From assembly GCA_944393685.1 (NCBI GenBank), contig CALYAW010000001.1, forward strand, positions 162,023-226,022: DNA of 64,000 bases, read 5' to 3'. The position numbers were made by a program, and so were the translations under genes. Under the pieces are notes generated by a model. It had not been told where the DNA came from. It did not search any database and was given only the letters and a program-made list of their open reading frames with translations. Below are positions 1 through 64,000 of the stretch, piece by piece. The stretch comes from an uncultured Alphaproteobacteria bacterium. GTDB lineage: Bacteria > Pseudomonadota > Alphaproteobacteria > RF32 > CAG-239. The stretch's first letter is position 1. The number at the start of each line of letters is the position of its first letter.

Positions 1-903
1 AACACATCTTCCGGAGGCTGTTCATACTTAGCCATACAAGAAGGGTGCAACAATTTCTGCACATATTGTGTTGTTCCCTATACCCGAGGCATTGAAACCT
101 CTCGTCCGGTTGAAGATGTTTTAAAAGAAGCAAAGACATTGGTTTCCGAAGGTACGCTGGAAATTAACCTGCTCGGACAGAACGTGAATTCATATCACGG
201 AACAGATGCTTCCGGAAGAGAGCGTTCTTTAGCCTATTTACTTAACAAAATCAATGAAATAGAAGGCTTACAACGCATTCGCTACACGACGTCCTACCCT
301 GCAGATATTACGGAAGAGTTAATAGACTGTCACAAAAACATCAAAAAATTAATGCCCTACTTACATCTTCCGATTCAATCCGGCTCAGATAAAGTACTAA
401 AAGCCATGAACCGCCGCCACACATCTGGACAATATCTGGAAATCATTGCCAAGCTGCGTGAAGCCAACCCTCTTTTGGGATTTTCGTCTGATTTTATCGT
501 CGGTTTTCCCGGAGAAACGGATGCTGATTTTGAAGCAACCCTTGATATTGTCAATAAGGTTAAGTTTATACAGGCATTTTCATTCAAATACTCACGTCGA
601 GCGGGCACTCCTGCAGCTCTGATGCCCAACCAGATAGAAGAAAAAGTAAAAAAGCAGCGCTTGGATATTCTTCAAGATTTGCTGTTTTCATACCAATTAA
701 ACTTTAATAAAGAAACTGTTGGTAAAATAGTTCCTGTTTTATTTGAAAGTAAAGGCCGTCATGCCGGACAACTTGTCGGTCGCACGCCTTATATGCAAAA
801 TCTCCATGCGGAGCTTGGAAAGGAATTTTTAAACAAGATTGTCAACATCAAAGTAACCGAAGCGACCACAAATTCGCTCTCCGGCCAACAAGAAGGAAAA
901 TAG
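1..903 (+). CDS. miaB: tRNA-2-methylthio-N6-dimethylallyladenosine synthase MiaB (5' truncated)
   Basis: Radical-SAM methylthiotransferase that adds a methylthio group to i6A37 of tRNAs reading UNN codons. The frame is open from base 1, so the window cuts off the N-terminal UPF0004 domain. The radical-SAM motif CNNFCTYC (CxxxCxxC) is near codons 16-24, followed by a full radical-SAM barrel and a C-terminal TRAM-like segment after about codon 230. It ends 2 nt before the phoH-like gene and heads a run of closely packed genes (phoH, ybeY, corC, lnt), a standard alphaproteobacterial order. Only the missing start is uncertain. Confidence 0.95.
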   Translation, partial: NTSSGGCSYLAIQEGCNNFCTYCVVPYTRGIETSRPVEDVLKEAKTLVSEGTLEINLLGQNVNSYHGTDASGRERSLAYLLNKINEIEGLQRIRYTTSYPADITEELIDCHKNIKKLMPYLHLPIQSGSDKVLKAMNRRHTSGQYLEIIAKLREANPLLGFSSDFIVGFPGETDADFEATLDIVNKVKFIQAFSFKYSRRAGTPAALMPNQIEEKVKKQRLDILQDLLFSYQLNFNKETVGKIVPVLFESKGRHAGQLVGRTPYMQNLHAELGKEFLNKIVNIKVTEATTNSLSGQQEGK

Positions 904-905
904 CC

Positions 906-1871
906 ATGGCAGAAATTAATTTTGAACTTTTTAACAATACGCTTGTTCAACAATTGGTTGGTCCGCAGGATTCTAACCTGCGTTTGCTTGAAAAAATTCT
1001 TGATGTTGAAATTGGCTCTTTTGGAAACAAGATAAACATCAAAGGTTCTTCCAGCGCCATAGAACAAGCCAAAACCGCAATTGATGTTTTATACAATAAA
1101 GTAAGCAAAGGAATTGCCATTACCGATGAAGAAGTCAAGGCGGCCGTTCGCATTACCGATGGCAACACCGACAGCACGACAGCCCAAGACTTAAGCAACA
1201 TCGTGCTCAAAACCAAAAAGCGTCATATTTACCCCCGCTCTGCTACTCAGGCTCTATATATTCAAGAAATGATGAAAAATGAGCTTGTTTTTGGTTTGGG
1301 GCCAGCCGGAACCGGAAAAACCTATTTAGCGGTAGCTTTGGCCGTTTCCATGATGCTTGAAGGTAAAATAGATAAAATCATATTATCCCGACCGGCAGTA
1401 GAGGCTGGAGAAAATCTAGGTTTCTTACCCGGAGACCTTAAGGAAAAAGTAGACCCTTACCTACGTCCTCTATATGATGCTCTTTATGAAATGCTTCCGG
1501 CAGAACAAGTTGATAAAAAAATATCTTTAGGCGAAATAGAAATCGCCCCGCTAGCCTTCATGAGAGGACGCACATTATCAAATGCTTTTGTAATTCTTGA
1601 TGAAGCCCAAAACACGACCCCCATGCAAATGAAAATGTTTTTAACACGTCTCGGTGAAAATTCACGCATGGTTGTTAACGGAGATTTAAGTCAGGTAGAC
1701 CTTCCCCGCGGAACGATTTCAGGTTTACGAGATGCTCTGGAAGTCCTCAAAGGCACTCCGAATATTGGTTCTGTTCGCTTTAGCGCCACCGATGTTGTTC
1801 GCCATGGTTTGGTAGCCAAAATTGTCAAAGCCTATGAAGAACGCAGCAAAAAAGAGTACGGGGATGAATAA
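906..1871 (+). CDS. phoH: PhoH-like ATPase/RNase-associated protein (YbeZ)
   Basis: PhoH/YbeZ-family P-loop NTPase, usually the partner of the rRNA-maturation endonuclease YbeY encoded next door. Residues 1-90 form a KH-like/PhoH N-terminal region. Walker A is GPAGTGKT near residue 138 and Walker B is ILDEAQN near residue 235, followed by the family GDLSQVDL motif. At 321 aa it has the normal length. It starts 2 nt after miaB, and its last codons overlap the ybeY start (ATGAATAA), which suggests translational coupling. Confidence 0.95.
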   Translation: MAEINFELFNNTLVQQLVGPQDSNLRLLEKILDVEIGSFGNKINIKGSSSAIEQAKTAIDVLYNKVSKGIAITDEEVKAAVRITDGNTDSTTAQDLSNIVLKTKKRHIYPRSATQALYIQEMMKNELVFGLGPAGTGKTYLAVALAVSMMLEGKIDKIILSRPAVEAGENLGFLPGDLKEKVDPYLRPLYDALYEMLPAEQVDKKISLGEIEIAPLAFMRGRTLSNAFVILDEAQNTTPMQMKMFLTRLGENSRMVVNGDLSQVDLPRGTISGLRDALEVLKGTPNIGSVRFSATDVVRHGLVAKIVKAYEERSKKEYGDE

Positions 1872-2379
1872 TACGCTTAATATAATCACCGATGACCCAA
1901 TATGGAATCAATGTGGTTTTGAAACAAATCAAGCATCCCGAAACATTTTTGATACCGTTTTGTCTTATATGAAAGCGCAAAAAGAAATAGATTTTCTTGA
2001 AAGCGGCAAAAACATCTGTGTTAATTTATCTCTGAGTAATGATAAAGAAATACAAAAATTAAATCGAGAGTTTCGCGGTTTGGATAAGCCAACCAACGTT
2101 CTTTCTTTTGCCAATATTGATGACGCTGATTTTGAAAACTATATAAAAATAAGTCAAGAAATAGAACTTGGCGACATTATTATAGCTTATGAAACTCTGT
2201 CTCGTGAAGCCGCAGAAAAAGAAATTAGATTATACAATCATTTTGCACATCTTCTCGTTCATGGTCTATTACACTTACTAGGTTTTGACCATCAACAAGA
2301 TGATGAAGCAGAATATATGGAAAATTTTGAAATAAATATATTAAAATTGCTAAACATTAGCAATCCTTATCAGGAGTAA
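1864..2379 (+). CDS. ybeY: Endoribonuclease YbeY (rRNA maturation factor)
   Basis: Zinc-dependent single-strand RNase for 16S rRNA 3'-end maturation and ribosome quality control. The signature HxxxHxxxxxH is seen as HGLLHLLGFDH near residues 136-146. I start it at ATG 1864, which overlaps the phoH stop. An in-frame ATG at 1822 would lie deep inside phoH and add residues absent from the family. The length is 171 aa, typical. It is followed 9 nt later by the CBS-domain gene. Confidence 0.95.
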   Translation: MNNTLNIITDDPIWNQCGFETNQASRNIFDTVLSYMKAQKEIDFLESGKNICVNLSLSNDKEIQKLNREFRGLDKPTNVLSFANIDDADFENYIKISQEIELGDIIIAYETLSREAAEKEIRLYNHFAHLLVHGLLHLLGFDHQQDDEAEYMENFEINILKLLNISNPYQE

Positions 2380-2388
2380 CAAGGGAAT

Positions 2389-3276
2389 ATGTCTGACGAT
2401 ACAAAAAACGATTCATCTTTTTGTAGTTTTGTAACCAGTTTTTTTAAGCACAAGCAACCGGAAACTGTTCGAGAAACAATAGAAGACCTGATTGAAGAAG
2501 CAGATGGGGCTCAAGAATTTTCTGAACATGAACAGCTTTTGCTCAATAATATTTTATGTCTTCGTGATAAAAAATGCGGTAACGCCATGATTCCTCGAGC
2601 CGACATAATTGGTTTTCCCAAAAATGGCAATATAGGAGATCTTGCCGAACTCATGATAACAAAAGGTCACTCCAGAATTCCCATTTATGGAGAATCTTTA
2701 GATGACATCATAGGCATAGTCCATGTTATAGATTTGGTCAAATGCCTGCTTAACGGTCAAAAAGACGTCAAAGTTTCAGAAATTGTCACAAATAACGTAA
2801 AATTTGTTTCTCCCTCCATGCGTGTTTTAGACTTACTTCGTCAAATGCAGCTTCAAAAAGTACACATGGCAATGGTTGTCGATGAATATGGAGGCATTGA
2901 TGGGCTTGTGACGATTGAAGATCTTTTGGAAGAAATCGTCGGTGATATTGAAGACGAATATGATTTTGATGAAAATCACGTTATCAGCATCCAAGAAAAT
3001 GGTGAAATTTTAGCAGACGCCAAAGCCGAATTAGATGAAATAAAAGAGCAAACAGGTCTAGATTTAACTTCTGCGCTTGACGAAGATGAAAAAGAAGATA
3101 TCGACACCCTTGGAGGTCTTGTTTTTCAAATAGCACAGCGCATTCCTTCTCGAGGAGAAATTATTGATGGAAATGATGGAATAAAATTTAGAATACTTGA
3201 AGTTGATCCCAGACGAATAAAAAAGATTTTGATAATGATACCAAAGGAGACAAGCTCTGTCTCAAACTCTAAATAA
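2389..3276 (+). CDS. corC: CorC/HlyC-family CBS-domain protein
   Basis: Soluble member of the hemolysin C/CorC (TlyC) family, linked in many bacteria to Mg/Co homeostasis. Two CBS motifs span about residues 65-190 (MIPRADIIGF, then VDEYGGIDGLVTIEDLLEEIVGDI). A CorC_HlyC C-terminal domain with the GEILADAKAELDE pattern follows. No membrane DUF21 domain is present, as usual for the ybeY-corC-lnt arrangement. The protein is 295 aa. The exact substrate is not established from sequence. Confidence 0.92.
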   Translation: MSDDTKNDSSFCSFVTSFFKHKQPETVRETIEDLIEEADGAQEFSEHEQLLLNNILCLRDKKCGNAMIPRADIIGFPKNGNIGDLAELMITKGHSRIPIYGESLDDIIGIVHVIDLVKCLLNGQKDVKVSEIVTNNVKFVSPSMRVLDLLRQMQLQKVHMAMVVDEYGGIDGLVTIEDLLEEIVGDIEDEYDFDENHVISIQENGEILADAKAELDEIKEQTGLDLTSALDEDEKEDIDTLGGLVFQIAQRIPSRGEIIDGNDGIKFRILEVDPRRIKKILIMIPKETSSVSNSK

Positions 3277-3280
3277 GATA

Positions 3281-4780
3281 TTGCACTATCCAAAATTAAG
3301 TGCTTTTTTATGCGGTTTTATAAGTGTCACAGCTTTACCGCCTTTGCATATATTGCCGGTTTTATTTATTGGTATCAGTATACTGTTAATATTAATTTGG
3401 AAAAGCGACACTCCTAAACAGGCTTTCTTGCGAGGATATTGTTTTGGATTTTCTTTTTTTTCCTTTGGTCTCAGTTGGATTGGTAACGCCGTTTTAATTG
3501 ACCAAACATATTTAATGTTTTTATATCCTATTATTTTTATCTCATGCGGAGCGTTTTTTGCTCTGTTTATTGCCGTTCCTGCGTGGCTTAGCCGCTATCT
3601 CAAAAAGCCTCTTTGTACTTATTTATCTTTTTGCGCCCTAATTGTTATCTTTGAATGGATAAGAAGTTTTATCTTAACAGGATTTCCATGGAACTTATGG
3701 GGTACAGTTTTTGCTTTTTCCACCTCTTTTATACAACTTTCGGCTTTTGGAGGAACATATCTATTATCGCTTTTGGCCTTATTAATATTCGGAGCCCCCT
3801 TTTTTTGGATTATCAGTCCAAGTAAAACAAGGTTTATTTCTACTTTTGGAATTTCTTTTTTATCATTGTTTATAATATTTTATGCAGGACAAATCCGTCT
3901 TGATAAAGAAAGCAACGAAAAATCAACAACAATAATTCGTTTTGTTCAACCAAGCATTCCACAAACCTTAAAATGGAATCCAACAAGTTTAGAGCAAAAT
4001 TTTGATACACACATAAACCTCTCAAAACAAGATATACCAAAAGAAATCAGCGCAATTCTTTGGGGAGAGACGGCATCCCCCTTTCCGCTTGATTTTGATG
4101 AAGAACACAATCAAAAAATCCGTCAAGCAATTCCCGAAAAGGGGTATTTAATAACGGGCATGGTTCGTTATTATACGCACAAAGGATACCCCAAAGCGGC
4201 AAATTCGCTTATGGCATTCGATTCTCACGGCAATCCGGTTGCATATTATGACAAATCGCATCTGGTTCCTTTTGGAGAATATATACCTCTGCGCCGATGG
4301 CTACCGAATTGGCTAAGACCCTTGGCAAACACCATCGGAACATTTACTCCAGGTCCCGGACCGCAAAAAATTGAGCTGCAAAATCTTCCTTCTTTTGGGG
4401 TAGCTATATGTTACGAAGCAATTTTCCCACATAAAATTTTAGATCAAACAAATCGTCCGGAATGGATAATCAATCCGACAAACGATGGTTGGTATGGAGA
4501 TTCCTTTGGTCCCCATCAACATTTCACGGCAACCAGATTACGAGCTGTAGAAGAAGGAATTACGATTGCCCGAATAGCCAACAACGGAATCAGCGCTCTC
4601 ATATCACCTTACGGCACAATAATAGGACAGCTGACCTTGAACCAAGCGGGTTTTATAGACCTCTCCTTACCAGTCAAAACATCTCTTTCAACAACATATA
4701 GCCGATATGGTAATGCCATTATATTAAATATATGTATTTTTCTGTTGGCTCTTGCTCTCTTATTTCATTTCAAGCCTTAG
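3281..4780 (+). CDS. lnt: Apolipoprotein N-acyltransferase Lnt
   Basis: Inner-membrane enzyme that adds the third acyl chain to the N-terminal cysteine of lipoproteins. About seven hydrophobic segments occupy residues 1-210, followed by a nitrilase-like domain. The catalytic triad is visible as Glu in WGETASPF, Lys in YDKSHLVPFGEY and Cys in GVAICYEAIFP. A last transmembrane helix ends the protein. The start is uncertain. The annotated TTG at 3281 has no good ribosome site, whereas AAGGAG at 3244-3249 is spaced for an in-frame CTG at 3257. Either way it follows corC directly. Confidence 0.93.
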   Translation: MHYPKLSAFLCGFISVTALPPLHILPVLFIGISILLILIWKSDTPKQAFLRGYCFGFSFFSFGLSWIGNAVLIDQTYLMFLYPIIFISCGAFFALFIAVPAWLSRYLKKPLCTYLSFCALIVIFEWIRSFILTGFPWNLWGTVFAFSTSFIQLSAFGGTYLLSLLALLIFGAPFFWIISPSKTRFISTFGISFLSLFIIFYAGQIRLDKESNEKSTTIIRFVQPSIPQTLKWNPTSLEQNFDTHINLSKQDIPKEISAILWGETASPFPLDFDEEHNQKIRQAIPEKGYLITGMVRYYTHKGYPKAANSLMAFDSHGNPVAYYDKSHLVPFGEYIPLRRWLPNWLRPLANTIGTFTPGPGPQKIELQNLPSFGVAICYEAIFPHKILDQTNRPEWIINPTNDGWYGDSFGPHQHFTATRLRAVEEGITIARIANNGISALISPYGTIIGQLTLNQAGFIDLSLPVKTSLSTTYSRYGNAIILNICIFLLALALLFHFKP

Positions 4781-4856
4781 AAAAATAAGATATTTATATC
4801 CCATAACGTTTTGTCCATAAAGCACCGCTAATATAATATGTTATATAAAAAATCTA

Positions 4857-4885
4857 TTGACGAAATATCCTTAAACTCTTATCCT
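4857..4885 (+). promoter_or_regulatory. Probable sigma70 promoter of the HTH gene
   Basis: TTGACG and TATCCT are separated by 17 bp in the 141-bp gap between lnt and the HTH gene, about 37 bp before its start codon. Prediction is by eye only. The -10 element is imperfect. Confidence 0.5.
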
Positions 4886-4921
4886 GATGTCAAATAAAAC
4901 TTTATAAGGACTATTCAAAAA

Positions 4922-5413
4922 ATGATAAAACCAGCTCAAAAGAAATCCAGTCGCGGACGTACGCCATTAGGAGAGCCAAATCCGGTTGATGTTCATGTAG
5001 GAAACCGCATTCGCTTAAGAAGAACACTGTTAGGAATGAGTCAGGAACGATTGGCATCTTTGCTAGGCTTGACTTTTCAACAGGTCCAAAAATATGAACG
5101 CGGCATGAATCGTGTTGGGGCATCGCGTTTATGGGATATCAGCAAAGTGCTAGAAGCTCCTATTAACTTTTTCTATGAAGACATGGATAAAGTTGTCGCC
5201 AATCAAAGTCCTAGAATGTTTAACAGCGTTGAAAACAGCTCTTTTTCCTTAAATGAAGATGATGAAGAATACATCTCCGATCCGATGCAAAAGAAAGAAA
5301 CAATAGAGCTTGTCAAAGCCTATTACAAAATACCTAATCGCAAAGCGGCCAAATATTTATATGATTTAATCATTGCTATGTCGAAAACATCTTACAACAA
5401 TAGCGAAGAATAA
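4922..5413 (+). CDS. XRE-family helix-turn-helix transcriptional regulator
   Basis: Single Cro/C1-type HTH at residues 25-80 (VGNRIRLRRTLLGMSQERLA, then LGLTFQQVQKYERG), followed by a short helical C-terminus of about 80 residues. A regulator of this type lies between lnt and metK in many alphaproteobacteria. Its target genes are not known to me. It has its own likely promoter and is closed by a strong terminator before metK, so it is probably monocistronic. Confidence 0.9.
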   Translation: MIKPAQKKSSRGRTPLGEPNPVDVHVGNRIRLRRTLLGMSQERLASLLGLTFQQVQKYERGMNRVGASRLWDISKVLEAPINFFYEDMDKVVANQSPRMFNSVENSSFSLNEDDEEYISDPMQKKETIELVKAYYKIPNRKAAKYLYDLIIAMSKTSYNNSEE

Positions 5414-5431
5414 AGCGAAACAACGAAAAAA

Positions 5432-5459
5432 AAGCTGGCTTTTCGCCAGCTTTTTTTTA
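5432..5459 (+). terminator. Rho-independent terminator after HTH gene
   Basis: GCTGGC stem, short TTTTC loop, GCCAGC stem, followed by eight T residues. It is preceded by a run of A, so it may also work on the other strand. Confidence 0.9.
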
Positions 5460-5494
5460 TTATACAATACAGATTAATAAATTCGAGGAATAGA

Positions 5495-6658
5495 ATGTCT
5501 TATTTTTTTACTAGCGAGTCCGTCTCCGAAGGACATCCCGACAAAGTCTGCGATGCCATATCTGACGGGATTTTAGATCTTTATCTTTCCCATGATTCTC
5601 GAGCTCGAACAGCCATTGAAGTCATGGCTACCACCAACAAAATCATCTTATCCGGAGAAACAAATTCAACTTGGCACCCCGAAGGAGATGAACTCAACCG
5701 CATTGTTAAACAAATTATTGATCGCATAGGCTACCATCAACCTGATTTTTCTCCGGAAACAGTTGATATTGAAAACTACATTCATCATCAATCACCGGAT
5801 ATTGCGCTCGGTGTAGACCGCATGGGAGCCGGAGATCAGGGAATTATGTTTGGTTATGCTCAAACCGAAACAGGATTTGAAACGAATTATATGCCTCTTC
5901 CAATCTACTTGGCACACAAAGTTTTATCGGATTTGAGCTGCAATCGTCATAATGGTATGATTTCAGGGATTCAACCGGATTCAAAGAGTCAAATCACAGT
6001 TGAATATGACAATACCGGAACAGCTGTTCACATAGCTAAAATAGTTTTATCAACCCAACATGATTGTGAATTAACATCAGAAATCGTTCATAAAATTGTT
6101 CTTTCTCAAATACGCAAAAGCATTCCTGAAAAATTACTTTCTGATACAACCGAAATTTTAATAAACCCGACAGGACGTTTTGTAATAGGAGGTCCGGCAG
6201 GAGATACTGGTTTAACCGGACGCAAAATCATTGTTGACACATACGGCGGAGCAGCTCCGCACGGAGGAGGAGCCTTTTCGGGAAAAGATCCAACCAAAGT
6301 TGACCGCTCCGCAGCATATATGATGCGTTATTTAGCAAAAAACATCGTTGCATCCGGCTTGGCAGACAAGTGCATTTTACAAATTTCATATGCCATTGGT
6401 GTTGCAGAACCTCTTTCTTTGTACATTGACACCAAGAACACAGCAAAAGTTGACGAAGACAAAATACTAAAGGTTCTTCGAGAAATGGTTGACTTAACGC
6501 CTAGCGGCATTATAAAGCATCTCAATTTATGCCGCCCTATATATCTACCGACAAGTTCATACGGACATTTTGGTAGGCAACCTGATGAGAATGGCCGCTT
6601 TAGCTGGGAAAAACTTGATTTAATAAAGGATTTGAAAAATGCTTTCAACCTCAGATAA
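5495..6658 (+). CDS. metK: S-adenosylmethionine synthase MetK
   Basis: Makes S-adenosylmethionine from methionine and ATP. SAM then feeds the methyltransferases and radical-SAM enzymes in this window. The start ATG 5495 has a GAGGAAT ribosome site. Visible motifs are GHPDKVCDAISD near residue 14, GAGDQGIMFGYA near 107 and GGGAFSGKDPTKVDRS near 255. The length is 387 aa, normal. The 5' leader is under 40 nt and has no room for a SAM riboswitch. The 3' end overlaps trmB by 20 nt. Confidence 0.97.
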   Translation: MSYFFTSESVSEGHPDKVCDAISDGILDLYLSHDSRARTAIEVMATTNKIILSGETNSTWHPEGDELNRIVKQIIDRIGYHQPDFSPETVDIENYIHHQSPDIALGVDRMGAGDQGIMFGYAQTETGFETNYMPLPIYLAHKVLSDLSCNRHNGMISGIQPDSKSQITVEYDNTGTAVHIAKIVLSTQHDCELTSEIVHKIVLSQIRKSIPEKLLSDTTEILINPTGRFVIGGPAGDTGLTGRKIIVDTYGGAAPHGGGAFSGKDPTKVDRSAAYMMRYLAKNIVASGLADKCILQISYAIGVAEPLSLYIDTKNTAKVDEDKILKVLREMVDLTPSGIIKHLNLCRPIYLPTSSYGHFGRQPDENGRFSWEKLDLIKDLKNAFNLR

Positions 6659-7370
6659 GCCCAAATTTTATGGTCGCCGTCAAGGACGCCGTATTCGCAA
6701 AGCCAAGACATCTCTGCTGGACAACTTTTTGCCGCAAATAGAAATAACAAAAAACAGTGTATTTAAAAAAGAGGAACTTTTTGGCATACCCGTGTCAAAA
6801 GTTTATTTAGAAATAGGTTTTGGCAATGGAGAACACTTAGCTGAGCAAGCGCTAAGAAATTCTGACACAGGTTTCATCGGAGCAGAAGTTTTTAAAAACG
6901 GTGTTGCAAATTTATTAACACTCATCACCGGCATAAAAGAAGGAGCTGATTTACCCGAAACATTTTGCCTTCTTCCAAATCGTGTTGACAACATTCGTGT
7001 TTTTAGTGATGATGTCCGTCTCCTTTTTAAGCAAATTCCAGACAAATTCATTGATAAACTTTTTGTTTTATTTCCTGATCCATGGCCCAAAAAACGCCAT
7101 GCATCGCGTCGTTTTATTAACCAAGACAATCTTAACGAGATTTCTCGCATACTCAAACCGGGGGGCATTTTACGCGTAGCAACGGATCATAAAATATATA
7201 AAAGTTGGACACTGCGCCAACTGCACGAACGAACCGATTTTCGTTGGACAGCAACTTGTGGCAATGACTGGAAACACGAACCCCTTGATTGGGTTGAAAC
7301 CAAATATCAAAGGAAAGCTTTGGCTGAAGGACGCCGCCCTGTTTTTTTAGATTTTGAAAGAAAGGAATAA
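6639..7370 (+). CDS. trmB: tRNA (guanine-N7-)-methyltransferase TrmB
   Basis: SAM-dependent enzyme that forms m7G46 in the tRNA variable loop. The SAM-binding motif EIGFGNGEHL lies near residue 50 and the family motif LFPDPWPKKRHASRRF near 145. The start ATG 6639 is within the metK end, with AAGGAT upstream. The basic N-terminus KFYGRRQGRRIRK is typical of alphaproteobacterial TrmB. Length 243 aa. Confidence 0.95.
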   Translation: MLSTSDKPKFYGRRQGRRIRKAKTSLLDNFLPQIEITKNSVFKKEELFGIPVSKVYLEIGFGNGEHLAEQALRNSDTGFIGAEVFKNGVANLLTLITGIKEGADLPETFCLLPNRVDNIRVFSDDVRLLFKQIPDKFIDKLFVLFPDPWPKKRHASRRFINQDNLNEISRILKPGGILRVATDHKIYKSWTLRQLHERTDFRWTATCGNDWKHEPLDWVETKYQRKALAEGRRPVFLDFERKE

Positions 7371-7373
7371 AAG

Positions 7374-8453
7374 ATGAAAGTTCTCGTAGGCATGAGCGGC
7401 GGAGTAGATTCTTCAGTAACAGCTTTATTACTCAAAAAAGCAGGACATGAAGTTATCGGAGCAACCATGACCATTTGGGATGAGGTTGTTCGCAATCTGG
7501 CTCCTAACGGTAAGGAAGCCTGTTTTGGCCCAAAAGAATTAACCGAGATACCTGAAACACGTAAAATTTGTGAAAAGATAGGCATCCCATACTACGTTTT
7601 TGACTGTCGAGAAGAATATAAAAAACTCGTGCTTCAAAATTTTCGTGAAGAATATCTTAACGGACGCACACCTAATCCATGTATTTGGTGTAATTCAATG
7701 ATAAAGTTCGAAGCGCTTCCTCGAACAGCTCGAGCCCAAGGACTGGAATTTGACAAATTTGCAACCGGGCATTACGCACGGCTCAATTACAACCCCGAAA
7801 GCAAACGTTGGTTTTTGCAAACAGCTTTAGATATAAAAAAGGACCAGTCTTATTTCATCTACCGACTAAAGCAAGAACAACTTGCCAACATCCTTCTTCC
7901 TCTTGGAGAATATACCAAAGAACAAATCCGAGAAATAGCATTTGAGGCCAAATTAAAAGTTTTTGACAAACCAGACAGTCAGGATTTCTATGCCGGAGAT
8001 TACAATGACTTGCTGGAAGCAAAAGAAAATCCTGGAAATTTTGTAGATACCAAAGGAAACATTCTCGGTCGACACAACGGTATTTGGAACTATACCATCG
8101 GTCAACGTCGCGGAATGGGCATTTCCTCAGAGAGGCCGCTTTATGTTATAGGTTTTAACAAAGAGCGTAATGAAGTCATCCTTGGTCACGACGAAGAAAC
8201 ACTCAAAAAAACTTTAACCGCCTCGCAATGTACATGGATGGATTTTACTCTTTCTGACAAAATTTTCAAAGCAAATGCCAAGATACGCTCATCACAAAAA
8301 CCGACACCTGTAACCGTATTTCCACAACAAGACGGGTCAATTCGTGTTGAGTTTGAAGAGCCTCAAAAAGCACTTACTCCGGGACAATCCGTAGTTTTAT
8401 ACAGAGAACAAACTGTTCTCGGCGGCGGAATAATAGACGAGATTATTGAATAA
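7374..8453 (+). CDS. mnmA: tRNA-specific 2-thiouridylase MnmA (variant active site)
   Basis: Thiolates U34 of tRNA-Lys/Glu/Gln. The PP-loop SGGVDSS is at residues 9-15, and TPNPCIWCN (residues about 101-109) carries the catalytic Cys of the family. The second catalytic Cys normally sits in a DSxxICF motif. Here that segment reads DSQDFYAGDY with no cysteine. From memory, this DFYxGDY type also occurs in spirochaetes and other anaerobes, so the gene may have been acquired or may use a Cys-x2-Cys metal-type chemistry. It follows trmB by 3 nt with AAAGGAAT as ribosome site. The function call is good, the mechanism open. Confidence 0.88.
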   Translation: MKVLVGMSGGVDSSVTALLLKKAGHEVIGATMTIWDEVVRNLAPNGKEACFGPKELTEIPETRKICEKIGIPYYVFDCREEYKKLVLQNFREEYLNGRTPNPCIWCNSMIKFEALPRTARAQGLEFDKFATGHYARLNYNPESKRWFLQTALDIKKDQSYFIYRLKQEQLANILLPLGEYTKEQIREIAFEAKLKVFDKPDSQDFYAGDYNDLLEAKENPGNFVDTKGNILGRHNGIWNYTIGQRRGMGISSERPLYVIGFNKERNEVILGHDEETLKKTLTASQCTWMDFTLSDKIFKANAKIRSSQKPTPVTVFPQQDGSIRVEFEEPQKALTPGQSVVLYREQTVLGGGIIDEIIE

Positions 8454-8511
8454 TCACACAATTTATTTACTTTGACCGATTTTAATGATATAATTAAAAT
8501 AGGTTAGAAGG

Positions 8512-8526
8512 TTAACTTTGTCTTAA
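8512..8526 (+). promoter_or_regulatory. CtrA-like motif TTAA-N7-TTAA
   Basis: TTAA at 8512-8515 and TTAA at 8523-8526 are separated by exactly 7 bp, about 60 bp before the secreted-protein gene. In so AT-rich a genome several such matches per 64 kb are expected by chance, so this is weak evidence on its own. Confidence 0.2.
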
Positions 8527-8587
8527 TTATTCCAAAATATAATGAATAATTAAGAGGTTATTTCAATTCTCAAGGAGCAAGAGGCAA

Positions 8588-9451
8588 ATGAGCAGCAGTA
8601 TTTCTGGCGTCACCAATAAAGACGAATATGGCAAATACAGTTGGGAAAAAACGGTTGTTGATGTCAACAACGTTGATGAAAGCTTTGCCAACGCTCGAGA
8701 TCTTGGCTACACGCGATTAAATTATGCACGTGTTACCGCGGTTGCCAGCATTGATAAATATAACGCTGTAGATAATTACAAAATACAAGTTCAATCAAAT
8801 GGAAAATTATCTATTGGTCTTCGCAATACCGATTCGAAAGATGAAAATGTGCTTGATCTCTCCAAGTATGAAGAATATCTCGACAATCTCAAAAAACAAC
8901 TTGATCCAGAAGGATGGCAAGCCGAGCAAGACAAAAAACTGGAAGAATTAGAGAATCAAAATGTTCTTGAACCGACAGCTCCAGGAATGTCACTAAAAGT
9001 TTATGCCACAAAAAACGGCAAACAAGTTTTAATAGCAGATAGCACAGCGGATCGTGACAGTAAAGAATACCAAACCTTAAAACAAATCGTAACCGGAGAA
9101 TACAAGGCATCTCCGGGTGAATACTATATCCAAGTAGGTACAACAGAAGAAATAACCGATCGTAACGAATCCCACCCCTATGCACTTCAGGTTTTGCAAG
9201 GAACGACTTATAAGCATGATTATATCATGACACAAACATTGTCCGAAGACAGTAAGAACAAAAAAATAACCACAAAAGCATCTGAAAGCGCCAATTCCAC
9301 TACTGGAATTTCTGCAGCTTACGCAGCGCAAATCCAAGCTCAACGCTATAGTGTGACGGCGACCATGCTTTCTAACGGTTATCTGAATTTCGCTCAAATG
9401 ACCGCAGGAAAATCTGATCCGGCAAAAACTCTTTTTTCAACACTTTTATAA
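8588..9451 (+). CDS. Hypothetical protein with PPC-like beta-sandwich
   Basis: Protein of 287 aa with no clear signal peptide. Residues about 60-220 alternate hydrophobic and polar residues as in bacterial pre-peptidase C-terminal (PPC) domains: YKIQVQSNGKLSIGLRN, MSLKVYATKNGKQVLI, then GEYKASPGEYYIQV and YALQVLQG. A charged helical insert lies at 100-130. The C-terminal 40 residues (AAYAAQIQAQRYSVTATML) look amphipathic. It could be exported by a type I-like route, but nothing nearby encodes one. A monocistronic unit between mnmA and a terminator. Function unknown. Confidence 0.6.
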   Translation: MSSSISGVTNKDEYGKYSWEKTVVDVNNVDESFANARDLGYTRLNYARVTAVASIDKYNAVDNYKIQVQSNGKLSIGLRNTDSKDENVLDLSKYEEYLDNLKKQLDPEGWQAEQDKKLEELENQNVLEPTAPGMSLKVYATKNGKQVLIADSTADRDSKEYQTLKQIVTGEYKASPGEYYIQVGTTEEITDRNESHPYALQVLQGTTYKHDYIMTQTLSEDSKNKKITTKASESANSTTGISAAYAAQIQAQRYSVTATMLSNGYLNFAQMTAGKSDPAKTLFSTLL

Positions 9452-9480
9452 AAAGCGGGTATAAGACCCGCTTTTTATTT
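9451..9480 (+). terminator. Rho-independent terminator
   Basis: AAAAAGCGGGT, loop ATAAG, ACCCGCTTTTT directly after the stop codon of the PPC-like gene. Confidence 0.9.
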
Positions 9481-9520
9481 TTCCGCTTACTGTTAAATAG
9501 ATTGTTTGTAAAAGAACACT

Positions 9521-9556
9521 TGGTTTGATTATTTGTTACATATGGTTTGATTATTT
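9521..9556. repeat. Short direct repeat in an AT-rich gap
   Basis: TGGTTTGATTATTT occurs twice, at 9521-9534 and 9543-9556 (22-bp period). The rest of the 170-bp gap between the terminator and csoR shows nothing I recognise. Confidence 0.5.
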
Positions 9557-9651
9557 TGGGCAACATAAAATTTGAAATATTAAATAAATGAGCAAATTTG
9601 CAATTTTAAGAATATAAAGTTACTATCTAAAAACAAATTAAAATATATAAG

Positions 9652-9960
9652 TTAACTCTGCATTTTATCAAGCAGGGTTTTTATTTCCATAATTTTTTCT
9701 TTTGCAATTTCAGAATCAGAAAAAGACTTAGCAACACATTCTTCAAGATGTGTTTTCAATATATTGCTTTCAACATGTTTTATTGCCGAACGCACAGCCT
9801 TGAGCTGCACAATAATATCCGGACAATATCGTTGTTCTTCAATCATTTTTTTGATACCTTCCAACTGACCTATTGCCCTGTTTAGGCGAGGTATCTCATG
9901 TTTATGGCTCGGATTTTCTGATTTTTTTATGTTCATATCGTTTGTAGACTCTTTTTTCAT
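9652..9960 (-). CDS. csoR: CsoR/FrmR-family metal-sensing repressor
   Basis: All-helical DUF156 repressor. The Cu(I)-sensor fingerprint Cys-His-Cys is present: YCPDII, then KTHLEEC with His-x3-Cys. This favours copper over the formaldehyde or nickel branches. The start is ambiguous. ATG 9990 lies before a TATAAT-like element and within the upstream terminator, so I use ATG 9960 (MKKEST). ATG 9936 is also possible. It lies downstream of the metallothionein-like gene and of two operator-like palindromes at 10160-10210 that fit CsoR. Confidence 0.88.
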   Translation of the reverse strand: MKKESTNDMNIKKSENPSHKHEIPRLNRAIGQLEGIKKMIEEQRYCPDIIVQLKAVRSAIKHVESNILKTHLEECVAKSFSDSEIAKEKIMEIKTLLDKMQS

Positions 9961-9974
9961 ACTTTCATTATACA

Positions 9975-10001
9975 CAAAAAGGAGCAGCATGGCCGCTCCT
10001 T
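9975..10001 (-). terminator. Hairpin/terminator between metallothionein-like gene and csoR
   Basis: Read on -, AAGGAGC and GCTCCTT flank a 9-nt loop and are followed by TTTTTG. It probably gives partial termination after the small Cys-rich gene. Confidence 0.6.
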
Positions 10002-10018
10002 AATCCTAAAATAATATT

Positions 10019-10138
10019 CTATTTTTTAGGAGGTTCATTGCACTCAGGCGGACAATTACATTTGTCTTCGGTGCAAGTACAATTGTCACCGCATTTGCAA
10101 TTAATGCATTTGCAATGTGGATTTGAACATTTAGCCAT
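10019..10138 (-). CDS. 39-aa metallothionein-like Cys-rich peptide
   Basis: ATG at 10138 is preceded by a strong AAGGAGG ribosome site. It encodes MAKCSNPHCKCINCKCGDNC and 19 further residues ending in PPKK. Ten of 39 residues are cysteine, mostly as Cys-x-Cys pairs (KCINCKC, NCTCTEDKCNC), plus one His. That composition fits a small metallothionein buffering Cu(I) or Zn(II) in the cytoplasm. The gene is next to csoR, and the two CsoR-type palindromes lie 22-72 bp upstream, so metal-induced expression is likely. Homology to a named metallothionein family was not tested. Confidence 0.85.
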   Translation of the reverse strand: MAKCSNPHCKCINCKCGDNCTCTEDKCNCPPECNEPPKK

Positions 10139-10159
10139 ATTGGCCTCCTTTTTTCTTTT

Positions 10160-10176
10160 ATACCCATAGAGGGTAT
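10160..10176 (-). promoter_or_regulatory. CsoR-type operator 1
   Basis: Palindrome ATACCCATAGAGGGTAT, upstream of the metallothionein-like gene. The ATACCC/GGGTAT arms match known CsoR/RcnR operator architecture. Confidence 0.75.
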
Positions 10177-10193
10177 CTAACTACATATACATG

Positions 10194-10210
10194 ATACCCT
10201 ATGGGGGTAT
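10194..10210 (-). promoter_or_regulatory. CsoR-type operator 2
   Basis: Palindrome ATACCCTATGGGGGTAT, the better of the two matches. Its centre lies 34 bp from the centre of operator 1, about three helical turns, which would suit paired CsoR tetramers. Confidence 0.75.
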
Positions 10211-10245
10211 ATTTGTCAAGTGGTCTTTTTATAATTGATTATGCA

Positions 10246-10605
10246 TTAATCCATATCACCCTTGTAGGCGCAGGGGATATTTTCTTCTTTTAAATAATTC
10301 ATTCCCCACTTGTTTAATTCAATAATTGCCGGAATAAGTGTTTCACCTCTTTTAGTGAGAGAATATTCAGTCTTTGGCGGTACTACCGGATAAAGTTTCC
10401 GTTTAATTATTCCGTCTGCCTCAAGTTCTTTTAACTGTTGGATAAGCATTTTGGGCGTTGCGTGTGAAATCAATTTTTGTAGTTCATTATATCTCAATGT
10501 TTTATTTATAAGGTGTCCGATTATAACTCCTTTGTATTTCCCGCCGATTATCTCCATTGTTGCCTCAAGAGGACATTTATATTCATCTTTCTTATGCTTA
10601 GTCAT
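10246..10605 (-). CDS. HxlR-family transcriptional regulator
   Basis: Winged-helix MarR-like regulator of the HxlR/DUF24 group. The signature CPLEATMEIIGGKYKGVIIGHL near residues 11-32 has the conserved redox-type Cys near the N-terminus. It is followed by LRYNELQKLI and PPKTEYSLTKRG. Length 119 aa. It is divergent from the metallo-hydrolase gene, and a palindrome TACTT-N6-AAGTA (10623-10638) sits between them, so it probably controls that gene in response to thiol or carbonyl stress. The target and signal are inferred. Confidence 0.9.
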   Translation of the reverse strand: MTKHKKDEYKCPLEATMEIIGGKYKGVIIGHLINKTLRYNELQKLISHATPKMLIQQLKELEADGIIKRKLYPVVPPKTEYSLTKRGETLIPAIIELNKWGMNYLKEENIPCAYKGDMD

Positions 10606-10622
10606 AATTAAAGTCCCTAATT

Positions 10623-10638
10623 TACTTTTTGGTAAGTA
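10623..10638. promoter_or_regulatory. Candidate HxlR operator
   Basis: TACTT and AAGTA arms with a 6-bp spacer in the divergent promoter region. HxlR-type operators are often TACT-centred inverted repeats. Unverified. Confidence 0.4.
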
Positions 10639-10712
10639 TTATACAAAAAAGTGCATTCTTGTCAAAATGATAATAAATGTATAAAATTGCTTTATTAAAG
10701 GAGGAAATCTAA

Positions 10713-11504
10713 ATGAAAATTACACAGGTAAGAAGTGCAACAATTATAGTTGAATATAATAATACAAAATTTTTAATTGACCCTTGGCTTATGCCCAAAG
10801 ATTATATGCCCGGGTTTGATGTTGCAATAAATTCCGATGTCAGACAGCCAAGAGTGGAGCTGCCTTTTGGAATTGAAAAAATTGTTGATGTTGATGCTGT
10901 TATTATCACTCATATCCACCCTGACCACTGGGATGAATTTGCAGAAAAAGCTCTGGATAAAAATATAAAAGTTTTTGTTCAATCTTCTGTTGATAAAGAC
11001 TACGTTATCTCAAAGGGTTTTACAAATGTTGAGATTATACAAGAATCCGGAATAGAATATAATGCCATAACCCTATACAAAACAGGAACTCAACATGGCA
11101 AAAGAGAGATAATAAAACCGTTATGCGATTCTGTTGGCTTGCCTTATGATGCAATGGGTGTTGTTTTTAAATCAAATAATGAAAAATCATTGTATATTGC
11201 AGGCGATACAATTTGGTGTGAGGAAGTAAAAGATGTCTTAGGCAAATACAAGCCTGAAGTTATAGTAGTAAATGCCTGTGCGGCAACTCTTTTGAACGGA
11301 GAACGCATAATTATGAATATTGAAGATGTAAAAAATGTTTTGGATGCTGCGCCTGACGCAAAAGTAATTGCAAGTCATTTAGATACAGTCAGCCATCTTT
11401 CTGTTACAAGAGAAGATTTAAAAGAATTTAAAACTAAAAATAATATTGGTAATCTGTTAATCCCTGATGATGGAGAAACGCTTGATTTTATAGGCAATAA
11501 TTAA
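10713..11504 (+). CDS. Metallo-beta-lactamase-fold hydrolase (UlaG/RomA-like)
   Basis: The start ATG 10713 has an excellent AAAGGAGG site. Metal ligands are THIHPDHWDE (HxHxDH, near residue 71), the later IAGDTIW Asp and the C-terminal ASHLDTVSH His. The length of 263 aa fits the L-ascorbate-6-P lactonase-like (UlaG) branch of MBL enzymes. The substrate cannot be told. It is divergent from hxlR and followed by its own hairpin, so it is a one-gene unit in a small accessory island. Confidence 0.85.
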   Translation: MKITQVRSATIIVEYNNTKFLIDPWLMPKDYMPGFDVAINSDVRQPRVELPFGIEKIVDVDAVIITHIHPDHWDEFAEKALDKNIKVFVQSSVDKDYVISKGFTNVEIIQESGIEYNAITLYKTGTQHGKREIIKPLCDSVGLPYDAMGVVFKSNNEKSLYIAGDTIWCEEVKDVLGKYKPEVIVVNACAATLLNGERIIMNIEDVKNVLDAAPDAKVIASHLDTVSHLSVTREDLKEFKTKNNIGNLLIPDDGETLDFIGNN

Positions 11505-11532
11505 AATTTTATACTAATGAAGTTGCTCAACC

Positions 11533-11563
11533 CAAGGTCGGAAAAATTTTCCCGACCTTGTTT
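11533..11563 (+). terminator. Rho-independent terminator after MBL-fold gene
   Basis: CAAGGTCGG and CCGACCTTG arms flank an AT loop and are followed by TTTC. The 230 bp from here to the tRNA terminator hold no gene that I see, only a weak CTGGACT/AGTCCAG inverted repeat. Confidence 0.6.
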
Positions 11564-11795
11564 CAAATTCTCAAACCTTATGATATTTTTGTGAAAATTT
11601 GCGGAACTGGACTATTCCGAAATAATCAAATTATCCGTACAGTCCAGAAAAAGTCCGGTTTTCCGTTTTGATTTTTTTGGAACACTTAATTTTTCCGACC
11701 CGAAAACGCCCACACAAAGCCTGCTTTACCAAAATAATCTATCTAGCCGTACAAATCAACCTGGACAAAAAACTACATTGTTCTCTAGTATGTAA

Positions 11796-11823
11796 AGAAA
11801 AATCCCGCCTTTTCAGTCGGGAT
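11796..11823 (-). terminator. Terminator of the tRNA-Arg gene
   Basis: Read on -, AATCCCGACTGAAAAGGCGGGATTTTT forms a hairpin with a T run. It lies 11 nt after the tRNA 3' end. Confidence 0.85.
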
Positions 11824-11834
11824 TATTCTTTACA

Positions 11835-11911
11835 TGGCGTACCCGGAGGGATTCGAACCCACGACCCTCAGCGTCGGAGGCTGATACTCTATCCAACTGA
11901 GCTACGGGTAC
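11835..11911 (-). tRNA. tRNA-Arg (anticodon CCG)
   Basis: 77 nt including an encoded CCA. The acceptor stem is GTACCCG/CGGGTAC with discriminator G. The D-arm contains AGCTCAGTTGGATAGAG. The anticodon loop CTCCGAC gives CCG, which reads the CGG codon. The T-loop is GGTTCGAATCC. A spurious open frame on the opposite strand crosses it. Confidence 0.95.
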
Positions 11912-12060
11912 AGTCTTTTTTCTTGTCTTTCATATAACAAATAAAAGCAAAATGCCAGCAAAAACTTTATTAATCCGCAATTTAGTCGATTTTTCCCCTT
12001 GACTATTGGTAATTTTATATGTATTAAGAGGCAACTGGTTTTTTATAAGGATACAAAACA

Positions 12061-12348
12061 ATGGCTAAAAAATGTGATATTTCGGGTACCGGCGTTCAGA
12101 GCGGAAACAATGTTAGCCACGCTAACAACAAGACACGTCGTCGCTTTTTGCCCAATCTCCAAATTGTTTCTCTCTTAAGTGACTCTTTGGGAAAAATATT
12201 TAAACTCAAAGTTTGTTCAAAGACTCTGCGTTCAATTGAGCATAACGGTGGATTGGATGCTTATCTTGAATCAACATCAAATAGCAAGCTGACAGAAGAA
12301 GCGAAAAAAATTAAAAAATCAATTGCCAAGAAGAAAGCTGCTAAATAA
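12061..12348 (+). CDS. rpmB: 50S ribosomal protein L28
   Basis: Begins MAKKCDISGTGVQSGNNVSH, the typical L28 N-terminus, then NKTRRRFLPNLQ. A basic lysine-rich tail follows. Its 95 aa match the longer alphaproteobacterial form. Start ATG 12061 follows AAGGATACAAAACA. A strong terminator 13 nt after the stop makes it a single-gene unit. Confidence 0.97.
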   Translation: MAKKCDISGTGVQSGNNVSHANNKTRRRFLPNLQIVSLLSDSLGKIFKLKVCSKTLRSIEHNGGLDAYLESTSNSKLTEEAKKIKKSIAKKKAAK

Positions 12349-12360
12349 AAAATTTTCAAA

Positions 12361-12390
12361 AACCCCGTCTTAAACAGACGGGGTTTTTTA
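12361..12390 (+). terminator. Rho-independent terminator after rpmB
   Basis: AACCCCGTCT, loop TAAAC, AGACGGGGTT followed by TTTT. Confidence 0.93.
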
Positions 12391-12512
12391 TCCCCATTAT
12401 CCCCACTATCCACAGGCTTGAAAAATATAATCCCATAATATGTTTGAGTTTTGCTTTTTATTAGATATAAAAGATTAAACTTGATAACAAAATACGCGGA
12501 ACATAAAAACCC

Positions 12513-13988
12513 ATGGATACTCCAGATACTCAAGATATTCCTCAAAACATTGAAGCAGAGCAAGCTCTTCTCGGAGCAATTCTTGCCAATAATAAAGCCT
12601 ATGAAAAAATATCAGAATTTCTAAAACCGCAGCATTTTGCAGATTCTGTTCACTCAAAAATTTATGATACAATCTCCAAACTCATAACACGCGGTCATCT
12701 TGCAGATGTAATCACTCTGAAAAACTATCTTGAGCAAGACGGAACTCTTAATGAAGTTGGAGGAGCAAAATATCTTGTTAAGCTGGCAGACAGTGCCACA
12801 CCTTTAACCAATGCCGAATACTACGCTCAATTTATCTATGATAAATATTTGCGACGCGAATTAATTGCTACGGGCTTTGACATTGTAGCCAATGCTCGCA
12901 AAGAAGAAATAGATTCTGATGCCGCAGAACAAATTGAAGCGGCAGAAAAAAGGCTCTTTGAACTTGCCAACGAAAATGAAACCAGTGGAGGTTTTAAAGA
13001 TTTTTCAGAAGCTCTTGTTTCATCTCTTGGGCACATTGAGCAAGCCTACCAAAAAGAAGGCAAAATATCCGGACTTCCTACCGGCTTAGATGCGCTTGAC
13101 AACAAAACCGGCGGTTTAAACAATTCCGACCTTATTATCATAGCTGGTCGTCCGGCCATGGGAAAAACAGCTCTGGCCACCAACATTGCTTACAATGTTG
13201 CCGAGTATATGACACACGGAAAAGACATTGATGAAAAATCACGAGGTGTTGCTTTTTTCTCATTGGAAATGTCTGCCGATCAATTAGCAACCCGAATTCT
13301 TTCCACGGTTACCCAAACCAACGGACACAAAATGCGTACTGGAGAGCTTGATAATGCTGAATTTACCCGTATTGCAGCTGCTGTTCGGGAGTTAGAAAAC
13401 ATACCTCTTTATATAGACGATACACCTGGTTTGAACATAAACACCATTCGCACTCGAGCTCGTCGTCTTAAACGTAACAAAGGACTTGGCGCCATAGTTA
13501 TTGACTATATCCAACTGATTAACGGAACCGGCTCCAAACGCTCGGAAGGAAACCGCGTTCAAGAACTTTCTGAAATTTCGCGTGGCTTGAAAATCCTTGC
13601 CAAAGAATTAAATCTTCCGGTAATTGCACTGTCTCAATTAAATCGCGGCGTTGAGCAAAGAGATGATAAAAGACCGCTAATGTCGGATTTACGAGAATCG
13701 GGCTCTATCGAACAAGATGCCGATATTGTCATGTTTGTCTATCGAGAAAATTATTATCTTCAAAATGAAGAGCCCAAGCAAAAGCCGTCAGAAACACCAG
13801 AACATTTTGAAAAACGTATTGAAGAGTGGGAAGCTCGCAAACGAGCGACACAGAACATAGCAGAAGTCATCATCGGTAAGCAACGACACGGCCCCACCGG
13901 AACCGTACAACTTTTTTGGAACGGAGATTACGCCCAATTTGGCAATTTAGCCAAAGAAGAGTATCTACCAGAACGCATAGGAGATTAA
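12513..13988 (+). CDS. dnaB: Replicative DNA helicase DnaB
   Basis: Hexameric 5'-3' fork helicase. The N-terminal primase-interaction domain begins PQNIEAEQALLGAIL (residues 10-24). The RecA-like ATPase domain has Walker A GRPAMGKTAL near residue 215 and Walker B VIDYIQL near 330. SQLNRGVEQRDDKRP and DLRESGSIEQDAD follow. Length 491 aa, normal, with no intein. It is followed after 1 nt by a small membrane-protein gene. Confidence 0.97.
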   Translation: MDTPDTQDIPQNIEAEQALLGAILANNKAYEKISEFLKPQHFADSVHSKIYDTISKLITRGHLADVITLKNYLEQDGTLNEVGGAKYLVKLADSATPLTNAEYYAQFIYDKYLRRELIATGFDIVANARKEEIDSDAAEQIEAAEKRLFELANENETSGGFKDFSEALVSSLGHIEQAYQKEGKISGLPTGLDALDNKTGGLNNSDLIIIAGRPAMGKTALATNIAYNVAEYMTHGKDIDEKSRGVAFFSLEMSADQLATRILSTVTQTNGHKMRTGELDNAEFTRIAAAVRELENIPLYIDDTPGLNINTIRTRARRLKRNKGLGAIVIDYIQLINGTGSKRSEGNRVQELSEISRGLKILAKELNLPVIALSQLNRGVEQRDDKRPLMSDLRESGSIEQDADIVMFVYRENYYLQNEEPKQKPSETPEHFEKRIEEWEARKRATQNIAEVIIGKQRHGPTGTVQLFWNGDYAQFGNLAKEEYLPERIGD

Positions 13989-13989
13989 A

Positions 13990-14205
13990 ATGCCGGATAA
14001 TTTTTTAAATACGCTTTCATACATTGTGGCTATGTCTTTAGGACTTGCATTTATTGCAACTTTAGCAATTTTTGGCTTTACACTTTTTATCGTTATCTTT
14101 ACCTATGTCTTTGTTCCTTTGTTTTTGATAGCTCTGATTCGTTGGCTCTGGCTAAAATATAAAATATCCAAACAAACACGTATCACTTTCTACGACGATA
14201 AATAG
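13990..14205 (+). CDS. Small two-helix membrane protein
   Basis: A 71-aa protein with two hydrophobic segments (residues 8-25 and 27-50) and a basic tail ending in FYDDK. It starts 1 nt after the dnaB stop, so it is probably co-transcribed. I do not recognise a family. Confidence 0.65.
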   Translation: MPDNFLNTLSYIVAMSLGLAFIATLAIFGFTLFIVIFTYVFVPLFLIALIRWLWLKYKISKQTRITFYDDK

Positions 14206-14212
14206 CAAGAAA

Positions 14213-14653
14213 ATGACAAACAAACCTTTTTGGAAGAAAAAAGAATTATCTCAATTTTCTACGGTAGAATGGGAATCCATATGCACTCATTGTGGACAAT
14301 GCTGTCTAATTAAGCTACAAGACGAGAACAGTGAAGATGTTTTTTATACCGACATTATTTGTAGGTATCATGATTGTAAGACTCATCTATGCAAAGAATA
14401 CCAAAACCGCAGTCGTTTAGTTCCAGCATGCCTTAAGTTAACTCCAGAAAATTTAGGAAAAATACGCTGGATACCGGATTTATGTGCATACAACATTCTG
14501 TATAAAACAGGTGATTTGCCAAGTTGGCACCCTTTGATTTCCGGACAACCGCTGCCAAACAAATACAAAATAAGTTCTCACGTTATATCAGAGCTTGATG
14601 TTCCAGAGGAAGAACTTGAAAATCATATTATAGAAGAAGATAGCAATGACTGA
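14213..14653 (+). CDS. YcgN/UPF0260-like Cys-cluster protein, copy 1
   Basis: Contains the UPF0260 signature CTHCGQCCLIKL near residue 23 and later conserved Cys in CKTHLCKEY, ACLKLTPEN and DLCAYN. It ends with the family SWHPLISG motif. The cysteines suggest zinc or iron chelation, but the cellular role is undefined. Length 146 aa. It overlaps the next, homologous gene by 8 nt, so the pair arose by tandem duplication. The copies have diverged strongly. Confidence 0.85.
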   Translation: MTNKPFWKKKELSQFSTVEWESICTHCGQCCLIKLQDENSEDVFYTDIICRYHDCKTHLCKEYQNRSRLVPACLKLTPENLGKIRWIPDLCAYNILYKTGDLPSWHPLISGQPLPNKYKISSHVISELDVPEEELENHIIEEDSND

Positions 14654-15143
14654 ATGGCTGGAAGAAGACTACAATCCACAAAACCGCTTTGACGAAATTA
14701 ATAAAGTTGAACCGGAATTTTGGAAAAAGAAAAAACTTGAACAAATGAACAAAACCGAGTGGGAATTGCTCTGTGACGGATGCGGAAAATGTTGTCTTAA
14801 CAAACTGGAAATCAGAGGTAAAATAAAATTTACCAACACCCATTGTCGCTTTTTAGACAAACAAACATGTCTATGCAAAATATATGAGTACCGCTTCAAG
14901 AAGGTCCATGACTGCCGAGACATTAATCTTGAAGCCGTACGCGAGCAACCGCGCTGGCTTCCAAAAACCTGTGCTTACTGGTTGTTGGACAATGGATATG
15001 AGCTTCCCGAATGGCATCCGTTAATAAGCGGAACAGCCTCTTCCGTACACAGCTCAGGAATGTCTCTCCAAAACCGAAACATTATATCTGAAAGCGGAGT
15101 ATCTGATTTTGAAAATCACATTATTGAGTGGGAAGACCTTTGA
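14646..15143 (+). CDS. YcgN/UPF0260-like Cys-cluster protein, copy 2
   Basis: This copy is closer to enterobacterial YcgN: FWKKKKLEQMNKTEWELLCD, then CGKCCLNKL, CRFLDKQTCLCKIYEYRF, DCRDINLEAV, CAYWLL and EWHPLISGT. An extra N-terminal 25 acidic residues are present. Length 165 aa. It overlaps copy 1 (ATGACTGA) and the start of the downstream peptidase gene, which indicates translational coupling. Confidence 0.9.
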   Translation: MTEWLEEDYNPQNRFDEINKVEPEFWKKKKLEQMNKTEWELLCDGCGKCCLNKLEIRGKIKFTNTHCRFLDKQTCLCKIYEYRFKKVHDCRDINLEAVREQPRWLPKTCAYWLLDNGYELPEWHPLISGTASSVHSSGMSLQNRNIISESGVSDFENHIIEWEDL

Positions 15144-15816
15144 CTTTTCCAAAGCTCTGGGTTTTAATATAAAAATCATAAAATCAACTATTGCTCGCAG
15201 GCTTAATCTGCGTATTGACGAAAAGCAACATCTTCCCGTTTTAACGATTCCACGTTTTTGTTCCAACAAAAAGGCTTTAGCTTTTGTTGAAGCAAATCGT
15301 GAATGGATTCAAAACATGCTTGCTAAACTACCTCCCACAGAAACATTCCATGATGGTTCACAAGTTTCGATAGGAGGAATAATATATACAATCAAACACC
15401 AAACAAATCAAAGAGGCGTGACTCTCGCAAATGGGATACTGACGCTTGGTGGAGAAAAAGATTTTTTACACCGTCGCGTTTGTGATTTTCTAAAAAAATA
15501 TGCTTCTGATTATCTTTTCAAATTATCCGTTGCTGCGGCTGAAAAAATTGGTTGCCGCATTCACAAAGTTACAATAAAAGAAACCAAATCTCGTTGGGGA
15601 AGTTGCTCAAGTAAAAAGAATATTAACTATAACTGGCGAATAATAATGGCTCCAGATTATGTTATTGATTATTTGGTCTGTCATGAAGTTTCGCATCTAT
15701 CTCACCAAGACCATTCCCAAGCCTTTTGGGAATGCGTTGCTTTTCTTTGTCCAGACTATAAAAGAGGTCGCCATTGGCTTAAAATCCGCGGCAAAGAATT
15801 ATATCGTTGGCTTTGA
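15109..15816 (+). CDS. YgjP/DUF45 M48-type metallopeptidase
   Basis: Zinc peptidase domain of the YgjP (SprT-like/WLM) group. Motif CHEVSHLSHQDHS (HExxH plus downstream His) lies near residue 188, preceded by the family SRWGSCSS motif near 163. Length up to 235 aa. The start is uncertain. TTG 15109 overlaps the upstream gene by 35 nt, and no ATG with a good ribosome site appears in the first 60 codons. Substrate unknown. Confidence 0.85.
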   Translation: MKITLLSGKTFDFSKALGFNIKIIKSTIARRLNLRIDEKQHLPVLTIPRFCSNKKALAFVEANREWIQNMLAKLPPTETFHDGSQVSIGGIIYTIKHQTNQRGVTLANGILTLGGEKDFLHRRVCDFLKKYASDYLFKLSVAAAEKIGCRIHKVTIKETKSRWGSCSSKKNINYNWRIIMAPDYVIDYLVCHEVSHLSHQDHSQAFWECVAFLCPDYKRGRHWLKIRGKELYRWL

Positions 15817-15831
15817 TAAAAATATCTTTGG

Positions 15832-15860
15832 TTGATTTTTAAACAAACGCACCCTATATT
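15832..15860 (+). promoter_or_regulatory. Probable promoter of the Bax inhibitor-1 gene
   Basis: TTGATT and TATATT separated by 17 bp, 31 bp before the start codon. Confidence 0.55.
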
Positions 15861-15891
15861 AATATCAGTGCAACTTTAACAGGAAAACAAA

Positions 15892-16620
15892 ATGGAAAAC
15901 AAAACTTTCTCCAAAACAGAAGAATTATCTAATATTGATGCTGGTTTGCGCCAATACATGATAAAAGTATACAATTTTATGGCTGCAGGTCTGTGCCTAA
16001 CAGCGCTAACGGCCTATATTATAGCGAACACATCATTGCTTGGGCTATTTTTCAATGTAAATGCTTCCGGCCAAGTTACCGGAATGTCTGGCTTTGGTTG
16101 GCTAATGTTTATTGCTCCGTTAATAATGGTTTTTGCTTTCGGATGGGTAGTAAGCCGCGGCACAGCTTCACAAGTACAAGCTCTTTTCTGGGGTTATGCT
16201 GCTGTTATGGGAGCATCTTTAACACCCATCTTTTTAGCTTACACCGGAACAAGCGTTGCCCGCGTATTTTTAATAACAGCCGGAATGTTTGGCGGTATGA
16301 GTATTTACGGATACACAACCAAACGAGATCTTTCAAACATGGGCTCTTTTCTTTTTATGGGCTTAATAGGAATTATCATCGCCACCATTGTTAACATCTT
16401 TTTGAAAAGCCCTGGATTATACTATGCCATTTCGTTTATTGCTATCTTGGTATTTACAGGTCTAACAGCTTTTGACACACAAAAGATTCGTCAAATATAC
16501 TCCGAATATGATAATTCGGAAGTTCTAACAAAAAAAGCCATAGCTGGAGCCTTATCGCTCTATCTTGACTTTATCAACATGTTTATTTATTTGCTTCAAT
16601 TTTTCGGTGACCGCCGTTAA
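15892..16620 (+). CDS. Bax inhibitor-1/YccA-family membrane protein
   Basis: Seven predicted hydrophobic segments. The family motif GLTAFDTQKIRQIY sits near residue 188, and the C-terminal LYLDFINMFIYLLQFFG is diagnostic of BI-1 (TMBIM) proteins. Bacterial members are pH-sensitive Ca2+ leak channels or FtsH modulators (YccA). Length 242 aa, usual. Own promoter and terminator. Confidence 0.93.
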   Translation: MENKTFSKTEELSNIDAGLRQYMIKVYNFMAAGLCLTALTAYIIANTSLLGLFFNVNASGQVTGMSGFGWLMFIAPLIMVFAFGWVVSRGTASQVQALFWGYAAVMGASLTPIFLAYTGTSVARVFLITAGMFGGMSIYGYTTKRDLSNMGSFLFMGLIGIIIATIVNIFLKSPGLYYAISFIAILVFTGLTAFDTQKIRQIYSEYDNSEVLTKKAIAGALSLYLDFINMFIYLLQFFGDRR

Positions 16621-16630
16621 TTTGTTTTAT

Positions 16631-16661
16631 AAAAAACCCGGAATTATTCCGGGTTTTTTAT
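16631..16661. terminator. Bidirectional terminator
   Basis: AAAAAACCCGGAAT and ATTCCGGGTTTTTT form a perfect hairpin between two convergent genes. Its right edge includes the stop codon of the gene on -. Confidence 0.92.
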
Positions 16662-17770
16662 TTTCCAAATAATTCAATGGAACAGCCCTCTCTTTCTTGA
16701 GCAGCTTTCAGAGCTGAAATAGCTTGTTCTACAAGTTTTTTTGCTGAACGAGCCGGATTAGGAAAAACACTTACACCAATATTTACGTGTAATTCATGAG
16801 TTGTAAAATTATCACTTACGCCCTCCTTAAACAAGCTACGTAGCTTTTTTAATTCCAAATCCAACTCATAACCATTACTCAAATCCGGCATCAAAATCCA
16901 TAAAGGATATTTTAATCCACGAGCGATTGTATAATTTTTTTTCAAACTCAAAACAAGTGTATTAGCCAATTTTTTCAAAATAAAGTCCTCTAAATGCATT
17001 TTATGGAAAGAACTCATATTTTCAATGCTAACAACCATAACAGCGATTAAGTCTTTTGGTAATCTGGAATCCTTATAGTTTTCATTATTAACGGCCATTT
17101 GTACCCTGTCTTCAAACAAAAAGAAATTTGGCAATCCCGTAAGTTCATCATACAAATTATTAAAAAACGGCTTACTTGCTTTTGAAAAGTGTCCACCGAT
17201 TAAAATAAACGAAAAATGAGTTGAATCAGGAAGATAAATTGCTTGAAACTCAATCGGAACAACTTTTCCGTTTACGGTTTTCATTCTTATTCTTTGCTTT
17301 TTGGAATCGGTAAGCATTTCGCCAATATTGGACGTCAAAACACTCCAATCTTCTTTATCAACAAAAGATAAAAAAGGTTCTCCAATAATAAATTTTGAAT
17401 TATTAATATCCAGAGCCTGCATAAGAGCTTGATTACAATACGAGATTTTGTCATCACTAATCAATACCATTGGTCTTTCGGAATCATTCAAGATTGGATT
17501 CAATAAATCCCCAAACTTCACATCAAGGCTATACCAAAAAGGTTTTTCATTTTCATTATAAGAAATATTTTCTTCTTGCACAAACCGAACACCATTTGGA
17601 TTTTCGAGAGCATCTAAATCTATGCCGGACTTTGCCGCATACGCCAACATTGCATCGGCATCATCAACGATAACGGCGGCCTTTTCAGAAATTTTTTCTA
17701 AGTCTGTTTCAATATCTGTCAATTTCGCAATCTCGATTTTAAGGTATCTATGATATGCATTATATACCAA
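16658..17770 (-). CDS. PAS domain plus degenerate GGDEF protein
   Basis: Residues about 85-195 look like a PAS domain (MVLISDDKISYCNQALMQAL). A GGDEF-fold domain runs from about 208 (DELTGLPNFFLFEDRV) to the end. Where the GG(D/E)EF loop should be, the sequence reads RGLKYPLWILMPD, so the cyclase site is lost. It is probably a nucleotide or ligand sensor rather than an active diguanylate cyclase. The TTG start at 17770 overlaps a TATAAT element, so the real start may lie further in. Confidence 0.8.
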   Translation of the reverse strand: MVYNAYHRYLKIEIAKLTDIETDLEKISEKAAVIVDDADAMLAYAAKSGIDLDALENPNGVRFVQEENISYNENEKPFWYSLDVKFGDLLNPILNDSERPMVLISDDKISYCNQALMQALDINNSKFIIGEPFLSFVDKEDWSVLTSNIGEMLTDSKKQRIRMKTVNGKVVPIEFQAIYLPDSTHFSFILIGGHFSKASKPFFNNLYDELTGLPNFFLFEDRVQMAVNNENYKDSRLPKDLIAVMVVSIENMSSFHKMHLEDFILKKLANTLVLSLKKNYTIARGLKYPLWILMPDLSNGYELDLELKKLRSLFKEGVSDNFTTHELHVNIGVSVFPNPARSAKKLVEQAISALKAAQEREGCSIELFGK

Positions 17771-17858
17771 AAAACAACAAAACCAAAATCTTTGTATTTT
17801 ATTAACAAAATCTGTTTATAATACACACTATCTATATAAAAAAGAGAAAGAATTCAAG

Positions 17859-19874
17859 ATGGCTACAGAAGAAGATGAAGAAAAAATATCTGCCGAGCAG
17901 GAAAATACAGCACAAAATTCCTCCGAGATGATATCTCTAGTCAAAGAGCGTTTTGAAATTTACTATGACAAGCCTCTTCCGGAATTAAACTGCAACGGAG
18001 CCATTGCATATGAAGTCAAAGATAAAATAAACCCTCAACGCCGACTTTTCGCTTTGATATGTGATAACAATTACTCTCCGCGACTTTCTATGTTACCCTA
18101 TCTTAAAGCCATTGACCATCCAAGTCTCTTAAAACTTGTCGAATATAGCACCATATTATATCTCCCTGAAAAATCACACAACATGGCGCTTATATATACA
18201 CGCCCCAAGGGACCAAAAGTCTGTGATGTTCTCGGAAAAGAAGATAAAATTACTTTTTCCAAATTCAAAAGCCTAATATTATCTCTAGGTTCCGCTTGTG
18301 AAGTTTTGCGTAACTACAATCTGACACACCGAGCTATACGTCTTGATAATATCTTTTATAAAGACAATTCTTGTGAAGAATTCGTACTTGGAGACTGCGC
18401 CGCATCTTTTCCGGGGTTATACCAACCATCAGCCTACGAGACAATTAATAATATGCTCGCACTTCCACAAGGACGCGGCAATGGCGTAAGTAGCGATGAT
18501 ATGTACTCTATTGGGGGCATTATGCTTTCGGTTGTCCTCGGTCACGAAATATCCTCACCTTTGACAAATTCCGAATTAATAAACCAAAAACTAAAGAAAG
18601 GTTCTTTTGCAACACTTTCAAACAACGAAAAAATAAGCGCGCAATTTGCACCGGTGATCAAAGCACTGCTTGAAGATAATGAAGATGTTCGCTGGAATCA
18701 TGTACAAGTATACAATTTTCTTGAAGGCAAAACGACAAATTTCTCGACTGGAGATGTTTCGGATCATTCTGTAAAAGCACTCACCATCAACGGAGAAAAA
18801 TTTTACACCATAAAATCAGCCGTTCTTGCCATGCTCAATTACCAAGATGAGGCCCTATCTTTAATTCGCAACGGCAAACTCTTAGAATGGATAAAAAACG
18901 GCCTGGAAAATGAAAAACTCTACGCCAAAATTGATAAGATCCTTGCTCAAAGCAAAGAAGATAGCAGATTTTTAGTTGAGCAAGTATGTATCACACTTGA
19001 CCCGGGACTTCCGATAAAAAGTGGTGATATTTTTATATTCCCCGGAGGAATATCCAAAGCTGTTTTTTATTACCTCAAGAACGAAAAAAAATTAGATGTT
19101 TTTTATAACCTTTTTAATAGCGACTTAATAAAAATATGGTATCAGGAACAACCTTCCTTGCACTCACCCACCAACAGTAGTGAATTTAGAACATATATAG
19201 CCCGCAATGATTACGGATACGGTATTGACCGCATAATGTATGATTTTGACGATGATTTGCCCTGTACCAGCCCTTTACTCGGCAATGAGTTTGTGAACAC
19301 GCCAGCCAGACTTCTGCGAGCATTAAATGATAATTATGCGCAATTTAAGGACAATCTGCCTTTCGATAAAAATATAATCGCATGGTTACGTTGCAAAATG
19401 GGAAAAAAAATTGATGGAATACTAACCGATATCAATGCGCACCAAGATGCCTTGCAGATAAGTGCGGTACTTCGCCTTTACGCCACAATTCAAAATAAAA
19501 ACGGCCCTGTTCAGGTTATTAATCTTGCACAATGGTTAGTAAATTTCTCCAAACCTATCATCCAAAGTTATCACAACATAAAATACCAAAAATATTTAGA
19601 GCATGAACTGGTTAAAATCGCCAAAAACGGTAAACTTATAGAGCTGCACAACATTTTAGAAGATGAAGATGCTCGCCAAAAAGATCGCAATGACTACAGC
19701 GACATACTAAAAAAGATTAATCTTCTGGTATCTGAGCGTAACCGCATTTTATCCGGCAACACAAAATTAGATGAAGAATCCCGAGATCTTGCAATGCGCT
19801 TTGGTGTTGTCTTATCTGTCTTAACCATGCTGAGTTCATTTGTCCTCAGCCTTTTGTACTGGGCTTTCAAATGA
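17859..19874 (+). CDS. Tail-anchored Ser/Thr kinase-like pseudokinase
   Basis: Residues about 25-290 resemble a protein-kinase fold. The catalytic-loop position reads THRAIRLDNIFY (canonical HRDLKPEN with Asp replaced by Ala), and the DFG position reads LGDCAAS. The lysine/Gly-rich loop is also hard to find. Hence it is probably not an active kinase. The middle 300 residues are helical with no family I know. One transmembrane helix lies at the very C-terminus (about 648-670), so the bulk should face the cytoplasm. A TATAAT at 17817 precedes it. The last codons overlap the next gene (ATGA). Confidence 0.75.
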   Translation: MATEEDEEKISAEQENTAQNSSEMISLVKERFEIYYDKPLPELNCNGAIAYEVKDKINPQRRLFALICDNNYSPRLSMLPYLKAIDHPSLLKLVEYSTILYLPEKSHNMALIYTRPKGPKVCDVLGKEDKITFSKFKSLILSLGSACEVLRNYNLTHRAIRLDNIFYKDNSCEEFVLGDCAASFPGLYQPSAYETINNMLALPQGRGNGVSSDDMYSIGGIMLSVVLGHEISSPLTNSELINQKLKKGSFATLSNNEKISAQFAPVIKALLEDNEDVRWNHVQVYNFLEGKTTNFSTGDVSDHSVKALTINGEKFYTIKSAVLAMLNYQDEALSLIRNGKLLEWIKNGLENEKLYAKIDKILAQSKEDSRFLVEQVCITLDPGLPIKSGDIFIFPGGISKAVFYYLKNEKKLDVFYNLFNSDLIKIWYQEQPSLHSPTNSSEFRTYIARNDYGYGIDRIMYDFDDDLPCTSPLLGNEFVNTPARLLRALNDNYAQFKDNLPFDKNIIAWLRCKMGKKIDGILTDINAHQDALQISAVLRLYATIQNKNGPVQVINLAQWLVNFSKPIIQSYHNIKYQKYLEHELVKIAKNGKLIELHNILEDEDARQKDRNDYSDILKKINLLVSERNRILSGNTKLDEESRDLAMRFGVVLSVLTMLSSFVLSLLYWAFK

Positions 19875-20344
19875 TAAAACCTTTATATAAAACCACAAGC
19901 AAAAAAAAGTTTAAACTTAATTTCACCCAAAAATTACTTCTAATTTTAGGTCTCATTATGCTTGCATTTTCATCATTACCCATCATGGTTGTACTTCTTT
20001 TGGGGCTTCTGCCCACAATCACCATTATTCTGACAGACCCCCACAATTCAGATAAGTTAACAATTGTAGGATGTTTGAATTTTGCCGGCGTTTTTATTTG
20101 TCTTGCACGTATTTTTAATCAATACGCGGCAGGAATTCCCATTTCAATCTTAGGTAATATTTTCAATATTATCATTATGCTGGGCGCAGCAGCTTTTGGA
20201 ATGATTATTTATTACGAATTACCTAATCTTTTCTTAGTTATATCAAAAGCATCGGCTCAAAGACGTTTACATAGTATAGACAATAAACTGGAAAAGATTA
20301 CTCAAGAATGGGGAAGTGATATAATTTCTGACTTGAGCAAATAA
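19871..20344 (+). CDS. Membrane protein coupled to the pseudokinase
   Basis: A 157-aa protein. Basic N-terminus, then four hydrophobic segments (about 18-35, 37-57, 66-84, 90-118), then a charged C-terminal helix. It starts inside the pseudokinase stop (AAATGATAAAA), so the pair is translationally coupled and probably works together at the inner membrane. No family recognised. Confidence 0.75.
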   Translation: MIKPLYKTTSKKKFKLNFTQKLLLILGLIMLAFSSLPIMVVLLLGLLPTITIILTDPHNSDKLTIVGCLNFAGVFICLARIFNQYAAGIPISILGNIFNIIIMLGAAAFGMIIYYELPNLFLVISKASAQRRLHSIDNKLEKITQEWGSDIISDLSK

Positions 20345-20348
20345 AAAG

Positions 20349-20375
20349 AACCCCCTTTTCAGGGGTTTCTTGTTT
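20349..20375 (+). terminator. Rho-independent terminator
   Basis: AACCCC and GGGGTT arms with CTTTTCA loop, followed by TCTTGTTTT. It lies between convergent genes. Confidence 0.75.
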
Positions 20376-21250
20376 TATATATATTTTTCAATATTTTTTG
20401 TAATTTTCCGAATTGAATTTAATTCAATCTGCCGAACTCTTTCTTTAGAAATAGCATAAGTTTTGCTTAATTCATCCAAAGTAACGGCTTTATCACTCAA
20501 GCGCCGCTTAAATAAGATATCTTTCTCTCGTTTATTAAGACACACCAAAGCTTTATTAAATAAATCTCGCCGATATTTCATGGTTTCACTATAAGCCAAA
20601 GCATCCTCTTGGCTTGGTTTGGCATCGGCAATAAAATCCATCCATTCAGCTCCGCTGTCTGTTGAATTATCAATGATAGAATTTAGAGATCCGTCATGAG
20701 CCTTAAGACGAGTATTCATATCTTTAACATCTTGAACGCTGACATCCAAAGATTTTGCAATATTTTCAAGAACATCATTTGACATATCTCTGTCATCATT
20801 AAGTTTGAGCTTATTTTTTATCTTTCGCAAATTAAAAAATAATTTTTTCTGAGCGGAAGTTGTTCCAATTTTAACCAAAGACCAAGAATTCAATATATAT
20901 TTTTGAACAGCAGCCTTTATCCACCACAGCGCATAAGTCGAAAAACGAAAACCTTTTTCCGGTTCAAACTTTTCTATAGCATACAAAAGACCAATGTTCC
21001 CTTCCGAAATCATCTCGGCCATTGATAATCCGTATCCTCGGTATTTAGAAACAACTTTAACCACTAATCTTAAATGAGAAGTCACTAAAATTTTAGCAAT
21101 TTCTTGATTTTTTGTTTGTTGATATTTAACGGCTAAATCATATTCTTCGTCTTGACTCAAAATAGGATATTTTCTAATTTTCTGCATATACCGAACCATA
21201 TTAAGCTCGGGTGAAAAATCAATACCGTTAAGACCCAGAACATTATCCAT
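20375..21250 (-). CDS. rpoH: RNA polymerase sigma-32 factor RpoH
   Basis: Heat-shock sigma factor. Region 2 is complete (HLRLVVKVVSKYRG, FRFSTYALWWIKAAVQ). The RpoH box reads QKKLFFNLRK near residue 135, which separates it from RpoD. Region 4 ends SKERVRQIELNSIRK. Length 291 aa. The rluD-rpoH neighbourhood is conserved in alphaproteobacteria. A terminator separates it from rluD, so it has its own promoter. Confidence 0.95.
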   Translation of the reverse strand: MDNVLGLNGIDFSPELNMVRYMQKIRKYPILSQDEEYDLAVKYQQTKNQEIAKILVTSHLRLVVKVVSKYRGYGLSMAEMISEGNIGLLYAIEKFEPEKGFRFSTYALWWIKAAVQKYILNSWSLVKIGTTSAQKKLFFNLRKIKNKLKLNDDRDMSNDVLENIAKSLDVSVQDVKDMNTRLKAHDGSLNSIIDNSTDSGAEWMDFIADAKPSQEDALAYSETMKYRRDLFNKALVCLNKREKDILFKRRLSDKAVTLDELSKTYAISKERVRQIELNSIRKITKNIEKYI

Positions 21251-21323
21251 AATCTTTTTACTCCCAACTAAATTTTCAGAAGTTCAAAGTTCGATAGTTC
21301 AAGTCCGCACAGCTCAGAGTAGA

Positions 21324-21360
21324 GAAAAAAAATTTAAACACAACCTAGACTTTGGTTGTA
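21324..21360 (-). terminator. Terminator of rluD
   Basis: Read on -, ACAACC and GGTTGT arms flank an AAAGTCTA loop and are followed by a T-rich stretch (GTTTAAATTTTTTTT). Confidence 0.75.
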
Positions 21361-21371
21361 TAAGGAGATTC

Positions 21372-22343
21372 TTATATTAGCCTCAATTGATTAATTAAAT
21401 TCTGAAAATCTTCAGGAAAATCAGAACTAAAGCTCATAAAAGTTTGAGTAGCTGGATGCACGAATCCAAGACTTTTAGCATGCAGAGCTTGTCTTGGAAA
21501 ATGATTAAAAAATTCTTTTTTCTCAGTAGATATGCTTTTATCTGTTATTTTTTTCGATTTTACATAAAGTTGATCACCTATCAAATTACATCCGAGTCTC
21601 GACATATGAACCCTAATTTGATGAGTTCGTCCAGTTTCAAGATTACACTTTACCAAACTGGCTAGATTTTTAAAAATTTCAATAGTTTCATAATGAGTCA
21701 CGGCATGTTTTCCGTTTTTTTGTACAACAGCCATTTTTTTTCTGTCATAAGGACTTCTGCCGATATCTGCATTAATACTACCTTTAATCGGCTCAGGGAC
21801 TCCGAAAACAACAGCGTAATAAGTCCTTTCAATGGAATGCTCAGCAAATTGTTCACATAAGGATTTGTGAGCAAAATCATTTTTAGCTACAACCAGCAAT
21901 CCCGATGTATCTTTATCAATTCGATGGACTATACCCGGTCTTTTTACTCCGCCAATACCGGATAGATCCTTACAATGATACAATAAAGCATTAACCAATG
22001 TATGGTTTGGAGAACCAGGGGCTGGATGAACAGTCATTCCTGCAGGCTTGTTAACCACAATTAAATGGTCATCCTCATAAACAACATCTAAAGGAATATT
22101 TTCAGGTTCTGGCTCAGCATCTGCCATAGGAGGAATAAGTATTTGATAAACATCTCCTTCTTTAATTTTATAAGCATTACTCCCGATGGTATCATCATCA
22201 CACGACACATTTCCTTGATCTATTAAACGTTGAATCTGAGAGCGTGAAATATCAGCAAAACAATCAGATAAAAACTTATCGATTCGTTTTCCTTTATAAT
22301 CTTTATTAACCATTGGCGTGGTATAGATAATAGCATCCGACAT
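21372..22343 (-). CDS. rluD: 23S rRNA pseudouridine synthase RluD-type
   Basis: RluA/RluD-family pseudouridine synthase. An N-terminal S4 domain spans residues about 17-75 (KRIDKFLSDCFADISRSQIQ). The catalytic motif GIVHRIDKDTSGLLVVAKN holds the essential Asp. It ends with TGRTHQIRVH and the HP/ALHAKSLGF motif. The length of 323 aa fits RluD, which modifies helix 69 of 23S rRNA. Confidence 0.92.
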   Translation of the reverse strand: MSDAIIYTTPMVNKDYKGKRIDKFLSDCFADISRSQIQRLIDQGNVSCDDDTIGSNAYKIKEGDVYQILIPPMADAEPEPENIPLDVVYEDDHLIVVNKPAGMTVHPAPGSPNHTLVNALLYHCKDLSGIGGVKRPGIVHRIDKDTSGLLVVAKNDFAHKSLCEQFAEHSIERTYYAVVFGVPEPIKGSINADIGRSPYDRKKMAVVQKNGKHAVTHYETIEIFKNLASLVKCNLETGRTHQIRVHMSRLGCNLIGDQLYVKSKKITDKSISTEKKEFFNHFPRQALHAKSLGFVHPATQTFMSFSSDFPEDFQNLINQLRLI

Positions 22344-22417
22344 AAATCAAACCTTTGATATGATAATGTTTTGATTTATAATAGGGACAAAAATATAAGT
22401 TGCAAGAAAGATTAACC

Positions 22418-22699
22418 ATGAACAAGCTCAAATTACTAAAAATACTGGTCGTTATTTTGACTTTTTTAATTGTTTTCGGAATGCTGAGTGCATTAGGAAT
22501 TATATACCAAAAAGTTCGCGCACCCGAAAATAAAACGAGTACTGTAAGCCTATCGCAACCAAGAGGAACGACCATAGAAAAATTTCAAATACTTGATAAG
22601 CACATGTATATTCTTGCAAAAAAAGGAGGGTTGGCTGATAGGATTATCATTTTAAATCTTCGCCAACCGCAGGAGCAAACAGTCATCAACATCAACTAA
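22418..22699 (+). CDS. DUF6476-like small membrane protein
   Basis: The 93-aa product starts at ATG 22418 (MNKLKLLKILVVILTF). A TTG 18 nt upstream has no better ribosome site. One N-terminal transmembrane helix (residues 6-28) is followed by a short globular tail ending LNLRQPQEQTVININ. Small proteins of this type sit beside rluD/rpoH in alphaproteobacteria. The role is unknown. It precedes the coupling-protein operon by 10 nt. Confidence 0.75.
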   Translation: MNKLKLLKILVVILTFLIVFGMLSALGIIYQKVRAPENKTSTVSLSQPRGTTIEKFQILDKHMYILAKKGGLADRIIILNLRQPQEQTVININ

Positions 22700-22709
22700 G
22701 GAGAAAATA

Positions 22710-23606
22710 ATGTCCGACAGTAAAAACGTTCACGATGAAGTAGCCGGTTTTTTAAATGACAATCCCCCGGCGTCTGATGACGATGATTTTGACCTTCTTT
22801 TAGATAACTTCATTGCCAAACAAATGGAAGATGCTCAGGATAACATCAACGATGCCGAGGAACTTCGTCAACAAAATCTTGAAGAAGTCATCTCTGAAGA
22901 CGATGACGAATATGCAGCAAATCTTGCAACGGAAGAAAAGCAACTTTTTAATGCATACAAATCCTTTGCCGGAGCCATAATAGCATGTAGTCTAGCAGCT
23001 AAACTTGAGGCGCCGGTTTTTAGTTTTGAAGCACAAGACATATATCCTCGTTTTCGCCCTAACCGCATAAATAACCTCAACCAAGATATTTTAACAGGCT
23101 GGCATATTCTTTTAGCAGCCCAGCCTGTTCGATTGTCAAGCCTTCCCCCTAATCCATCGGATGAGCAAATTTTAAATTTTGCTGAAAAGACCACTGATGA
23201 AAACCTGCAAGCGGCATTAATATCTTATGTTGAAGTCTTAATTGAGCTTGACGGATGTGAAATAGCATATAACATGCGCAAAGCCAAAGCCAAAAAGCGT
23301 AAAATCGAACGTCAAATCATAGAAGAACACAATCAGCGCAAAGAACGTATGCAGAAATACATTGCCGCTATAGAAGCCAAAAAATTTCCCATAGATGCCG
23401 AAAGACTGGTCAACAATTACTTCAAAACGGCGCGCAAGGATCCAGAAGGAGCACAAAAAATACTTGAAACCAATCCAGCCACATATGCACCGATTCAAGT
23501 AGACAAAATTCAGCCTCGTTTTTTTGGAATGATAAAACCCAAACCGGAAGATGGAATCCGTGTTAACAAGGAAATAGGAGATTTTTTCAAAAAATTTAAA
23601 AAATAA
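22710..23606 (+). CDS. Hypothetical cytoplasmic protein, first gene of the coupling-protein operon
   Basis: A 298-aa protein with AAGGAGAAAATA as ribosome site. Acidic N-terminus (residues 1-75), a helical middle with Ala-rich segments, a charged coiled-coil-like helix at about 185-220 (AKAKKRKIERQIIEEHNQR), and a conserved-looking end IQPRFFGMIKPKPEDGIR. No signal peptide or membrane segment. Not recognised. Its position suggests a chaperone, adaptor or regulator for the downstream secretion-type genes. Confidence 0.65.
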   Translation: MSDSKNVHDEVAGFLNDNPPASDDDDFDLLLDNFIAKQMEDAQDNINDAEELRQQNLEEVISEDDDEYAANLATEEKQLFNAYKSFAGAIIACSLAAKLEAPVFSFEAQDIYPRFRPNRINNLNQDILTGWHILLAAQPVRLSSLPPNPSDEQILNFAEKTTDENLQAALISYVEVLIELDGCEIAYNMRKAKAKKRKIERQIIEEHNQRKERMQKYIAAIEAKKFPIDAERLVNNYFKTARKDPEGAQKILETNPATYAPIQVDKIQPRFFGMIKPKPEDGIRVNKEIGDFFKKFKK

Positions 23607-23693
23607 ATTGCTTTTTGGTACAAAAATATAGACAAAAAGATAAATAATTGTTATCATAAAAATAACTTAATATACTCTTGAAAGGACAGAATT

Positions 23694-25532
23694 ATGTCTA
23701 CTCACGGAACCGCGGCAACAAATGTTTCAAATCAGGTAAATCAGGTCATTGTTAATCAGGGGCGCACCCCCACACCCAACTCCCAAAGCCGCACACCTGA
23801 ACAAAATCCGGTACGTCCGCATACACAGCAAAACAGTTCTGTAAGTTCCACAACCGGTACAACCGGAACAACAGGCTCTACAACAAGCGGAACACCGCCA
23901 ACAGGAGATGCAAGTAGCGGTTCAAGCTCCGGAGGAGCTCCAAGCAGCAACGAAACCTCTACCGAACAAACAACGGCACCATCTTCGCAATCAAAACCCA
24001 CTCTTGATGGTTTAGCAATTGATGATATGGCCTCTTTATCAGACAAAGAGCTTGAAGAAAAATATAAAGAGCTTGCTGAACAAGGTTTCGATGTAGATGA
24101 AATTAAAAACAAGGTAGAAACGGCCAAAACCACCTCCGAACGCCAAGCTCCCCAAACATCTAGCGGACGAGAAAACGCCGGACAAGTAAAAGGATTAATG
24201 GACGATCCCGATTGGGGTAAGCCGCTGGAGGATAAATTTGACATCCAGCAAGGTGACTTCATTGAATTTTTGATGAAAGATGTTGTATTAGCTTCCGCCT
24301 CATGGACAGGAAACAAAGTTTTCGGCATTACCGGATACGCTTTATATAAAGGTGGATCAAGCGCATATCATTGGGTTGGTGATATGAGCAAGAAAGGTCT
24401 GGACAAGTATCACGAAGCTAGAAAAAAATCTGCTGAAAACAAACGTAAAAAAGAAGAAGAAATTAATAACGAAAACCTTTATTCCGGCGTTTTAAAAAAC
24501 AACGATAAAACTAATGATTTTGCAAAAAAGGTTCTTGATGCGCGCAAAGAATATCTCAAGCATGCCCTTGATGATCCTCAATTAAAAAGCGCACAAACCT
24601 TGTGTACATATGTTCGTTCCACCGTCCGAGGTGAAATGGATATTGACGGAGCTGTTCGTGGAAAAGATGGCAAATACACCATTATCCGCAAATATAAAGA
24701 TGACAACGGAAAAGAAAAAAGCCAAAAAATCACTGTTTCGGAAGAAGTATACAAAACAATGGCAAGTATTCACCAAAATGTCCAAAAAACCGTTGGTGAC
24801 AGAGGAGACAGCCCAGAACTCAGAAAAGCCATGGAAGAACATCTTCTTTCCAGATTTGAAAATGCGGCAGATCTTCTTCTTAAAGAAAAGATATTTGCAG
24901 CAGATTACGCGGCATCCGTTTTAATAGAAAAAGCAGCCAGACTTTCTCCTGAAGAAATAGGCAAATTAAACGCAGGCAAAGAATTCAAAAATCTTGTTTC
25001 CGGAGAAGGAAAATTAGCTTTTTACCATCATTTATATGATATTGAACACCGTAAAAGTTCATTTAAAGGAGATAAAGATAAAACACCCTTGCAAGAAGTC
25101 TCTGATACGGCACATTCGGCATTACAAGAATCTGTAAAAACTCTAAACAGCGGACAATACAGAGAAGCATTCAAAACAGCAGATAAGCCTGTTCCTGAAA
25201 ATTCTGCTTTGAACAAAATCTTTATCAACGGCAAAAGCGAATATGCGCCGGAACTGGAAGACATGACCGACACCCAGCGAGAAACAGGTCTCAAAGACAT
25301 GCAAAAAGATGCCTTTGAAGGATATCAACGCACAGACAAGCTAATAAAAGAACAAGAAGCCATAGACAAAGAAATATCAGCTCTGTCATCTGAAGGAAAA
25401 GATAACCAAAACAAAAAAGAAGAGCTAAGACAAAAACAAAAACAAAATATCAACATCCACGAGGCAGGAACCGCGGAACGAGATAAAACACGCTCTGCAA
25501 TGCTCAACAATATCCGAGGAAACACAAAATAA
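23694..25532 (+). CDS. Large protein with Ser/Thr/Gly-rich disordered N-terminus
   Basis: 612 aa. Residues 1-110 are low complexity (STTGTTGTTGSTTSGTPPT). A hydrophobic patch lies at about 180-225 (DFIEFLMKDVVLASAS). The remaining 380 residues are highly charged and helical, with a coiled-coil near the C-terminus. AAAGGACAGAATT precedes ATG 23694. The stop overlaps the next start (TAATG). It could be a structural component or a substrate of the coupling ATPase encoded two genes on. No family recognised. Confidence 0.65.
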   Translation: MSTHGTAATNVSNQVNQVIVNQGRTPTPNSQSRTPEQNPVRPHTQQNSSVSSTTGTTGTTGSTTSGTPPTGDASSGSSSGGAPSSNETSTEQTTAPSSQSKPTLDGLAIDDMASLSDKELEEKYKELAEQGFDVDEIKNKVETAKTTSERQAPQTSSGRENAGQVKGLMDDPDWGKPLEDKFDIQQGDFIEFLMKDVVLASASWTGNKVFGITGYALYKGGSSAYHWVGDMSKKGLDKYHEARKKSAENKRKKEEEINNENLYSGVLKNNDKTNDFAKKVLDARKEYLKHALDDPQLKSAQTLCTYVRSTVRGEMDIDGAVRGKDGKYTIIRKYKDDNGKEKSQKITVSEEVYKTMASIHQNVQKTVGDRGDSPELRKAMEEHLLSRFENAADLLLKEKIFAADYAASVLIEKAARLSPEEIGKLNAGKEFKNLVSGEGKLAFYHHLYDIEHRKSSFKGDKDKTPLQEVSDTAHSALQESVKTLNSGQYREAFKTADKPVPENSALNKIFINGKSEYAPELEDMTDTQRETGLKDMQKDAFEGYQRTDKLIKEQEAIDKEISALSSEGKDNQNKKEELRQKQKQNINIHEAGTAERDKTRSAMLNNIRGNTK

Positions 25533-26020
25533 TGCTAAAAACCTTTCTCCGCTTTATTCGCTCTGTGATTATAGGCTTTTTATGGAGCTACGCTTTCATT
25601 ATTTTTTCCAATTTTATTATGTTCAAACTGTGGAATTTTAATATTCTATCGGCTCGCTCATGGTATACAATTTCAGCGTTTTGGCAATCAGGTGGCGTTA
25701 TAAAGACGGGAAAAGATTATATGTTTCTTTCCATGCTTTTTTTGCTTCCTGTTTTTTGGGTTTTAGGGTGGCGCTATTTTTGTAAAGTATCTTATGCTGA
25801 TATATTGCTTTATCCTATCAATAAATATAACAGTTATATTATCAAAAAATATGGTCACAATTCCAAAAGAATTGTCCTCAAAAACATGAAATCCAGCCAA
25901 AAAATGATAGAAGAAATAAAGAATGAACTTGAATCAATTCGCCCTGAAAAAGCAAAGGAAGTTCAAAATATACGCCAGCAAATAAATCAAATAATATCTT
26001 CCGAAATAAAGAAAGATTAA
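25532..26020 (+). CDS. Membrane protein, short paralogue of the next gene
   Basis: 162 aa with two transmembrane helices at about 9-30 and 66-86, then a charged helical tail. The N-terminal 90 residues align with the first 90 of the next gene: both have R-x3-V/L-x-G-x-x-W-S, a W-x-F-D/N-I-L segment and a second helix ending GW. Duplication within the operon is therefore likely. It is coupled to the preceding gene by TAATG. Confidence 0.65.
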   Translation: MLKTFLRFIRSVIIGFLWSYAFIIFSNFIMFKLWNFNILSARSWYTISAFWQSGGVIKTGKDYMFLSMLFLLPVFWVLGWRYFCKVSYADILLYPINKYNSYIIKKYGHNSKRIVLKNMKSSQKMIEEIKNELESIRPEKAKEVQNIRQQINQIISSEIKKD

Positions 26021-26088
26021 TAAAACAGTTATTAACCAATTTATGATAATCTAACCGCAATAAAAAGGAATTTTGGAGCAATAATAGC

Positions 26089-27324
26089 TTGAAACCGTTA
26101 TTAGTACTAACACGAATCATCCTTGTAGGTATCTTCTGGAGTATTTTTTTTCTGGAAGGTATTCGTGTTATTATGCTCACCAACTGGCGGTTTGACATAT
26201 TACGTCCGTCACACTGGAATTATGCATGGAATCTATGGCTCAACGGTTGGGTTATAGATGAGGTTAAAGAATGGGCCTTTATTTTAATTATTTTGACTTT
26301 TATTCCCGTATGGTTAACAGGCTGGGCCGCATTGAGCATGATAAAATGGGGACGGATTATAGAGCTGATCCTCTTTTTGCCGTTGCTGCTTTTCAAAAAA
26401 ATATTTGCCAAACAACTCAAAAAAATTTCTGATACCGCAAGCGTAAAGGTTGTAAAGAAGAAAAAATCTTATAAAGAAATTCGCCCACAAAGTATTCGTC
26501 CGCCGCTAGAAGAAAGCAGTTACGCACTTCCGGCCGATAAGAGAGCGGCTCTTTCGGGAACGGCACCCAAATCGACACTAAAACCCGCTCCAAGCAAAAC
26601 CGCTCCTGCTGAATTTAATCATTCTCTTTTCCAACTCGGAGACGATGACGATACGGATTTTGATTTTGATTTGTTTGATGACAATAAAAAAGAATCCGAC
26701 AAAAAGGAAGAAACACCCAAAGCAACCGAACCATCATCCAAAAACGAAAAGACTTCCCGTAATAAAAAAGATTCTGTCTCGTCCAAGCAGCCATCTGGAG
26801 GAAGCTCTGTTCCACAGCGCTCCAGCTCAAATTCAACTTTAGAAATCCTAAAACAAAAAGGCTATGAAGTAATTACAGGTGTCACCATCAAAAACACCCT
26901 TATTGATTTCATCGGTGTTGGAAAATCGCAATTATGCATCTGCCTTAATGACAAAGAACCCGGAGACTGGCTGGCAGATGAAGAACGCTTCAATGATGAG
27001 GAACCTTTATGGTTTTCGGAAAGTTCACACCGCGTATCTCCCGTGCGCAAAGTAGATCTTGCGCGTTTAATATTGAAAGAAAAACTAGCTGAAGCTGATT
27101 TGAATTTTGAAATAAAAGCCTATGTTATTGAACAAATAGGAAATATTATCAACGCAGAGGACATGTTTGACATATGGAAAGATATGGACATTCATGTTAC
27201 CCGTATTGACAGAGGTACCCCAAAAGAGATTAAACTTTTTGCCAAAGACATTGAGGATGCCGATGGCAAAATAGACAAAGAAGTTTTTGACAAACTCAAA
27301 AAACTAATTCGTAATATTGCGTAA
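26089..27324 (+). CDS. Membrane protein with acidic linker and C-terminal domain, coupling-ATPase partner
   Basis: 411 aa, TTG start after GGAATTTTGGAGC. Helices lie at about 8-28, 62-82 and 90-108. Residues 140-260 form a Pro/Ser/Asp-rich linker. The C-terminal domain (about 262-411) begins LEILKQKGYEVITGVTIKN and looks like a small alpha/beta fold. The architecture recalls DotM/IcmP-type partners of type IV coupling ATPases, but I see no sequence signature proving this. It lies 15 nt before the ATPase gene. Confidence 0.65.
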   Translation: MKPLLVLTRIILVGIFWSIFFLEGIRVIMLTNWRFDILRPSHWNYAWNLWLNGWVIDEVKEWAFILIILTFIPVWLTGWAALSMIKWGRIIELILFLPLLLFKKIFAKQLKKISDTASVKVVKKKKSYKEIRPQSIRPPLEESSYALPADKRAALSGTAPKSTLKPAPSKTAPAEFNHSLFQLGDDDDTDFDFDLFDDNKKESDKKEETPKATEPSSKNEKTSRNKKDSVSSKQPSGGSSVPQRSSSNSTLEILKQKGYEVITGVTIKNTLIDFIGVGKSQLCICLNDKEPGDWLADEERFNDEEPLWFSESSHRVSPVRKVDLARLILKEKLAEADLNFEIKAYVIEQIGNIINAEDMFDIWKDMDIHVTRIDRGTPKEIKLFAKDIEDADGKIDKEVFDKLKKLIRNIA

Positions 27325-27339
27325 TAAAAAGAGGAAACT

Positions 27340-29556
27340 ATGGCAATAGAAAAAAAAGGAGAAGAATGGGAAGAATATAACAGTGCTGTCCGCTGGATGG
27401 TAATTTCTGTTATTATCTCTGTTGTCATTACGGTAATTTTTGCGCTTATTTCCATGCCGCTTGGCTATCTCATAGGTAATGGAATATCCAAAGATTCTTT
27501 AGCCGATGTTTCTAAATTTTTTGATTTGGTATTCAACAAGCCCGGCTATTTATATTCTCGTTATTGGGTATGGTTCAAGCAATTATTTAATTACCACGGA
27601 CCCTTTTCAGTAAGCCTATGGATTCCGATTCTTCCGTTTATAAGTTTTCCGGCAGGCTTAATCACAGGAATTATAACCAATCCATACCGTTTTCAATCCA
27701 ATATTCATGGGTCAGCGCGCTTAGCTGAACTTAGTGATATCAAAAAGATGGGATTGCTTGATGGATTTTGCATTGTGGTCGGAAAATTCAAAGGCTATCT
27801 TCTCAAGATGAATGAGACCTTGTCTGTTCTCTGCTGTGCCCCTCCGGGAACTGGTAAAACAGCAGGGGTTGTTATCCCGACAATTTTTAATTCTCCAACC
27901 ATGAGTTTGGTTGTCAACGATCCTAAGCCGGAGCTTTGTTTTTCAACATCCGGAGCCAGAGCCAAAGTTGGTCCTGTTTTCATCATAAACTGGGGTATGG
28001 AAGATAATCCATCCGAAGGAATTTATTATCCGAGCTGGAATCCCTTGTCTCCGGGAGCTGTTCCGGCGCCTGGTCCTGCACGTGACATGTATGTTGATTC
28101 CATGTGCAATGTTCTTGTAGAAGACCCCAAAGGCGGTGCCGATCCACACTGGTCAAAAACAGGTCGAGCCGCTTTAACGGGTTTTATTCATTTTATAGTC
28201 TCCAAGTGTGAAAAAGCTCGAGCCAACGACTATTTTATTGGGCGGGTTTATGAAGGAAAACTGGACGACGAAGATCGCAAGGTTCTTGAAGGATACTATC
28301 TTGAAATGAACGATCCTATGGCCGCCAGAGCCTTACAAAACCTACGTAATGGAACACTCAATATAGACAACTATCTTCCCATTGGTTCTTGGGCTCTTCT
28401 TCCTGAAAAATGGATTGGAAGAGAAGCCTGCATAGCCATGATACTTGAATGGATAACGGAAGCGCAGATTAAACAATCTCAAGATATAAAACGCCGCCTT
28501 GACGAGGGAGATCAAATGGCAGCCATGGCAGATCCGATGCGCGATCTACTTGAAGAAGCGATTGAAGAAGCCAGAAAATTTGGATATTCTGCACGCTGTG
28601 TAGTAGAACTAAGTCAGTTAAGCTCAATGCCGGACAAAGAACGCGGTTCAGTTCTTTCAACCGCTTTTTCAGGTATCGGCATTTTCAAAAACTCAGCCGT
28701 TGTGGCTCGTACTAGTTTCAGCGACTTAAGTTTTAAAGATTTAAGAGGCCTCAAGGATCCTATCACCGGAGAATTCAAACCCATTTCGGTTTATCTTTCG
28801 GTTAACCAAGTAGATGCTCGAGCGCTAAGCGTTATTTCAGGTACTTTTATTGATCTTATGTCATCTTACCTTATTGCCAACCCTCCAAAGTTCAAAAACC
28901 CCACAGATGGTGTTATGGGTCCATTCTCATGTCTTTTTGCCATGGACGAGTTTCCTACAATGCCAAAGCTCAAAGCGGTTATTGATGGACCGGCGGTCGG
29001 ACGCGGACAAAAAGTATCGTATCTTCTTATCGGACAAGATTTAGGACAAATTTCAGGTAAATACGGCAAAGATGACCTTGAAACGGTTATCTCCACCACC
29101 GCCTGCAAAATTATTCTTTCTCAAAACAACGAACAGACAGCTCAACGTTTTTCAAAAATGATAGGCAACAAAACCGTTCAAACAACCTCTTTTTCAAAGA
29201 ATGAAGGCGCTTTTGGAAAAGGAAACAATCCTTTTTCAAAGAATGTCAGCTATCAACTTCAAGGGGTTTCTGTTATCTCCACCACACAATTATTGAGTTT
29301 GCCAACCTCAAAACAAGTTGTTTTGATGCAAAGCCACATTGACAGACCAATTATGGCAGATTCTCCCCGCTGGTATTTAGATAAAAAAATGAAAGCGCTT
29401 GCAGCCTTGCCTCCGGCACCCAACGTTCCGGATTGGATTGTTGCACAAAGAGAAGATATTAATGATGATATGCTTGCCAAACTAGGCATCGACTATGATC
29501 CGAATGAAACTTTTGATGATGAAGAGTTTGATGAGGAAGAAGACACTACTGTCTGA
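27340..29556 (+). CDS. VirD4/TraG-family type IV coupling ATPase
   Basis: 738 aa. Two N-terminal transmembrane segments (about 19-45 and 90-110) are followed by the TraG/VirD4 motif IHGSARLAELSDIKKMGLL. Walker A APPGTGKTAGVV is near residue 168 and Walker B LFAMDEFPTMPKL near 536. GRGQKVSYLLIGQDLGQI matches the family's later motif. An acidic tail (FDDEEFDEEEDT) ends it. Such ATPases recruit protein or DNA substrates to type IV secretion channels, yet no VirB/Dot channel genes are in the window. GAGGAAACT precedes ATG 27340. Confidence 0.92.
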   Translation: MAIEKKGEEWEEYNSAVRWMVISVIISVVITVIFALISMPLGYLIGNGISKDSLADVSKFFDLVFNKPGYLYSRYWVWFKQLFNYHGPFSVSLWIPILPFISFPAGLITGIITNPYRFQSNIHGSARLAELSDIKKMGLLDGFCIVVGKFKGYLLKMNETLSVLCCAPPGTGKTAGVVIPTIFNSPTMSLVVNDPKPELCFSTSGARAKVGPVFIINWGMEDNPSEGIYYPSWNPLSPGAVPAPGPARDMYVDSMCNVLVEDPKGGADPHWSKTGRAALTGFIHFIVSKCEKARANDYFIGRVYEGKLDDEDRKVLEGYYLEMNDPMAARALQNLRNGTLNIDNYLPIGSWALLPEKWIGREACIAMILEWITEAQIKQSQDIKRRLDEGDQMAAMADPMRDLLEEAIEEARKFGYSARCVVELSQLSSMPDKERGSVLSTAFSGIGIFKNSAVVARTSFSDLSFKDLRGLKDPITGEFKPISVYLSVNQVDARALSVISGTFIDLMSSYLIANPPKFKNPTDGVMGPFSCLFAMDEFPTMPKLKAVIDGPAVGRGQKVSYLLIGQDLGQISGKYGKDDLETVISTTACKIILSQNNEQTAQRFSKMIGNKTVQTTSFSKNEGAFGKGNNPFSKNVSYQLQGVSVISTTQLLSLPTSKQVVLMQSHIDRPIMADSPRWYLDKKMKALAALPPAPNVPDWIVAQREDINDDMLAKLGIDYDPNETFDDEEFDEEEDTTV

Positions 29557-29572
29557 CAAGAAAGTATCTTAA

Positions 29573-30139
29573 ATGTGGGAATGGTCTAACAACAAAAATA
29601 AAAAAAAATCTACCGATGACGACTCCTTGTTAAAGGCATATTCTTCTTATTTGCCAAAAAAAACAATCTCTCATGAAGAAAAAGAGGAGCGATATTTATC
29701 CATTCAAGAGATGGAAACATTATTGCAACGTCAAATAATTTCTTTTGGATTAAAAGATATAGATCTTAAGCTGATGGATTTTCAACCACTTCCGTGGGAA
29801 ACAAAATATCGTTATTCAGAAGAACAAGTGCGCGGCAGAAAAATATTTTTAAAATTTTTAGGCTATTCCCATGCCGAACAATGTTTACAAGCAGGTCTTT
29901 CTGAAAATGACATTTTATTAATAAAACAAAGTATCACGCCCGAAAATTATACTGTTCATATAAAGACTCCTTTTGATTTTGGAGGAAAATCAGCAATTGA
30001 AAATATGTGCTTGGTTCGCACCCACCCTATTCATGACCAAATTCACGCTTTAATGGAATTTCAATTAGAAAAAGACTTTTTAAAATACCACAAAAAACTA
30101 TACATCCCGATTATTGAAGGAATAGTAAAAAATGCTTAA
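29573..30139 (+). CDS. HNH-like zinc-fold protein downstream of coupling ATPase
   Basis: 188 aa. Residues about 118-160 contain NYTVHIKTPFDFGGKSAIEN followed by His-x3-His (HPIHDQIH). That is the H-x3-P-x3-GG-x4-N-x8-H-x3-H layout of GH-E/colicin-type HNH nucleases. It could be a nuclease effector, or a structural DotN/IcmJ-like adaptor, whose fold is also HNH-like. It overlaps the SUKH gene by 8 nt. The call rests on motif spacing only. Confidence 0.55.
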   Translation: MWEWSNNKNKKKSTDDDSLLKAYSSYLPKKTISHEEKEERYLSIQEMETLLQRQIISFGLKDIDLKLMDFQPLPWETKYRYSEEQVRGRKIFLKFLGYSHAEQCLQAGLSENDILLIKQSITPENYTVHIKTPFDFGGKSAIENMCLVRTHPIHDQIHALMEFQLEKDFLKYHKKLYIPIIEGIVKNA

Positions 30140-30578
30140 CAAGTCCCTAGAAAAAATATGTAAACAATCAGGCTGTATAACCTTTGGCGGATGTAGCGCA
30201 GAAGATATCACTAACACCAACAACGATTTACAAAAGAATGGCTTTTGCCCTCTTCCCGCAGAATATGCAGAATTCTTAAAAATATACAATGGCATAATAT
30301 ATGACGGACTTGAGCTTCTTGGAACAATTCCACACAAAAGAAGCGTAAAAAATTACACTCTTAGCAGCATACTGAACATAAACTTACGTTATGCGCGAAT
30401 TGACTATTTTTCTCAAAAATTAATTTTGGGAGAACTTCCAGAAAGTTTTCTGATATTTGATATGGAAACATCTGGATATGAGATTGTGGATCGCCTAAAT
30501 CTCGATTCTAGACGAACATTCAACACCTTCAATGAACTTTTTAATATTATACTGCCCTTTTTAGTCATAAAAGACTAA
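30132..30578 (+). CDS. SUKH-family (SMI1/KNR4, YrhA-like) protein, possible immunity protein
   Basis: 148 aa. The SUKH signature [15 protein letters not shown] is near residues 40-54. It is followed by the typical [20 protein letters not shown] and the [16 protein letters not shown]-terminus. In many bacteria such proteins neutralise nuclease toxins encoded just upstream. Here the upstream overlapping gene is HNH-like, which fits an effector-immunity pair. It is convergent with yacG and overlaps its end by 4 nt. Confidence 0.75.
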
Positions 30579-30766
30579 TAATCTTCTGGCTTATCGACAT
30601 TGATGGCAGCTTCCATTTTTTCAACGTCTTTTTCATCTATTTCCGTCACCTCAAAACGATAAACCTCATTAAACCAATTTCCTAAATCAATATCAGCACA
30701 GCGCTTGCTACAAAAAGGTCTATACTTTGTATCAGTAAATTCTTTTTTACAAATAGGACACTTCAT
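30575..30766 (-). CDS. yacG: DNA gyrase inhibitor YacG-like zinc protein
   Basis: 63 aa with CPICKK, then [15 protein letters not shown]: the Cys-x2-Cys...Cys-x3-Cys zinc site and DLGxW motif of YacG. It overlaps the rng stop by 4 nt (ATGA). YacG after the RNase gene is common in alphaproteobacteria. Confidence 0.92.
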
Positions 30767-31917
30767 TTTTCAACGCTCCCTGTTCCTTGACAGGTTGGAC
30801 ATTCTTCCGTCAGAATATTTCTAAGTGTTGGTCTGCGTCTTACTCTGTTAATTTCCACATTTCCACCGCGACTTAACCCGTAAATTGTACTTTTTATATA
30901 ATCTTTTCTTAACTCTTGTTCTAAAACCTCAATGGCATTTTTTAGGTATTTATATTCTGAAGCACCTGCAAAATCGATAATAATTTTGCCAGACAAGTTA
31001 CGCAATCTTATTTGTCTTGCTATTTCAAAAGCTGCTTCAATATTCAATCGCCCGAGGCTTCCTTTGCCGTTATCTTCTCCGCTATCTACATCTATCGCCA
31101 CACAAGCTCTGGTTTCTTCAATAGTAACACGCCCACCGCTTTTCAAGCGCACTTCTTTTTGTAAAGCATTATTTAATTCCTCATCAATCCCGTATTTTTT
31201 AAATGGATCAACACAATACTCAACCTCTACTTTGTTTTTATATATTTCTTCAACATTATGATTATTTAGAATAATTTTTTGCAAATATTTTCGATTACGC
31301 AAAAAAGCTTCATCTAAACAATTATTTCTCTCTTTAAGCAAGGCCGGAGATTTTATTTTTTTAGTTTTTTTAAGGACTTCATCAAAATTTGCCCTTAGTG
31401 TCTTCATTTCATCAATAATTTCTTTCTCAGAAGCCTCTGCAGCAGACGTTCTTATAATCCACCCTTCTTGCCCCGTCATATTTTCTTCTACCAAAGAAAC
31501 TAAACTATCAGCTCTATTTTTATCATTAATTTTTGCGGAAACATCAACATCCATACGATAAGGACAATAAACTAAATTTTCTCCCACAAATTGCAAAGCT
31601 CTGGTAAGTCTGGCACCTTTTTCTGCTCTTTTTTCCTGACAAACCTGCACAACAACACTTTGCCCCTCGGAAGCATCTAAATCTTCCAAATCATATTCTT
31701 CTGCATTGATAAAGGCGTCACGGCTATCTCCTATATCCAAAAAATAACCGTATTTTCCGTTAGCTAATTCTATTTTTTTCAAAATTTTTGCAAGATAAAT
31801 ATTTCCTTCATGAGCAAAATTTTGATTATAGAATTCAATTTCTCTCAAAACATCATTTTCCAATATAGCTAATCGACTATTTTTTCCGTTTTGCTCATAT
31901 ACCAGTTTAATTGTCAT
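30763..31917 (-). CDS. rng: Ribonuclease E/G family protein
   Basis: Single-strand endoribonuclease (RNase G-like, 384 aa). An S1-like N-terminus carries [13 protein letters not shown] and GYFLDIGD. The DNase I-like catalytic region has [19 protein letters not shown] with two Mg-binding Asp (VDSG and later IIDFAG). The zinc-link motif ECPTCQGTG is at the C-terminus. The long scaffold tail of RNase E is absent. It lies between maf and yacG. Confidence 0.92.
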
Positions 31918-31923
31918 TTATTC

Positions 31924-32496
31924 TCACTCCTGCCTGATTCCTGCACTTTCTAACAAATTTTTGGCTTCAAACAAAGGAAGTCCGACCACTCCGGAATAAG
32001 ATCCTATAATTTTGCGCACCAAACCGGCCAAACATCCTTCAATTTTATATCCTGCACAACCAACCCATTCATGAGTTGCAACATAATTTTTAATTTCTTT
32101 TTCTGACAGCTTTTTCATTTGAATTTTTGTTGTATTCAAGCGTATACGTGATTTTCCGCTTTCATCAATAACACAAACAGCAGTCAATACTTTGTGGCTT
32201 TTGCCGGAGAGAGCTTGCATAATTTTTTCTTGTTCTTCATCATTATGCGCTTTTTGAATAATTTTTGCAGAACAAACAACAATTGTATCACTTCCGAGCA
32301 CAACTTTTCCAGGATATTTAGCAGCCACATGCGAGGCTTTTTCATAAGCCATTCTTTTCACATAGGCACTTGGTTTTTCATATTTTTTTGGTGTTTCATC
32401 AATATTTGCAGATTCAATAATGGAAGGCAAAAAACCAATCTGTTTCAACAATAATTTTCTCTGAGGAGAACCTGACGCTAAGACAAAGTCCTTCAT
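31924..32496 (-). CDS. maf: Maf-family nucleotide pyrophosphatase
   Basis: House-cleaning NTP pyrophosphatase. The N-terminal ASGSPQRKLLLKQIGF is diagnostic. VVLGSDTIV (catalytic Asp) is near residue 66 and GCAGYKIEG near 144. Length 190 aa. It precedes rng by 6 nt. Confidence 0.93.
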   Translation of the reverse strand: MKDFVLASGSPQRKLLLKQIGFLPSIIESANIDETPKKYEKPSAYVKRMAYEKASHVAAKYPGKVVLGSDTIVVCSAKIIQKAHNDEEQEKIMQALSGKSHKVLTAVCVIDESGKSRIRLNTTKIQMKKLSEKEIKNYVATHEWVGCAGYKIEGCLAGLVRKIIGSYSGVVGLPLFEAKNLLESAGIRQE

Positions 32497-32567
32497 TAGT
32501 CAAATACCTTTCTTACAAAATTAGCGCAGTTACCTACGCTAATTCAACTAAATAGATTTTTTATAAA

Positions 32568-32993
32568 TTATGCTTCATCATCATAGGTTTTTTCCATTCT
32601 CTCGTGTCTCTCTTGAGCTTCTATCGAAAGAGTGGCCACAGGACGAACCTCTAATCTTTCTATTCCTATAGGATCACCTGTTTCTTCACAATACCCATAA
32701 ACACCGTCTTCGATTCTTTTAAGAGCTTCATCAATTTTTGAAATCAGCTTACGAGCACGATCCCGTGTTCTGAGTTCAAGAGCTTTATCAGATTCCAAAG
32801 AAGCTCTATCAATCTCATCTGGTTGATTCAATCCCCCTTGTCTTAAATCTTCCAAGGTATCTTTAGATTGTCCGATCAATGATTTCTTCCACTCTAACAA
32901 TTTCTGACGAAAATATTCCAACTGCATTTCATTCATATATTCTTCATCTGCCGAAGGTTTATAATCCGGTGGGAGAATAACGGCGCTTTCCAT
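32568..32993 (-). CDS. dksA: DksA/TraR-family transcription factor (single-Cys type)
   Basis: RNA polymerase secondary-channel regulator of the stringent response. A coiled-coil spans residues about 25-95 with a Asp-containing tip (DEIDRASLESD). The zinc-finger region reads GYCEETGDPIGIERL, then ATLSIEAQERHER: only one of four Cys remains, as is usual for alphaproteobacterial DksA. Length 141 aa. Confidence 0.92.
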   Translation of the reverse strand: MESAVILPPDYKPSADEEYMNEMQLEYFRQKLLEWKKSLIGQSKDTLEDLRQGGLNQPDEIDRASLESDKALELRTRDRARKLISKIDEALKRIEDGVYGYCEETGDPIGIERLEVRPVATLSIEAQERHERMEKTYDDEA

Positions 32994-33091
32994 ATTTCAT
33001 ACTCCTAAAAAAAATAAACTTTTTTATACATAATACCAAAAAATATAAAATTCAGTTAAATAACGCAACTTTTTTTGGTTTTTTATCACCT

Positions 33092-33511
33092 TTATTTTGT
33101 CAGTTTAGCCAATTCAACTTCAACTCTAAGTTCTATTTCAGCCAATAATTCTTGTAATTTTTCATCTGAAGAAGATATTTTATTTTCTTTAAGCATACGC
33201 GATATATTGATAAGCTCATCTTTTGAAACATATCCGACCAATAAACCATCACGAATTTCTTCAAGTTTTTCAATTAAAGACTGCCCTCTTTTAATTAACT
33301 TTTTCCTTATTTCTCGCTCTTCTTCATTACTAACCATTTGTGTGGCAAAAATAGCATCAGCAACCGAAATTCCCGATGTTGATGCTACCTGATTAGAAGA
33401 GGTCTTCATGGTTTCGCTTAAATAAGCGGAAAAACTTTCTCCGCCTATTTTTTTTGCGTTTTTTGTTTTATTAAGTTCGTTTGCCTTATTAATATCATTA
33501 ACTTTTAACAT
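33092..33511 (-). CDS. fliX: FliX-like flagellar assembly regulator
   Basis: 139 aa. Pattern as in FliX: SFSAYLSETMKTSSNQV, then SGISVADAIFATQMVSNEEER, then a helical LEEIRDGLLVGYVSKDEL. In Caulobacter FliX links class II flagellar assembly to FlbD. No other flagellar gene is in the window. It lies 8 nt after the prepilin gene and is probably co-transcribed with it. Confidence 0.8.
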   Translation of the reverse strand: MLKVNDINKANELNKTKNAKKIGGESFSAYLSETMKTSSNQVASTSGISVADAIFATQMVSNEEEREIRKKLIKRGQSLIEKLEEIRDGLLVGYVSKDELINISRMLKENKISSSDEKLQELLAEIELRVEVELAKLTK

Positions 33512-33519
33512 TTATTTTC

Positions 33520-34104
33520 CTATCTAAAAGTCCAAATCATGGTATTATCACCAGACTGACAAGAGCTCATCAAAATATTGACCTTAACAGGCAAAGCATT
33601 ATCAGCGCCTTTCTCCACACCACTGGCTCTGGTAGGAAGAACAAAAGGATCTTTTTCATTTATTTTCAACTCAATCAAATCAGAACTTTGCGACATAGTC
33701 CAATTAATCTGTCCAATAACCAAGCAAGTCTTTTGAGGAATATCTTCGAAAGTAACCGTAAAATAAGGAGCAAATTCATCGCCTTCATTTTTAAATTTAG
33801 GAGCAATAGTTACCTTTCCACCCAATCGATGATGAATTTCATCACCTACAATCATTTGACTTGGCAATAGTTTTTCTTTTTTCCAATCCTCTATATCTGT
33901 CGGAATATCATTATAATAACCAAAAACTCTATACCTAGCGGCAATATTTTTTTGAATTTCAATTAATTCATTCGATACCATATTCTGCTTAAACATGGTA
34001 AACATGGTATTTATGAGTCCCATTCCTGAAATTGACAAAACAATAATAATGGAAATAACCATAAGAGCTTCCATCATTGTGCTGCCATTTTGAGCTGATT
34101 TCAT
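33520..34104 (-). CDS. Type IV prepilin-like protein
   Basis: The N-terminus MKSAQNGSTMMEALMVISII contains a prepilin-peptidase site (Gly before STMMEA, with Glu at mature +5) and a hydrophobic helix to about residue 32. The rest is a globular pilin-like domain with a Cys pair (KTCLVIG, SSCQSGD), 194 aa. I use ATG 34104 with GGAG upstream over TTG 34110. This resembles the PilS/BfpA-like type IVb class. No assembly ATPase or secretin is nearby. Confidence 0.75.
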   Translation of the reverse strand: MKSAQNGSTMMEALMVISIIIVLSISGMGLINTMFTMFKQNMVSNELIEIQKNIAARYRVFGYYNDIPTDIEDWKKEKLLPSQMIVGDEIHHRLGGKVTIAPKFKNEGDEFAPYFTVTFEDIPQKTCLVIGQINWTMSQSSDLIELKINEKDPFVLPTRASGVEKGADNALPVKVNILMSSCQSGDNTMIWTFR

Positions 34105-34273
34105 CGCCAAAATCTCCTACTTTGTTTAAGGATAACATTAAAAAAATCTCTAAACAACAATTTTGTAATATAAATTTACTTCACTTTTTTTTAATTTGTT
34201 ATATAGTACATTTTGTTATAAACGATTTATTAGTCGTTTATAAAACATTTTTAACTTTATAAAGGATATTCTC

Positions 34274-34807
34274 ATGAATAAAACTTTAGCTCTTATGGCT
34301 GCTGCTTCTGTCGTTGCTTTTGCAGCATCAGCCAACGCTTATGAATTTACCCCTTATGTAGCTGCTGATTACACCTACACCGACACAAATTTTGCCGATG
34401 TAAATGGTGGTAAGGTTGCTCTTGGTACAGAATACAACAAATACTTCGGAACAGAAGTTTTCTATCAACGCACTGGTTCTGACCGTGTTCACGAAGACGG
34501 TTTGACCAATGAATATTCTTTCCAAACATATGGTTTGGATGCATATGGTTACCTTCCTTTAGGTTGTGATCAGGTTGTATCTTTGGTTGGTACCGCAGGT
34601 ATTGCCAATATTGATCTTAAATATACAAATGCCGGAGAATCTCGCAAGACAGAAAACGGCCTTGGCTATCGTCTTGGTGCCGGTGTTGAATATGACGTAA
34701 GCGAAAACGTTGCTGTTAGAGCTTTGTACCGCTACACCTTTGCTGACAAACTCGGCGGTGTAGACCACCTCAGCGAATATTCTTTGGGTGTAAAATACAG
34801 CTTCTAA
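34274..34807 (+). CDS. Outer-membrane beta-barrel protein (porin/OmpA-barrel-like)
   Basis: Signal peptide MNKTLALMAAASVVAFAASANA (cleaved after about residue 22). It is followed by alternating beta strands and ends in YSLGVKYSF, with the terminal Phe typical of BAM substrates. Length 177 aa, an eight-stranded barrel without a peptidoglycan-binding domain. Own terminator. The 163-bp upstream gap should hold its promoter, but I cannot fix it. Confidence 0.85.
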   Translation: MNKTLALMAAASVVAFAASANAYEFTPYVAADYTYTDTNFADVNGGKVALGTEYNKYFGTEVFYQRTGSDRVHEDGLTNEYSFQTYGLDAYGYLPLGCDQVVSLVGTAGIANIDLKYTNAGESRKTENGLGYRLGAGVEYDVSENVAVRALYRYTFADKLGGVDHLSEYSLGVKYSF

Positions 34808-34823
34808 ACTGTTAAAGCATACT

Positions 34824-34857
34824 AAAAAAAGGAAGAGAAAAGACTCTTCCTTTTTTT
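34824..34857 (+). terminator. Rho-independent terminator
   Basis: AAAAAAAGGAAGAG, loop AAAAGA, CTCTTCCTTTTTTT. Strong. Confidence 0.93.
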
Positions 34858-34911
34858 ATAAAAAAAATAGAAAAGCTTTTTATTAACTTCTGATGAAGCA
34901 AAGGATTTTTC

Positions 34912-35394
34912 ATGAAAAAAATTATTTCTCTCTTTTTTATAGCAGCATTATTTTGTGGATGTTCAGAGCAAGCCGAACAAAAAAGTTCAAATTCAAAAGA
35001 AACAACATCACCATCCGTCAGTATTGATGAAAATATTGTTTATACATTTGATATAAATACATTAAAAACAGGATGTGAAAACGAAAGTGAAATAATTTGT
35101 GCTATTAACAACAGCATAAAGTGTACAATCAATCCTCAATTTTCCGATTGTGCGGCCAACAAGAAATTTATGCCTGATTTTATCTTTATGCAGGATGAGA
35201 ACCTCAAAAGACCAACTTCTCAATCTTACAAAATAACAAAATTAAAACCTCTTGCCGATGGTTCTATTGAAGTTTACACTCAAAGTACCTGTAATGGAAA
35301 TTGGTTTGGTCTATGCAACGGAAATATTATCTATGTGATGGAAAATAAAGAAAATCACTGGTTTGTAAAAGACTTATACGCTCTTGAAAACTAA
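34912..35394 (+). CDS. Putative lipoprotein
   Basis: 160 aa. Lys-Lys start, hydrophobic helix and a lipobox-like FCGC at residues 17-20, then a Ser-rich linker. Cysteines later in the chain (TGCENES, ICAIN, KCTIN, DCAAN, STCNG, GLCNG) could form disulfides. It is convergent with the next gene, overlapping by 4 nt. Function unknown. Confidence 0.7.
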   Translation: MKKIISLFFIAALFCGCSEQAEQKSSNSKETTSPSVSIDENIVYTFDINTLKTGCENESEIICAINNSIKCTINPQFSDCAANKKFMPDFIFMQDENLKRPTSQSYKITKLKPLADGSIEVYTQSTCNGNWFGLCNGNIIYVMENKENHWFVKDLYALEN

Positions 35395-35828
35395 TTTTTT
35401 TTGAGAGTTTCTACAAGCGCCTTCTCAAATCGATTTTTAACATCAGATTCCTGAGAGGGCTTTTCTTTAACCTCAAAAACATCGCCATCTTTCATACTAT
35501 CCAAAGCATCAGACAACTCCTCGTTTGGTTTCACTTCTCCATTTATGGCAACATTTTCCAAATCATTATGATATTGTTTGTATTTTTTCTTATAATTCGG
35601 CTCTGAGTCCAAAGAACTACTCTCACTTTGTTGATGAGCGACGGCGGTTATTTTTTTACCATTCAAGTATATAGGAGGCAATTTTTCAGGACGATTAAAT
35701 TTATCAGTATCCGGAATAAAAAAATCAGGTTCCAGCATTTTGCGAACATATCTTTCATCTTGTTGTGCTCTGCAAACAATTGGAAAACAAAAGCAACAAA
35801 ATAAACAAAATAAAAAATATTTTTTCAT
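35391..35828 (-). CDS. Secreted hypothetical protein
   Basis: 145 aa. A signal peptide at residues 1-21 (KYFLFCLFCCFCFPIVCRAQ) is followed by charged low-complexity sequence without a recognisable fold. It is divergent from the metalloprotease-like gene. Not recognised. Confidence 0.6.
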   Translation of the reverse strand: MKKYFLFCLFCCFCFPIVCRAQQDERYVRKMLEPDFFIPDTDKFNRPEKLPPIYLNGKKITAVAHQQSESSSLDSEPNYKKKYKQYHNDLENVAINGEVKPNEELSDALDSMKDGDVFEVKEKPSQESDVKNRFEKALVETLKKN

Positions 35829-35879
35829 AAAAAAGTCCTCATCAACTTTAATTTAATATTTTTGCATTATAATCTTAGC

Positions 35880-36539
35880 ATGAAAAAGTTTTTTTTTATA
35901 TTAATATTCTCAATATTTTTCGCATCCTCTAGTTTATCTTCCGAATGCGATTCAATAGCTTTTTATCCAAAAATTGAAATGTTTTCTTCTTATGGAAAAC
36001 TTCAATATGATACTTCAAAAAACATATCTCAAATAACAGATATTGCAAACAAATATGGTTTAATAGAAAAAAATCTTTTTGCCTCAGGTCTGGCCACGGT
36101 AGATATTTCCACCGATATTTCTACAGAAACCATAGGTCAACCTCAAAAAAACGGTATGATATGTGTTTATCCGACAAAAGTGAGATTATTCTTAGGTTTT
36201 TCCAATCCGCTTATATACATATCCAACACTCTCAAACCTAAAAGTTGCGAATACAATGTTGTTCTAAGACATGAACAAACACACCAATTTATAAATAAAG
36301 AAATGTTAGATTATTTTCTTCCTTTGTTTCGCACAGCCATTACACAAATAGTTATCAACACACCTCCCATACAAATAAGCTCCATCAATCAAGTTGACGA
36401 AGCGTCGCGTTTTCTCACAGAAGAATATAACAAACAACTTTTACCCTTAGTTGATTTTTTCAAACAAGAAATGATATATGAACAAAGACATTTGGATAAT
36501 ACTCAAAACTACATACATGAAAAAAGTCTTTGTCTCTAA
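35880..36539 (+). CDS. Secreted protein with HExxH motif
   Basis: I start it at ATG 35880 (MKKFFFILIFSIFFAS signal peptide). An ATG at 35862 would bury the signal. Near residue 132 the sequence VVLRHEQTHQFINKEM contains HEQTH, matching HExxH zinc peptidases. A conserved Glu/His later is unclear. 219 aa, periplasmic. It overlaps the HAD gene end by 4 nt (convergent). Activity is inferred from the motif only. Confidence 0.65.
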   Translation: MKKFFFILIFSIFFASSSLSSECDSIAFYPKIEMFSSYGKLQYDTSKNISQITDIANKYGLIEKNLFASGLATVDISTDISTETIGQPQKNGMICVYPTKVRLFLGFSNPLIYISNTLKPKSCEYNVVLRHEQTHQFINKEMLDYFLPLFRTAITQIVINTPPIQISSINQVDEASRFLTEEYNKQLLPLVDFFKQEMIYEQRHLDNTQNYIHEKSLCL

Positions 36540-37204
36540 GCTGCTTTAGCGGTAATCTCATCCAAAAAACTTAACAATCCTTTATAAGCATAATCAATAT
36601 AAGTTTTATCTTTTGCTGAGTTATTTCTATAATAAATACGCACGGTTGTCATTCCTGCTTCTTTTGCATATTCCAAATTTGAGTAACTATCATCAACAAA
36701 GACACAATCATGAGGATCAACACCTATCTTTGAGCAATATTTTATATAAACATCAGCACTCTCGTTTTTCTTATAGACGCCAAAATCTTCAACCGAGTAA
36801 TAACGATCCTTAAAATATTCATATATACCCAAGTGCTTAAGAATTTTTTCAGAAGCATAACGATCACTTGCCGTAAAAATATATTGTTCGGCAGGAACTT
36901 TCATTAATTTATCCAAAAGATTATCATAAGGGACAATTTTTTCAACCGGCTTTATTTTGTGATATGCAATAAACAGATCTCTAGGTTTAACACCATATTC
37001 TCTAAAAAATATTTCACCTCCGTCACGATAAATTCTAAAAGATTCCGTAACTTTCGCTTTAGCTGTTTCAAAATCCAAAGGCACTTTCAAATCTTCAATA
37101 AGAGCCTTGGCCATTGCAGCATCAAGTAAATCTGCAAATTCTTCCGTTTTATTATAAAGGGTATCATCCAAATCCCAAATAATCACATTTTTGCCAAAAA
37201 TCAA
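36536..37204 (-). CDS. HAD hydrolase, pyrimidine 5'-nucleotidase type
   Basis: Motif I is WDLDDTLYN near residue 10. The PynA/SDT1-type cap and motif FTASDRYASEKILKHLG follow. Motif IV is VFVDDSYSNLEYAKEAG near 170. Length 222 aa. This branch usually removes phosphate from UMP/CMP or similar. It is one of two HAD genes flanking the origin region. Confidence 0.88.
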   Translation of the reverse strand: MIFGKNVIIWDLDDTLYNKTEEFADLLDAAMAKALIEDLKVPLDFETAKAKVTESFRIYRDGGEIFFREYGVKPRDLFIAYHKIKPVEKIVPYDNLLDKLMKVPAEQYIFTASDRYASEKILKHLGIYEYFKDRYYSVEDFGVYKKNESADVYIKYCSKIGVDPHDCVFVDDSYSNLEYAKEAGMTTVRIYYRNNSAKDKTYIDYAYKGLLSFLDEITAKAA

Positions 37205-37324
37205 TTTATATATCCCTCACAATCTTATCTCAAACTCTCATAGTATTAACTAAATTGAGTTTATCGTCAACCAAAACTTGAAAACATGAAATCGAAAATA
37301 AATATATATTTTGAGGAGAAAAAA

Positions 37325-37576
37325 ATGAAAATCATATTTTGTTTAACTATGTTTATGATGATACCTTCTACATTTGCTTATGAAAAAAAAGTTATTGTAG
37401 GCAATCCAGAATCAAAAAATAGCATACAAATAAACAGATTTTATATAATCAACAAACCAATAACTTTACTTTCACAAAAAAATACAATAAAAAATAACCA
37501 ATACAAAAGAAAATACGTTACATTTCAAAATGAAGACGATGAAATATATACGGAAGAAGAAAGTATAAAAAAATAA
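37325..37576 (+). CDS. Small secreted hypothetical protein
   Basis: 83 aa from ATG 37325, with GAGGAGAAAAAA upstream. An ATG 39 nt earlier lacks a ribosome site. Signal peptide KIIFCLTMFMMIPSTFA, then a basic Asn/Lys/Ile-rich tail. Not recognised. Convergent with dnaQ. Confidence 0.55.
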   Translation: MKIIFCLTMFMMIPSTFAYEKKVIVGNPESKNSIQINRFYIINKPITLLSQKNTIKNNQYKRKYVTFQNEDDEIYTEEESIKK

Positions 37577-37580
37577 AAAA

Positions 37581-38267
37581 TCAACTATTCCATAGAGCGT
37601 CTTTTATTTTTGTTTCCAAAAATTCTTTATGTTTTAAGAGTTCTTCATCACTTAAATTAAATACACGAGGTTCTCTATAATTTTTGTTTTCCATATTATC
37701 AGAAAAAGTCACTTTTTTTTCTGTTTTTTTTGCATCAAGCAACAAGCTGGGTTCTTTCCCTCCCAACAACTCCAAATAAACTTCAGACAATAACTGAGCA
37801 TCAAGCAATGCGCCGTGAAAAGTACGACTGCTATTATCTATTTCAAATCTTTTACAAAGAGCATCCAAAGAACATCTTGCTCCCGGAAACAATAATCTTG
37901 CAATTTCCAAAGTATCAACGCATCTATCCCATCCTATTTCCGGAAAACCTATTTGTTTTAACTCATAATTCACAAAATTCATGTCAAAAGATGCATTATG
38001 AGCGACCAATACGGCATCACCGATAAAATCCAGCCAATCTTTTGCAATTTTATCAAAAGTCGGAAAATCTTTCAAAAAATCATATGTTAAACCATGAACC
38101 TTAACAACCTCTTCAGGAACATCTCTTTCTGGGTTTATATATTGATGAAAAGTAACACCAGTAGGCACATGATTAATCAATTCAACAGCGCCTATTTCAA
38201 CTAATCTATCCCCTTTTGCATAATCAAAACCGGTTGTTTCCGTATCAAAAACAATTTCTCTTGTCAT
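37581..38267 (-). CDS. dnaQ: DNA polymerase III epsilon subunit (3'-5' exonuclease)
   Basis: DEDDh proofreading exonuclease. Exo I is FDTETTGFDYAKG, Exo II is AHNASFDMNFVNYEL near residue 93, and the Exo III region is FHGALLDAQLLSEVYL. I use ATG 38267 (MTREIVFDTETTG). Translation from 38285 would add six residues. It overlaps the end of coaE by 23 nt, the usual alphaproteobacterial pair next to oriC. Confidence 0.95.
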   Translation of the reverse strand: MTREIVFDTETTGFDYAKGDRLVEIGAVELINHVPTGVTFHQYINPERDVPEEVVKVHGLTYDFLKDFPTFDKIAKDWLDFIGDAVLVAHNASFDMNFVNYELKQIGFPEIGWDRCVDTLEIARLLFPGARCSLDALCKRFEIDNSSRTFHGALLDAQLLSEVYLELLGGKEPSLLLDAKKTEKKVTFSDNMENKNYREPRVFNLSDEELLKHKEFLETKIKDALWNS

Positions 38268-38850
38268 AACAGTTTTCCAATCCATTTATAATCTCTATTA
38301 ATTCGGCTTTGAGTAAATTTTTATTTTTATCAGTATTAACCACAATATCAGCCAAAGCAATTTTATCACTATTTTTAATCTGTACATTATTTATTTTATC
38401 AAAATCCTCAGCAGACACATTATCTCTATCCATAACACGCTGTTTTTGAATTTCATAATCAACGTCAGCAACCAATATAAAATCGCAGTATTTATCCCAT
38501 TTCATCTCAAACAAAAGAGCAACATCTAAAAAAAACAAATCATCATGCTTAGCATTTATACGAATAGTTTTTTTGAGATTTTCTTTCAAAAAAGGATGGA
38601 TTAAACTTTCTAATAATTTTAATTTTTTATGATCAGAAAAAACAATATTTCTAAGAGTTCTTTTGTTAGCAACTCCGTTCTCTACAGTACCAGGAAAATT
38701 AAATTCCAATACTTGTAAAAACTTTTTATCAAAATATATTCTTCTTACCCAGCCATCGACATCAAAAACACTATATCCCAATTTATTTATTATTCGAGCA
38801 ATAGTTGTTTTACCACAGCCTATAGAACCGGTAATTCCTACAAGTTTCAT
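38245..38850 (-). CDS. coaE: Dephospho-CoA kinase
   Basis: Last step of coenzyme A synthesis. The P-loop GITGSIGCGKTTIARII is at residues 5-21. FDVDGWVRRIYF carries the conserved Asp, VALLFEMKWDKYCDFILV lies near 112 and QKQRVMDRD near 135. Length 201 aa. It is the first gene left of the putative origin, transcribed away from it. Confidence 0.95.
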   Translation of the reverse strand: MKLVGITGSIGCGKTTIARIINKLGYSVFDVDGWVRRIYFDKKFLQVLEFNFPGTVENGVANKRTLRNIVFSDHKKLKLLESLIHPFLKENLKKTIRINAKHDDLFFLDVALLFEMKWDKYCDFILVADVDYEIQKQRVMDRDNVSAEDFDKINNVQIKNSDKIALADIVVNTDKNKNLLKAELIEIINGLENCYDKRNCF

Positions 38851-39081
38851 AAAAGAACATCCTTTTTCAAAGGGTTAGCAATATTATCAACAGAAGAGAT
38901 ATTTTCTGTGTATAAAAAAGCCTCTTTTATAATTTTATATTATTTTATCACCATAAATAAAAATCAATCTTATCACTTACACACAAGAACAAAAAGAATA
39001 CACAAGTTGTGCATAAAAAAAATTATACACATAATTACAAAAAATGACTTTTTCAGAGTCCCTTATTGAAAAATCGAAATA

Positions 39082-39097
39082 TTAATTTTTAGTTAAT
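39082..39097 (+). promoter_or_regulatory. CtrA-type site in putative oriC
   Basis: TTAA-TTTTTAG-TTAAT, exact TTAA-N7-TTAA spacing, 51 bp from the nearest exact DnaA box. Confidence 0.5.
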
Positions 39098-39115
39098 AAA
39101 ATATCCATAAACTTG

Positions 39116-39132
39116 TTAACAAAAAATTAACC
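39116..39132 (+). promoter_or_regulatory. CtrA-type site in putative oriC (full TTAA-N7-TTAAC)
   Basis: TTAACAAAAAATTAACC matches the full CtrA consensus. It lies 19 bp after the first site. Confidence 0.6.
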
Positions 39133-39218
39133 AATGAATAAATGAACCAAAAAAAACTTATCAACAATACTCACAATAATAAACAAACAACAAAAATAAT
39201 TTTAAAATATATAAAAGT

Positions 39219-39232
39219 AGCCCTGCGGGGCT
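39219..39232 (+). other. GC-rich hairpin in the rho leader
   Basis: AGCCC-TGCG-GGGCT hairpin in otherwise AT-rich DNA, about 106 bp before rho. No T run follows. It could be part of the long rho leader mRNA (rho is often autoregulated) or the right border of the origin. Confidence 0.4.
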
Positions 39233-39337
39233 GTTCATAACTTATCATTCAAAAAACATTGACAATAAAACAAAAACTTCTTATAAAAACTAAAGTCAGT
39301 TCTGACAACTAACCCTCCTATACATAAAAAGGTTTCC

Positions 39338-40591
39338 ATGAATTTAAAAGATTTAAAGCAGAAATCTCCTACTGAGTTACTTACTCAGGCAGAAGAACTT
39401 GGTATTGAAGACGCCTCTTCGATGCGAGTACAAGATTTAATGTTTGCCATATTAAAAAAAGTTGCAGGAGAAGATCAAACTATTTATGGAGAAGGAACAA
39501 TAGAAGTTCTTCAAGATGGTTTTGGTTTTTTAAGATCGGCACAATCCAATTATTTAGCAGGGCCAGATGATATATATGTATCACCAGCACAAGTAAAAAA
39601 ATACGGATTAAGAACAGGAGATACGGTTGAGGGGGAAATTCGTTCACCAAAAGATAATGAACGTTATTTTGCTCTTACCAAGGTAAATAAAATAAATTTT
39701 GAAGATCCGGAAAAATCAAAACTAAGAGTTAATTTTGATAATTTAACACCTCTTTATCCTACAAAGAAACTCAATTTTGATATTATATGCGGAGACAAGG
39801 ACTATACCACACGCGTTATAGATTTGATTTCTCCGCAAGGAAAGGGACAAAGAGGATTGATTGTAGCGCCTCCTCGAACAGGTAAAACGGTCATGCTTCA
39901 AAATATAGCCCATGCGATAGCGGCCAATCATCCAGAGTGTTATCTTATGGTTCTTCTGATAGATGAACGACCTGAAGAAGTAACCGATATGACACGTTCG
40001 GTCAAAGGAGAAGTTATATCATCGACATTTGATGAACCGGCAACACGTCATGTTCAAGTTGCCGAAATGGTAATAGAAAAAGCCAAACGCTTAGTTGAAA
40101 CTAAAAAAGATGTTGTTATTTTGTTAGATTCTATTACACGTTTAGGACGAGCTTACAACACGGTTATTCCATCATCAGGAAAAGTTTTGACCGGAGGTGT
40201 AGATGCAAACGCGCTTCAAAGACCAAAGAGATTGTTAGGTGCAGCAAGAAATGTAGAAGAAGGAGGTTCTTTAACCATAATTGCGACGGCACTAATTGAT
40301 ACAGGATCTCGTATGGATGAGGTAATTTTTGAAGAATTTAAAGGCACAGGTAATTCAGAAATCATTCTTGACCGCAAATTAACAGATAAACGTTTATTTC
40401 CGACCATTGATATTACCCGTTCAGGAACAAGAAAAGAAGAACTTCTTGTTGATAAAGATAGATTATCAAAAATGTGGGTTCTTCGTCGAGTCCTTATGCA
40501 AATGGGTATGACGGATGGTATGGAATTTTTGCTTGATAAGCTCAAAAATTCTAAAGACAACGAAGATTTCTTTAATACCATGAATTCCTAA
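39338..40591 (+). CDS. rho: Transcription termination factor Rho
   Basis: Hexameric RNA-dependent helicase. The N-terminal Rho domain begins [20 protein letters not shown]. The cold-shock-like RNA-binding domain has [22 protein letters not shown]. Walker A is [11 protein letters not shown] near 185, Walker B is [16 protein letters not shown] near 263. [13 protein letters not shown] and [11 protein letters not shown] (R-loop) follow. Length 417 aa, normal. First gene right of the putative origin. Confidence 0.97.
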
Positions 40592-40600
40592 AAATAAAAA

Positions 40601-40628
40601 ATCGGCTATAAAAGGCCGATTTTTTTTA
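40601..40628 (+). terminator. Rho-independent terminator after rho
   Basis: ATCGGC, loop TATAAAAG, GCCGAT followed by eight T. It separates rho from the ATP-grasp locus. Confidence 0.9.
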
Positions 40629-40646
40629 TAAATTTAAATTTTTTAT

Positions 40647-40676
40647 TTGACTTTTTTATTTTATGTTTACTATCAT
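40647..40676 (+). promoter_or_regulatory. Probable promoter of the ATP-grasp locus
   Basis: TTGACT and TATCAT with an 18-bp spacer, about 34 bp before the first tiny ORF and directly after the rho terminator. Confidence 0.55.
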
Positions 40677-40709
40677 AAACAATAGTTAATCAATAAAGAC
40701 AAAGTAAAC

Positions 40710-40823
40710 ATGCAAAAAAACGATTCTAAATATTTGCGATTGTTGGGTTCAAACTTCAGAGGTTTGAACGGGATTATAGCTTTGTCTGTTCATTACATTT
40801 TTATCCTCATTATCAACCTCTAG
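40710..40823 (+). CDS. Tiny hydrophobic ORF A (37 aa), possible precursor or leader peptide
   Basis: ATG 40710 to TAG 40823. Polar, basic N-terminus (MQKNDSKYLRLLGSNFRG), then a hydrophobic C-terminus (IIALSVHYIFILIINL). The ribosome site is weak. The stop codon lies inside a hairpin (40817-40860). Two further tiny ORFs in the locus have the same layout, each ahead of the next start by a near-constant distance. They might be substrates of the ATP-grasp enzymes, small membrane peptides, or regulatory leaders. No homology known to me. Confidence 0.5.
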   Translation: MQKNDSKYLRLLGSNFRGLNGIIALSVHYIFILIINL

Positions 40824-40860
40824 ATGCTTTTAAAGAATATCGAGTTTTAGCATTTAGGGG
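40817..40860 (+). ncRNA. Stop-codon hairpin, copy 1
   Basis: 12-bp stem CCTCTAGATGCT/AGCATTTAGGGG with two G-U pairs and a 20-nt loop. The TAG of ORF A sits in the 5' arm and is followed at once by ATG. Compensatory differences from copies 2 and 3 support RNA structure. The next start (ORF B) is 46 nt downstream. Confidence 0.65.
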
Positions 40861-40906
40861 ATATTGGTAACAAACTTTCAAAGAAATTTTTTGAGGATAA
40901 AAATTC

Positions 40907-41002
40907 ATGTCTATAACATCACTAAATTTAAAAATAATTTTATGTTTATCTCTTTTGGGATTAGTTGCGCAAAATTTCCATATTTTGTTGCGGAGCCTCT
41001 GA
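40907..41002 (+). CDS. Tiny hydrophobic ORF B (31 aa), possible precursor or leader peptide
   Basis: ATG 40907 has a good TTGAGGAT ribosome site. The peptide MSITSLNLKIILCLSLLGLV plus 11 more residues is hydrophobic in the middle and ends in LLRSL. The TGA stop lies in the 5' arm of hairpin copy 2. It directly precedes ATP-grasp gene 1. It shares layout, not sequence, with ORFs A and C. Confidence 0.5.
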   Translation: MSITSLNLKIILCLSLLGLVAQNFHILLRSL

Positions 41003-41040
41003 GTGTTTTCATAAAAACGGAAATTTAGGCATTCAGAGGC
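40995..41040 (+). ncRNA. Stop-codon hairpin, copy 2
   Basis: 13-bp stem GCCTCTGAGTGTT/GGCATTCAGAGGC with three G-U pairs and a 20-nt loop. The TGA of ORF B is in the 5' arm and is followed at once by GTG. The ATP-grasp 1 start is 52 nt downstream. Confidence 0.7.
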
Positions 41041-41092
41041 AAATAGGATAAATTTCAAAAAAATAAGCAAAACAAAGAAAAGAGATAAAACA

Positions 41093-42910
41093 ATGGATTC
41101 AGTTAAAAAAATAAATACAGATTTAAATAATATATTAGAAAAAGTAGCATCACAATTTAGAGAACAAAACATAAGTGTTGTAATGCCGACTTATATTCCG
41201 CAACGAGGAGAGATATTACAAGAATTTTCCTCAAGAGGAGTAGAGACAGCTATATCAGGAGGAATACGAGGAGCTCAATGTTTCAAAAATATTCCACAAT
41301 ATGGTATGGAAGAAGATACCCTTCCCTATACAGATGGTTTTCCTGAATACATAACCAAGGAAATAACAAATTTATTACCTGAAGATAGATTAAAAAATCG
41401 CCAAGTAGCCGTTTTTTCTTATGTTAACAATTTAGGATGGGGAAAACATATAGAAGAAAGAGGTTTGAATACAGAGATAGTGGCAAGCGTTGAACAAAAT
41501 TTACGAGGTTTTTTTGAAGAAAAAGGAAATTTATTAAAAATTTTAGATACGGCAGGATTATCTGCTTATAAAATTCCAACGCGCCACGTTAGCAATGAAA
41601 CACCAATAGATGAATTAATAGAAGTTTATGATTCTGTCAAAAATGAAGATGGTCGAGTAGTTGTTCAAGACTGTTGTTCTGAAAATGGAAATGCCGGAGG
41701 AAAAGGAACTTTATTTATAGATTCATGTGAGGATTTTATAAAAAATATAATATCTCACAAAGGAAAACGTAAGGTAGCTCGCTTTATAAACGGATATGAG
41801 AGTAATTTATCATTTTTTGCAGGTAATTTAAAAGCTGATGAAAAAATGCTTGGTGTCAAAAAAATGAATATGACCTCACAGATGGATGCTTTTAATCCAG
41901 ATACATTAGATGCTCTTTTGAAACAGGCGTCTGAAGCGGGAATAAATGAAGATAATATCATCACGGTTGTAGGTCGCGGAACATTAAAGGCCGTTGGCGA
42001 CGAATATTTGACCAGTGGAGAAAGCAACGGTGTAGGAAACGATGTAGGTTATGTATATCCGGATGATATTCAAAAACAAATATCGGAAGTAGGCGCAAAA
42101 CTTTCTCGTTTAATGGCCTTAAGCGGACATGTTGGACTTGCCGGAGCCGATTTGATAATAGACAGAAGCGGTAAGGTATGGATAAACGAGATAAATGATC
42201 GTCAACAAGGTCCGACGGCGCAAATGTCAAAAGATGCGGAATCACAAGGTATTCCATCATTACTAAAGATATCGTTGTTAAGTAGCTTTGCGGATTTTAA
42301 GGATGATGAAGTAAGAAAAGTATTTAAAGAATTGCAAGAAAATTCAGAATCAGTTCATAAGGCTTATGCGAATAATCCTGGAGAATTTTATTTAAAAGTT
42401 CACTCAACACATCCCAAAGGGCAAAGAGCTCAAATTCAAAGAAATCTGCGCCCGGGTTATTATGAAATAAAAAAACAACAAGACGGAAATTGGATTTTTG
42501 ATTTTGCTTCTTATAAAAATCCCGGAAGTAACATTCCCTATGAAACAGATCCTGAAAAAGGAAAAGTTGTTGTAAAATTAGTTGGAGGCGATTGGAAAGT
42601 AGGAGACAGTGTCGACAACGGATCACAACTATTTCGTCTAACCGGCGTCACAAATCCGGCAAATCCGCCATTTGTAATAAAAGAAGGCAAAACAAGACTT
42701 AATGAAAGTTGGCGTCCGGTAGTAGAAGCATGTTATAATTATATGTTTGGGAAAGATTATATCCGCAAGAACCAACTTTGGAAACAAAGACATAAGAGTG
42801 ACTATCAGTATGTTGGTTGGTGTCCTGTGGCAAAACAAAGACAAGAGTTTACACCATTAAATCAAAATAGTATGCTGTGCTTAAAATTCGCAGTAGGAGG
42901 AAGGAAATAA
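41093..42910 (+). CDS. ATP-grasp ligase 1
   Basis: 605 aa. A pre-ATP-grasp-like N-terminal domain (about 1-135) has VVMPTYIPQRGEILQEF. The ATP-grasp core has the cofactor-closing Lys region FFEEKGNLLKILDTAGLSAY (near 140), the Gly-rich loop NAGGKGTLF (near 200) and the Mg-binding Glu/Asn motif VWINEINDRQQG (near 364). A C-terminal region of about 150 aa (YEIKKQQDGNWIFDF, VGDSVDNGSQLFRL) has no family I know. Such enzymes join a carboxylate to an amine via acyl-phosphate. Overall it recalls PGM1-type peptide ligases. Substrate unknown. Confidence 0.8.
   Translation: MDSVKKINTDLNNILEKVASQFREQNISVVMPTYIPQRGEILQEFSSRGVETAISGGIRGAQCFKNIPQYGMEEDTLPYTDGFPEYITKEITNLLPEDRLKNRQVAVFSYVNNLGWGKHIEERGLNTEIVASVEQNLRGFFEEKGNLLKILDTAGLSAYKIPTRHVSNETPIDELIEVYDSVKNEDGRVVVQDCCSENGNAGGKGTLFIDSCEDFIKNIISHKGKRKVARFINGYESNLSFFAGNLKADEKMLGVKKMNMTSQMDAFNPDTLDALLKQASEAGINEDNIITVVGRGTLKAVGDEYLTSGESNGVGNDVGYVYPDDIQKQISEVGAKLSRLMALSGHVGLAGADLIIDRSGKVWINEINDRQQGPTAQMSKDAESQGIPSLLKISLLSSFADFKDDEVRKVFKELQENSESVHKAYANNPGEFYLKVHSTHPKGQRAQIQRNLRPGYYEIKKQQDGNWIFDFASYKNPGSNIPYETDPEKGKVVVKLVGGDWKVGDSVDNGSQLFRLTGVTNPANPPFVIKEGKTRLNESWRPVVEACYNYMFGKDYIRKNQLWKQRHKSDYQYVGWCPVAKQRQEFTPLNQNSMLCLKFAVGGRK
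41920..42517 (+). repeat. 598-bp identical block, copy 1 (ATP-grasp 1)
   Basis: Read line by line, it is identical to 44939-45536. It covers codons for about residues 276-475, including the Mg-binding motif. Sequence on both sides is clearly diverged, so recent gene conversion is the best explanation. Confidence 0.95.
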
Positions 42911-42913
42911 ACA

Positions 42914-43870
42914 ATGAAAATAAACAAGCATAGAAGCTATGTCGGAACCACCCCCATGGGAACAGAATTAAGTATTCTCAATTATGAACTTGATTCAGAA
43001 AGAGAGGGTAAGCATGTTTATATTCAAAGCGGTATTCATGGTGGAGAAATTACACAATGGATTATTCATGAATTGTTTTTATTTTTGAAAAAGAATTTAC
43101 AACAAGGAAAAGTGACATTAGTTCCCTGTGCAAATCCTGTTTCATGGACTCAGCGAGCATATTATTCAACAAACGGGAAATTTGATTTTTATATGGGAAA
43201 GGATTGGAATCGCAATTTTCCAGGAAATCCAGAAGGAAGCATGGGAGAAAGGATAGCATCAGTTCTGTTTGAAAATGCAAAGAAGGCAGATTTTGCTATA
43301 GATTTACACACATCACGAGAATCTATACCATTTGGAATTTATTCCCGATCAGAGTATGAAAATTGGCTCAAAATAATAGGAATAAAGTATAATCAGTTTA
43401 TAGATATGAGCAAATCATCAGCATATGCCAATACCCTAAATGCCGGGTTAGATGTTGCTGGAATAAGTAATTTATGTATTGAATGTGGTAGTCACGATTC
43501 TTATGAACCACAAAACATTCATGAAGTTACGGAAGGAATAAAACGTCTTTTAGCATCATTAGAAATGATAGATACAAAACTAACCAAATCGGGACCAAAA
43601 GAAATAATAACGTTTTCAAAAACAGTCAAATACACGGCACCCAAAGGTTGTATACTACGATTGGCAAAACATTTAGGAAGCAAGATTAAAAAAGGAGAAG
43701 ATTTGTTCTATTGTTTTGACAACAATGAGCTTGGTGCTGTGTTAGCGGTTCAATCCGAACATGATGGAGTATTATTTAAGGCGTCGCCGACACACATTTA
43801 TTGGAGTGGAGACGATGTAATTCAACTTTTGCTGGATGAAGATACAAAAATATTGACAACCTCAATATAG
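42914..43870 (+). CDS. M14/AspA-AstE-type zinc hydrolase
   Basis: 318 aa, starting 3 nt after ATP-grasp 1 with an AGGAGGAAGG ribosome site. Zinc and substrate motifs of the succinylglutamate desuccinylase/aspartoacylase group are all visible: GIHGGEITQW (HxxE, near 38), DWNRNFPG (near 96), FAIDLHTS (His, near 127) and CIECGSH (Glu, near 190). A beta-barrel C-terminus follows (APKGCILRLAKHLGSKIKKG). AspA-type enzymes often sit beside RimK ATP-grasp ligases. Here it may trim or undo an amide made by the ligases. Confidence 0.85.
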   Translation: MKINKHRSYVGTTPMGTELSILNYELDSEREGKHVYIQSGIHGGEITQWIIHELFLFLKKNLQQGKVTLVPCANPVSWTQRAYYSTNGKFDFYMGKDWNRNFPGNPEGSMGERIASVLFENAKKADFAIDLHTSRESIPFGIYSRSEYENWLKIIGIKYNQFIDMSKSSAYANTLNAGLDVAGISNLCIECGSHDSYEPQNIHEVTEGIKRLLASLEMIDTKLTKSGPKEIITFSKTVKYTAPKGCILRLAKHLGSKIKKGEDLFYCFDNNELGAVLAVQSEHDGVLFKASPTHIYWSGDDVIQLLLDEDTKILTTSI

Positions 43871-43907
43871 CACGTTTATCATTTAATAACAAAATAAAGG
43901 AAGCCAA

Positions 43908-44015
43908 ATGAAAATTTTGAATAAAATATATCAAAATATTTCGGCACCGGAAGTAGCTATTTTCGGTGCGGCTTCTTATGTTTTCTTTTCTTATTACTTC
44001 TTTATCGGCTTCTAG
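43908..44015 (+). CDS. Tiny hydrophobic ORF C (35 aa), possible precursor or leader peptide
   Basis: ATG 43908 has a strong ATAAAGGAAGCC site. The N-terminus MKILNKIYQNISAPEVAIFG is followed by an aromatic hydrophobic tail (SYVFFSYYFFIGF). The TAG is in hairpin copy 3. It precedes ATP-grasp 2 as ORF B precedes ATP-grasp 1. The tail composition is unusual, with seven Phe and four Tyr in the 35 residues. Confidence 0.55.
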   Translation: MKILNKIYQNISAPEVAIFGAASYVFFSYYFFIGF

Positions 44016-44055
44016 GTGTTTCAATCCATTTGAGGCGGGCTTAGGCATCTGGAAG
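44009..44055 (+). ncRNA. Stop-codon hairpin, copy 3
   Basis: 12-bp stem CTTCTAGGTGTT/GGCATCTGGAAG with G-U pairs and a 23-nt loop. The TAG of ORF C is in the 5' arm, followed at once by GTG. A T-rich stretch (TTATTTTTTAT) follows, so this copy could also attenuate transcription. The ATP-grasp 2 start is 56 nt downstream. Confidence 0.65.
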
Positions 44056-44111
44056 GTTATTTTTTATAAGTCCGCGGCGAACAAGTGGAAAAACGATAAA
44101 GAAGAAAAACA

Positions 44112-45866
44112 ATGTCAAAAATACAAAAACTCAATAAAGATGTAAATCTCCTCATGGCAGGAGTTATTGATAATTTTAAACAAAACAATATTAGTCTGGT
44201 CATGCCCACATACGTTCCACAGAGGGGTGAAATATTACAAGAATTTGCCAGAGCCGGAGTAAAAACATTTATAGCAGGAGGATATCAAAATGCGCGCACT
44301 TTTCCGGAGGTTCCGCAAAAAGGATTAGAAAGAGATACAATAGAATTTATTTCTTCTTTTCCTTTACATATAAGCAAACAAATTGCAGAAACAATTCCTG
44401 TAGAAATTTTACAAAACGGAAAGATAGCAATTTTCACATACGAAGTTGATTTTGGGTGGAAAGATTTAATTTTAAATCGCGGTCTTAATACGGAAATATC
44501 AGCCACATTAGAACACAATCAGAGAGGTTATTTTGAGGAAAAAGGAAATCTTACTCATATATTAGATAAGGCAGGATTATCAGCTTATAAGATTCCCACA
44601 CGACGCGTAAATTCTTCAACACCGATAGATGAATTAATAGAAATATATGATATGCTTAAAAGTGAGGATGGTCGAGTAGTTGTTCAAGACTGTTGTTCCG
44701 AAAGCAGTAATACAGCGGGCAAAGGTACCCAATTTTTCAATGATTGCACAGCATTTGTAAAAAACATTATAGAGAGCGGAACAGAACGCAAGGTGGCTCG
44801 CTTTATTGACGGATATGAAAGTAATTTGTCTTTTTTTGCAGGTAATATTCTCCCTGCACAAGGTATATCAGGAGCATTGAAAATAGAACTAACACCGCAA
44901 ATGAATCGTTTCAATCCTCATACATTGGAAATTTTAACGAAACAGGCGTCTGAAGCGGGAATAAATGAAGATAATATCATCACGGTTGTAGGTCGCGGAA
45001 CATTAAAGGCCGTTGGCGACGAATATTTGACCAGTGGAGAAAGCAACGGTGTAGGAAACGATGTAGGTTATGTATATCCGGATGATATTCAAAAACAAAT
45101 ATCGGAAGTAGGCGCAAAACTTTCTCGTTTAATGGCCTTAAGCGGACATGTTGGACTTGCCGGAGCCGATTTGATAATAGACAGAAGCGGTAAGGTATGG
45201 ATAAACGAGATAAATGATCGTCAACAAGGTCCGACGGCGCAAATGTCAAAAGATGCGGAATCACAAGGTATTCCATCATTACTAAAGATATCGTTGTTAA
45301 GTAGCTTTGCGGATTTTAAGGATGATGAAGTAAGAAAAGTATTTAAAGAATTGCAAGAAAATTCAGAATCAGTTCATAAGGCTTATGCGAATAATCCTGG
45401 AGAATTTTATTTAAAAGTTCACTCAACACATCCCAAAGGGCAAAGAGCTCAAATTCAAAGAAATCTGCGCCCGGGTTATTATGAAATAAAAAAACAACAA
45501 GACGGAAATTGGATTTTTGATTTTGCTTCTTATAAAGGATTAAGCAGTAAGTCTTTCTACGAAACAGACCCTGAAAAGGGAAGAGTTATTATCAAAATAT
45601 CAGGAGGCGATTGGAAAGTAGGAGACAGTGTCGACAACGGATCACAACTGTTTCGCCTTAATGGCGTCACAAATCCGGCAAATCCGCCATTTGTAATAAA
45701 AGAAGGCAAAACAAGACTTAATGAAAGTTGGCGCCCGATAGTAAAAGCATGTTATGATTATATGTTTGGGAAAGGCTATATATACCGTAATCCGCTTCAT
45801 CAAAAGCGAAACGCAATCAAGAACAAAATGATTATTTCTATGGTTCAGAGTTTGCGTAGCAAATAG
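44112..45866 (+). CDS. ATP-grasp ligase 2
   Basis: 584 aa, a paralogue of ATP-grasp 1 with the same domain order: VVMPTYVPQRGEILQEF-like N-terminus (here LVMPTYVPQRGEILQEF), Gly-rich loop NTAGKGTQF and Mg-binding INEINDRQQG. N-terminal and early catalytic regions are only moderately similar to copy 1, while about residues 277-475 are encoded by identical DNA. The C-terminus is shorter and different (YRNPLHQKRNAIKNKM). Two diverged ligases with a shared core may act on different acceptors. Its 3' end overlaps the convergent HAD gene by 22 nt. Confidence 0.8.
   Translation: MSKIQKLNKDVNLLMAGVIDNFKQNNISLVMPTYVPQRGEILQEFARAGVKTFIAGGYQNARTFPEVPQKGLERDTIEFISSFPLHISKQIAETIPVEILQNGKIAIFTYEVDFGWKDLILNRGLNTEISATLEHNQRGYFEEKGNLTHILDKAGLSAYKIPTRRVNSSTPIDELIEIYDMLKSEDGRVVVQDCCSESSNTAGKGTQFFNDCTAFVKNIIESGTERKVARFIDGYESNLSFFAGNILPAQGISGALKIELTPQMNRFNPHTLEILTKQASEAGINEDNIITVVGRGTLKAVGDEYLTSGESNGVGNDVGYVYPDDIQKQISEVGAKLSRLMALSGHVGLAGADLIIDRSGKVWINEINDRQQGPTAQMSKDAESQGIPSLLKISLLSSFADFKDDEVRKVFKELQENSESVHKAYANNPGEFYLKVHSTHPKGQRAQIQRNLRPGYYEIKKQQDGNWIFDFASYKGLSSKSFYETDPEKGRVIIKISGGDWKVGDSVDNGSQLFRLNGVTNPANPPFVIKEGKTRLNESWRPIVKACYDYMFGKGYIYRNPLHQKRNAIKNKMIISMVQSLRSK
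44939..45536 (+). repeat. 598-bp identical block, copy 2 (ATP-grasp 2)
   Basis: Partner of 41920-42517 at a constant offset of 3019 bp. A further short, nearly identical patch follows (AGGCGATTGGAAAGTAGGAG), pointing to a patchy conversion tract. Confidence 0.95.
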
Positions 45867-46513
45867 TTTTTAATATCTTTCATATTGTAGAAGATTTCAG
45901 AAACGCCAATGTTTTTGATTTCTTCTTCAATATACATATTTTGATATAAATCACTTCCCAAAAAAGCAATAACATTCATATTGGCACGAACCCCGGCAGT
46001 CATTCCTGCTAAAGAATCTTCGACAACAAAACAATCTTTATATTCATATTTCATACTATCTGCGGCTAAAAGATATAAATCAGGTTCAGGTTTTCCGTGT
46101 TTAACCATATCCGCGCAAAAAACGTTTTTTTCAGGAAAATATTTTTCAATACCAACCATTTGTATTTTCTTTTTTGTTTTAGAAGAAATTCCACCGGTAG
46201 CAATACATTGATCAAAATTTTCTATTTTGAAAATATCTTCGATTCCTTTTGTAAGAGCAAAGCCTTTACCCATTTTTTGTAAATCTCGAGATACAATCTC
46301 GGCCCAAAATTCATCATCGGTTTTAATTCCTATTTTTTCCAGGACTTCTTTTTTTGTTTTGTCGCTCATTCCTGCCAAAAAAGAAATAGTTGTCTTAAAA
46401 TCCCAATTCAGACCAAATTTTTCATTTAGAAGCTCCATTCTGTTTTGGAGCCAAAGCTTTTCCGTGTCGGCGATAACGCCATCAAAATCCCATATAATTA
46501 GTTTTTTTTCCAT
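45845..46513 (-). CDS. HAD hydrolase, beta-phosphoglucomutase-like
   Basis: 222 aa. Motif I is IIWDFDGVIADTEKLW, motif II is CIATGGISSKTKKKI, motif III has Lys in HGKPEPDLYLLAA and motif IV is CFVVEDSLAGMTAG. The cap is helical, as in subclass I phosphatases acting on sugar or nucleoside phosphates. It closes the ATP-grasp locus from the opposite strand. A link to that system is not shown. Confidence 0.88.
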   Translation of the reverse strand: MEKKLIIWDFDGVIADTEKLWLQNRMELLNEKFGLNWDFKTTISFLAGMSDKTKKEVLEKIGIKTDDEFWAEIVSRDLQKMGKGFALTKGIEDIFKIENFDQCIATGGISSKTKKKIQMVGIEKYFPEKNVFCADMVKHGKPEPDLYLLAADSMKYEYKDCFVVEDSLAGMTAGVRANMNVIAFLGSDLYQNMYIEEEIKNIGVSEIFYNMKDIKNYLLRKL

Positions 46514-46690
46514 AATACAACTTTCGATTTAAAAACATGAGTTTATAAGAAGCCCATACAAAAGATTTCCAAGCATTTTATGATAAAGATATTAACAAAG
46601 GATAAAACAGCCCTCCTGAGTCAAAAAAACGGCCTTTTTAATCTTGCAAGATTTTAACAATGCTTTTATAAGAAAAAACAGAGGTGAAAA

Positions 46691-48034
46691 ATGAACAATC
46701 AGACAATTTATGCTCTATCGACAGTGTTTGGCAAATCAGGAGTGGCGATAATTCGTATTTCCGGATCAAAAGCCGCAGATATAATTTCGACAATGACGGA
46801 CATGGATAAAACAAAAGTAAAGCCGCGTTATGCCCATTTTGTAAGATTATATCATGCGAAGTCAAAAGAGTTGTTAGATAAATGTCTTCTTTTGTATTTT
46901 AAGGGTCCCAATTCTTTTACGGGAGAAGATGTAATAGAACTTCAAATACATGGATCCATGGCTGTAATAGGTGCGGTTATGGATTCACTTGCCCAAATGG
47001 AAGACTATCGCTTAGCAGAACCGGGAGAGTTTTCAAAACGAGCTTTTTATAATAATAAGATGGATTTGACAGAAGCCGAAGGGCTTGCCGATTTAATCGA
47101 CGCAGAGACATCGGAACAGCAAAAATATGCCATACGTCAGATGGATGGGGGATTAAAAAATTTATATGAAGGTTGGCGAGAAACATTGGTAGCAATTTTA
47201 TCACATCTTGAAGCCTACATAGATTTTCCAGAAGAAGATATTCCACAAGATATTGCATCGAATATGGAAAACACTGTATTTAAACTAAAAGAAGACATAA
47301 AAAATCATCTGCAAGGAGATAATATAGGAGAACGTTTGAGAGAAGGTTTTCGAGTAACTATTATAGGATCTCCAAACGCAGGAAAATCAAGTCTACTGAA
47401 TCAGATAGCAAAACGAGAAGCTGTAATTGTTTCTGACATAGCCGGTACCACGCGAGATGCAATAGATATTCATTTGGATTTAGGGGGGTATCCGGTAATG
47501 TTTACGGATACGGCGGGTTTGCGAGAAACATCAGAAGAAATAGAACAAAAAGGCATAGCTCTGGCTTATAAGAAAGCTAAGCAGGCAGATTTGGTTATTT
47601 ATTTGTTTGATGCCTTAAAAGATTGTGCTCAAGATATTGAAAAATATAAAAAAGAATTTTCTGATAAATTAGTTGTTGTCGCTAATAAACAAGATAAGAT
47701 TTCATCGGAACGCATAGCAGAACTGCAAAAGGCGGGATGTTTGGTTATATCAGCAAAGCAAAATACAGGTACGGATAAGCTGTTATCTGTCATCAAAGAA
47801 CATATAAGTTCGCGTTTTACATCAAATTCCGGCTTGTTAATAAGTCGTCGTCGATATAGAGAAGCCTTGAAAAACACGCTTGAATTTTTGAATGATTTTA
47901 ATTTTGAGAAAGAGATAGAATTGACGGCGGAAGATATACGTTTAGCTGCGCGAGAAATAGGCAAGATTACGGGTCGGATAGAGGTAGAAGAAATTCTTGA
48001 TAAGATTTTCGGATCATTTTGTATCGGAAAATAA
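46691..48034 (+). CDS. mnmE: tRNA uridine-5-carboxymethylaminomethyl modification GTPase MnmE
   Basis: Works with MnmG to modify U34. N-terminal folate-binding domain [20 protein letters not shown]. The G domain has [12 protein letters not shown] (G1, near 222), DIAGTTRD (G2), DTAGLRE (G3) and NKQD (G4). The C-terminal CIGK holds the catalytic Cys. 447 aa. GAGGTG precedes ATG 46691. The 177-bp gap before it shows no gene. Confidence 0.97.
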
Positions 48035-48051
48035 GAAATAAGGTAAAAAAG

Positions 48052-49902
48052 ATGAATACAACAGATTATGATGTAATAGTAATCGGAGGAGGGCATGCTG
48101 GATGCGAGGCATGTTCTGCTGCAGCAAGAGTGGGAGCCAAGACAGCGTTAATAACGCACAAAATATCAACCATTGGCGAGATGTCTTGTAATCCGGCTAT
48201 AGGCGGTCTTGGAAAAGGACATTTAGTCCGTGAAATAGATGCGTTAGATGGTTTAATGGGTCGAGTTATTGACAAGGCCGGTATTCAATTTAGGATGTTA
48301 AACGCATCAAAAGGCCCGGCGGTAAGAGGTCCGCGAGCACAAGCAGATAGAGAGCTGTATAAAAAATATATGTTACAGGCATTAAAGGAGCAAAAAAATC
48401 TTGATATAATAGAAGCGGCGGCGGAAGGTTTTGTATTATCGGATAATAAAATTGTAGGAGTAAAGCTATCTGACGAGAAAGAGTTGACTGCAAAAGCGGT
48501 TGTTTTAACATCGGGAACATTTTTAAATGGTGTAATGTTTATGGGACACGAAACAAGCATAGGCGGTCGGGTAAATGATGTTTCCTGCACGGGTATAACA
48601 CCGTATTTAAAGTCTTGTGGCTTGAAAGTTGGTCGTCTTAAGACGGGAACCCCTGCCCGCCTGGATGGCAAAACCATAAATTGGGATATTCTGGCGGCAC
48701 AAGATGGAGATGTAAATCCACAGCCTTTTTCCTATCTGACGAAGAAAATAACCAACCCACAGATTCAATGTCACATTACACACACAAATGAGCGCACACA
48801 CAAAATAATTCGAGATAATTTTTCAAAATGCGCGTTGTTTTCGGGTTTGATTACCGGTATAGGTCCTCGTTATTGTCCAAGTATAGAAGACAAACTTGTG
48901 AAATTTGCGGACAGAAGCAGTCATCAAATATTTTTGGAGCCGGAAGGATATAACACAGATGTTGTTTATCCCAACGGAATATCGACCTCTCTGCCGGCAG
49001 ATATTCAGGAACAATTTATTCATACCATGGAAGGTTTGGAACGGGTCCGTATTTTGCGACCGGCATATGCCATAGAGTATGATTATGTTGATCCGCAAGA
49101 ATTAACCAACAAGTTAGAATGCAAAAAAGTCTCTGGTTTATTTTTAGCTGGCCAAATAAATGGTACAACAGGATATGAAGAGGCGGCAGCGCAAGGATTA
49201 TTGGCCGGAGTAAATGCGGCTCACAAGGCTCTCAATGATGGGAAGGAATTCGTTGTTGATCGTTCAGAAGGTTACATTGGCGTAATGGTTGACGATTTGA
49301 TAACCAAAGGAGTTGATGAGCCATATAGAATGTTCACATCTCGATCTGAATATAGGTTGTTTTTGCGTTCAGACAATGCCGATATGCGTCTGACGGAAAA
49401 GGGTTGGCAAACGGGATGTGTCGGACAAAACAGATACAGTGTATTTAAAGTTAAAAAAGAGGCGCTGGAACAATATAGGGTTTTGTGTGATAAACTTACA
49501 ACCACACCCAGAGAGTTGGAATCCGTTGGAGTTAACATAAAGATAGACGGCACCCAAAAGACGGCTTTTAATGCCATGTCTTATGTTGATGTTTCACGTG
49601 AAACAGTTAACAAGATTTGGCCTCAGTTATCAGATATGCCGGAAGATATTTTTGAACAAATAGAAATTGAAGCCAAATATGCAGGATATATAAAGAGACA
49701 ATTAGCAGATATTGAGGTTTTCAAAAAGGATGAAAATCTTCATCTTAAAGAAGATATAGATTATTCAAAAATAGGGGGATTATCACGAGAAATGGTTGCT
49801 AAACTCTCCAAAGTCAAGCCATCGACCATAGGGGAAGCATCTCGTATTCCAGGGGTTACACCAGCGGCGATTACGGCAATTTTAGGGTATATAAAAAAAT
49901 GA
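48052..49902 (+). CDS. mnmG: tRNA uridine-5-carboxymethylaminomethyl modification enzyme MnmG (GidA)
   Basis: FAD protein, partner of MnmE. Start ATG 48052 ([20 protein letters not shown]). An ATG 33 nt upstream lies in the mnmE tail. The Rossmann GGGHAGCE is followed by the catalytic-Cys region [13 protein letters not shown] and by [21 protein letters not shown]. 616 aa, normal. A perfect parS site lies inside codons for DVSRETV. The stop overlaps the next start (ATGA). Confidence 0.97.
49590..49605. promoter_or_regulatory. parS centromere site inside mnmG
   Basis: TGTTTCACGTGAAACA, a perfect 16-bp parS palindrome, bound by ParB encoded 4 kb away. Confidence 0.93.
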
Positions 49903-50525
49903 CCGATTTGATGCCAGCAAGAGCAGAAGCCCAAAAAATATGGCAAGAAGGCTTTGATTTTAGATGTTGCGCAACAAAATTTGAAGTTAAAGACGAATAT
50001 ATCTTTCATAGCCACGGAGTGGCTCAAGCGGCAGAAAATATCGCTGCGCAAATTCCAGCAATGGATTCCGAAAAAGCCTATGTCTTAGGACTTTTACACG
50101 ATTATGGAAAAAAATATGACGAACAGGAAACCGGAAAATTCCATGCGCGCACAGGATACGAAGAACTTAAAGCGATGGGATACTATGAGGCAGCCAAAAT
50201 TTGTTTGACGCACTCATTCCCTGATAAAAATTTTTGCGACAAAGATTATGCCTCTTATTCAAAAGAATGGCTGAGTTGGGCGCATGGCGAACTCTCAAAA
50301 ATAACATATGACGATTACGACAGGCTAATACAACTTTGTGATATGTTTTTTGAGGGAATGCACATGGTAGATTTTGAGACGCGTTTTTCAGGTATAATGA
50401 AACGCTATAATTTAGAATATGAAGATATAAAAAACTTGAAAGAAGGCGCCGAACGTAACAAAAGATATTTTGAATCCAAAATAAATTGTGACATTTACCA
50501 ATTATTAAACATAAAAAAGCTATAA
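49899..50525 (+). CDS. HD-domain hydrolase, copy 1
   Basis: 208 aa. HD-type metal ligands appear as [10 protein letters not shown] (His), [11 protein letters not shown] (His-Asp), [10 protein letters not shown] and LTHSFPD (His), and [12 protein letters not shown] (Asp). This is a phosphohydrolase of nucleotide or phosphoester substrates, specificity unknown. ATG overlaps the mnmG stop. It is homologous to the next gene: an in-tandem pair inserted between mnmG and rsmG. Confidence 0.82.
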
Positions 50526-50549
50526 TTTTCCGAGCCCAAAGGAGGGAAA

Positions 50550-51176
50550 ATGGCGCTACCAACAAAAGAAGAAGCGCAAGAGCTTTTTGATTATATCTGC
50601 CAAAAAACAGATTTTTACAACCAACGCAATGGGTTGCCGGAAGGAATCTCTCGGCGACACTATCTTTGTGTGGCTGAAAATGCTAAACAAATAGCTTCAA
50701 AAACATCGTCTTTAGATCCTGAAAAATCATATATTTTGGGTTTGTTGCATGATTATGGCGAGTTTAAAGAGCAAAAAGACCGGAGACAATTTCATGGTAC
50801 CGCAGGTTATGATGAAATGATGCAGCTTGGTTTTGACGAAGTTGCAAAAACGTGTTTGAGTCATAGTTTTTTTGATGGGTGCGTTACGCCAGAGAACTAC
50901 CCCTCCTATCCTCCGGAATGCATACAGCGAGCGGCGCAGATTCTTGCGAGTCAGCCCTATGATGATTACGATCGTCTTATTCAATTAAGTGACCTGATGG
51001 TGAAGGCAGATAAAATAACTACAATAGATGAGCGATTAGACTTTGTTGCTACAAAATACCATGTTCCTGCCGAAAAAATACTCTTCAAGAAAGAAAAAGC
51101 CCACGAGCTAAAGAGCTATTTTGATAATTTATGCAAAGAGGATGTTTATTGTATTTTGGGATTGAAAAATGACTAA
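50550..51176 (+). CDS. HD-domain hydrolase, copy 2
   Basis: 208 aa, the same length as copy 1 and the same pattern: RRHYLCVAENAKQIA, GLLHDYGEFKEQ, FHGTAGYDEM, CLSHSFFDG and [12 protein letters not shown]. Start ATG 50550 follows AAAGGAGG. It overlaps the PHP gene by 8 nt. Clearly paralogous to copy 1 but well diverged, so not a recent duplication. Confidence 0.82.
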   Translation: MALPTKEEAQELFDYICQKTDFYNQRNGLPEGISRRHYLCVAENAKQIASKTSSLDPEKSYILGLLHDYGEFKEQKDRRQFHGTAGYDEMMQLGFDEVAKTCLSHSFFDGCVTPENYPSYPPECIQRAAQILASQPYDDYDRLIQLSDLMVKADKITTIDERLDFVATKYHVPAEKILFKKEKAHELKSYFDNLCKEDVYCILGLKND

Positions 51177-51999
51177 TACACAAAAATACAGCTACCATAC
51201 ACATAACAATTCATTGGGAATTTTTGATGGTCAAAGCTCGGCAGAAGAAATGATATCAAAAGCTGAAGATTTAGGTTTTGAAGAAATTGGAGTTAGCAAT
51301 CATCTTTGCGTACATCCCCATATACCGAACCGAGCGCACAAGATGTTTTTGAACGACCCTGTCAAGGCTTTGGATATTTATAAAAAAATGTATGACGAGC
51401 TAGAGGAGGTGGCCTCTCGTCATAAAATAAAAGTATACAAAGGTTTTGAGGTTGATTTTTTTCCTTCAAAAACATGGCGAAACTGGTTTGAAAAGATTAT
51501 TAAAGAGCTTAATTATGACTATCTTATAGGTGCATCGCATTTTATTAGATCTCCTGATGAGAAATTTATGTGCAACATTTATCATCTCAAAGATCTTCCA
51601 TTAGGAACGACAAAAGAGGTTATAGATGAATACTTGTTAGGGTATTGGGATAGCATTTATCAAGCAGTGGCGAGCGGATATTTTGATTTTATGGCTCATA
51701 TAGACTATTGTTCGGTTAGCGGTTTGTGCATGTCTCCGGAATGGGACGACATAAAGTGGAAATTAGTCGAAACAATATCCGCACACAAACAACCGTTTGA
51801 AATAAATACCGGCGGTTTAGATAAAATAGGTCGCCCGTTTCCGGAATGGAAAATTTGTGATGAGCTGATAAAAAGAAATATCCCTGTTGTTATCAGTTGT
51901 GACTCGCATCATGTTTCACAAATAGGCCGACATTTTGATGAAGTTGAGAAATATCTTGCTGAAAAAGGTTGTAAACACCGTTTTAAGATTTCAAAATAG
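51169..51999 (+). CDS. PHP-domain phosphoesterase (histidinol-phosphatase-like)
   Basis: 276 aa. PHP motifs: YHTHNNSLG (HxH, near 8), GVSNHLCVHPH (near 42), GFEVDFFP (Glu), GASHFI (His, near 124), MAHIDYCSV (His) and SCDSHH (Asp-x-His, near 246). It resembles HisJ/HisK-type phosphatases, but with no his genes nearby the substrate is open. It is last in the HD-HD-PHP trio and translationally coupled to copy 2. Confidence 0.85.
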   Translation: MTNTQKYSYHTHNNSLGIFDGQSSAEEMISKAEDLGFEEIGVSNHLCVHPHIPNRAHKMFLNDPVKALDIYKKMYDELEEVASRHKIKVYKGFEVDFFPSKTWRNWFEKIIKELNYDYLIGASHFIRSPDEKFMCNIYHLKDLPLGTTKEVIDEYLLGYWDSIYQAVASGYFDFMAHIDYCSVSGLCMSPEWDDIKWKLVETISAHKQPFEINTGGLDKIGRPFPEWKICDELIKRNIPVVISCDSHHVSQIGRHFDEVEKYLAEKGCKHRFKISK

Positions 52000-52007
52000 T
52001 TAAAAAA

Positions 52008-52070
52008 ATGAGTCAAAAAACGACGCTTAAGCTGTTGATTTTAGAGTCTATTTTAAGTGGCTCTAAATAG
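52008..52070 (+). other. Possible 20-codon leader ORF and hairpin before rsmG
   Basis: ATG 52008 to TAG 52070 would encode MSQKTTLKLLILESILSGSK. Its end lies in a hairpin (TTTAGAGTC/GGCTCTAAA, 10-nt loop). No ribosome site is evident. It may be a leader, or only a structured intergenic RNA. Confidence 0.3.
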
Positions 52071-52078
52071 ATGTTTAT

Positions 52079-52132
52079 AACTTATTTTTTTATGTTTTAA
52101 AATTTTTGCAAAAAATATAAAAATAAGTTATG
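52079..52132 (+). repeat. Long inverted repeat overlapping the rsmG start
   Basis: ATAACTTATTTTT and AAAAATAAGTTAT, 13-bp perfect arms with an AT-rich loop. The second arm contains the first ATG of rsmG, so folding could hide that start. Confidence 0.7.
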
Positions 52133-52762
52133 GAAAATTTTATGCAAAAATACGATGTTTCACGTGAAACATTTGACAGATTAAAACTCTACCAAGATCT
52201 TCTTATGGAGTGGCAAACAAGATTTAATCTTGTGAGCAAGAACTCTTTAGAAGATGCGTGGAGTCGTCATTTTATAGACTCGGTGCAACTGTTTAGATAT
52301 ATACCTTCGTCAGCAAAGACACTGCTTGATTTTGGCTCTGGAGCTGGATTTCCTGGGCTTGTATTAGCGGTAGTTGCAAAAGAAAAAACGCCGTATTTAA
52401 AAATTGGTTTGGTTGAATCAATTCTTAAAAAAACGCTGTATTTAAAAGAGGTGGCGACAAGACTTGAACTGAGTGTTGACATAATAAACGACAGAATCGA
52501 AAAAATAACTTTTCCCAAGGTAGATGTTATAACATCGCGAGCCATGACCTCGCTCGACGGCTTACTTGGGTATGCTTACCGCTTTTGCAAAACAGAGACG
52601 GTTTGCATTTTTCCAAAAGGGAAAAAATATGCGCAAGAACTTGCCGAGGCTCACAAAAACTGGAAATTTAAGTGTCGTATTGAGCCTTCGGATATAAGTG
52701 AAGAAGGTAAAATTCTAATAATTTCAAACCTACACAAAATTAAAGGAGATAAAAATGCCTAG
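52130..52762 (+). CDS. rsmG: 16S rRNA (guanine-N7)-methyltransferase RsmG (GidB)
   Basis: Makes m7G527 in 16S rRNA. SAM-binding motif LLDFGSGAGFPGLVLAV near residue 62, VISRAM-type motif DVITSRAMTSLDGLL near 130. 210 aa. Start either ATG 52130, inside an inverted repeat, or ATG 52142 (MQKYDVSRETF). The latter puts a perfect parS at codons 5-10. Its end overlaps parA by 8 nt. Confidence 0.95.
   Translation: MENFMQKYDVSRETFDRLKLYQDLLMEWQTRFNLVSKNSLEDAWSRHFIDSVQLFRYIPSSAKTLLDFGSGAGFPGLVLAVVAKEKTPYLKIGLVESILKKTLYLKEVATRLELSVDIINDRIEKITFPKVDVITSRAMTSLDGLLGYAYRFCKTETVCIFPKGKKYAQELAEAHKNWKFKCRIEPSDISEEGKILIISNLHKIKGDKNA
52156..52171. promoter_or_regulatory. parS centromere site at the rsmG 5' end
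   Basis: TGTTTCACGTGAAACA, identical to the site in mnmG, about 0.6 kb upstream of parA. Confidence 0.93.
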
Positions 52763-53534
52763 AATTTTGGCTATTGCAAACCGCAAAGGCGGTGTCGGAA
52801 AAACAACCACCACGGTAAATGTTGCCACGGCTATGGCGGCAACAGGAAAAAAAGTGCTGGTTGTGGATTTGGATCCGCAAGGAAATGCTTCGACCTCTAT
52901 GGGGGTAAACAAAAAAGGCACCATGCCTTCTTCTTATGAAGTTCTAATCGGCAACGTCAAACTCTCTCAGGCAGTGGTCTGGACTGAAATTCCCAATTTT
53001 TCACTTATACCGTCTTCTCCAGATTTGGCAGGAGCAGAAATAGAGCTTGTCGATGTGGACAACCGTGAATATAGATTAAAGCAAGCTCTGAATAGAGAGG
53101 CTGTCAACTATGATTACATTTTGATAGACTGCCCACCATCTTTGAGTCTTGTAACCATAAATGCGTTGGTTGCAGCAGACGCGGTCATTGTACCGTTGCA
53201 ATGCGAGTTTTTGGCACTTGAAGGAATAACGGATTTAATTAGAAATATTAATCAAATCAAGAAGCGCTTCAATCCATCATTGGCGCTGCACGGTGTGGTA
53301 TTAACCATGTATGATAAAAGAAACAATCTGTCACAAATGGTTGAAGAGGATGTCAGAAACTTTTTTGGTAAAAAAGTATATAATACTGTCATTCCGAGAA
53401 ATGTCCGCATTTCTGAAGCACCTTCACACGGAAAACCAGTGTTGCTATATGATTTCAAGTGTCCGGGTTCGCAAGCCTATATAAGCCTAACGGGAGAGGT
53501 TCTGAAAAGAGAGAAGGAGTTAATCGCATGTTAG
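52755..53534 (+). CDS. parA: Chromosome partitioning ATPase ParA
   Basis: Deviant Walker A ANRKGGVGKTTTTVN near residue 9 with both lysines of the ParA/MinD class. DLDPQGNAS (A') and ILIDCPPSLSLVT follow. 259 aa, the short chromosomal form with no N-terminal HTH. TAAAGGAGAT precedes ATG 52755. It overlaps parB by 7 nt. Confidence 0.97.
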   Translation: MPRILAIANRKGGVGKTTTTVNVATAMAATGKKVLVVDLDPQGNASTSMGVNKKGTMPSSYEVLIGNVKLSQAVVWTEIPNFSLIPSSPDLAGAEIELVDVDNREYRLKQALNREAVNYDYILIDCPPSLSLVTINALVAADAVIVPLQCEFLALEGITDLIRNINQIKKRFNPSLALHGVVLTMYDKRNNLSQMVEEDVRNFFGKKVYNTVIPRNVRISEAPSHGKPVLLYDFKCPGSQAYISLTGEVLKREKELIAC

Positions 53535-54544
53535 ATAATGAATTAGACGAATTGCTCAACGATACTCCTTCGGCAACACAACACGAAGATCACCGCAAAA
53601 GAAAAAGTCTTGGTCGCGGCCTTGAGGCGTTAATGGGAAGTCTTGACAATGATATCAATATGGTTGAAGCAGAAACAAAAGATATAAATACCATAAATGT
53701 TGAAAAGATAATACCCGGAAAGTATCAGCCGCGTATGGAATTTGATCAAGAAGCGTTGCAAGCTCTTGCCGAATCAATCAAGGAAAAAGGTGTTTTGCAG
53801 CCCTTGCTTGTTCGCCGCCAACAAGATAAATATGAAATCATAGCCGGAGAGCGTCGATGGAGAGCCTCAAAGATAGCCGGTCTAAAAGAGGTTCCCGTTA
53901 TAATAAAAGAGCTTTCGGACCAAGAAGTCTTAGAGGCGGCTCTGGTGGAAAACATATTGAGAGAAAACCTCTCTGCAATAGAGGAGGCGGAAGGATATCA
54001 AAGGCTCATTAATGAATTTTCGCATACACAAGAGGCGTTATCGCAAATAGTTGGAAAGTCTCGCAGCCACATTGCCAATACACTTCGATTGCTTGGGTTG
54101 CCTCAAAGCATACGAGACATGATACAAGAAGGAAAACTTTCTGCCGGACATGCCAGAGCATTGGTTGGTTTAGATAATGCCGATGAGCTGGCGTCAGAAA
54201 TTATAAAGAAAGACATGAGTGTGCGCGAGGTAGAAGAGCTTGTTGCTAAACAAAAAAATAATACAGAAGTTGCTACCAAAACAAAAACACCAAAAGAAAA
54301 AAGCGAAGATATCTGCGATATTGAGCGGGAATTAGTAAAAACTCTAGGCTTAAGAATAAAAATTACACCTAATAAGCAAGGAGGAGGAAAAGTTGTTTTG
54401 CAATACTCATCGGTTGCTGAGCTTGATATGATTGTTGAAACGCTTGAACAAAAACGCAAAAATGATTCTGTTTCTCAAAACACTGTATTTAAAACTCCGG
54501 AAACAGAATCAAAAGATAAATTTTCAATTAAAATAATAGATTAA
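53528..54544 (+). CDS. parB: Chromosome partitioning protein ParB
   Basis: ParS-binding CTPase. I start it at ATG 53528 (MLDNELDELL) with AAGGAG 8 nt upstream; an earlier in-frame start lies inside parA. RKSLGRGLEALMG, then the CTP motif ENILRENLSAIEEAEGYQ and GERRWRASK, and the HTH IVGKSRSHIANTLRLLGLP. A C-terminal dimerisation region ends the 338 aa. Confidence 0.97.
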   Translation: MLDNELDELLNDTPSATQHEDHRKRKSLGRGLEALMGSLDNDINMVEAETKDINTINVEKIIPGKYQPRMEFDQEALQALAESIKEKGVLQPLLVRRQQDKYEIIAGERRWRASKIAGLKEVPVIIKELSDQEVLEAALVENILRENLSAIEEAEGYQRLINEFSHTQEALSQIVGKSRSHIANTLRLLGLPQSIRDMIQEGKLSAGHARALVGLDNADELASEIIKKDMSVREVEELVAKQKNNTEVATKTKTPKEKSEDICDIERELVKTLGLRIKITPNKQGGGKVVLQYSSVAELDMIVETLEQKRKNDSVSQNTVFKTPETESKDKFSIKIID

Positions 54545-54555
54545 GGAATGAAATA

Positions 54556-54795
54556 ATGACAATACTTGAAAAAATGCTTGAAAATTGTGAGAAAGCAGGA
54601 TACGCAACAACAAAAAATGTTCAAAAGATAGCAAATGCAAAACAGATGATGTTTGGAGAGGCGGAATGGCAACGATGCCCGTGTGACGGACAAAATCCGG
54701 CACGTTACTGCATCTCAGAAATGTGTCGCGCCGACATAGAACGTGATGGTGAGTGCCATTGTCATTGCTATCGTAAAAAAACAGCCGATGAGTAA
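54556..54795 (+). CDS. Ferredoxin-thioredoxin reductase catalytic-chain-like Cys-rich protein
   Basis: 79 aa. Motif RCPCDGQNPARYCISEMC, then GECHCHCYRK: Cys-Pro-Cys ... Cys-x4-Cys ... Cys-His-Cys-His-Cys. This resembles the 4Fe-4S/disulfide site of FTR catalytic chains, though spacing is shorter (9 rather than 16 residues after CPC). Probably a small Fe-S disulfide reductase, common in anaerobes. It follows parB by 11 nt and is closed by a terminator. Confidence 0.75.
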   Translation: MTILEKMLENCEKAGYATTKNVQKIANAKQMMFGEAEWQRCPCDGQNPARYCISEMCRADIERDGECHCHCYRKKTADE

Positions 54796-54799
54796 CATC

Positions 54800-54834
54800 A
54801 AAAAAGACTTTCAAATTTTGAAAGTCTTTTTTTT
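54800..54834 (+). terminator. Rho-independent terminator
   Basis: AAAAAAGACTTTCAAA and TTTTGAAAGTCTTTTTTTT form a near-perfect hairpin with T run. It ends the rsmG-parA-parB-FTR transcript. Confidence 0.93.
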
Positions 54835-54910
54835 ACGCAATATTTACCAAAAGAGATTATATTCTGATAAAAGAAGCATACAAGCAGATACAATCAGAGA
54901 GGATAAGCCA

Positions 54911-55888
54911 ATGTTTTTCTTAAAAAAATTCTTGTTGGGTTTTGGAGCGCTGTTTCTGATATTACTGGGTGGAGCAGGAACACAAAGTGAAAGTACCCTT
55001 CTTCAGGGTAGTGGATTTCTTGGCTTAATTATAGGCCTGATTGTCTTATATATTTTTGCCAAAATGGCGTGGCGCGCTATGGGGTGTTTACCTTCGATAT
55101 TTTTGATTTTGGCAATTATTGCCTTTATTTTATACGCCATAGGTGCATTTAGCGGCGGAGTTATGAATGTTGGAAACAATCTGCGAAGTTTCTTAGGGCA
55201 AGGAAGAAGTGCTAACCGAACAACTATTGCTTCGCCTTCACAAGGGAGTGTCGTTAATTTGATTAATGAAGATGAATTTGATATTCCGATAAGTGAGAAT
55301 TTTTCTTCTCCGCAAGGGCAAGAATATCAACAAGAAGCAATACAGCAAGAAGAAGCATCTCAATCAGGGCAAAGTCAAGGAGGATTTAATCCTAAAAATT
55401 ATCCTGCCGTATATTCTCAAGCCAAGGTTGTCAGCGGAGATACTCTTGTAATTGGCGGACGATATTTGCGATTATTTGGAATAGACGCGCCTGAAAACAA
55501 CCAAACCTGTGCCGACAGGACGGGAAGAGCGTATGCTTGCGGGCGTCAGGCAACATCGTGGCTTCGAGGTTGGATTGCAGACAATGAGCTGGAGTGTCGC
55601 ATCATTCAGCAAGACCAAAATGGTAATATGATAGGCATTTGTTCATTGGGAGCCTATGATTTAGGGGCGGCATTGGTTAATGCCGGTTGGGCCGTTGTTT
55701 ACAGAGAACATTCTGACATTTATATGCCTTATCAAGCTCAAGCGCAGCAAAACACACGAGGTTTATGGCAAGGAGAGTTTTACATGCCGTGGGATTGGCG
55801 CAAGATACAAGCCAGAAAACCCAAAATAAAAGTAATAAACAAGCCCAAAACACGCAAAAGAACGTTTTTGAATCCAATGGGAGAATAA
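54911..55888 (+). CDS. Membrane-anchored thermonuclease-like (SNase) protein
   Basis: 325 aa from ATG 54911 with GAGAGGATAAGCC. A longer open frame upstream crosses the terminator and is rejected. Three N-terminal hydrophobic segments (about 1-90), a Gln/Glu-rich linker, then an SNase domain from about 172: KVVSGDTLVIGGRYLRLFGI (Ca-binding Asp, catalytic Arg), APENNQTC and a Cys-rich insertion. A basic C-terminus ends it. It likely cuts nucleic acid at the periplasmic face, though the orientation is inferred. Confidence 0.85.
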   Translation: MFFLKKFLLGFGALFLILLGGAGTQSESTLLQGSGFLGLIIGLIVLYIFAKMAWRAMGCLPSIFLILAIIAFILYAIGAFSGGVMNVGNNLRSFLGQGRSANRTTIASPSQGSVVNLINEDEFDIPISENFSSPQGQEYQQEAIQQEEASQSGQSQGGFNPKNYPAVYSQAKVVSGDTLVIGGRYLRLFGIDAPENNQTCADRTGRAYACGRQATSWLRGWIADNELECRIIQQDQNGNMIGICSLGAYDLGAALVNAGWAVVYREHSDIYMPYQAQAQQNTRGLWQGEFYMPWDWRKIQARKPKIKVINKPKTRKRTFLNPMGE

Positions 55889-55889
55889 A

Positions 55890-56336
55890 GTGTTAGAGTT
55901 TCTGTTGCCAACGGAAGAAGATACGATAGCGCTAGGACGCCGTTTGGCTCATTGGGCGCAAAGGGGAGATGTTTTTGCGCTTTTCGGAACATTAGGCATG
56001 GGAAAAAGTGTTTTATCTAGAGCTTTTATTCAAGAATTAACGGAAGCAAAAGAAGTTCCAAGTCCAACATTTACTCTGGTACAAAGCTATGAAGCTCAGC
56101 AGTTTGAAATTTTTCATTTTGATTTATACCGTCTCAAATCTCCGGAAGAAATTTTTGAGATAGGAATGGAAGAAGCGCTTTATGAGGGGGTGTCCTTGAT
56201 AGAATGGCCTGAAAAAATGGGAGGATATTTACCGCGTAAAGCTATTCGGATAAATATCTCAAGTCACCAAAAAGGTCGGTTTTTGACAATAGAAAGCTCG
56301 CTGCAAGATATCCAAGAAAGACTAAAAACATTATAG
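55890..56336 (+). CDS. tsaE: tRNA threonylcarbamoyladenosine biosynthesis ATPase TsaE
   Basis: GTG start 1 nt after the nuclease stop. Walker A FGTLGMGKSVLSRAF near residue 34, the conserved SPTFTLVQSYE and FHFDLYRLKSPEE, then LIEWPEKMGGYLP. 148 aa, normal. Part of the t6A37 complex with TsaB/TsaD, which are not in the window. Confidence 0.95.
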   Translation: MLEFLLPTEEDTIALGRRLAHWAQRGDVFALFGTLGMGKSVLSRAFIQELTEAKEVPSPTFTLVQSYEAQQFEIFHFDLYRLKSPEEIFEIGMEEALYEGVSLIEWPEKMGGYLPRKAIRINISSHQKGRFLTIESSLQDIQERLKTL

Positions 56337-56345
56337 AGGGTTGAT

Positions 56346-56765
56346 ATGGCAATCAATATTCACGCGTCATGTGTTTGCTTAAACAATAAGGGGATTCTCA
56401 TTTTAGGAGAATCCGGTCTTGGAAAATCGGACTTAAGTTTACGCTTAATAATGGAACGAGGCGCCAAGTTAGTTGCCGATGATAGAGTGGATTTAGAAAA
56501 TATAAATGGACAAATTATGGCTTCCGCTCCGAAAATTTTGCAAGGTCTTCTGGAGGTAAGAGGGCTTGGAATTATTCATCAGCCTTTCATAAAAGACGTG
56601 CCGATTAATTTGATTGTGAGGCTGGTAAATCACTATAAAGATGTTGAACGGCTTCCGGATCCTGTTTTTTATGAAATAGAAGGGGCGCGTATCAACCAAA
56701 TAAGTTTATATTCATTTGAGCCGTCTGCTGTTCTTAAGGTGGTTGCAGCGCTGACTTTGCTGTGA
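56346..56765 (+). CDS. hprK: HPr kinase/phosphorylase C-terminal-type protein HprK
   Basis: 139 aa, the short alphaproteobacterial form without the N-terminal domain. P-loop GESGLGKSDLSLRLI near residue 20, LVADDRVDLE near 47, and the HprK signature LLEVRGLGI near 69. It normally phosphorylates HPr of a regulatory PTS. The usual PTS neighbours (ptsN/EIIA-Man, hpr) are missing here. Confidence 0.9.
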   Translation: MAINIHASCVCLNNKGILILGESGLGKSDLSLRLIMERGAKLVADDRVDLENINGQIMASAPKILQGLLEVRGLGIIHQPFIKDVPINLIVRLVNHYKDVERLPDPVFYEIEGARINQISLYSFEPSAVLKVVAALTLL

Positions 56766-56846
56766 GAATTTAAGCTATAAAAGTTGATTAATTTTTTTTG
56801 CCGTCTTAAAATAGGGCCAAATTTACAGAAAAAGAGAGAAAAAACA

Positions 56847-57638
56847 ATGATTAGCAATCATATTATAACCTTTTTACGCAATCAAGGTCGCCCATTAGTA
56901 AAGTTTTTTTCGAGTCTTGGAGAATTTTCCTTGTTTGTTGCTCAGTCGGTATACAACAGTCTTACCCCGCCTTTTTATGGAAGAAATCTATTGCGGCAAA
57001 TAATAGACATGGGTTTTTATTCGTTACCAGTTGTTGGTTTGACGACAATTTTTGCCGGCATGGTTATAGCTTTACAAAGCTATTCCGGTTTCATGCGTTA
57101 TGGAGCAGAAGGGGCTGTTGCGGAAGTTGTTCTTATTTCTGTTACAAGGGAATTGGCGCCGGTTTTGTCGGCTCTAATGGTTGCGGGGCGCATAGGAGCG
57201 GCGATGGCGGCAGAAATAGGCACAATGAGAGTTACCGAGCAAATAGATGCGCTGACTACTCTGTCTACCAATCCTTTCAAATATTTGGTAGCTCCACGTG
57301 TATGGGCAGGATTGATTGTTATGCCTATTTTGGTAATGCTCGGAGACGTGATAGGTATATTTGGTGGCTACGTTGTCGGCGTTTATAAACTTGGTTTTAA
57401 CCCGGCCAATTACATTAACTCGACACTACAAAATCTTCAAACTATTGATATAACAACAGGATTGGCAAAAGCGTTTGTTTTTGGTTTTATAATTTCCATT
57501 ATGGGTTGCTACAACGGATACAAATCAAAAGGGGGAGCGCAAGGCGTCGGCGCAGCAACGACCAATGCGGTTGTTTCCGCATCAATTTTGATTTTAATTT
57601 TCAATTACATTATTACCGAACTTTTCTTTTCTAAATAG
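56847..57638 (+). CDS. mlaE: MlaE-type ABC transporter permease
   Basis: Inner-membrane permease of the Mla lipid-transport ABC system. I start it at ATG 56847 after AAAGAGAGAAA. A TTG 63 nt upstream is less likely. Signature LPVVGLTTIFAGMVIALQSY near 55, then ELAPVLSALMVAGRIGAAMAAEIGTMRVTEQIDAL, which is diagnostic of MlaE. About 263 aa, five to six helices. Overlaps no gene; mlaF follows after 22 nt. Confidence 0.93.
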   Translation: MISNHIITFLRNQGRPLVKFFSSLGEFSLFVAQSVYNSLTPPFYGRNLLRQIIDMGFYSLPVVGLTTIFAGMVIALQSYSGFMRYGAEGAVAEVVLISVTRELAPVLSALMVAGRIGAAMAAEIGTMRVTEQIDALTTLSTNPFKYLVAPRVWAGLIVMPILVMLGDVIGIFGGYVVGVYKLGFNPANYINSTLQNLQTIDITTGLAKAFVFGFIISIMGCYNGYKSKGGAQGVGAATTNAVVSASILILIFNYIITELFFSK

Positions 57639-57660
57639 GCTTAAGGCGGAGAACAAAAAG

Positions 57661-58425
57661 ATGAATGAAACAAAAATCGAAATTAGAAATCTGCACAAAG
57701 CTTTCGGCAAAAAAGTAGTTTTGGATGGTATAGATTTAGATATTCGCAAAGGAGAGTCTTTAGTTGTAATAGGAGGTTCCGGAACAGGAAAATCTGTTTT
57801 AATAAAATGTATTCAAGGGCTTCTTGTTCCTGATGAGGGATCGATACTCGTTGATGGAGAAGAAGTTGTAGGTATTGATGAAGAGCAAAAAGAAAAACTT
57901 CATTCCAAGATGGGGATGCTCTTTCAGGGCGGAGCTTTGTTTGACAGTTTGAGCGTATGGGAAAACGTAGCATTTGATTTGCTTGAAAACAAAGGTATGA
58001 CCAAAAAAGATGCCAAAAACGAAGCCATACGAGTATTGCGTTCGGTGGGCTTAGCTCCGGATGTAGCCGATTTGTCACCATCTGAGCTTTCTGGCGGTAT
58101 GCAGAAGCGAGTTGGTTTGGCTCGAGCAATAGCTTCTAAACCGGAAATAATCTTTTTTGATGAACCGACCACAGGACTAGATCCGATAATGGCGGATGTT
58201 ATTAATGACTTGATTATTGAATCTGTAAAAGGTTTGGGAGCATCTGCATTAACAATTACACATGATATGGCCTCGGCACGTAAGATTGCCGACCGAATAG
58301 CCATGCTTTATAAAGGAAAAATTATATGGCAGGGAACGGTTAAAGAGATGGAAAAAACGGATAATCCATATGTATGTCAATTTATAAACGGTTGCGCCCA
58401 AGGACCTATTAAAGTGGAGGTTTAG
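57661..58425 (+). CDS. mlaF: MlaF-type ABC transporter ATP-binding protein
   Basis: Walker A GGSGTGKSVLIKCIQ near 38, Q-loop GMLFQGGALFDSLSVWENVAF, signature LSGGMQKRVGLARA near 140 and Walker B EIIFFDEPTTGLDP. 254 aa. Paired with MlaE for phospholipid traffic between inner and outer membrane. The substrate-binding MlaD is not adjacent: radA follows after 2 nt. Confidence 0.93.
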   Translation: MNETKIEIRNLHKAFGKKVVLDGIDLDIRKGESLVVIGGSGTGKSVLIKCIQGLLVPDEGSILVDGEEVVGIDEEQKEKLHSKMGMLFQGGALFDSLSVWENVAFDLLENKGMTKKDAKNEAIRVLRSVGLAPDVADLSPSELSGGMQKRVGLARAIASKPEIIFFDEPTTGLDPIMADVINDLIIESVKGLGASALTITHDMASARKIADRIAMLYKGKIIWQGTVKEMEKTDNPYVCQFINGCAQGPIKVEV

Positions 58426-58427
58426 TT

Positions 58428-59801
58428 TTGGTCAAAAAAGAGATCAAACAATATGTTTGTCAAAAATGTGGTTCCGTTTATCCTAAATGGCAGGGGAAAT
58501 GTGATGCTTGCGGTGAGTGGAATTCTATTACCGAAGAAGCTTTGGGAGGAGGAGGTTTTTCAAACATCAAGTTGCGCCGTTCTAAAGGCAATTTGATAGA
58601 TTTTGTATCTCTAAGCGGAGCGCAAGAACAACTTAGCCGATTGTCGACAGGAATACGAGAATTGGACCGTGTTTCTGGCGGAGGCTTGGTTTCCGGTTCT
58701 GTTATATTGGTTGGAGGAGATCCTGGCATTGGTAAATCAACGTTGCTTCTTCAGGCTTGCGCCAAGATAGCAGCATCTCCGGAAAAGCCTGAGGTTTATT
58801 ATATTTCGGGAGAAGAGGCGATAGATCAGGTGCGCATCCGTGCAAAGCGCTTAGGACTAGAAAAATCACCGGTAAATTTAGCCAGCAGTACCGATATAAA
58901 AGATATCTTAGCAACCTTAGAAAAAGCTAAAGCGGCAGTAGTTATCATCGATTCTATACAAACCATGTATTTAGATGAGGTTGAATCTACTCCCGGGAGT
59001 GTAGGTCAGGTACGAGCTTGTAGCTACGAATTAATAAAACTAGCCAAACGCAAGGGTTTTGTTTTATTTTTAGTAGGACATGTCACCAAACAAGGCGAAC
59101 TGGCCGGCCCACGAGTTTTAGAGCATATGGTTGATACGGTTTTATATTTCGAAGGAGAAAGAGGACACCATTTTCGTATATTGCGCGCAGTCAAAAACCG
59201 ATACGGGGCAACGGATGAAATAGGCGTTTTTGAAATGCAGGATCAGGGGTTGGTTGAGATTGAGAATCCATCAGCTTTGTTCTTAGCAGAGCGTCAGGGA
59301 AATATATCAGGATCATGTGTTTTTGCAGGCATAGAAGGATCCCGTCCTGTTTTAGTTGAAATACAGGCGCTTGTCAGTCCAACAAGCTACTCAAGTCCCA
59401 AGAGAGCGGTAGTTGGCTGGGATTCAAATAGGCTGGCGATGGTTTTGGCTGTTTTAGAAGCGCGCTGCGGGATAAATTTGAGTTCTCAAGATGTATACCT
59501 AAATATTGCGGGAGGACTAAGGATTTCGGAGCCTGCTGCGGATTTAGCCGTGGCCATGGCAGTAATTTCGTCACTAACCAATAAACCATTACCGGCCGAC
59601 ATGGTTATTTTTGGAGAAATAGGTTTATCAGGTGAAATCAGGGGAGTCAGTCAACCAAGCCTAAGGCTTAAAGAAGCCGGAAAACTAGGGTTTTCAAGCG
59701 CAATTGTTCCGCCAACGCATAGCAAAGAAAAAAAGATAAAAACAGATATTCATGTTCATGAAATCGGCAATGTCCAGAGAATTATAAACTGGTTTAATTA
59801 G
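58428..59801 (+). CDS. radA: DNA repair protein RadA
   Basis: 457 aa, TTG start. Zinc finger CQKCGSVYPKWQGKCDACGEW (shown as two pairs of Cys), Walker A GGDPGIGKSTLLLQA near 92, the RadA motif KNRYGATDEIGVFEM near 255, and a Lon-like C-terminal domain (GLRISEPAADLAVAMAV). Processes recombination intermediates. Confidence 0.95.
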   Translation: MVKKEIKQYVCQKCGSVYPKWQGKCDACGEWNSITEEALGGGGFSNIKLRRSKGNLIDFVSLSGAQEQLSRLSTGIRELDRVSGGGLVSGSVILVGGDPGIGKSTLLLQACAKIAASPEKPEVYYISGEEAIDQVRIRAKRLGLEKSPVNLASSTDIKDILATLEKAKAAVVIIDSIQTMYLDEVESTPGSVGQVRACSYELIKLAKRKGFVLFLVGHVTKQGELAGPRVLEHMVDTVLYFEGERGHHFRILRAVKNRYGATDEIGVFEMQDQGLVEIENPSALFLAERQGNISGSCVFAGIEGSRPVLVEIQALVSPTSYSSPKRAVVGWDSNRLAMVLAVLEARCGINLSSQDVYLNIAGGLRISEPAADLAVAMAVISSLTNKPLPADMVIFGEIGLSGEIRGVSQPSLRLKEAGKLGFSSAIVPPTHSKEKKIKTDIHVHEIGNVQRIINWFN

Positions 59802-59817
59802 AAAAGGTTTTTTACAA

Positions 59818-60552
59818 ATGACTAATCTGAACAATCTTGATGTCATAATTTTAATTATTATAGGAATTTCAGCTCTGATTGCTTTGAGCAGAGGTTTGGT
59901 CAAGGAAGTTCTTTCTATAGTTGGCTGGGTTTTGGCCACACTGTCAATTATCTATTTATTACCGGTATTGATGCCCTTTGCAAAAATGTATATTTCAAGC
60001 GGTATCTTGGCAGGGGTTGTCACCTCGTTGATTATACTTATTTTATTTTTTATAGGATGGATACTTCTTACAGATAAGCTAATTGGCAAAATAAGAACCA
60101 GCAAACTAAACGGTCTTGATAGAATGCTTGGATTATTTTTTGGAGTAGTTCGGGCGTTTTTATTGGTTGTTCTCTTTTATATCTTGGTAAGTTGGATGAT
60201 TCCTGCCGACAAGCAATCAGAGGTTTTGACCGAATCAAAGTATTTTCAAACAGCAGGATCTTTTGCAAAACCGCTTGAAGATTTGATACCGGAAGAAACG
60301 CTGGAGCTTATCAAAGAAAAAGCAGGTTATGATGAAGAAGGCAAGGATCAAGCGGAGCAAAAAGAAGAAAAAGAACCAGAAGAAGAACTAAAGCAGAAAA
60401 AAGATCCTGTTGATGACTTGTTTGAACGTTTAGCGCAGCCTCAAATCAAAAAAGCCAAAGATAAAGCAAAAGAAAAAATCAAAGAAAATTTCAGTGGCTA
60501 CAAAGAATCAGAACGAGATAATCTAAACCGTTTGATTGAAAATGTTGAATAA
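59818..60552 (+). CDS. cvpA: CvpA-family membrane protein
   Basis: 244 aa. Four hydrophobic segments in residues 8-145 with the CvpA motifs LSRGLVKEVLSIVGWVLATL and NGLDRMLGLFFGVVRAFLL. The C-terminal 80 residues are highly charged (KEEKEPEEELKQKK), longer than in enterobacteria. Colicin V production/cell-envelope role, poorly defined. Convergent with recR. Confidence 0.92.
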   Translation: MTNLNNLDVIILIIIGISALIALSRGLVKEVLSIVGWVLATLSIIYLLPVLMPFAKMYISSGILAGVVTSLIILILFFIGWILLTDKLIGKIRTSKLNGLDRMLGLFFGVVRAFLLVVLFYILVSWMIPADKQSEVLTESKYFQTAGSFAKPLEDLIPEETLELIKEKAGYDEEGKDQAEQKEEKEPEEELKQKKDPVDDLFERLAQPQIKKAKDKAKEKIKENFSGYKESERDNLNRLIENVE

Positions 60553-60586
60553 AGATTCTTTAAAGACTGGCTTATTTTAAAGATAT

Positions 60587-61180
60587 TTAAAGCTCTTTTC
60601 TTGAATCAAGGGCTAATTGAATAGTTCCTTCATCCATATAATCAAGCTCAGCTCCCATAGGAATGCCCTGAGCCAAGGTGGTTATTTTGACAGATAAGCC
60701 CTGAAGTCTGGAAGATAGGTAGTGAGATGTTATTTGTCCATCAATTGTTGCCGGTAGGGCTAAAATAACCTCTTTAAAGTCGTTTTCTTTGACTCTGTGC
60801 AACAAAGAATCAATAGCCAAATCTTCCGGACCAATACCTTCCATGGCGGACAATATTCCCCCCAAAACATGATAGTGCCCCTTAAACAAAGAAACACGTT
60901 CCATAGCCCAAAGATCTCCGACATCTTGAACAACGCAAAGCAAAGTTTTATCACGCTTTTCGGAAGAACAAATTGAACAAGGTGAAGAAGTATCAAAATT
61001 TCCACAAATTTCACAGGTTTGAATATTGGCGGCAACATTACCCATAGATTCAATTAGAGGAATGAGTAAAGTTTCTTTTTTCTTGATAAGTTGCAAAACA
61101 ATCCTTCTTGCCGAACGATTTCCCAGAGACGGGAGTTTTGCAACTTGTTTTATAAGTTTTTCAATATCGGGGCTAGACAT
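60587..61180 (-). CDS. recR: Recombination protein RecR
   Basis: Zinc finger CEICGNFDTSSPCSIC near residue 55, then Toprim domain VVQDVGDLWAMER and IVEIL-like segment, with the conserved LAQGIPMGAELDYMDEGTI end. 197 aa. It works with RecF/RecO in gap repair. It follows ybaB by 11 nt, last of dnaX-ybaB-recR. Confidence 0.95.
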   Translation of the reverse strand: MSSPDIEKLIKQVAKLPSLGNRSARRIVLQLIKKKETLLIPLIESMGNVAANIQTCEICGNFDTSSPCSICSSEKRDKTLLCVVQDVGDLWAMERVSLFKGHYHVLGGILSAMEGIGPEDLAIDSLLHRVKENDFKEVILALPATIDGQITSHYLSSRLQGLSVKITTLAQGIPMGAELDYMDEGTIQLALDSRKEL

Positions 61181-61191
61181 TTTTAGTGCAC

Positions 61192-61512
61192 TCAGAAAGG
61201 AAGTTTCAAGCCACCGAGGTTAAGGCCGCCGGTCATGGCAGACATACTTTCTTGCATTTTTGTATCCGCTTTATTTTTTGCATCATTATAAGCAGCAACA
61301 ATAAGGTCTTCCAAAACTTCTGTTTCATCCTTATCAACCAGAGAAGGATCAATTTTCAAATTTTTCATTTCAAATTTTCCGTTAAGAACAACTTTAACCA
61401 GACCACCGCCGGAAGATCCTTCCACTTCTTCTTGAGCCAGTTTTGCTTGTTCTTCTTCCATTCTTTTTTGCATAGCTTGAGCTTGCTTCATGATACCTTG
61501 AATATTCATCAT
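61192..61512 (-). CDS. ybaB: Nucleoid-associated protein YbaB/EbfC
   Basis: 106 aa. MMNIQGIMKQAQAMQKRMEEEQ, then VEGSSGGGLVKVVLNGKFEMK and IDPSLV, typical of the DNA-binding YbaB family. It lies 2 nt after dnaX. Confidence 0.95.
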   Translation of the reverse strand: MMNIQGIMKQAQAMQKRMEEEQAKLAQEEVEGSSGGGLVKVVLNGKFEMKNLKIDPSLVDKDETEVLEDLIVAAYNDAKNKADTKMQESMSAMTGGLNLGGLKLPF

Positions 61513-61514
61513 TT

Positions 61515-63242
61515 TTACATATCCTCGTCAAAGTAATTATTATCATCAAAAGAAATTTCATCTTCTTGATTAGCTTTCGAGCTAATTTTTCGTGTTAAAG
61601 TTTCTATCTTGGCGCCGCTAAACTCGCTTAAAATAGCTTTTACGAGAGGCAAATCGGAAACACTTTTTTTGTTGGCATTATCTAGAGCTTGTTCTCTGTC
61701 TGCGATTGTTTCTCCGAGTTGGCCTCGTTTTACGTCAATATTCCATTTTTGTCCGGTTGCCTCAATTAATATGTTTTGTAAATTAAGCAAAAAGTCGTTA
61801 TTTATTTTGTCAGAAACGGTAATAATCATTTCTCCGAATTTAAAATTTTCAAAAGAAACATCATTTTTTAGACTATAAGATAGAAGAATTTTTCTATTAT
61901 TTTCCAAATAGGCAATCAACTCTTCCGGCGTATTTATTTTGCTAAAAGATTTTTCGTTTTCTATAGAAGCTGTTTTTGCCGCCGGAGCCGCCGGCTCACT
62001 AAAAACCACGGTATCTGTTTTTGTTGAAGGTATAGAAGAAAGAGGAAGTGATGAAACAGATTTTAAATTAGAGTTTTTTTTTACGTCGTTCAAAATTTCG
62101 GCCGGTGTCGGCAGGCTGGCAGAGTATGCAATGCGAATGAGAATCATTTCTAAAGCATCAATTTGCACAGGAGCGATAGACAGTTCACCCAAGCCTTTAA
62201 TCATCATTTGCCATATTTTAGATAACACAGCAATAGAAACATTAGGAACTAATTTGTTACAAAGGCTTTTTTCGCTTTCAGAGAGACTTTCATCGTTTGC
62301 AAAACTTGGTACAATTTTAACTTTGGCAAGCATATGGGTTATGTTAATCAAGTCTTGCAAAACAGTTAGGGGTACAGCTCCGTTTTTATACATTTCGCTC
62401 AAAAGATTAACGGTATTTTCAATATCGCCGCAGACAAGTTTTTCAAACAGAGCAAATGTTTGGTTACGGTCGGCAAGTCCAATCATATTTTTGACAATGT
62501 CTGTTTTGACACATCCGTTTCCGAGAGAAATTGCTTGGTCTAGCAAGGACAAACCGTCACGACACGATCCGTCGGCAGCTTTTGCAATTAAATGTAAAGC
62601 CTCATCTTCCGCTTGAAGGCCTTCTTTATTTAGGACATTCTTAAAATGTCCGACCAACGTGTCGATAGTCAAACGTTGCAAATCAAAGCGCTGGCAACGA
62701 GACAGTACGGTAACGGGAACTTTGCGAATTTCGGTCGTCGCAAAAATAAAAATCACATGAGAAGGAGGTTCTTCCAAGGTTTTGAGCAAAGCATTAAAAG
62801 CAGATTTAGAAAGCATATGCACTTCATCAATGATATATATTTTATATCGTCCGTTTGTGGGTTTATATCGCACTCCGTCAAGGATTTCGCGCATATCATC
62901 AACACCGGTACGAGAAGCGGCATCCAATTCCAGCACATCAATATGTCTGGATTCCGAGATTGCCCGGCAATTTTCACAAATTCCGCAGGGATTAATAGTT
63001 GGTCCGTCTCTGCCGTCTTTTCCAATACAGTTAAGAGCTTTTGCCATAATTCTGGCTGTTGTTGTTTTACCGACACCTCGAATGCCGGTTAAGATATAAG
63101 CGTGATGAAGACGATTGTTTTTTATTGCATTGGTCAGAGTTTGCACCAAAGCGTCTTGTCCGAGAAGTTCATCAAAATTCTGCGGACGATATTTGCGTGC
63201 TAAAACAACATAATTTTCTTGCTTCTGCTTTTCTGCAACCAT
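61515..63242 (-). CDS. dnaX: DNA polymerase III gamma/tau subunit DnaX
   Basis: 575 aa clamp-loader ATPase. RKYRPQNFDELLGQDALVQT, Walker A GIRGVGKTTTARIM near 53, zinc site NPCGICENCRAI near 83, Walker B IIDEVHMLSKSAFNALL near 133 and sensor motif IFATTEIRKVPVTVLSRCQ. A long C-terminal tau-like region follows. I did not identify a programmed-frameshift heptamer. Confidence 0.95.
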   Translation of the reverse strand: MVAEKQKQENYVVLARKYRPQNFDELLGQDALVQTLTNAIKNNRLHHAYILTGIRGVGKTTTARIMAKALNCIGKDGRDGPTINPCGICENCRAISESRHIDVLELDAASRTGVDDMREILDGVRYKPTNGRYKIYIIDEVHMLSKSAFNALLKTLEEPPSHVIFIFATTEIRKVPVTVLSRCQRFDLQRLTIDTLVGHFKNVLNKEGLQAEDEALHLIAKAADGSCRDGLSLLDQAISLGNGCVKTDIVKNMIGLADRNQTFALFEKLVCGDIENTVNLLSEMYKNGAVPLTVLQDLINITHMLAKVKIVPSFANDESLSESEKSLCNKLVPNVSIAVLSKIWQMMIKGLGELSIAPVQIDALEMILIRIAYSASLPTPAEILNDVKKNSNLKSVSSLPLSSIPSTKTDTVVFSEPAAPAAKTASIENEKSFSKINTPEELIAYLENNRKILLSYSLKNDVSFENFKFGEMIITVSDKINNDFLLNLQNILIEATGQKWNIDVKRGQLGETIADREQALDNANKKSVSDLPLVKAILSEFSGAKIETLTRKISSKANQEDEISFDDNNYFDEDM

Positions 63243-63267
63243 TTGAAAGTCACCTTATGATAACAAT

Positions 63268-63360
63268 GGTGGAGAGTAAATGACCTCAATTTGCTTCGTT
63301 ATGGCTGCTTTCTTCCGAACCTGACCAGATTGGCGAAAAAATCGACCCATCACCCTCCGG
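63268..63360 (-). ncRNA. ffs: Signal recognition particle RNA (4.5S type)
   Basis: Read on -, the sequence contains TGGTCAGGTTCGGAAG then AAAGCAGCCA, the conserved SRP RNA domain IV core. It is flanked by complementary ends (GGAGGGTG and CTCTCCACC). Length about 93 nt by stem ends. ffs directly before dnaX is common in alphaproteobacteria. Exact ends are approximate. Confidence 0.93.
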
Positions 63361-63417
63361 AAATATAATTAACAAATCTCCTTCATATCTTCAAGAAGAA
63401 TTTTTCTATCAGCAGAA

Positions 63418-64000
63418 TTAAAAGTTGGTTATGCTTTCAGAAAAGGTTTCCTCGGAAGGAATTAATCCTCCGAAAATAGAAATTTCGGCAGATTGTTTGT
63501 TTTTACCGAAAATTTTAGGAGCAGAAATAACGGAAGAAACATCAATTGTCGGCAATTTTTCTATATCTGTATCGGTATTAAAACTTTTAGGAGCGGCATC
63601 AACAACAACATTTCCTGAAGAACGAATTTCTACAATGTCTAAACTATGTTGATTCGTTCCATCTTCAAAAAAGCGAAAAGCACCGTTAATTCCAATATAT
63701 CCCTCCGGTTTTGTAATAGCTTGATTTATATATTCTGAAGGACGCTTTGACAACTGATTGGTCAGAGCAATGGCATCATAAGCGAAAGAGTACAAACTGC
63801 TGGGGCGTTCTCCGAATATAGAATTATATTTTCCGGCAAAATAAGCGCTATGAGCTCTGGAAATAGCAGGATACCAACTTTTTACGATAGCCGCTTCTTT
63901 GTTAAATTTTCCAGTTTCCCAAACAGAAGTTCCTAAAAATTGAACATCAGGATAGGATGCGTCATAATAAGCAAACATAGAGATTGCAGCAGTCAATTTT
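63418..64000 (-). CDS. Penicillin-binding-protein activator (LpoA/LivJ-like), 5' truncated
   Basis: The frame runs off the window end, so only the last 194 codons are present. The sequence (FLGTSVWETGKFNKEAAI, YSFAYDAIALTNQL, YIGINGAFRFFEDGTNQHSL) matches the C-terminal lobe of periplasmic-binding-fold proteins of the Leu/Ile/Val-receptor type. Alphaproteobacterial proteins of this type are often annotated as PBP activators (LpoA-like). It should be outer-membrane or periplasmic, but the signal peptide is outside the window. Confidence 0.8.
   Translation of the reverse strand, partial: KLTAAISMFAYYDASYPDVQFLGTSVWETGKFNKEAAIVKSWYPAISRAHSAYFAGKYNSIFGERPSSLYSFAYDAIALTNQLSKRPSEYINQAITKPEGYIGINGAFRFFEDGTNQHSLDIVEIRSSGNVVVDAAPKSFNTDTDIEKLPTIDVSSVISAPKIFGKNKQSAEISIFGGLIPSEETFSESITNF

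Follow-up and report, generated by a model that had tools for sequence, protein, structure and literature searches.

The cassette between rho and mnmE in this 64,000-nucleotide window (the whole stretch of DNA analysed, to which all positions refer) encodes enzymes of amide bonds, and its ligases are probably controlled by ribosome-operated translational switches. The three tiny genes of the cassette are most likely not the sources of peptide products but built-in switches of translation, each masking the ribosome-binding site of the gene that follows.

Re-calling of the ORFs confirmed the gene set of the original prediction, all on one strand (plus): two paralogous ATP-grasp ligases, LigA (41093–42910, 605 aa) and LigB (44112–45866, 584 aa), an AspA/AstE-type zinc hydrolase (42914–43870, 318 aa) and three hydrophobic ORFs of 31–37 aa. 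The described succession of a tiny ORF and a ligase does occur twice, LigA being preceded by two tiny ORFs in series. A promoter had been proposed after the rho terminator, and indeed the terminator, at about 40596–40625, is followed by a promoter-like site TTGACT-N18-TATCAT (40647–40676, plus strand, 10 of 12 positions matching) directly before ORF1. The second site, TTGACA-N18-TATCAT (43853–43882, plus strand, 11 of 12, the best in the region), lies before ORF3 and LigB. No other promoter-like site on the plus strand scored higher than these two in the scan of the region, and inspection by eye shows similar sites of the TTGACA type in front of leaders at other loci. The description of the cassette as an accessory insertion also holds: the ligase is present in seven of 35 same-genus genomes, and in the other examined genomes of the genus where the stretch from rho to mnmE could be read across, it holds no cassette, so that the site lacks one in most of the genomes examined.

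Two features had been overlooked, a stem-loop at the end of each tiny ORF and a segment pairing with the Shine-Dalgarno (SD) sequence of the next gene. The tiny leader ORF1 (40710–40823, 37 aa, stop codon TAG) is conserved in L013, L019, L020 and L021; ORF2 (40907–41002, 31 aa, TGA) comes from the ORF call; and ORF3 (43908–44015, 35 aa, TAG) is conserved in G019 and G040. All three are on the plus strand, and each ends inside a stem-loop of 13–14 bp. These stem-loops, at 40815–40861, 40994–41040 and 44007–44056 of the same strand, match R1, the covariance model of the stem-loop, at 5.6e-8, 1.2e-9 and 1.4e-6, respectively, the first of them, spanning the stop codon of ORF1, being supported by covariation as well. 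The stem-loop alignment features compensatory changes in 11 of 14 pairs, with 91% of cells paired and none of 500 shuffles as good. The search of the whole genome with R1 yielded three copies only, all at this locus, and hence we rejected a dispersed repeat or a mobile element. The best Rfam match had an E-value of about 1, below the gathering scores, so that no curated leader or riboswitch was matched.

The segments capable of pairing with the downstream SD regions lie in the 3' parts of the tiny ORFs. In ORF1, the anti-SD ATTTTTATCCTCA (40797–40809, plus strand) is predicted to pair with the SD region of ORF2 (40892–40904) at -15.7 kcal/mol, with no other of the 32 tails pairing better with this SD; the predicted unpaired probability of the latter is 0.00 in the free RNA and 0.33 with the anti-SD masked. 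In ORF2, TTTATCTCTTTT (40945–40956) is predicted to pair with the SD region of LigA (41078–41089) at -17.1 kcal/mol, the corresponding probabilities being 0.07 and 0.56. In ORF3, CTTCTTTATCG (43997–44007, repeat I24) is predicted to pair with the SD region of LigB (44094–44104) at -18.1 kcal/mol, and exposure changes from 0.13 to 0.17 with only the anti-SD masked. All these segments, too, are on the plus strand.

The same tendency is seen in the set of 32 leader/gene pairs. The cognate duplexes have the mean energy of -14.1 kcal/mol versus -9.3 kcal/mol for permuted partners (z of -10.7, 0 of 20,000 permutations), thus the pairing persists although the letters vary. Most cognate duplexes are also stronger than those formed by dinucleotide-shuffled tails. 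The letters differ on both arms, as in CTTCTTTATCG/CGATAAAGAAG for LigB, CATATATTGTT/AACAATATATG in L029, CTCTTGATTATC/GATAATTGAGAG in G039 and CTCTTGATC/GATCAAGAG in G002. In two of the 32 pairs (ORF2 of L021 and ORF2 of G106) foreign partners pair at least as well as the cognate one. Masking of the anti-SD raises the mean predicted SD exposure from 0.23 to 0.47, with the gain exceeding 0.1 in only 18 of the 32 pairs. The tiny ORFs, the stem-loops, the anti-SD pairing and their conservation are thus shown by comparison of sequences.

We infer that the pairing would block initiation in vivo. Each switch would consist of a tiny leader ORF, which has an SD sequence of its own and whose 3' part pairs with the SD of the next gene, and of the stop-codon stem-loop situated between the two arms. 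While this 3' part is free of ribosomes, the ribosome-binding site of the following gene would be closed; a ribosome that translates this part, pauses or stalls there would open the site. For LigA, two switches would be chained, ORF1 opening ORF2 and ORF2 opening LigA, and LigB would have a single switch, ORF3, with its own promoter. The switch may answer to the ribosome speed, dependent, for instance, on the shortage of a charged tRNA or on a ligand of the exit tunnel, rather than provide plain coupling. The distance of the anti-SD from the stop varies, from about -14 to -70, and hence no single stall site is evident. The leaders share no consistent run of one amino acid, although one branch has Cys runs, and on this ground we rejected the sensing of any single amino acid. 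The leaders are rich in Leu, Ile, Ser and Phe, partly as a by-product of the pyrimidine-rich anti-SDs.

This arrangement resembles the ermC/cat-type attenuators. As in the latter, a short leader ORF with its own translation signals is situated upstream of the gene, and the downstream SD is predicted to be hidden in a duplex with a segment further upstream, over which a ribosome on the leader would lie; here too, judging by the sequence, this ribosome would open the SD and a terminator would not be needed. Unlike in ermC/cat, the anti-SD is a part of the leader coding sequence, the arms are separated by a stem-loop with the stop codon, two units can be arranged in series, and the targets are amide-enzyme cassettes.

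The original assignment of the enzymes to an amide-bond ligase and a zinc hydrolase is upheld by family matches and folds. LigA and LigB are 73% identical and have the ATP-grasp fold and weak matches to the Pfam YheC/D ATP-grasp family. The metal motif INEIND is present in LigA, and E366, N368, D353, K227 and R295 are invariant. In profile searches alone, the ligases yield no Pfam or NCBIfam match to RimK, PGM1 or MvdC/D, the weak matches being to YheC/D and LdmS (L-Asp-L-Met ligase, NF047900) instead. They resemble the latter two in the ATP-grasp core, and the metal-site region aligns, but the scores are below the Pfam and NCBIfam cut-offs, and the N-terminal domain and the beta-rich C-terminal domain are their own. 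Their best PDB match is 7r8p. Among the sequences searched here, the ligase family is seen only in MAGs of Alphaproteobacteria/Proteobacteria. The hydrolase, of the M14 fold, matches PF24827 (AstE_AspA_cat) above the family cut-off, with E=1.3e-18; the zinc motif H-x-x-E...H is present, and the HGGE and DLHT motifs and Glu190 are invariant. It shares this domain, the zinc motifs and the fold with the AspA/AstE family (DoeB/EutE, CphZ), but has no close characterised relative (about 14–22% identity to solved structures) and, in distinction from that family, always adjoins the ligase, in 27 of 27 collected loci. Going by the family names, the amide formed by the ligase may be the one that the hydrolase cleaves.

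In other members of the order, almost all strong R1 matches lie before an enzyme pair of one of four mutually unrelated kinds: ATP-grasp and M14; Amidoligase_2 and N-formylglutamate amidohydrolase; a 612-aa protein of unknown function (class C) and S66 carboxypeptidase; GNAT and M20 deacylase. The class C protein shows no homology to the ATP-grasp ligases by hhalign and no match in the PDB and Pfam searches. In G058, the R1 match (L127) is followed by a gene resembling recombinases and seems to be unrelated. The three superfamilies named in the title of Iyer et al., on amidoligase context families, correspond to three of the four writers of the cassettes. The same rho-mnmE slot can hold any of the four pairs. 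Cassette classes occur in seven, six and three of 35 same-genus genomes without overlap; this is not significant by itself, the probability by chance being about 0.055, and G108 carries both class A and class D, so that we do not rely on mutual exclusivity of the classes.

In the original prediction, the tiny ORFs pointed to tailoring of ribosomal peptides. In a reading of this kind, the cassettes would conjugate amino acids to a hydrophobic peptide, as in RiPP or PGM1-like systems, and the hydrolase would trim it or reverse the bond. All four cassette types are indeed preceded by tiny ORFs, some leader peptides look related across the classes by eye (FGK-Y..TSE-like starts), most leader pairs have pN/pS below 1 (0.15–0.66), and YLRLL and LRSL are kept through synonymous changes. 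However, the 3' halves are accounted for by the RNA pairing, with the ends set by the stem-loop, and the peptides are poorly conserved, the N-terminal halves diverging strongly. Graspetide-type side-chain links are mostly impossible, because Asp and Glu make up about 2.6% of the leader residues and are absent from 12 of the 32 leaders; a precursor with conserved, ligatable core residues was not found in the leader set. The cassette has neither a transporter nor a leader peptidase, the same leader type precedes the GNAT and M20 pair, which has no ligase, some ligase homologues have wholly different upstream sequences, and Micavibrio-like ones lack this leader, an outcome that the original prediction had named among those refuting it. 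We consider this reading unlikely, and rejected RiPP or graspetide synthesis as the main model given the few Asp and Glu and the explanation of the conserved 3' ends by RNA pairing. Of the original interpretation, the accessory insertion, the enzyme types and the conserved tiny ORFs stand, and peptide tailoring is not supported. It is also rather improbable that the tiny peptide is a shared substrate or a bound cofactor of four unrelated, interchangeable amide "writer and eraser" cassettes, with the switch coupling the synthesis of the peptide to that of the cassettes.

A leader peptide with a stem-loop is the classic layout of transcription attenuation, in which the stem-loop would be an intrinsic terminator or a Rho gate and leader translation would decide on read-through, and a short T run follows stem-loop 3. 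Yet U-tracts are missing after stem-loops 1 and 2 and after most homologues, the terminator prediction did not call the stem-loops before LigA and LigB, and covariation ties the leader segment to the downstream SD rather than to an alternative terminator arm. As no competing intrinsic terminator with a U-tract was found, trp-type attenuation was rejected, and we regard attenuation of transcription in general as very unlikely, while Rho-dependent polarity may be a side effect. Least credible is the possibility that the ORFs are spurious and untranslated, overlying a structured 5' UTR such as a protein- or metabolite-binding RNA: the RNA is strongly conserved, including parts of the loop, and dN/dS is not uniformly low, but dozens of loci from several genera share the start codon with a purine-rich upstream region, an open frame of 18–50 codons and the position of the stop, and changes are biased to synonymous ones in most pairs. 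The search for tiny ORFs upstream of homologous ligases, suggested with the original prediction, did reveal conserved ones in related genomes.

The switches appear to make up a family of cis-acting leader RNAs not described before, with some members chained in series, in an uncultured alphaproteobacterial family of the gut and rumen; neither Rfam nor the literature searched contained a leader of this kind. As the leader is common to four non-homologous enzyme pairs of amide-making and amide-cutting types, which can also occupy one and the same slot, our observations suggest that they are alternative solutions to one need, and the leader provides a handle for finding further members through the RNA rather than the protein.

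The cassette consists of six plus-strand ORFs between rho (39338–40591) and mnmE (46691–48034), as described in the original prediction: tiny ORF1 (40710–40823) and ORF2 (40907–41002), the ligase LigA (41093–42910), an M14-type gene (42914–43870), tiny ORF3 (43908–44015) and a second ligase, LigB (44112–45866). On the 3' side it is followed by a HAD gene on the minus strand (45845–46513) and then by mnmE. Its proposed status as an accessory insertion is borne out: the ligase is present in 7 of 35 same-genus genomes, and nearly all of 20 further same-genus stretches downstream of rho have the order rho–HAD–mnmE without the cassette, the exception being G003, where mnmE is not within the stretch examined. 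The genome collection contains 27 ligase loci, all titled as Alphaproteobacteria, Proteobacteria or Micavibrio MAGs. Since the M14-type gene adjoins the ligase in all 27, the ligase and the hydrolase form a single unit.

The stop codon of each tiny ORF is situated inside a stem-loop (40815–40861, TAG of ORF1; 40994–41040, TGA of ORF2; 44007–44056, TAG of ORF3). In the alignment of homologous leaders (tiny ORF plus stem-loop) from several genomes, the helix has 14 pairs; 91% of its cells are paired, and both sides have changed at 11 of the 14. These values are reached by hardly any shuffle and collapse when the register is slid. As the stop position inside the stem-loop varies, the latter is conserved in its own right. 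Terminator prediction called none of the three stem-loops, and the U-tract is absent after stem-loops 1 and 2.

Folding of the leaders yields a second, outer helix, formed by a stretch of the tiny ORF (anti-SD) and the Shine–Dalgarno (SD) site of the next gene: 40797–40809 in ORF1 pairs with 40892–40904 upstream of ORF2, 40945–40956 in ORF2 with 41078–41089 upstream of LigA, and 43997–44007 in ORF3 with 44094–44104 upstream of LigB. The specificity of this pairing was assessed on 32 leader/gene pairs, drawn from every cassette class, by comparing each tail/SD duplex with permuted partners. The mean for cognate duplexes is −14.1 kcal/mol versus −9.3 kcal/mol (sd 0.45) for permuted ones; in 20,000 permutations the cognate value was never attained. 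Against dinucleotide shuffles within the sequence, too, the real tails come out ahead in most pairs of class A (ATP-grasp). The pairing is preserved with different letters in individual loci, e.g. CTCTTGATTATC/GATAATTGAGAG in G039 and CTCTTGATC/GATCAAGAG in G002. In ensemble folding, masking the anti-SD as by a ribosome raises the mean SD exposure from 0.23 to 0.47 (n = 32), the gain exceeding 0.1 in 18 of 32 pairs. The distance from the leader stop to the next start is 66–114 nt in all 32.

Within 40700–40790, folding and visual inspection indicate that the SD of ORF1 itself, GACAAAG, can pair with CTTTGTC inside the same ORF; genome G019 and locus L021 show the same. Self-gating of ORF1 is possible.

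On the comparative and computational evidence, the anatomy of the leader is that of a translational attenuator or coupler. An untranslated leader would keep the SD of the next gene closed, and the SD would open once a ribosome occupies the leader's 3' half. By lying between the two arms, the stem-loop probably makes the effective loop shorter, and a terminating ribosome probably reopens this stem-loop. LigA is preceded by two chained units, and LigB has both a leader and a promoter-like site of its own (43853–43882, 11/12 match), the TTGACA-type counterpart of which is seen by eye in G019 and G040.

The tiny peptides had been suggested as subjects of tailoring or conjugation, and their N-terminal halves could still be a substrate or an arrest peptide. 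The leaders look translated but weakly constrained, since pN/pS between close relatives is 0.15–1.4, mostly 0.3–0.7. Asp and Glu make up about 2.6% of leader residues, both being absent from 12 of the 32 leaders. T is enriched at every codon position, with the maximum at the second (0.48), and therefore the pyrimidine-rich anti-SD accounts in part for the hydrophobicity. In the L029–L032 branch, runs of Cys codons are observed upstream of the ligase: MMMCCCC (CCCC in L031), YCCC (L030, L032) and YCSC. They are reminiscent of amino-acid attenuators and may hint at amino-acid sensing in this branch.

Ligase homologues may also have other upstream regions. In the Micavibrio-like loci (L034–L040), the conserved upstream element differs from this leader: L034, L035, L036, L037, L039 and L040, where the M14-type gene is on the strand opposite to the ligase, share the strongly conserved GTGCCAATGGCCCGCGG...GGGGGCGCCC...AGGCAGGTTAAGTAACGGCGAAC... 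about 100–300 bases upstream of the ligase, with no Rfam match in L035 or L037. In L042–L046, a different, Arg-rich tiny ORF (e.g. MMNIEILHIESIRLSLRRSLGAVILF) is situated 73–97 bases upstream of the ligase. It contains a stretch of the CTTTCTCTCC type that can base-pair with GGAGGGAAA, the SD of the ligase, so that an unrelated leader would follow the same switch logic.

The covariance model of the leader stem-loop, R1, has exactly three matches in this genome, all in this cassette. In 35 genomes of the genus and 153 of the order, strong matches precede four kinds of operons: ATP-grasp with M14 (class A); Amidoligase_2 (PF12224) with N-formylglutamate amidohydrolase (PF05013) (class B); a 612-aa protein, for which Pfam and PDB contain no relatives, with S66 LD-carboxypeptidase (class C; no S66 gene is found downstream in G047 and G011); and, in G108, GNAT (PF00583) with M20 deacylase (PF01546) (class D). 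Among order-level matches with E≤1e-4, only that in G058 has a different kind of neighbour. The rho–HAD–mnmE slot is occupied by class A in the window, G019, G020, G040, G043 and G144, by class B in G106, by class C in G143, G146, G147 and G148, and by class D in G108. Among 385 genomes sampled from the class, G220 was the only one outside the order to have the leader.

The two ligases are paralogous ATP-grasp proteins, as predicted, with 73% identity. Their best Pfam match, YheC/D ATP-grasp, is under the Pfam cut-off, LdmS is matched weakly, and the closest PDB entry by sequence is 7r8p. The AlphaFold model, built with 26 relatives (pLDDT 90), shows an ATP-grasp fold. Residues D353, E366, N368, K227 and R295, of the metal and nucleotide sites, are invariant in 26 sequences. 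A stretch of 598 bp is exactly alike in LigA (41920–42517) and LigB (44939–45536), with flanks 55–80% identical; the longest such run in the G040 paralogues is 55. The block is best read as recent gene conversion, though it may be an artefact of MAG assembly. The middle gene proved to be of the expected AspA/AstE type (PF24827, E = 1.3e-18), with H42, E45, H132 and E190 invariant; its model (pLDDT 91) matches structures of the aspartoacylase family, among them DoeB/EutE and CphZ, a cyanophycin dipeptide hydrolase.

Enzymes of the ATP-grasp, amidoligase and GNAT families are known to form amide bonds, and those of the AspA, FGase, S66 and M20 families to cleave them. We infer that the cassettes encode a writer and an eraser for some amide, the roles being filled by different families. 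The class C protein (611–617 aa, MSKYSQAV..KKPEFSYL; L079, L084, L120–L122, L124) has no match in Pfam, NCBIfam or PDB, and is a candidate new amide-forming enzyme.
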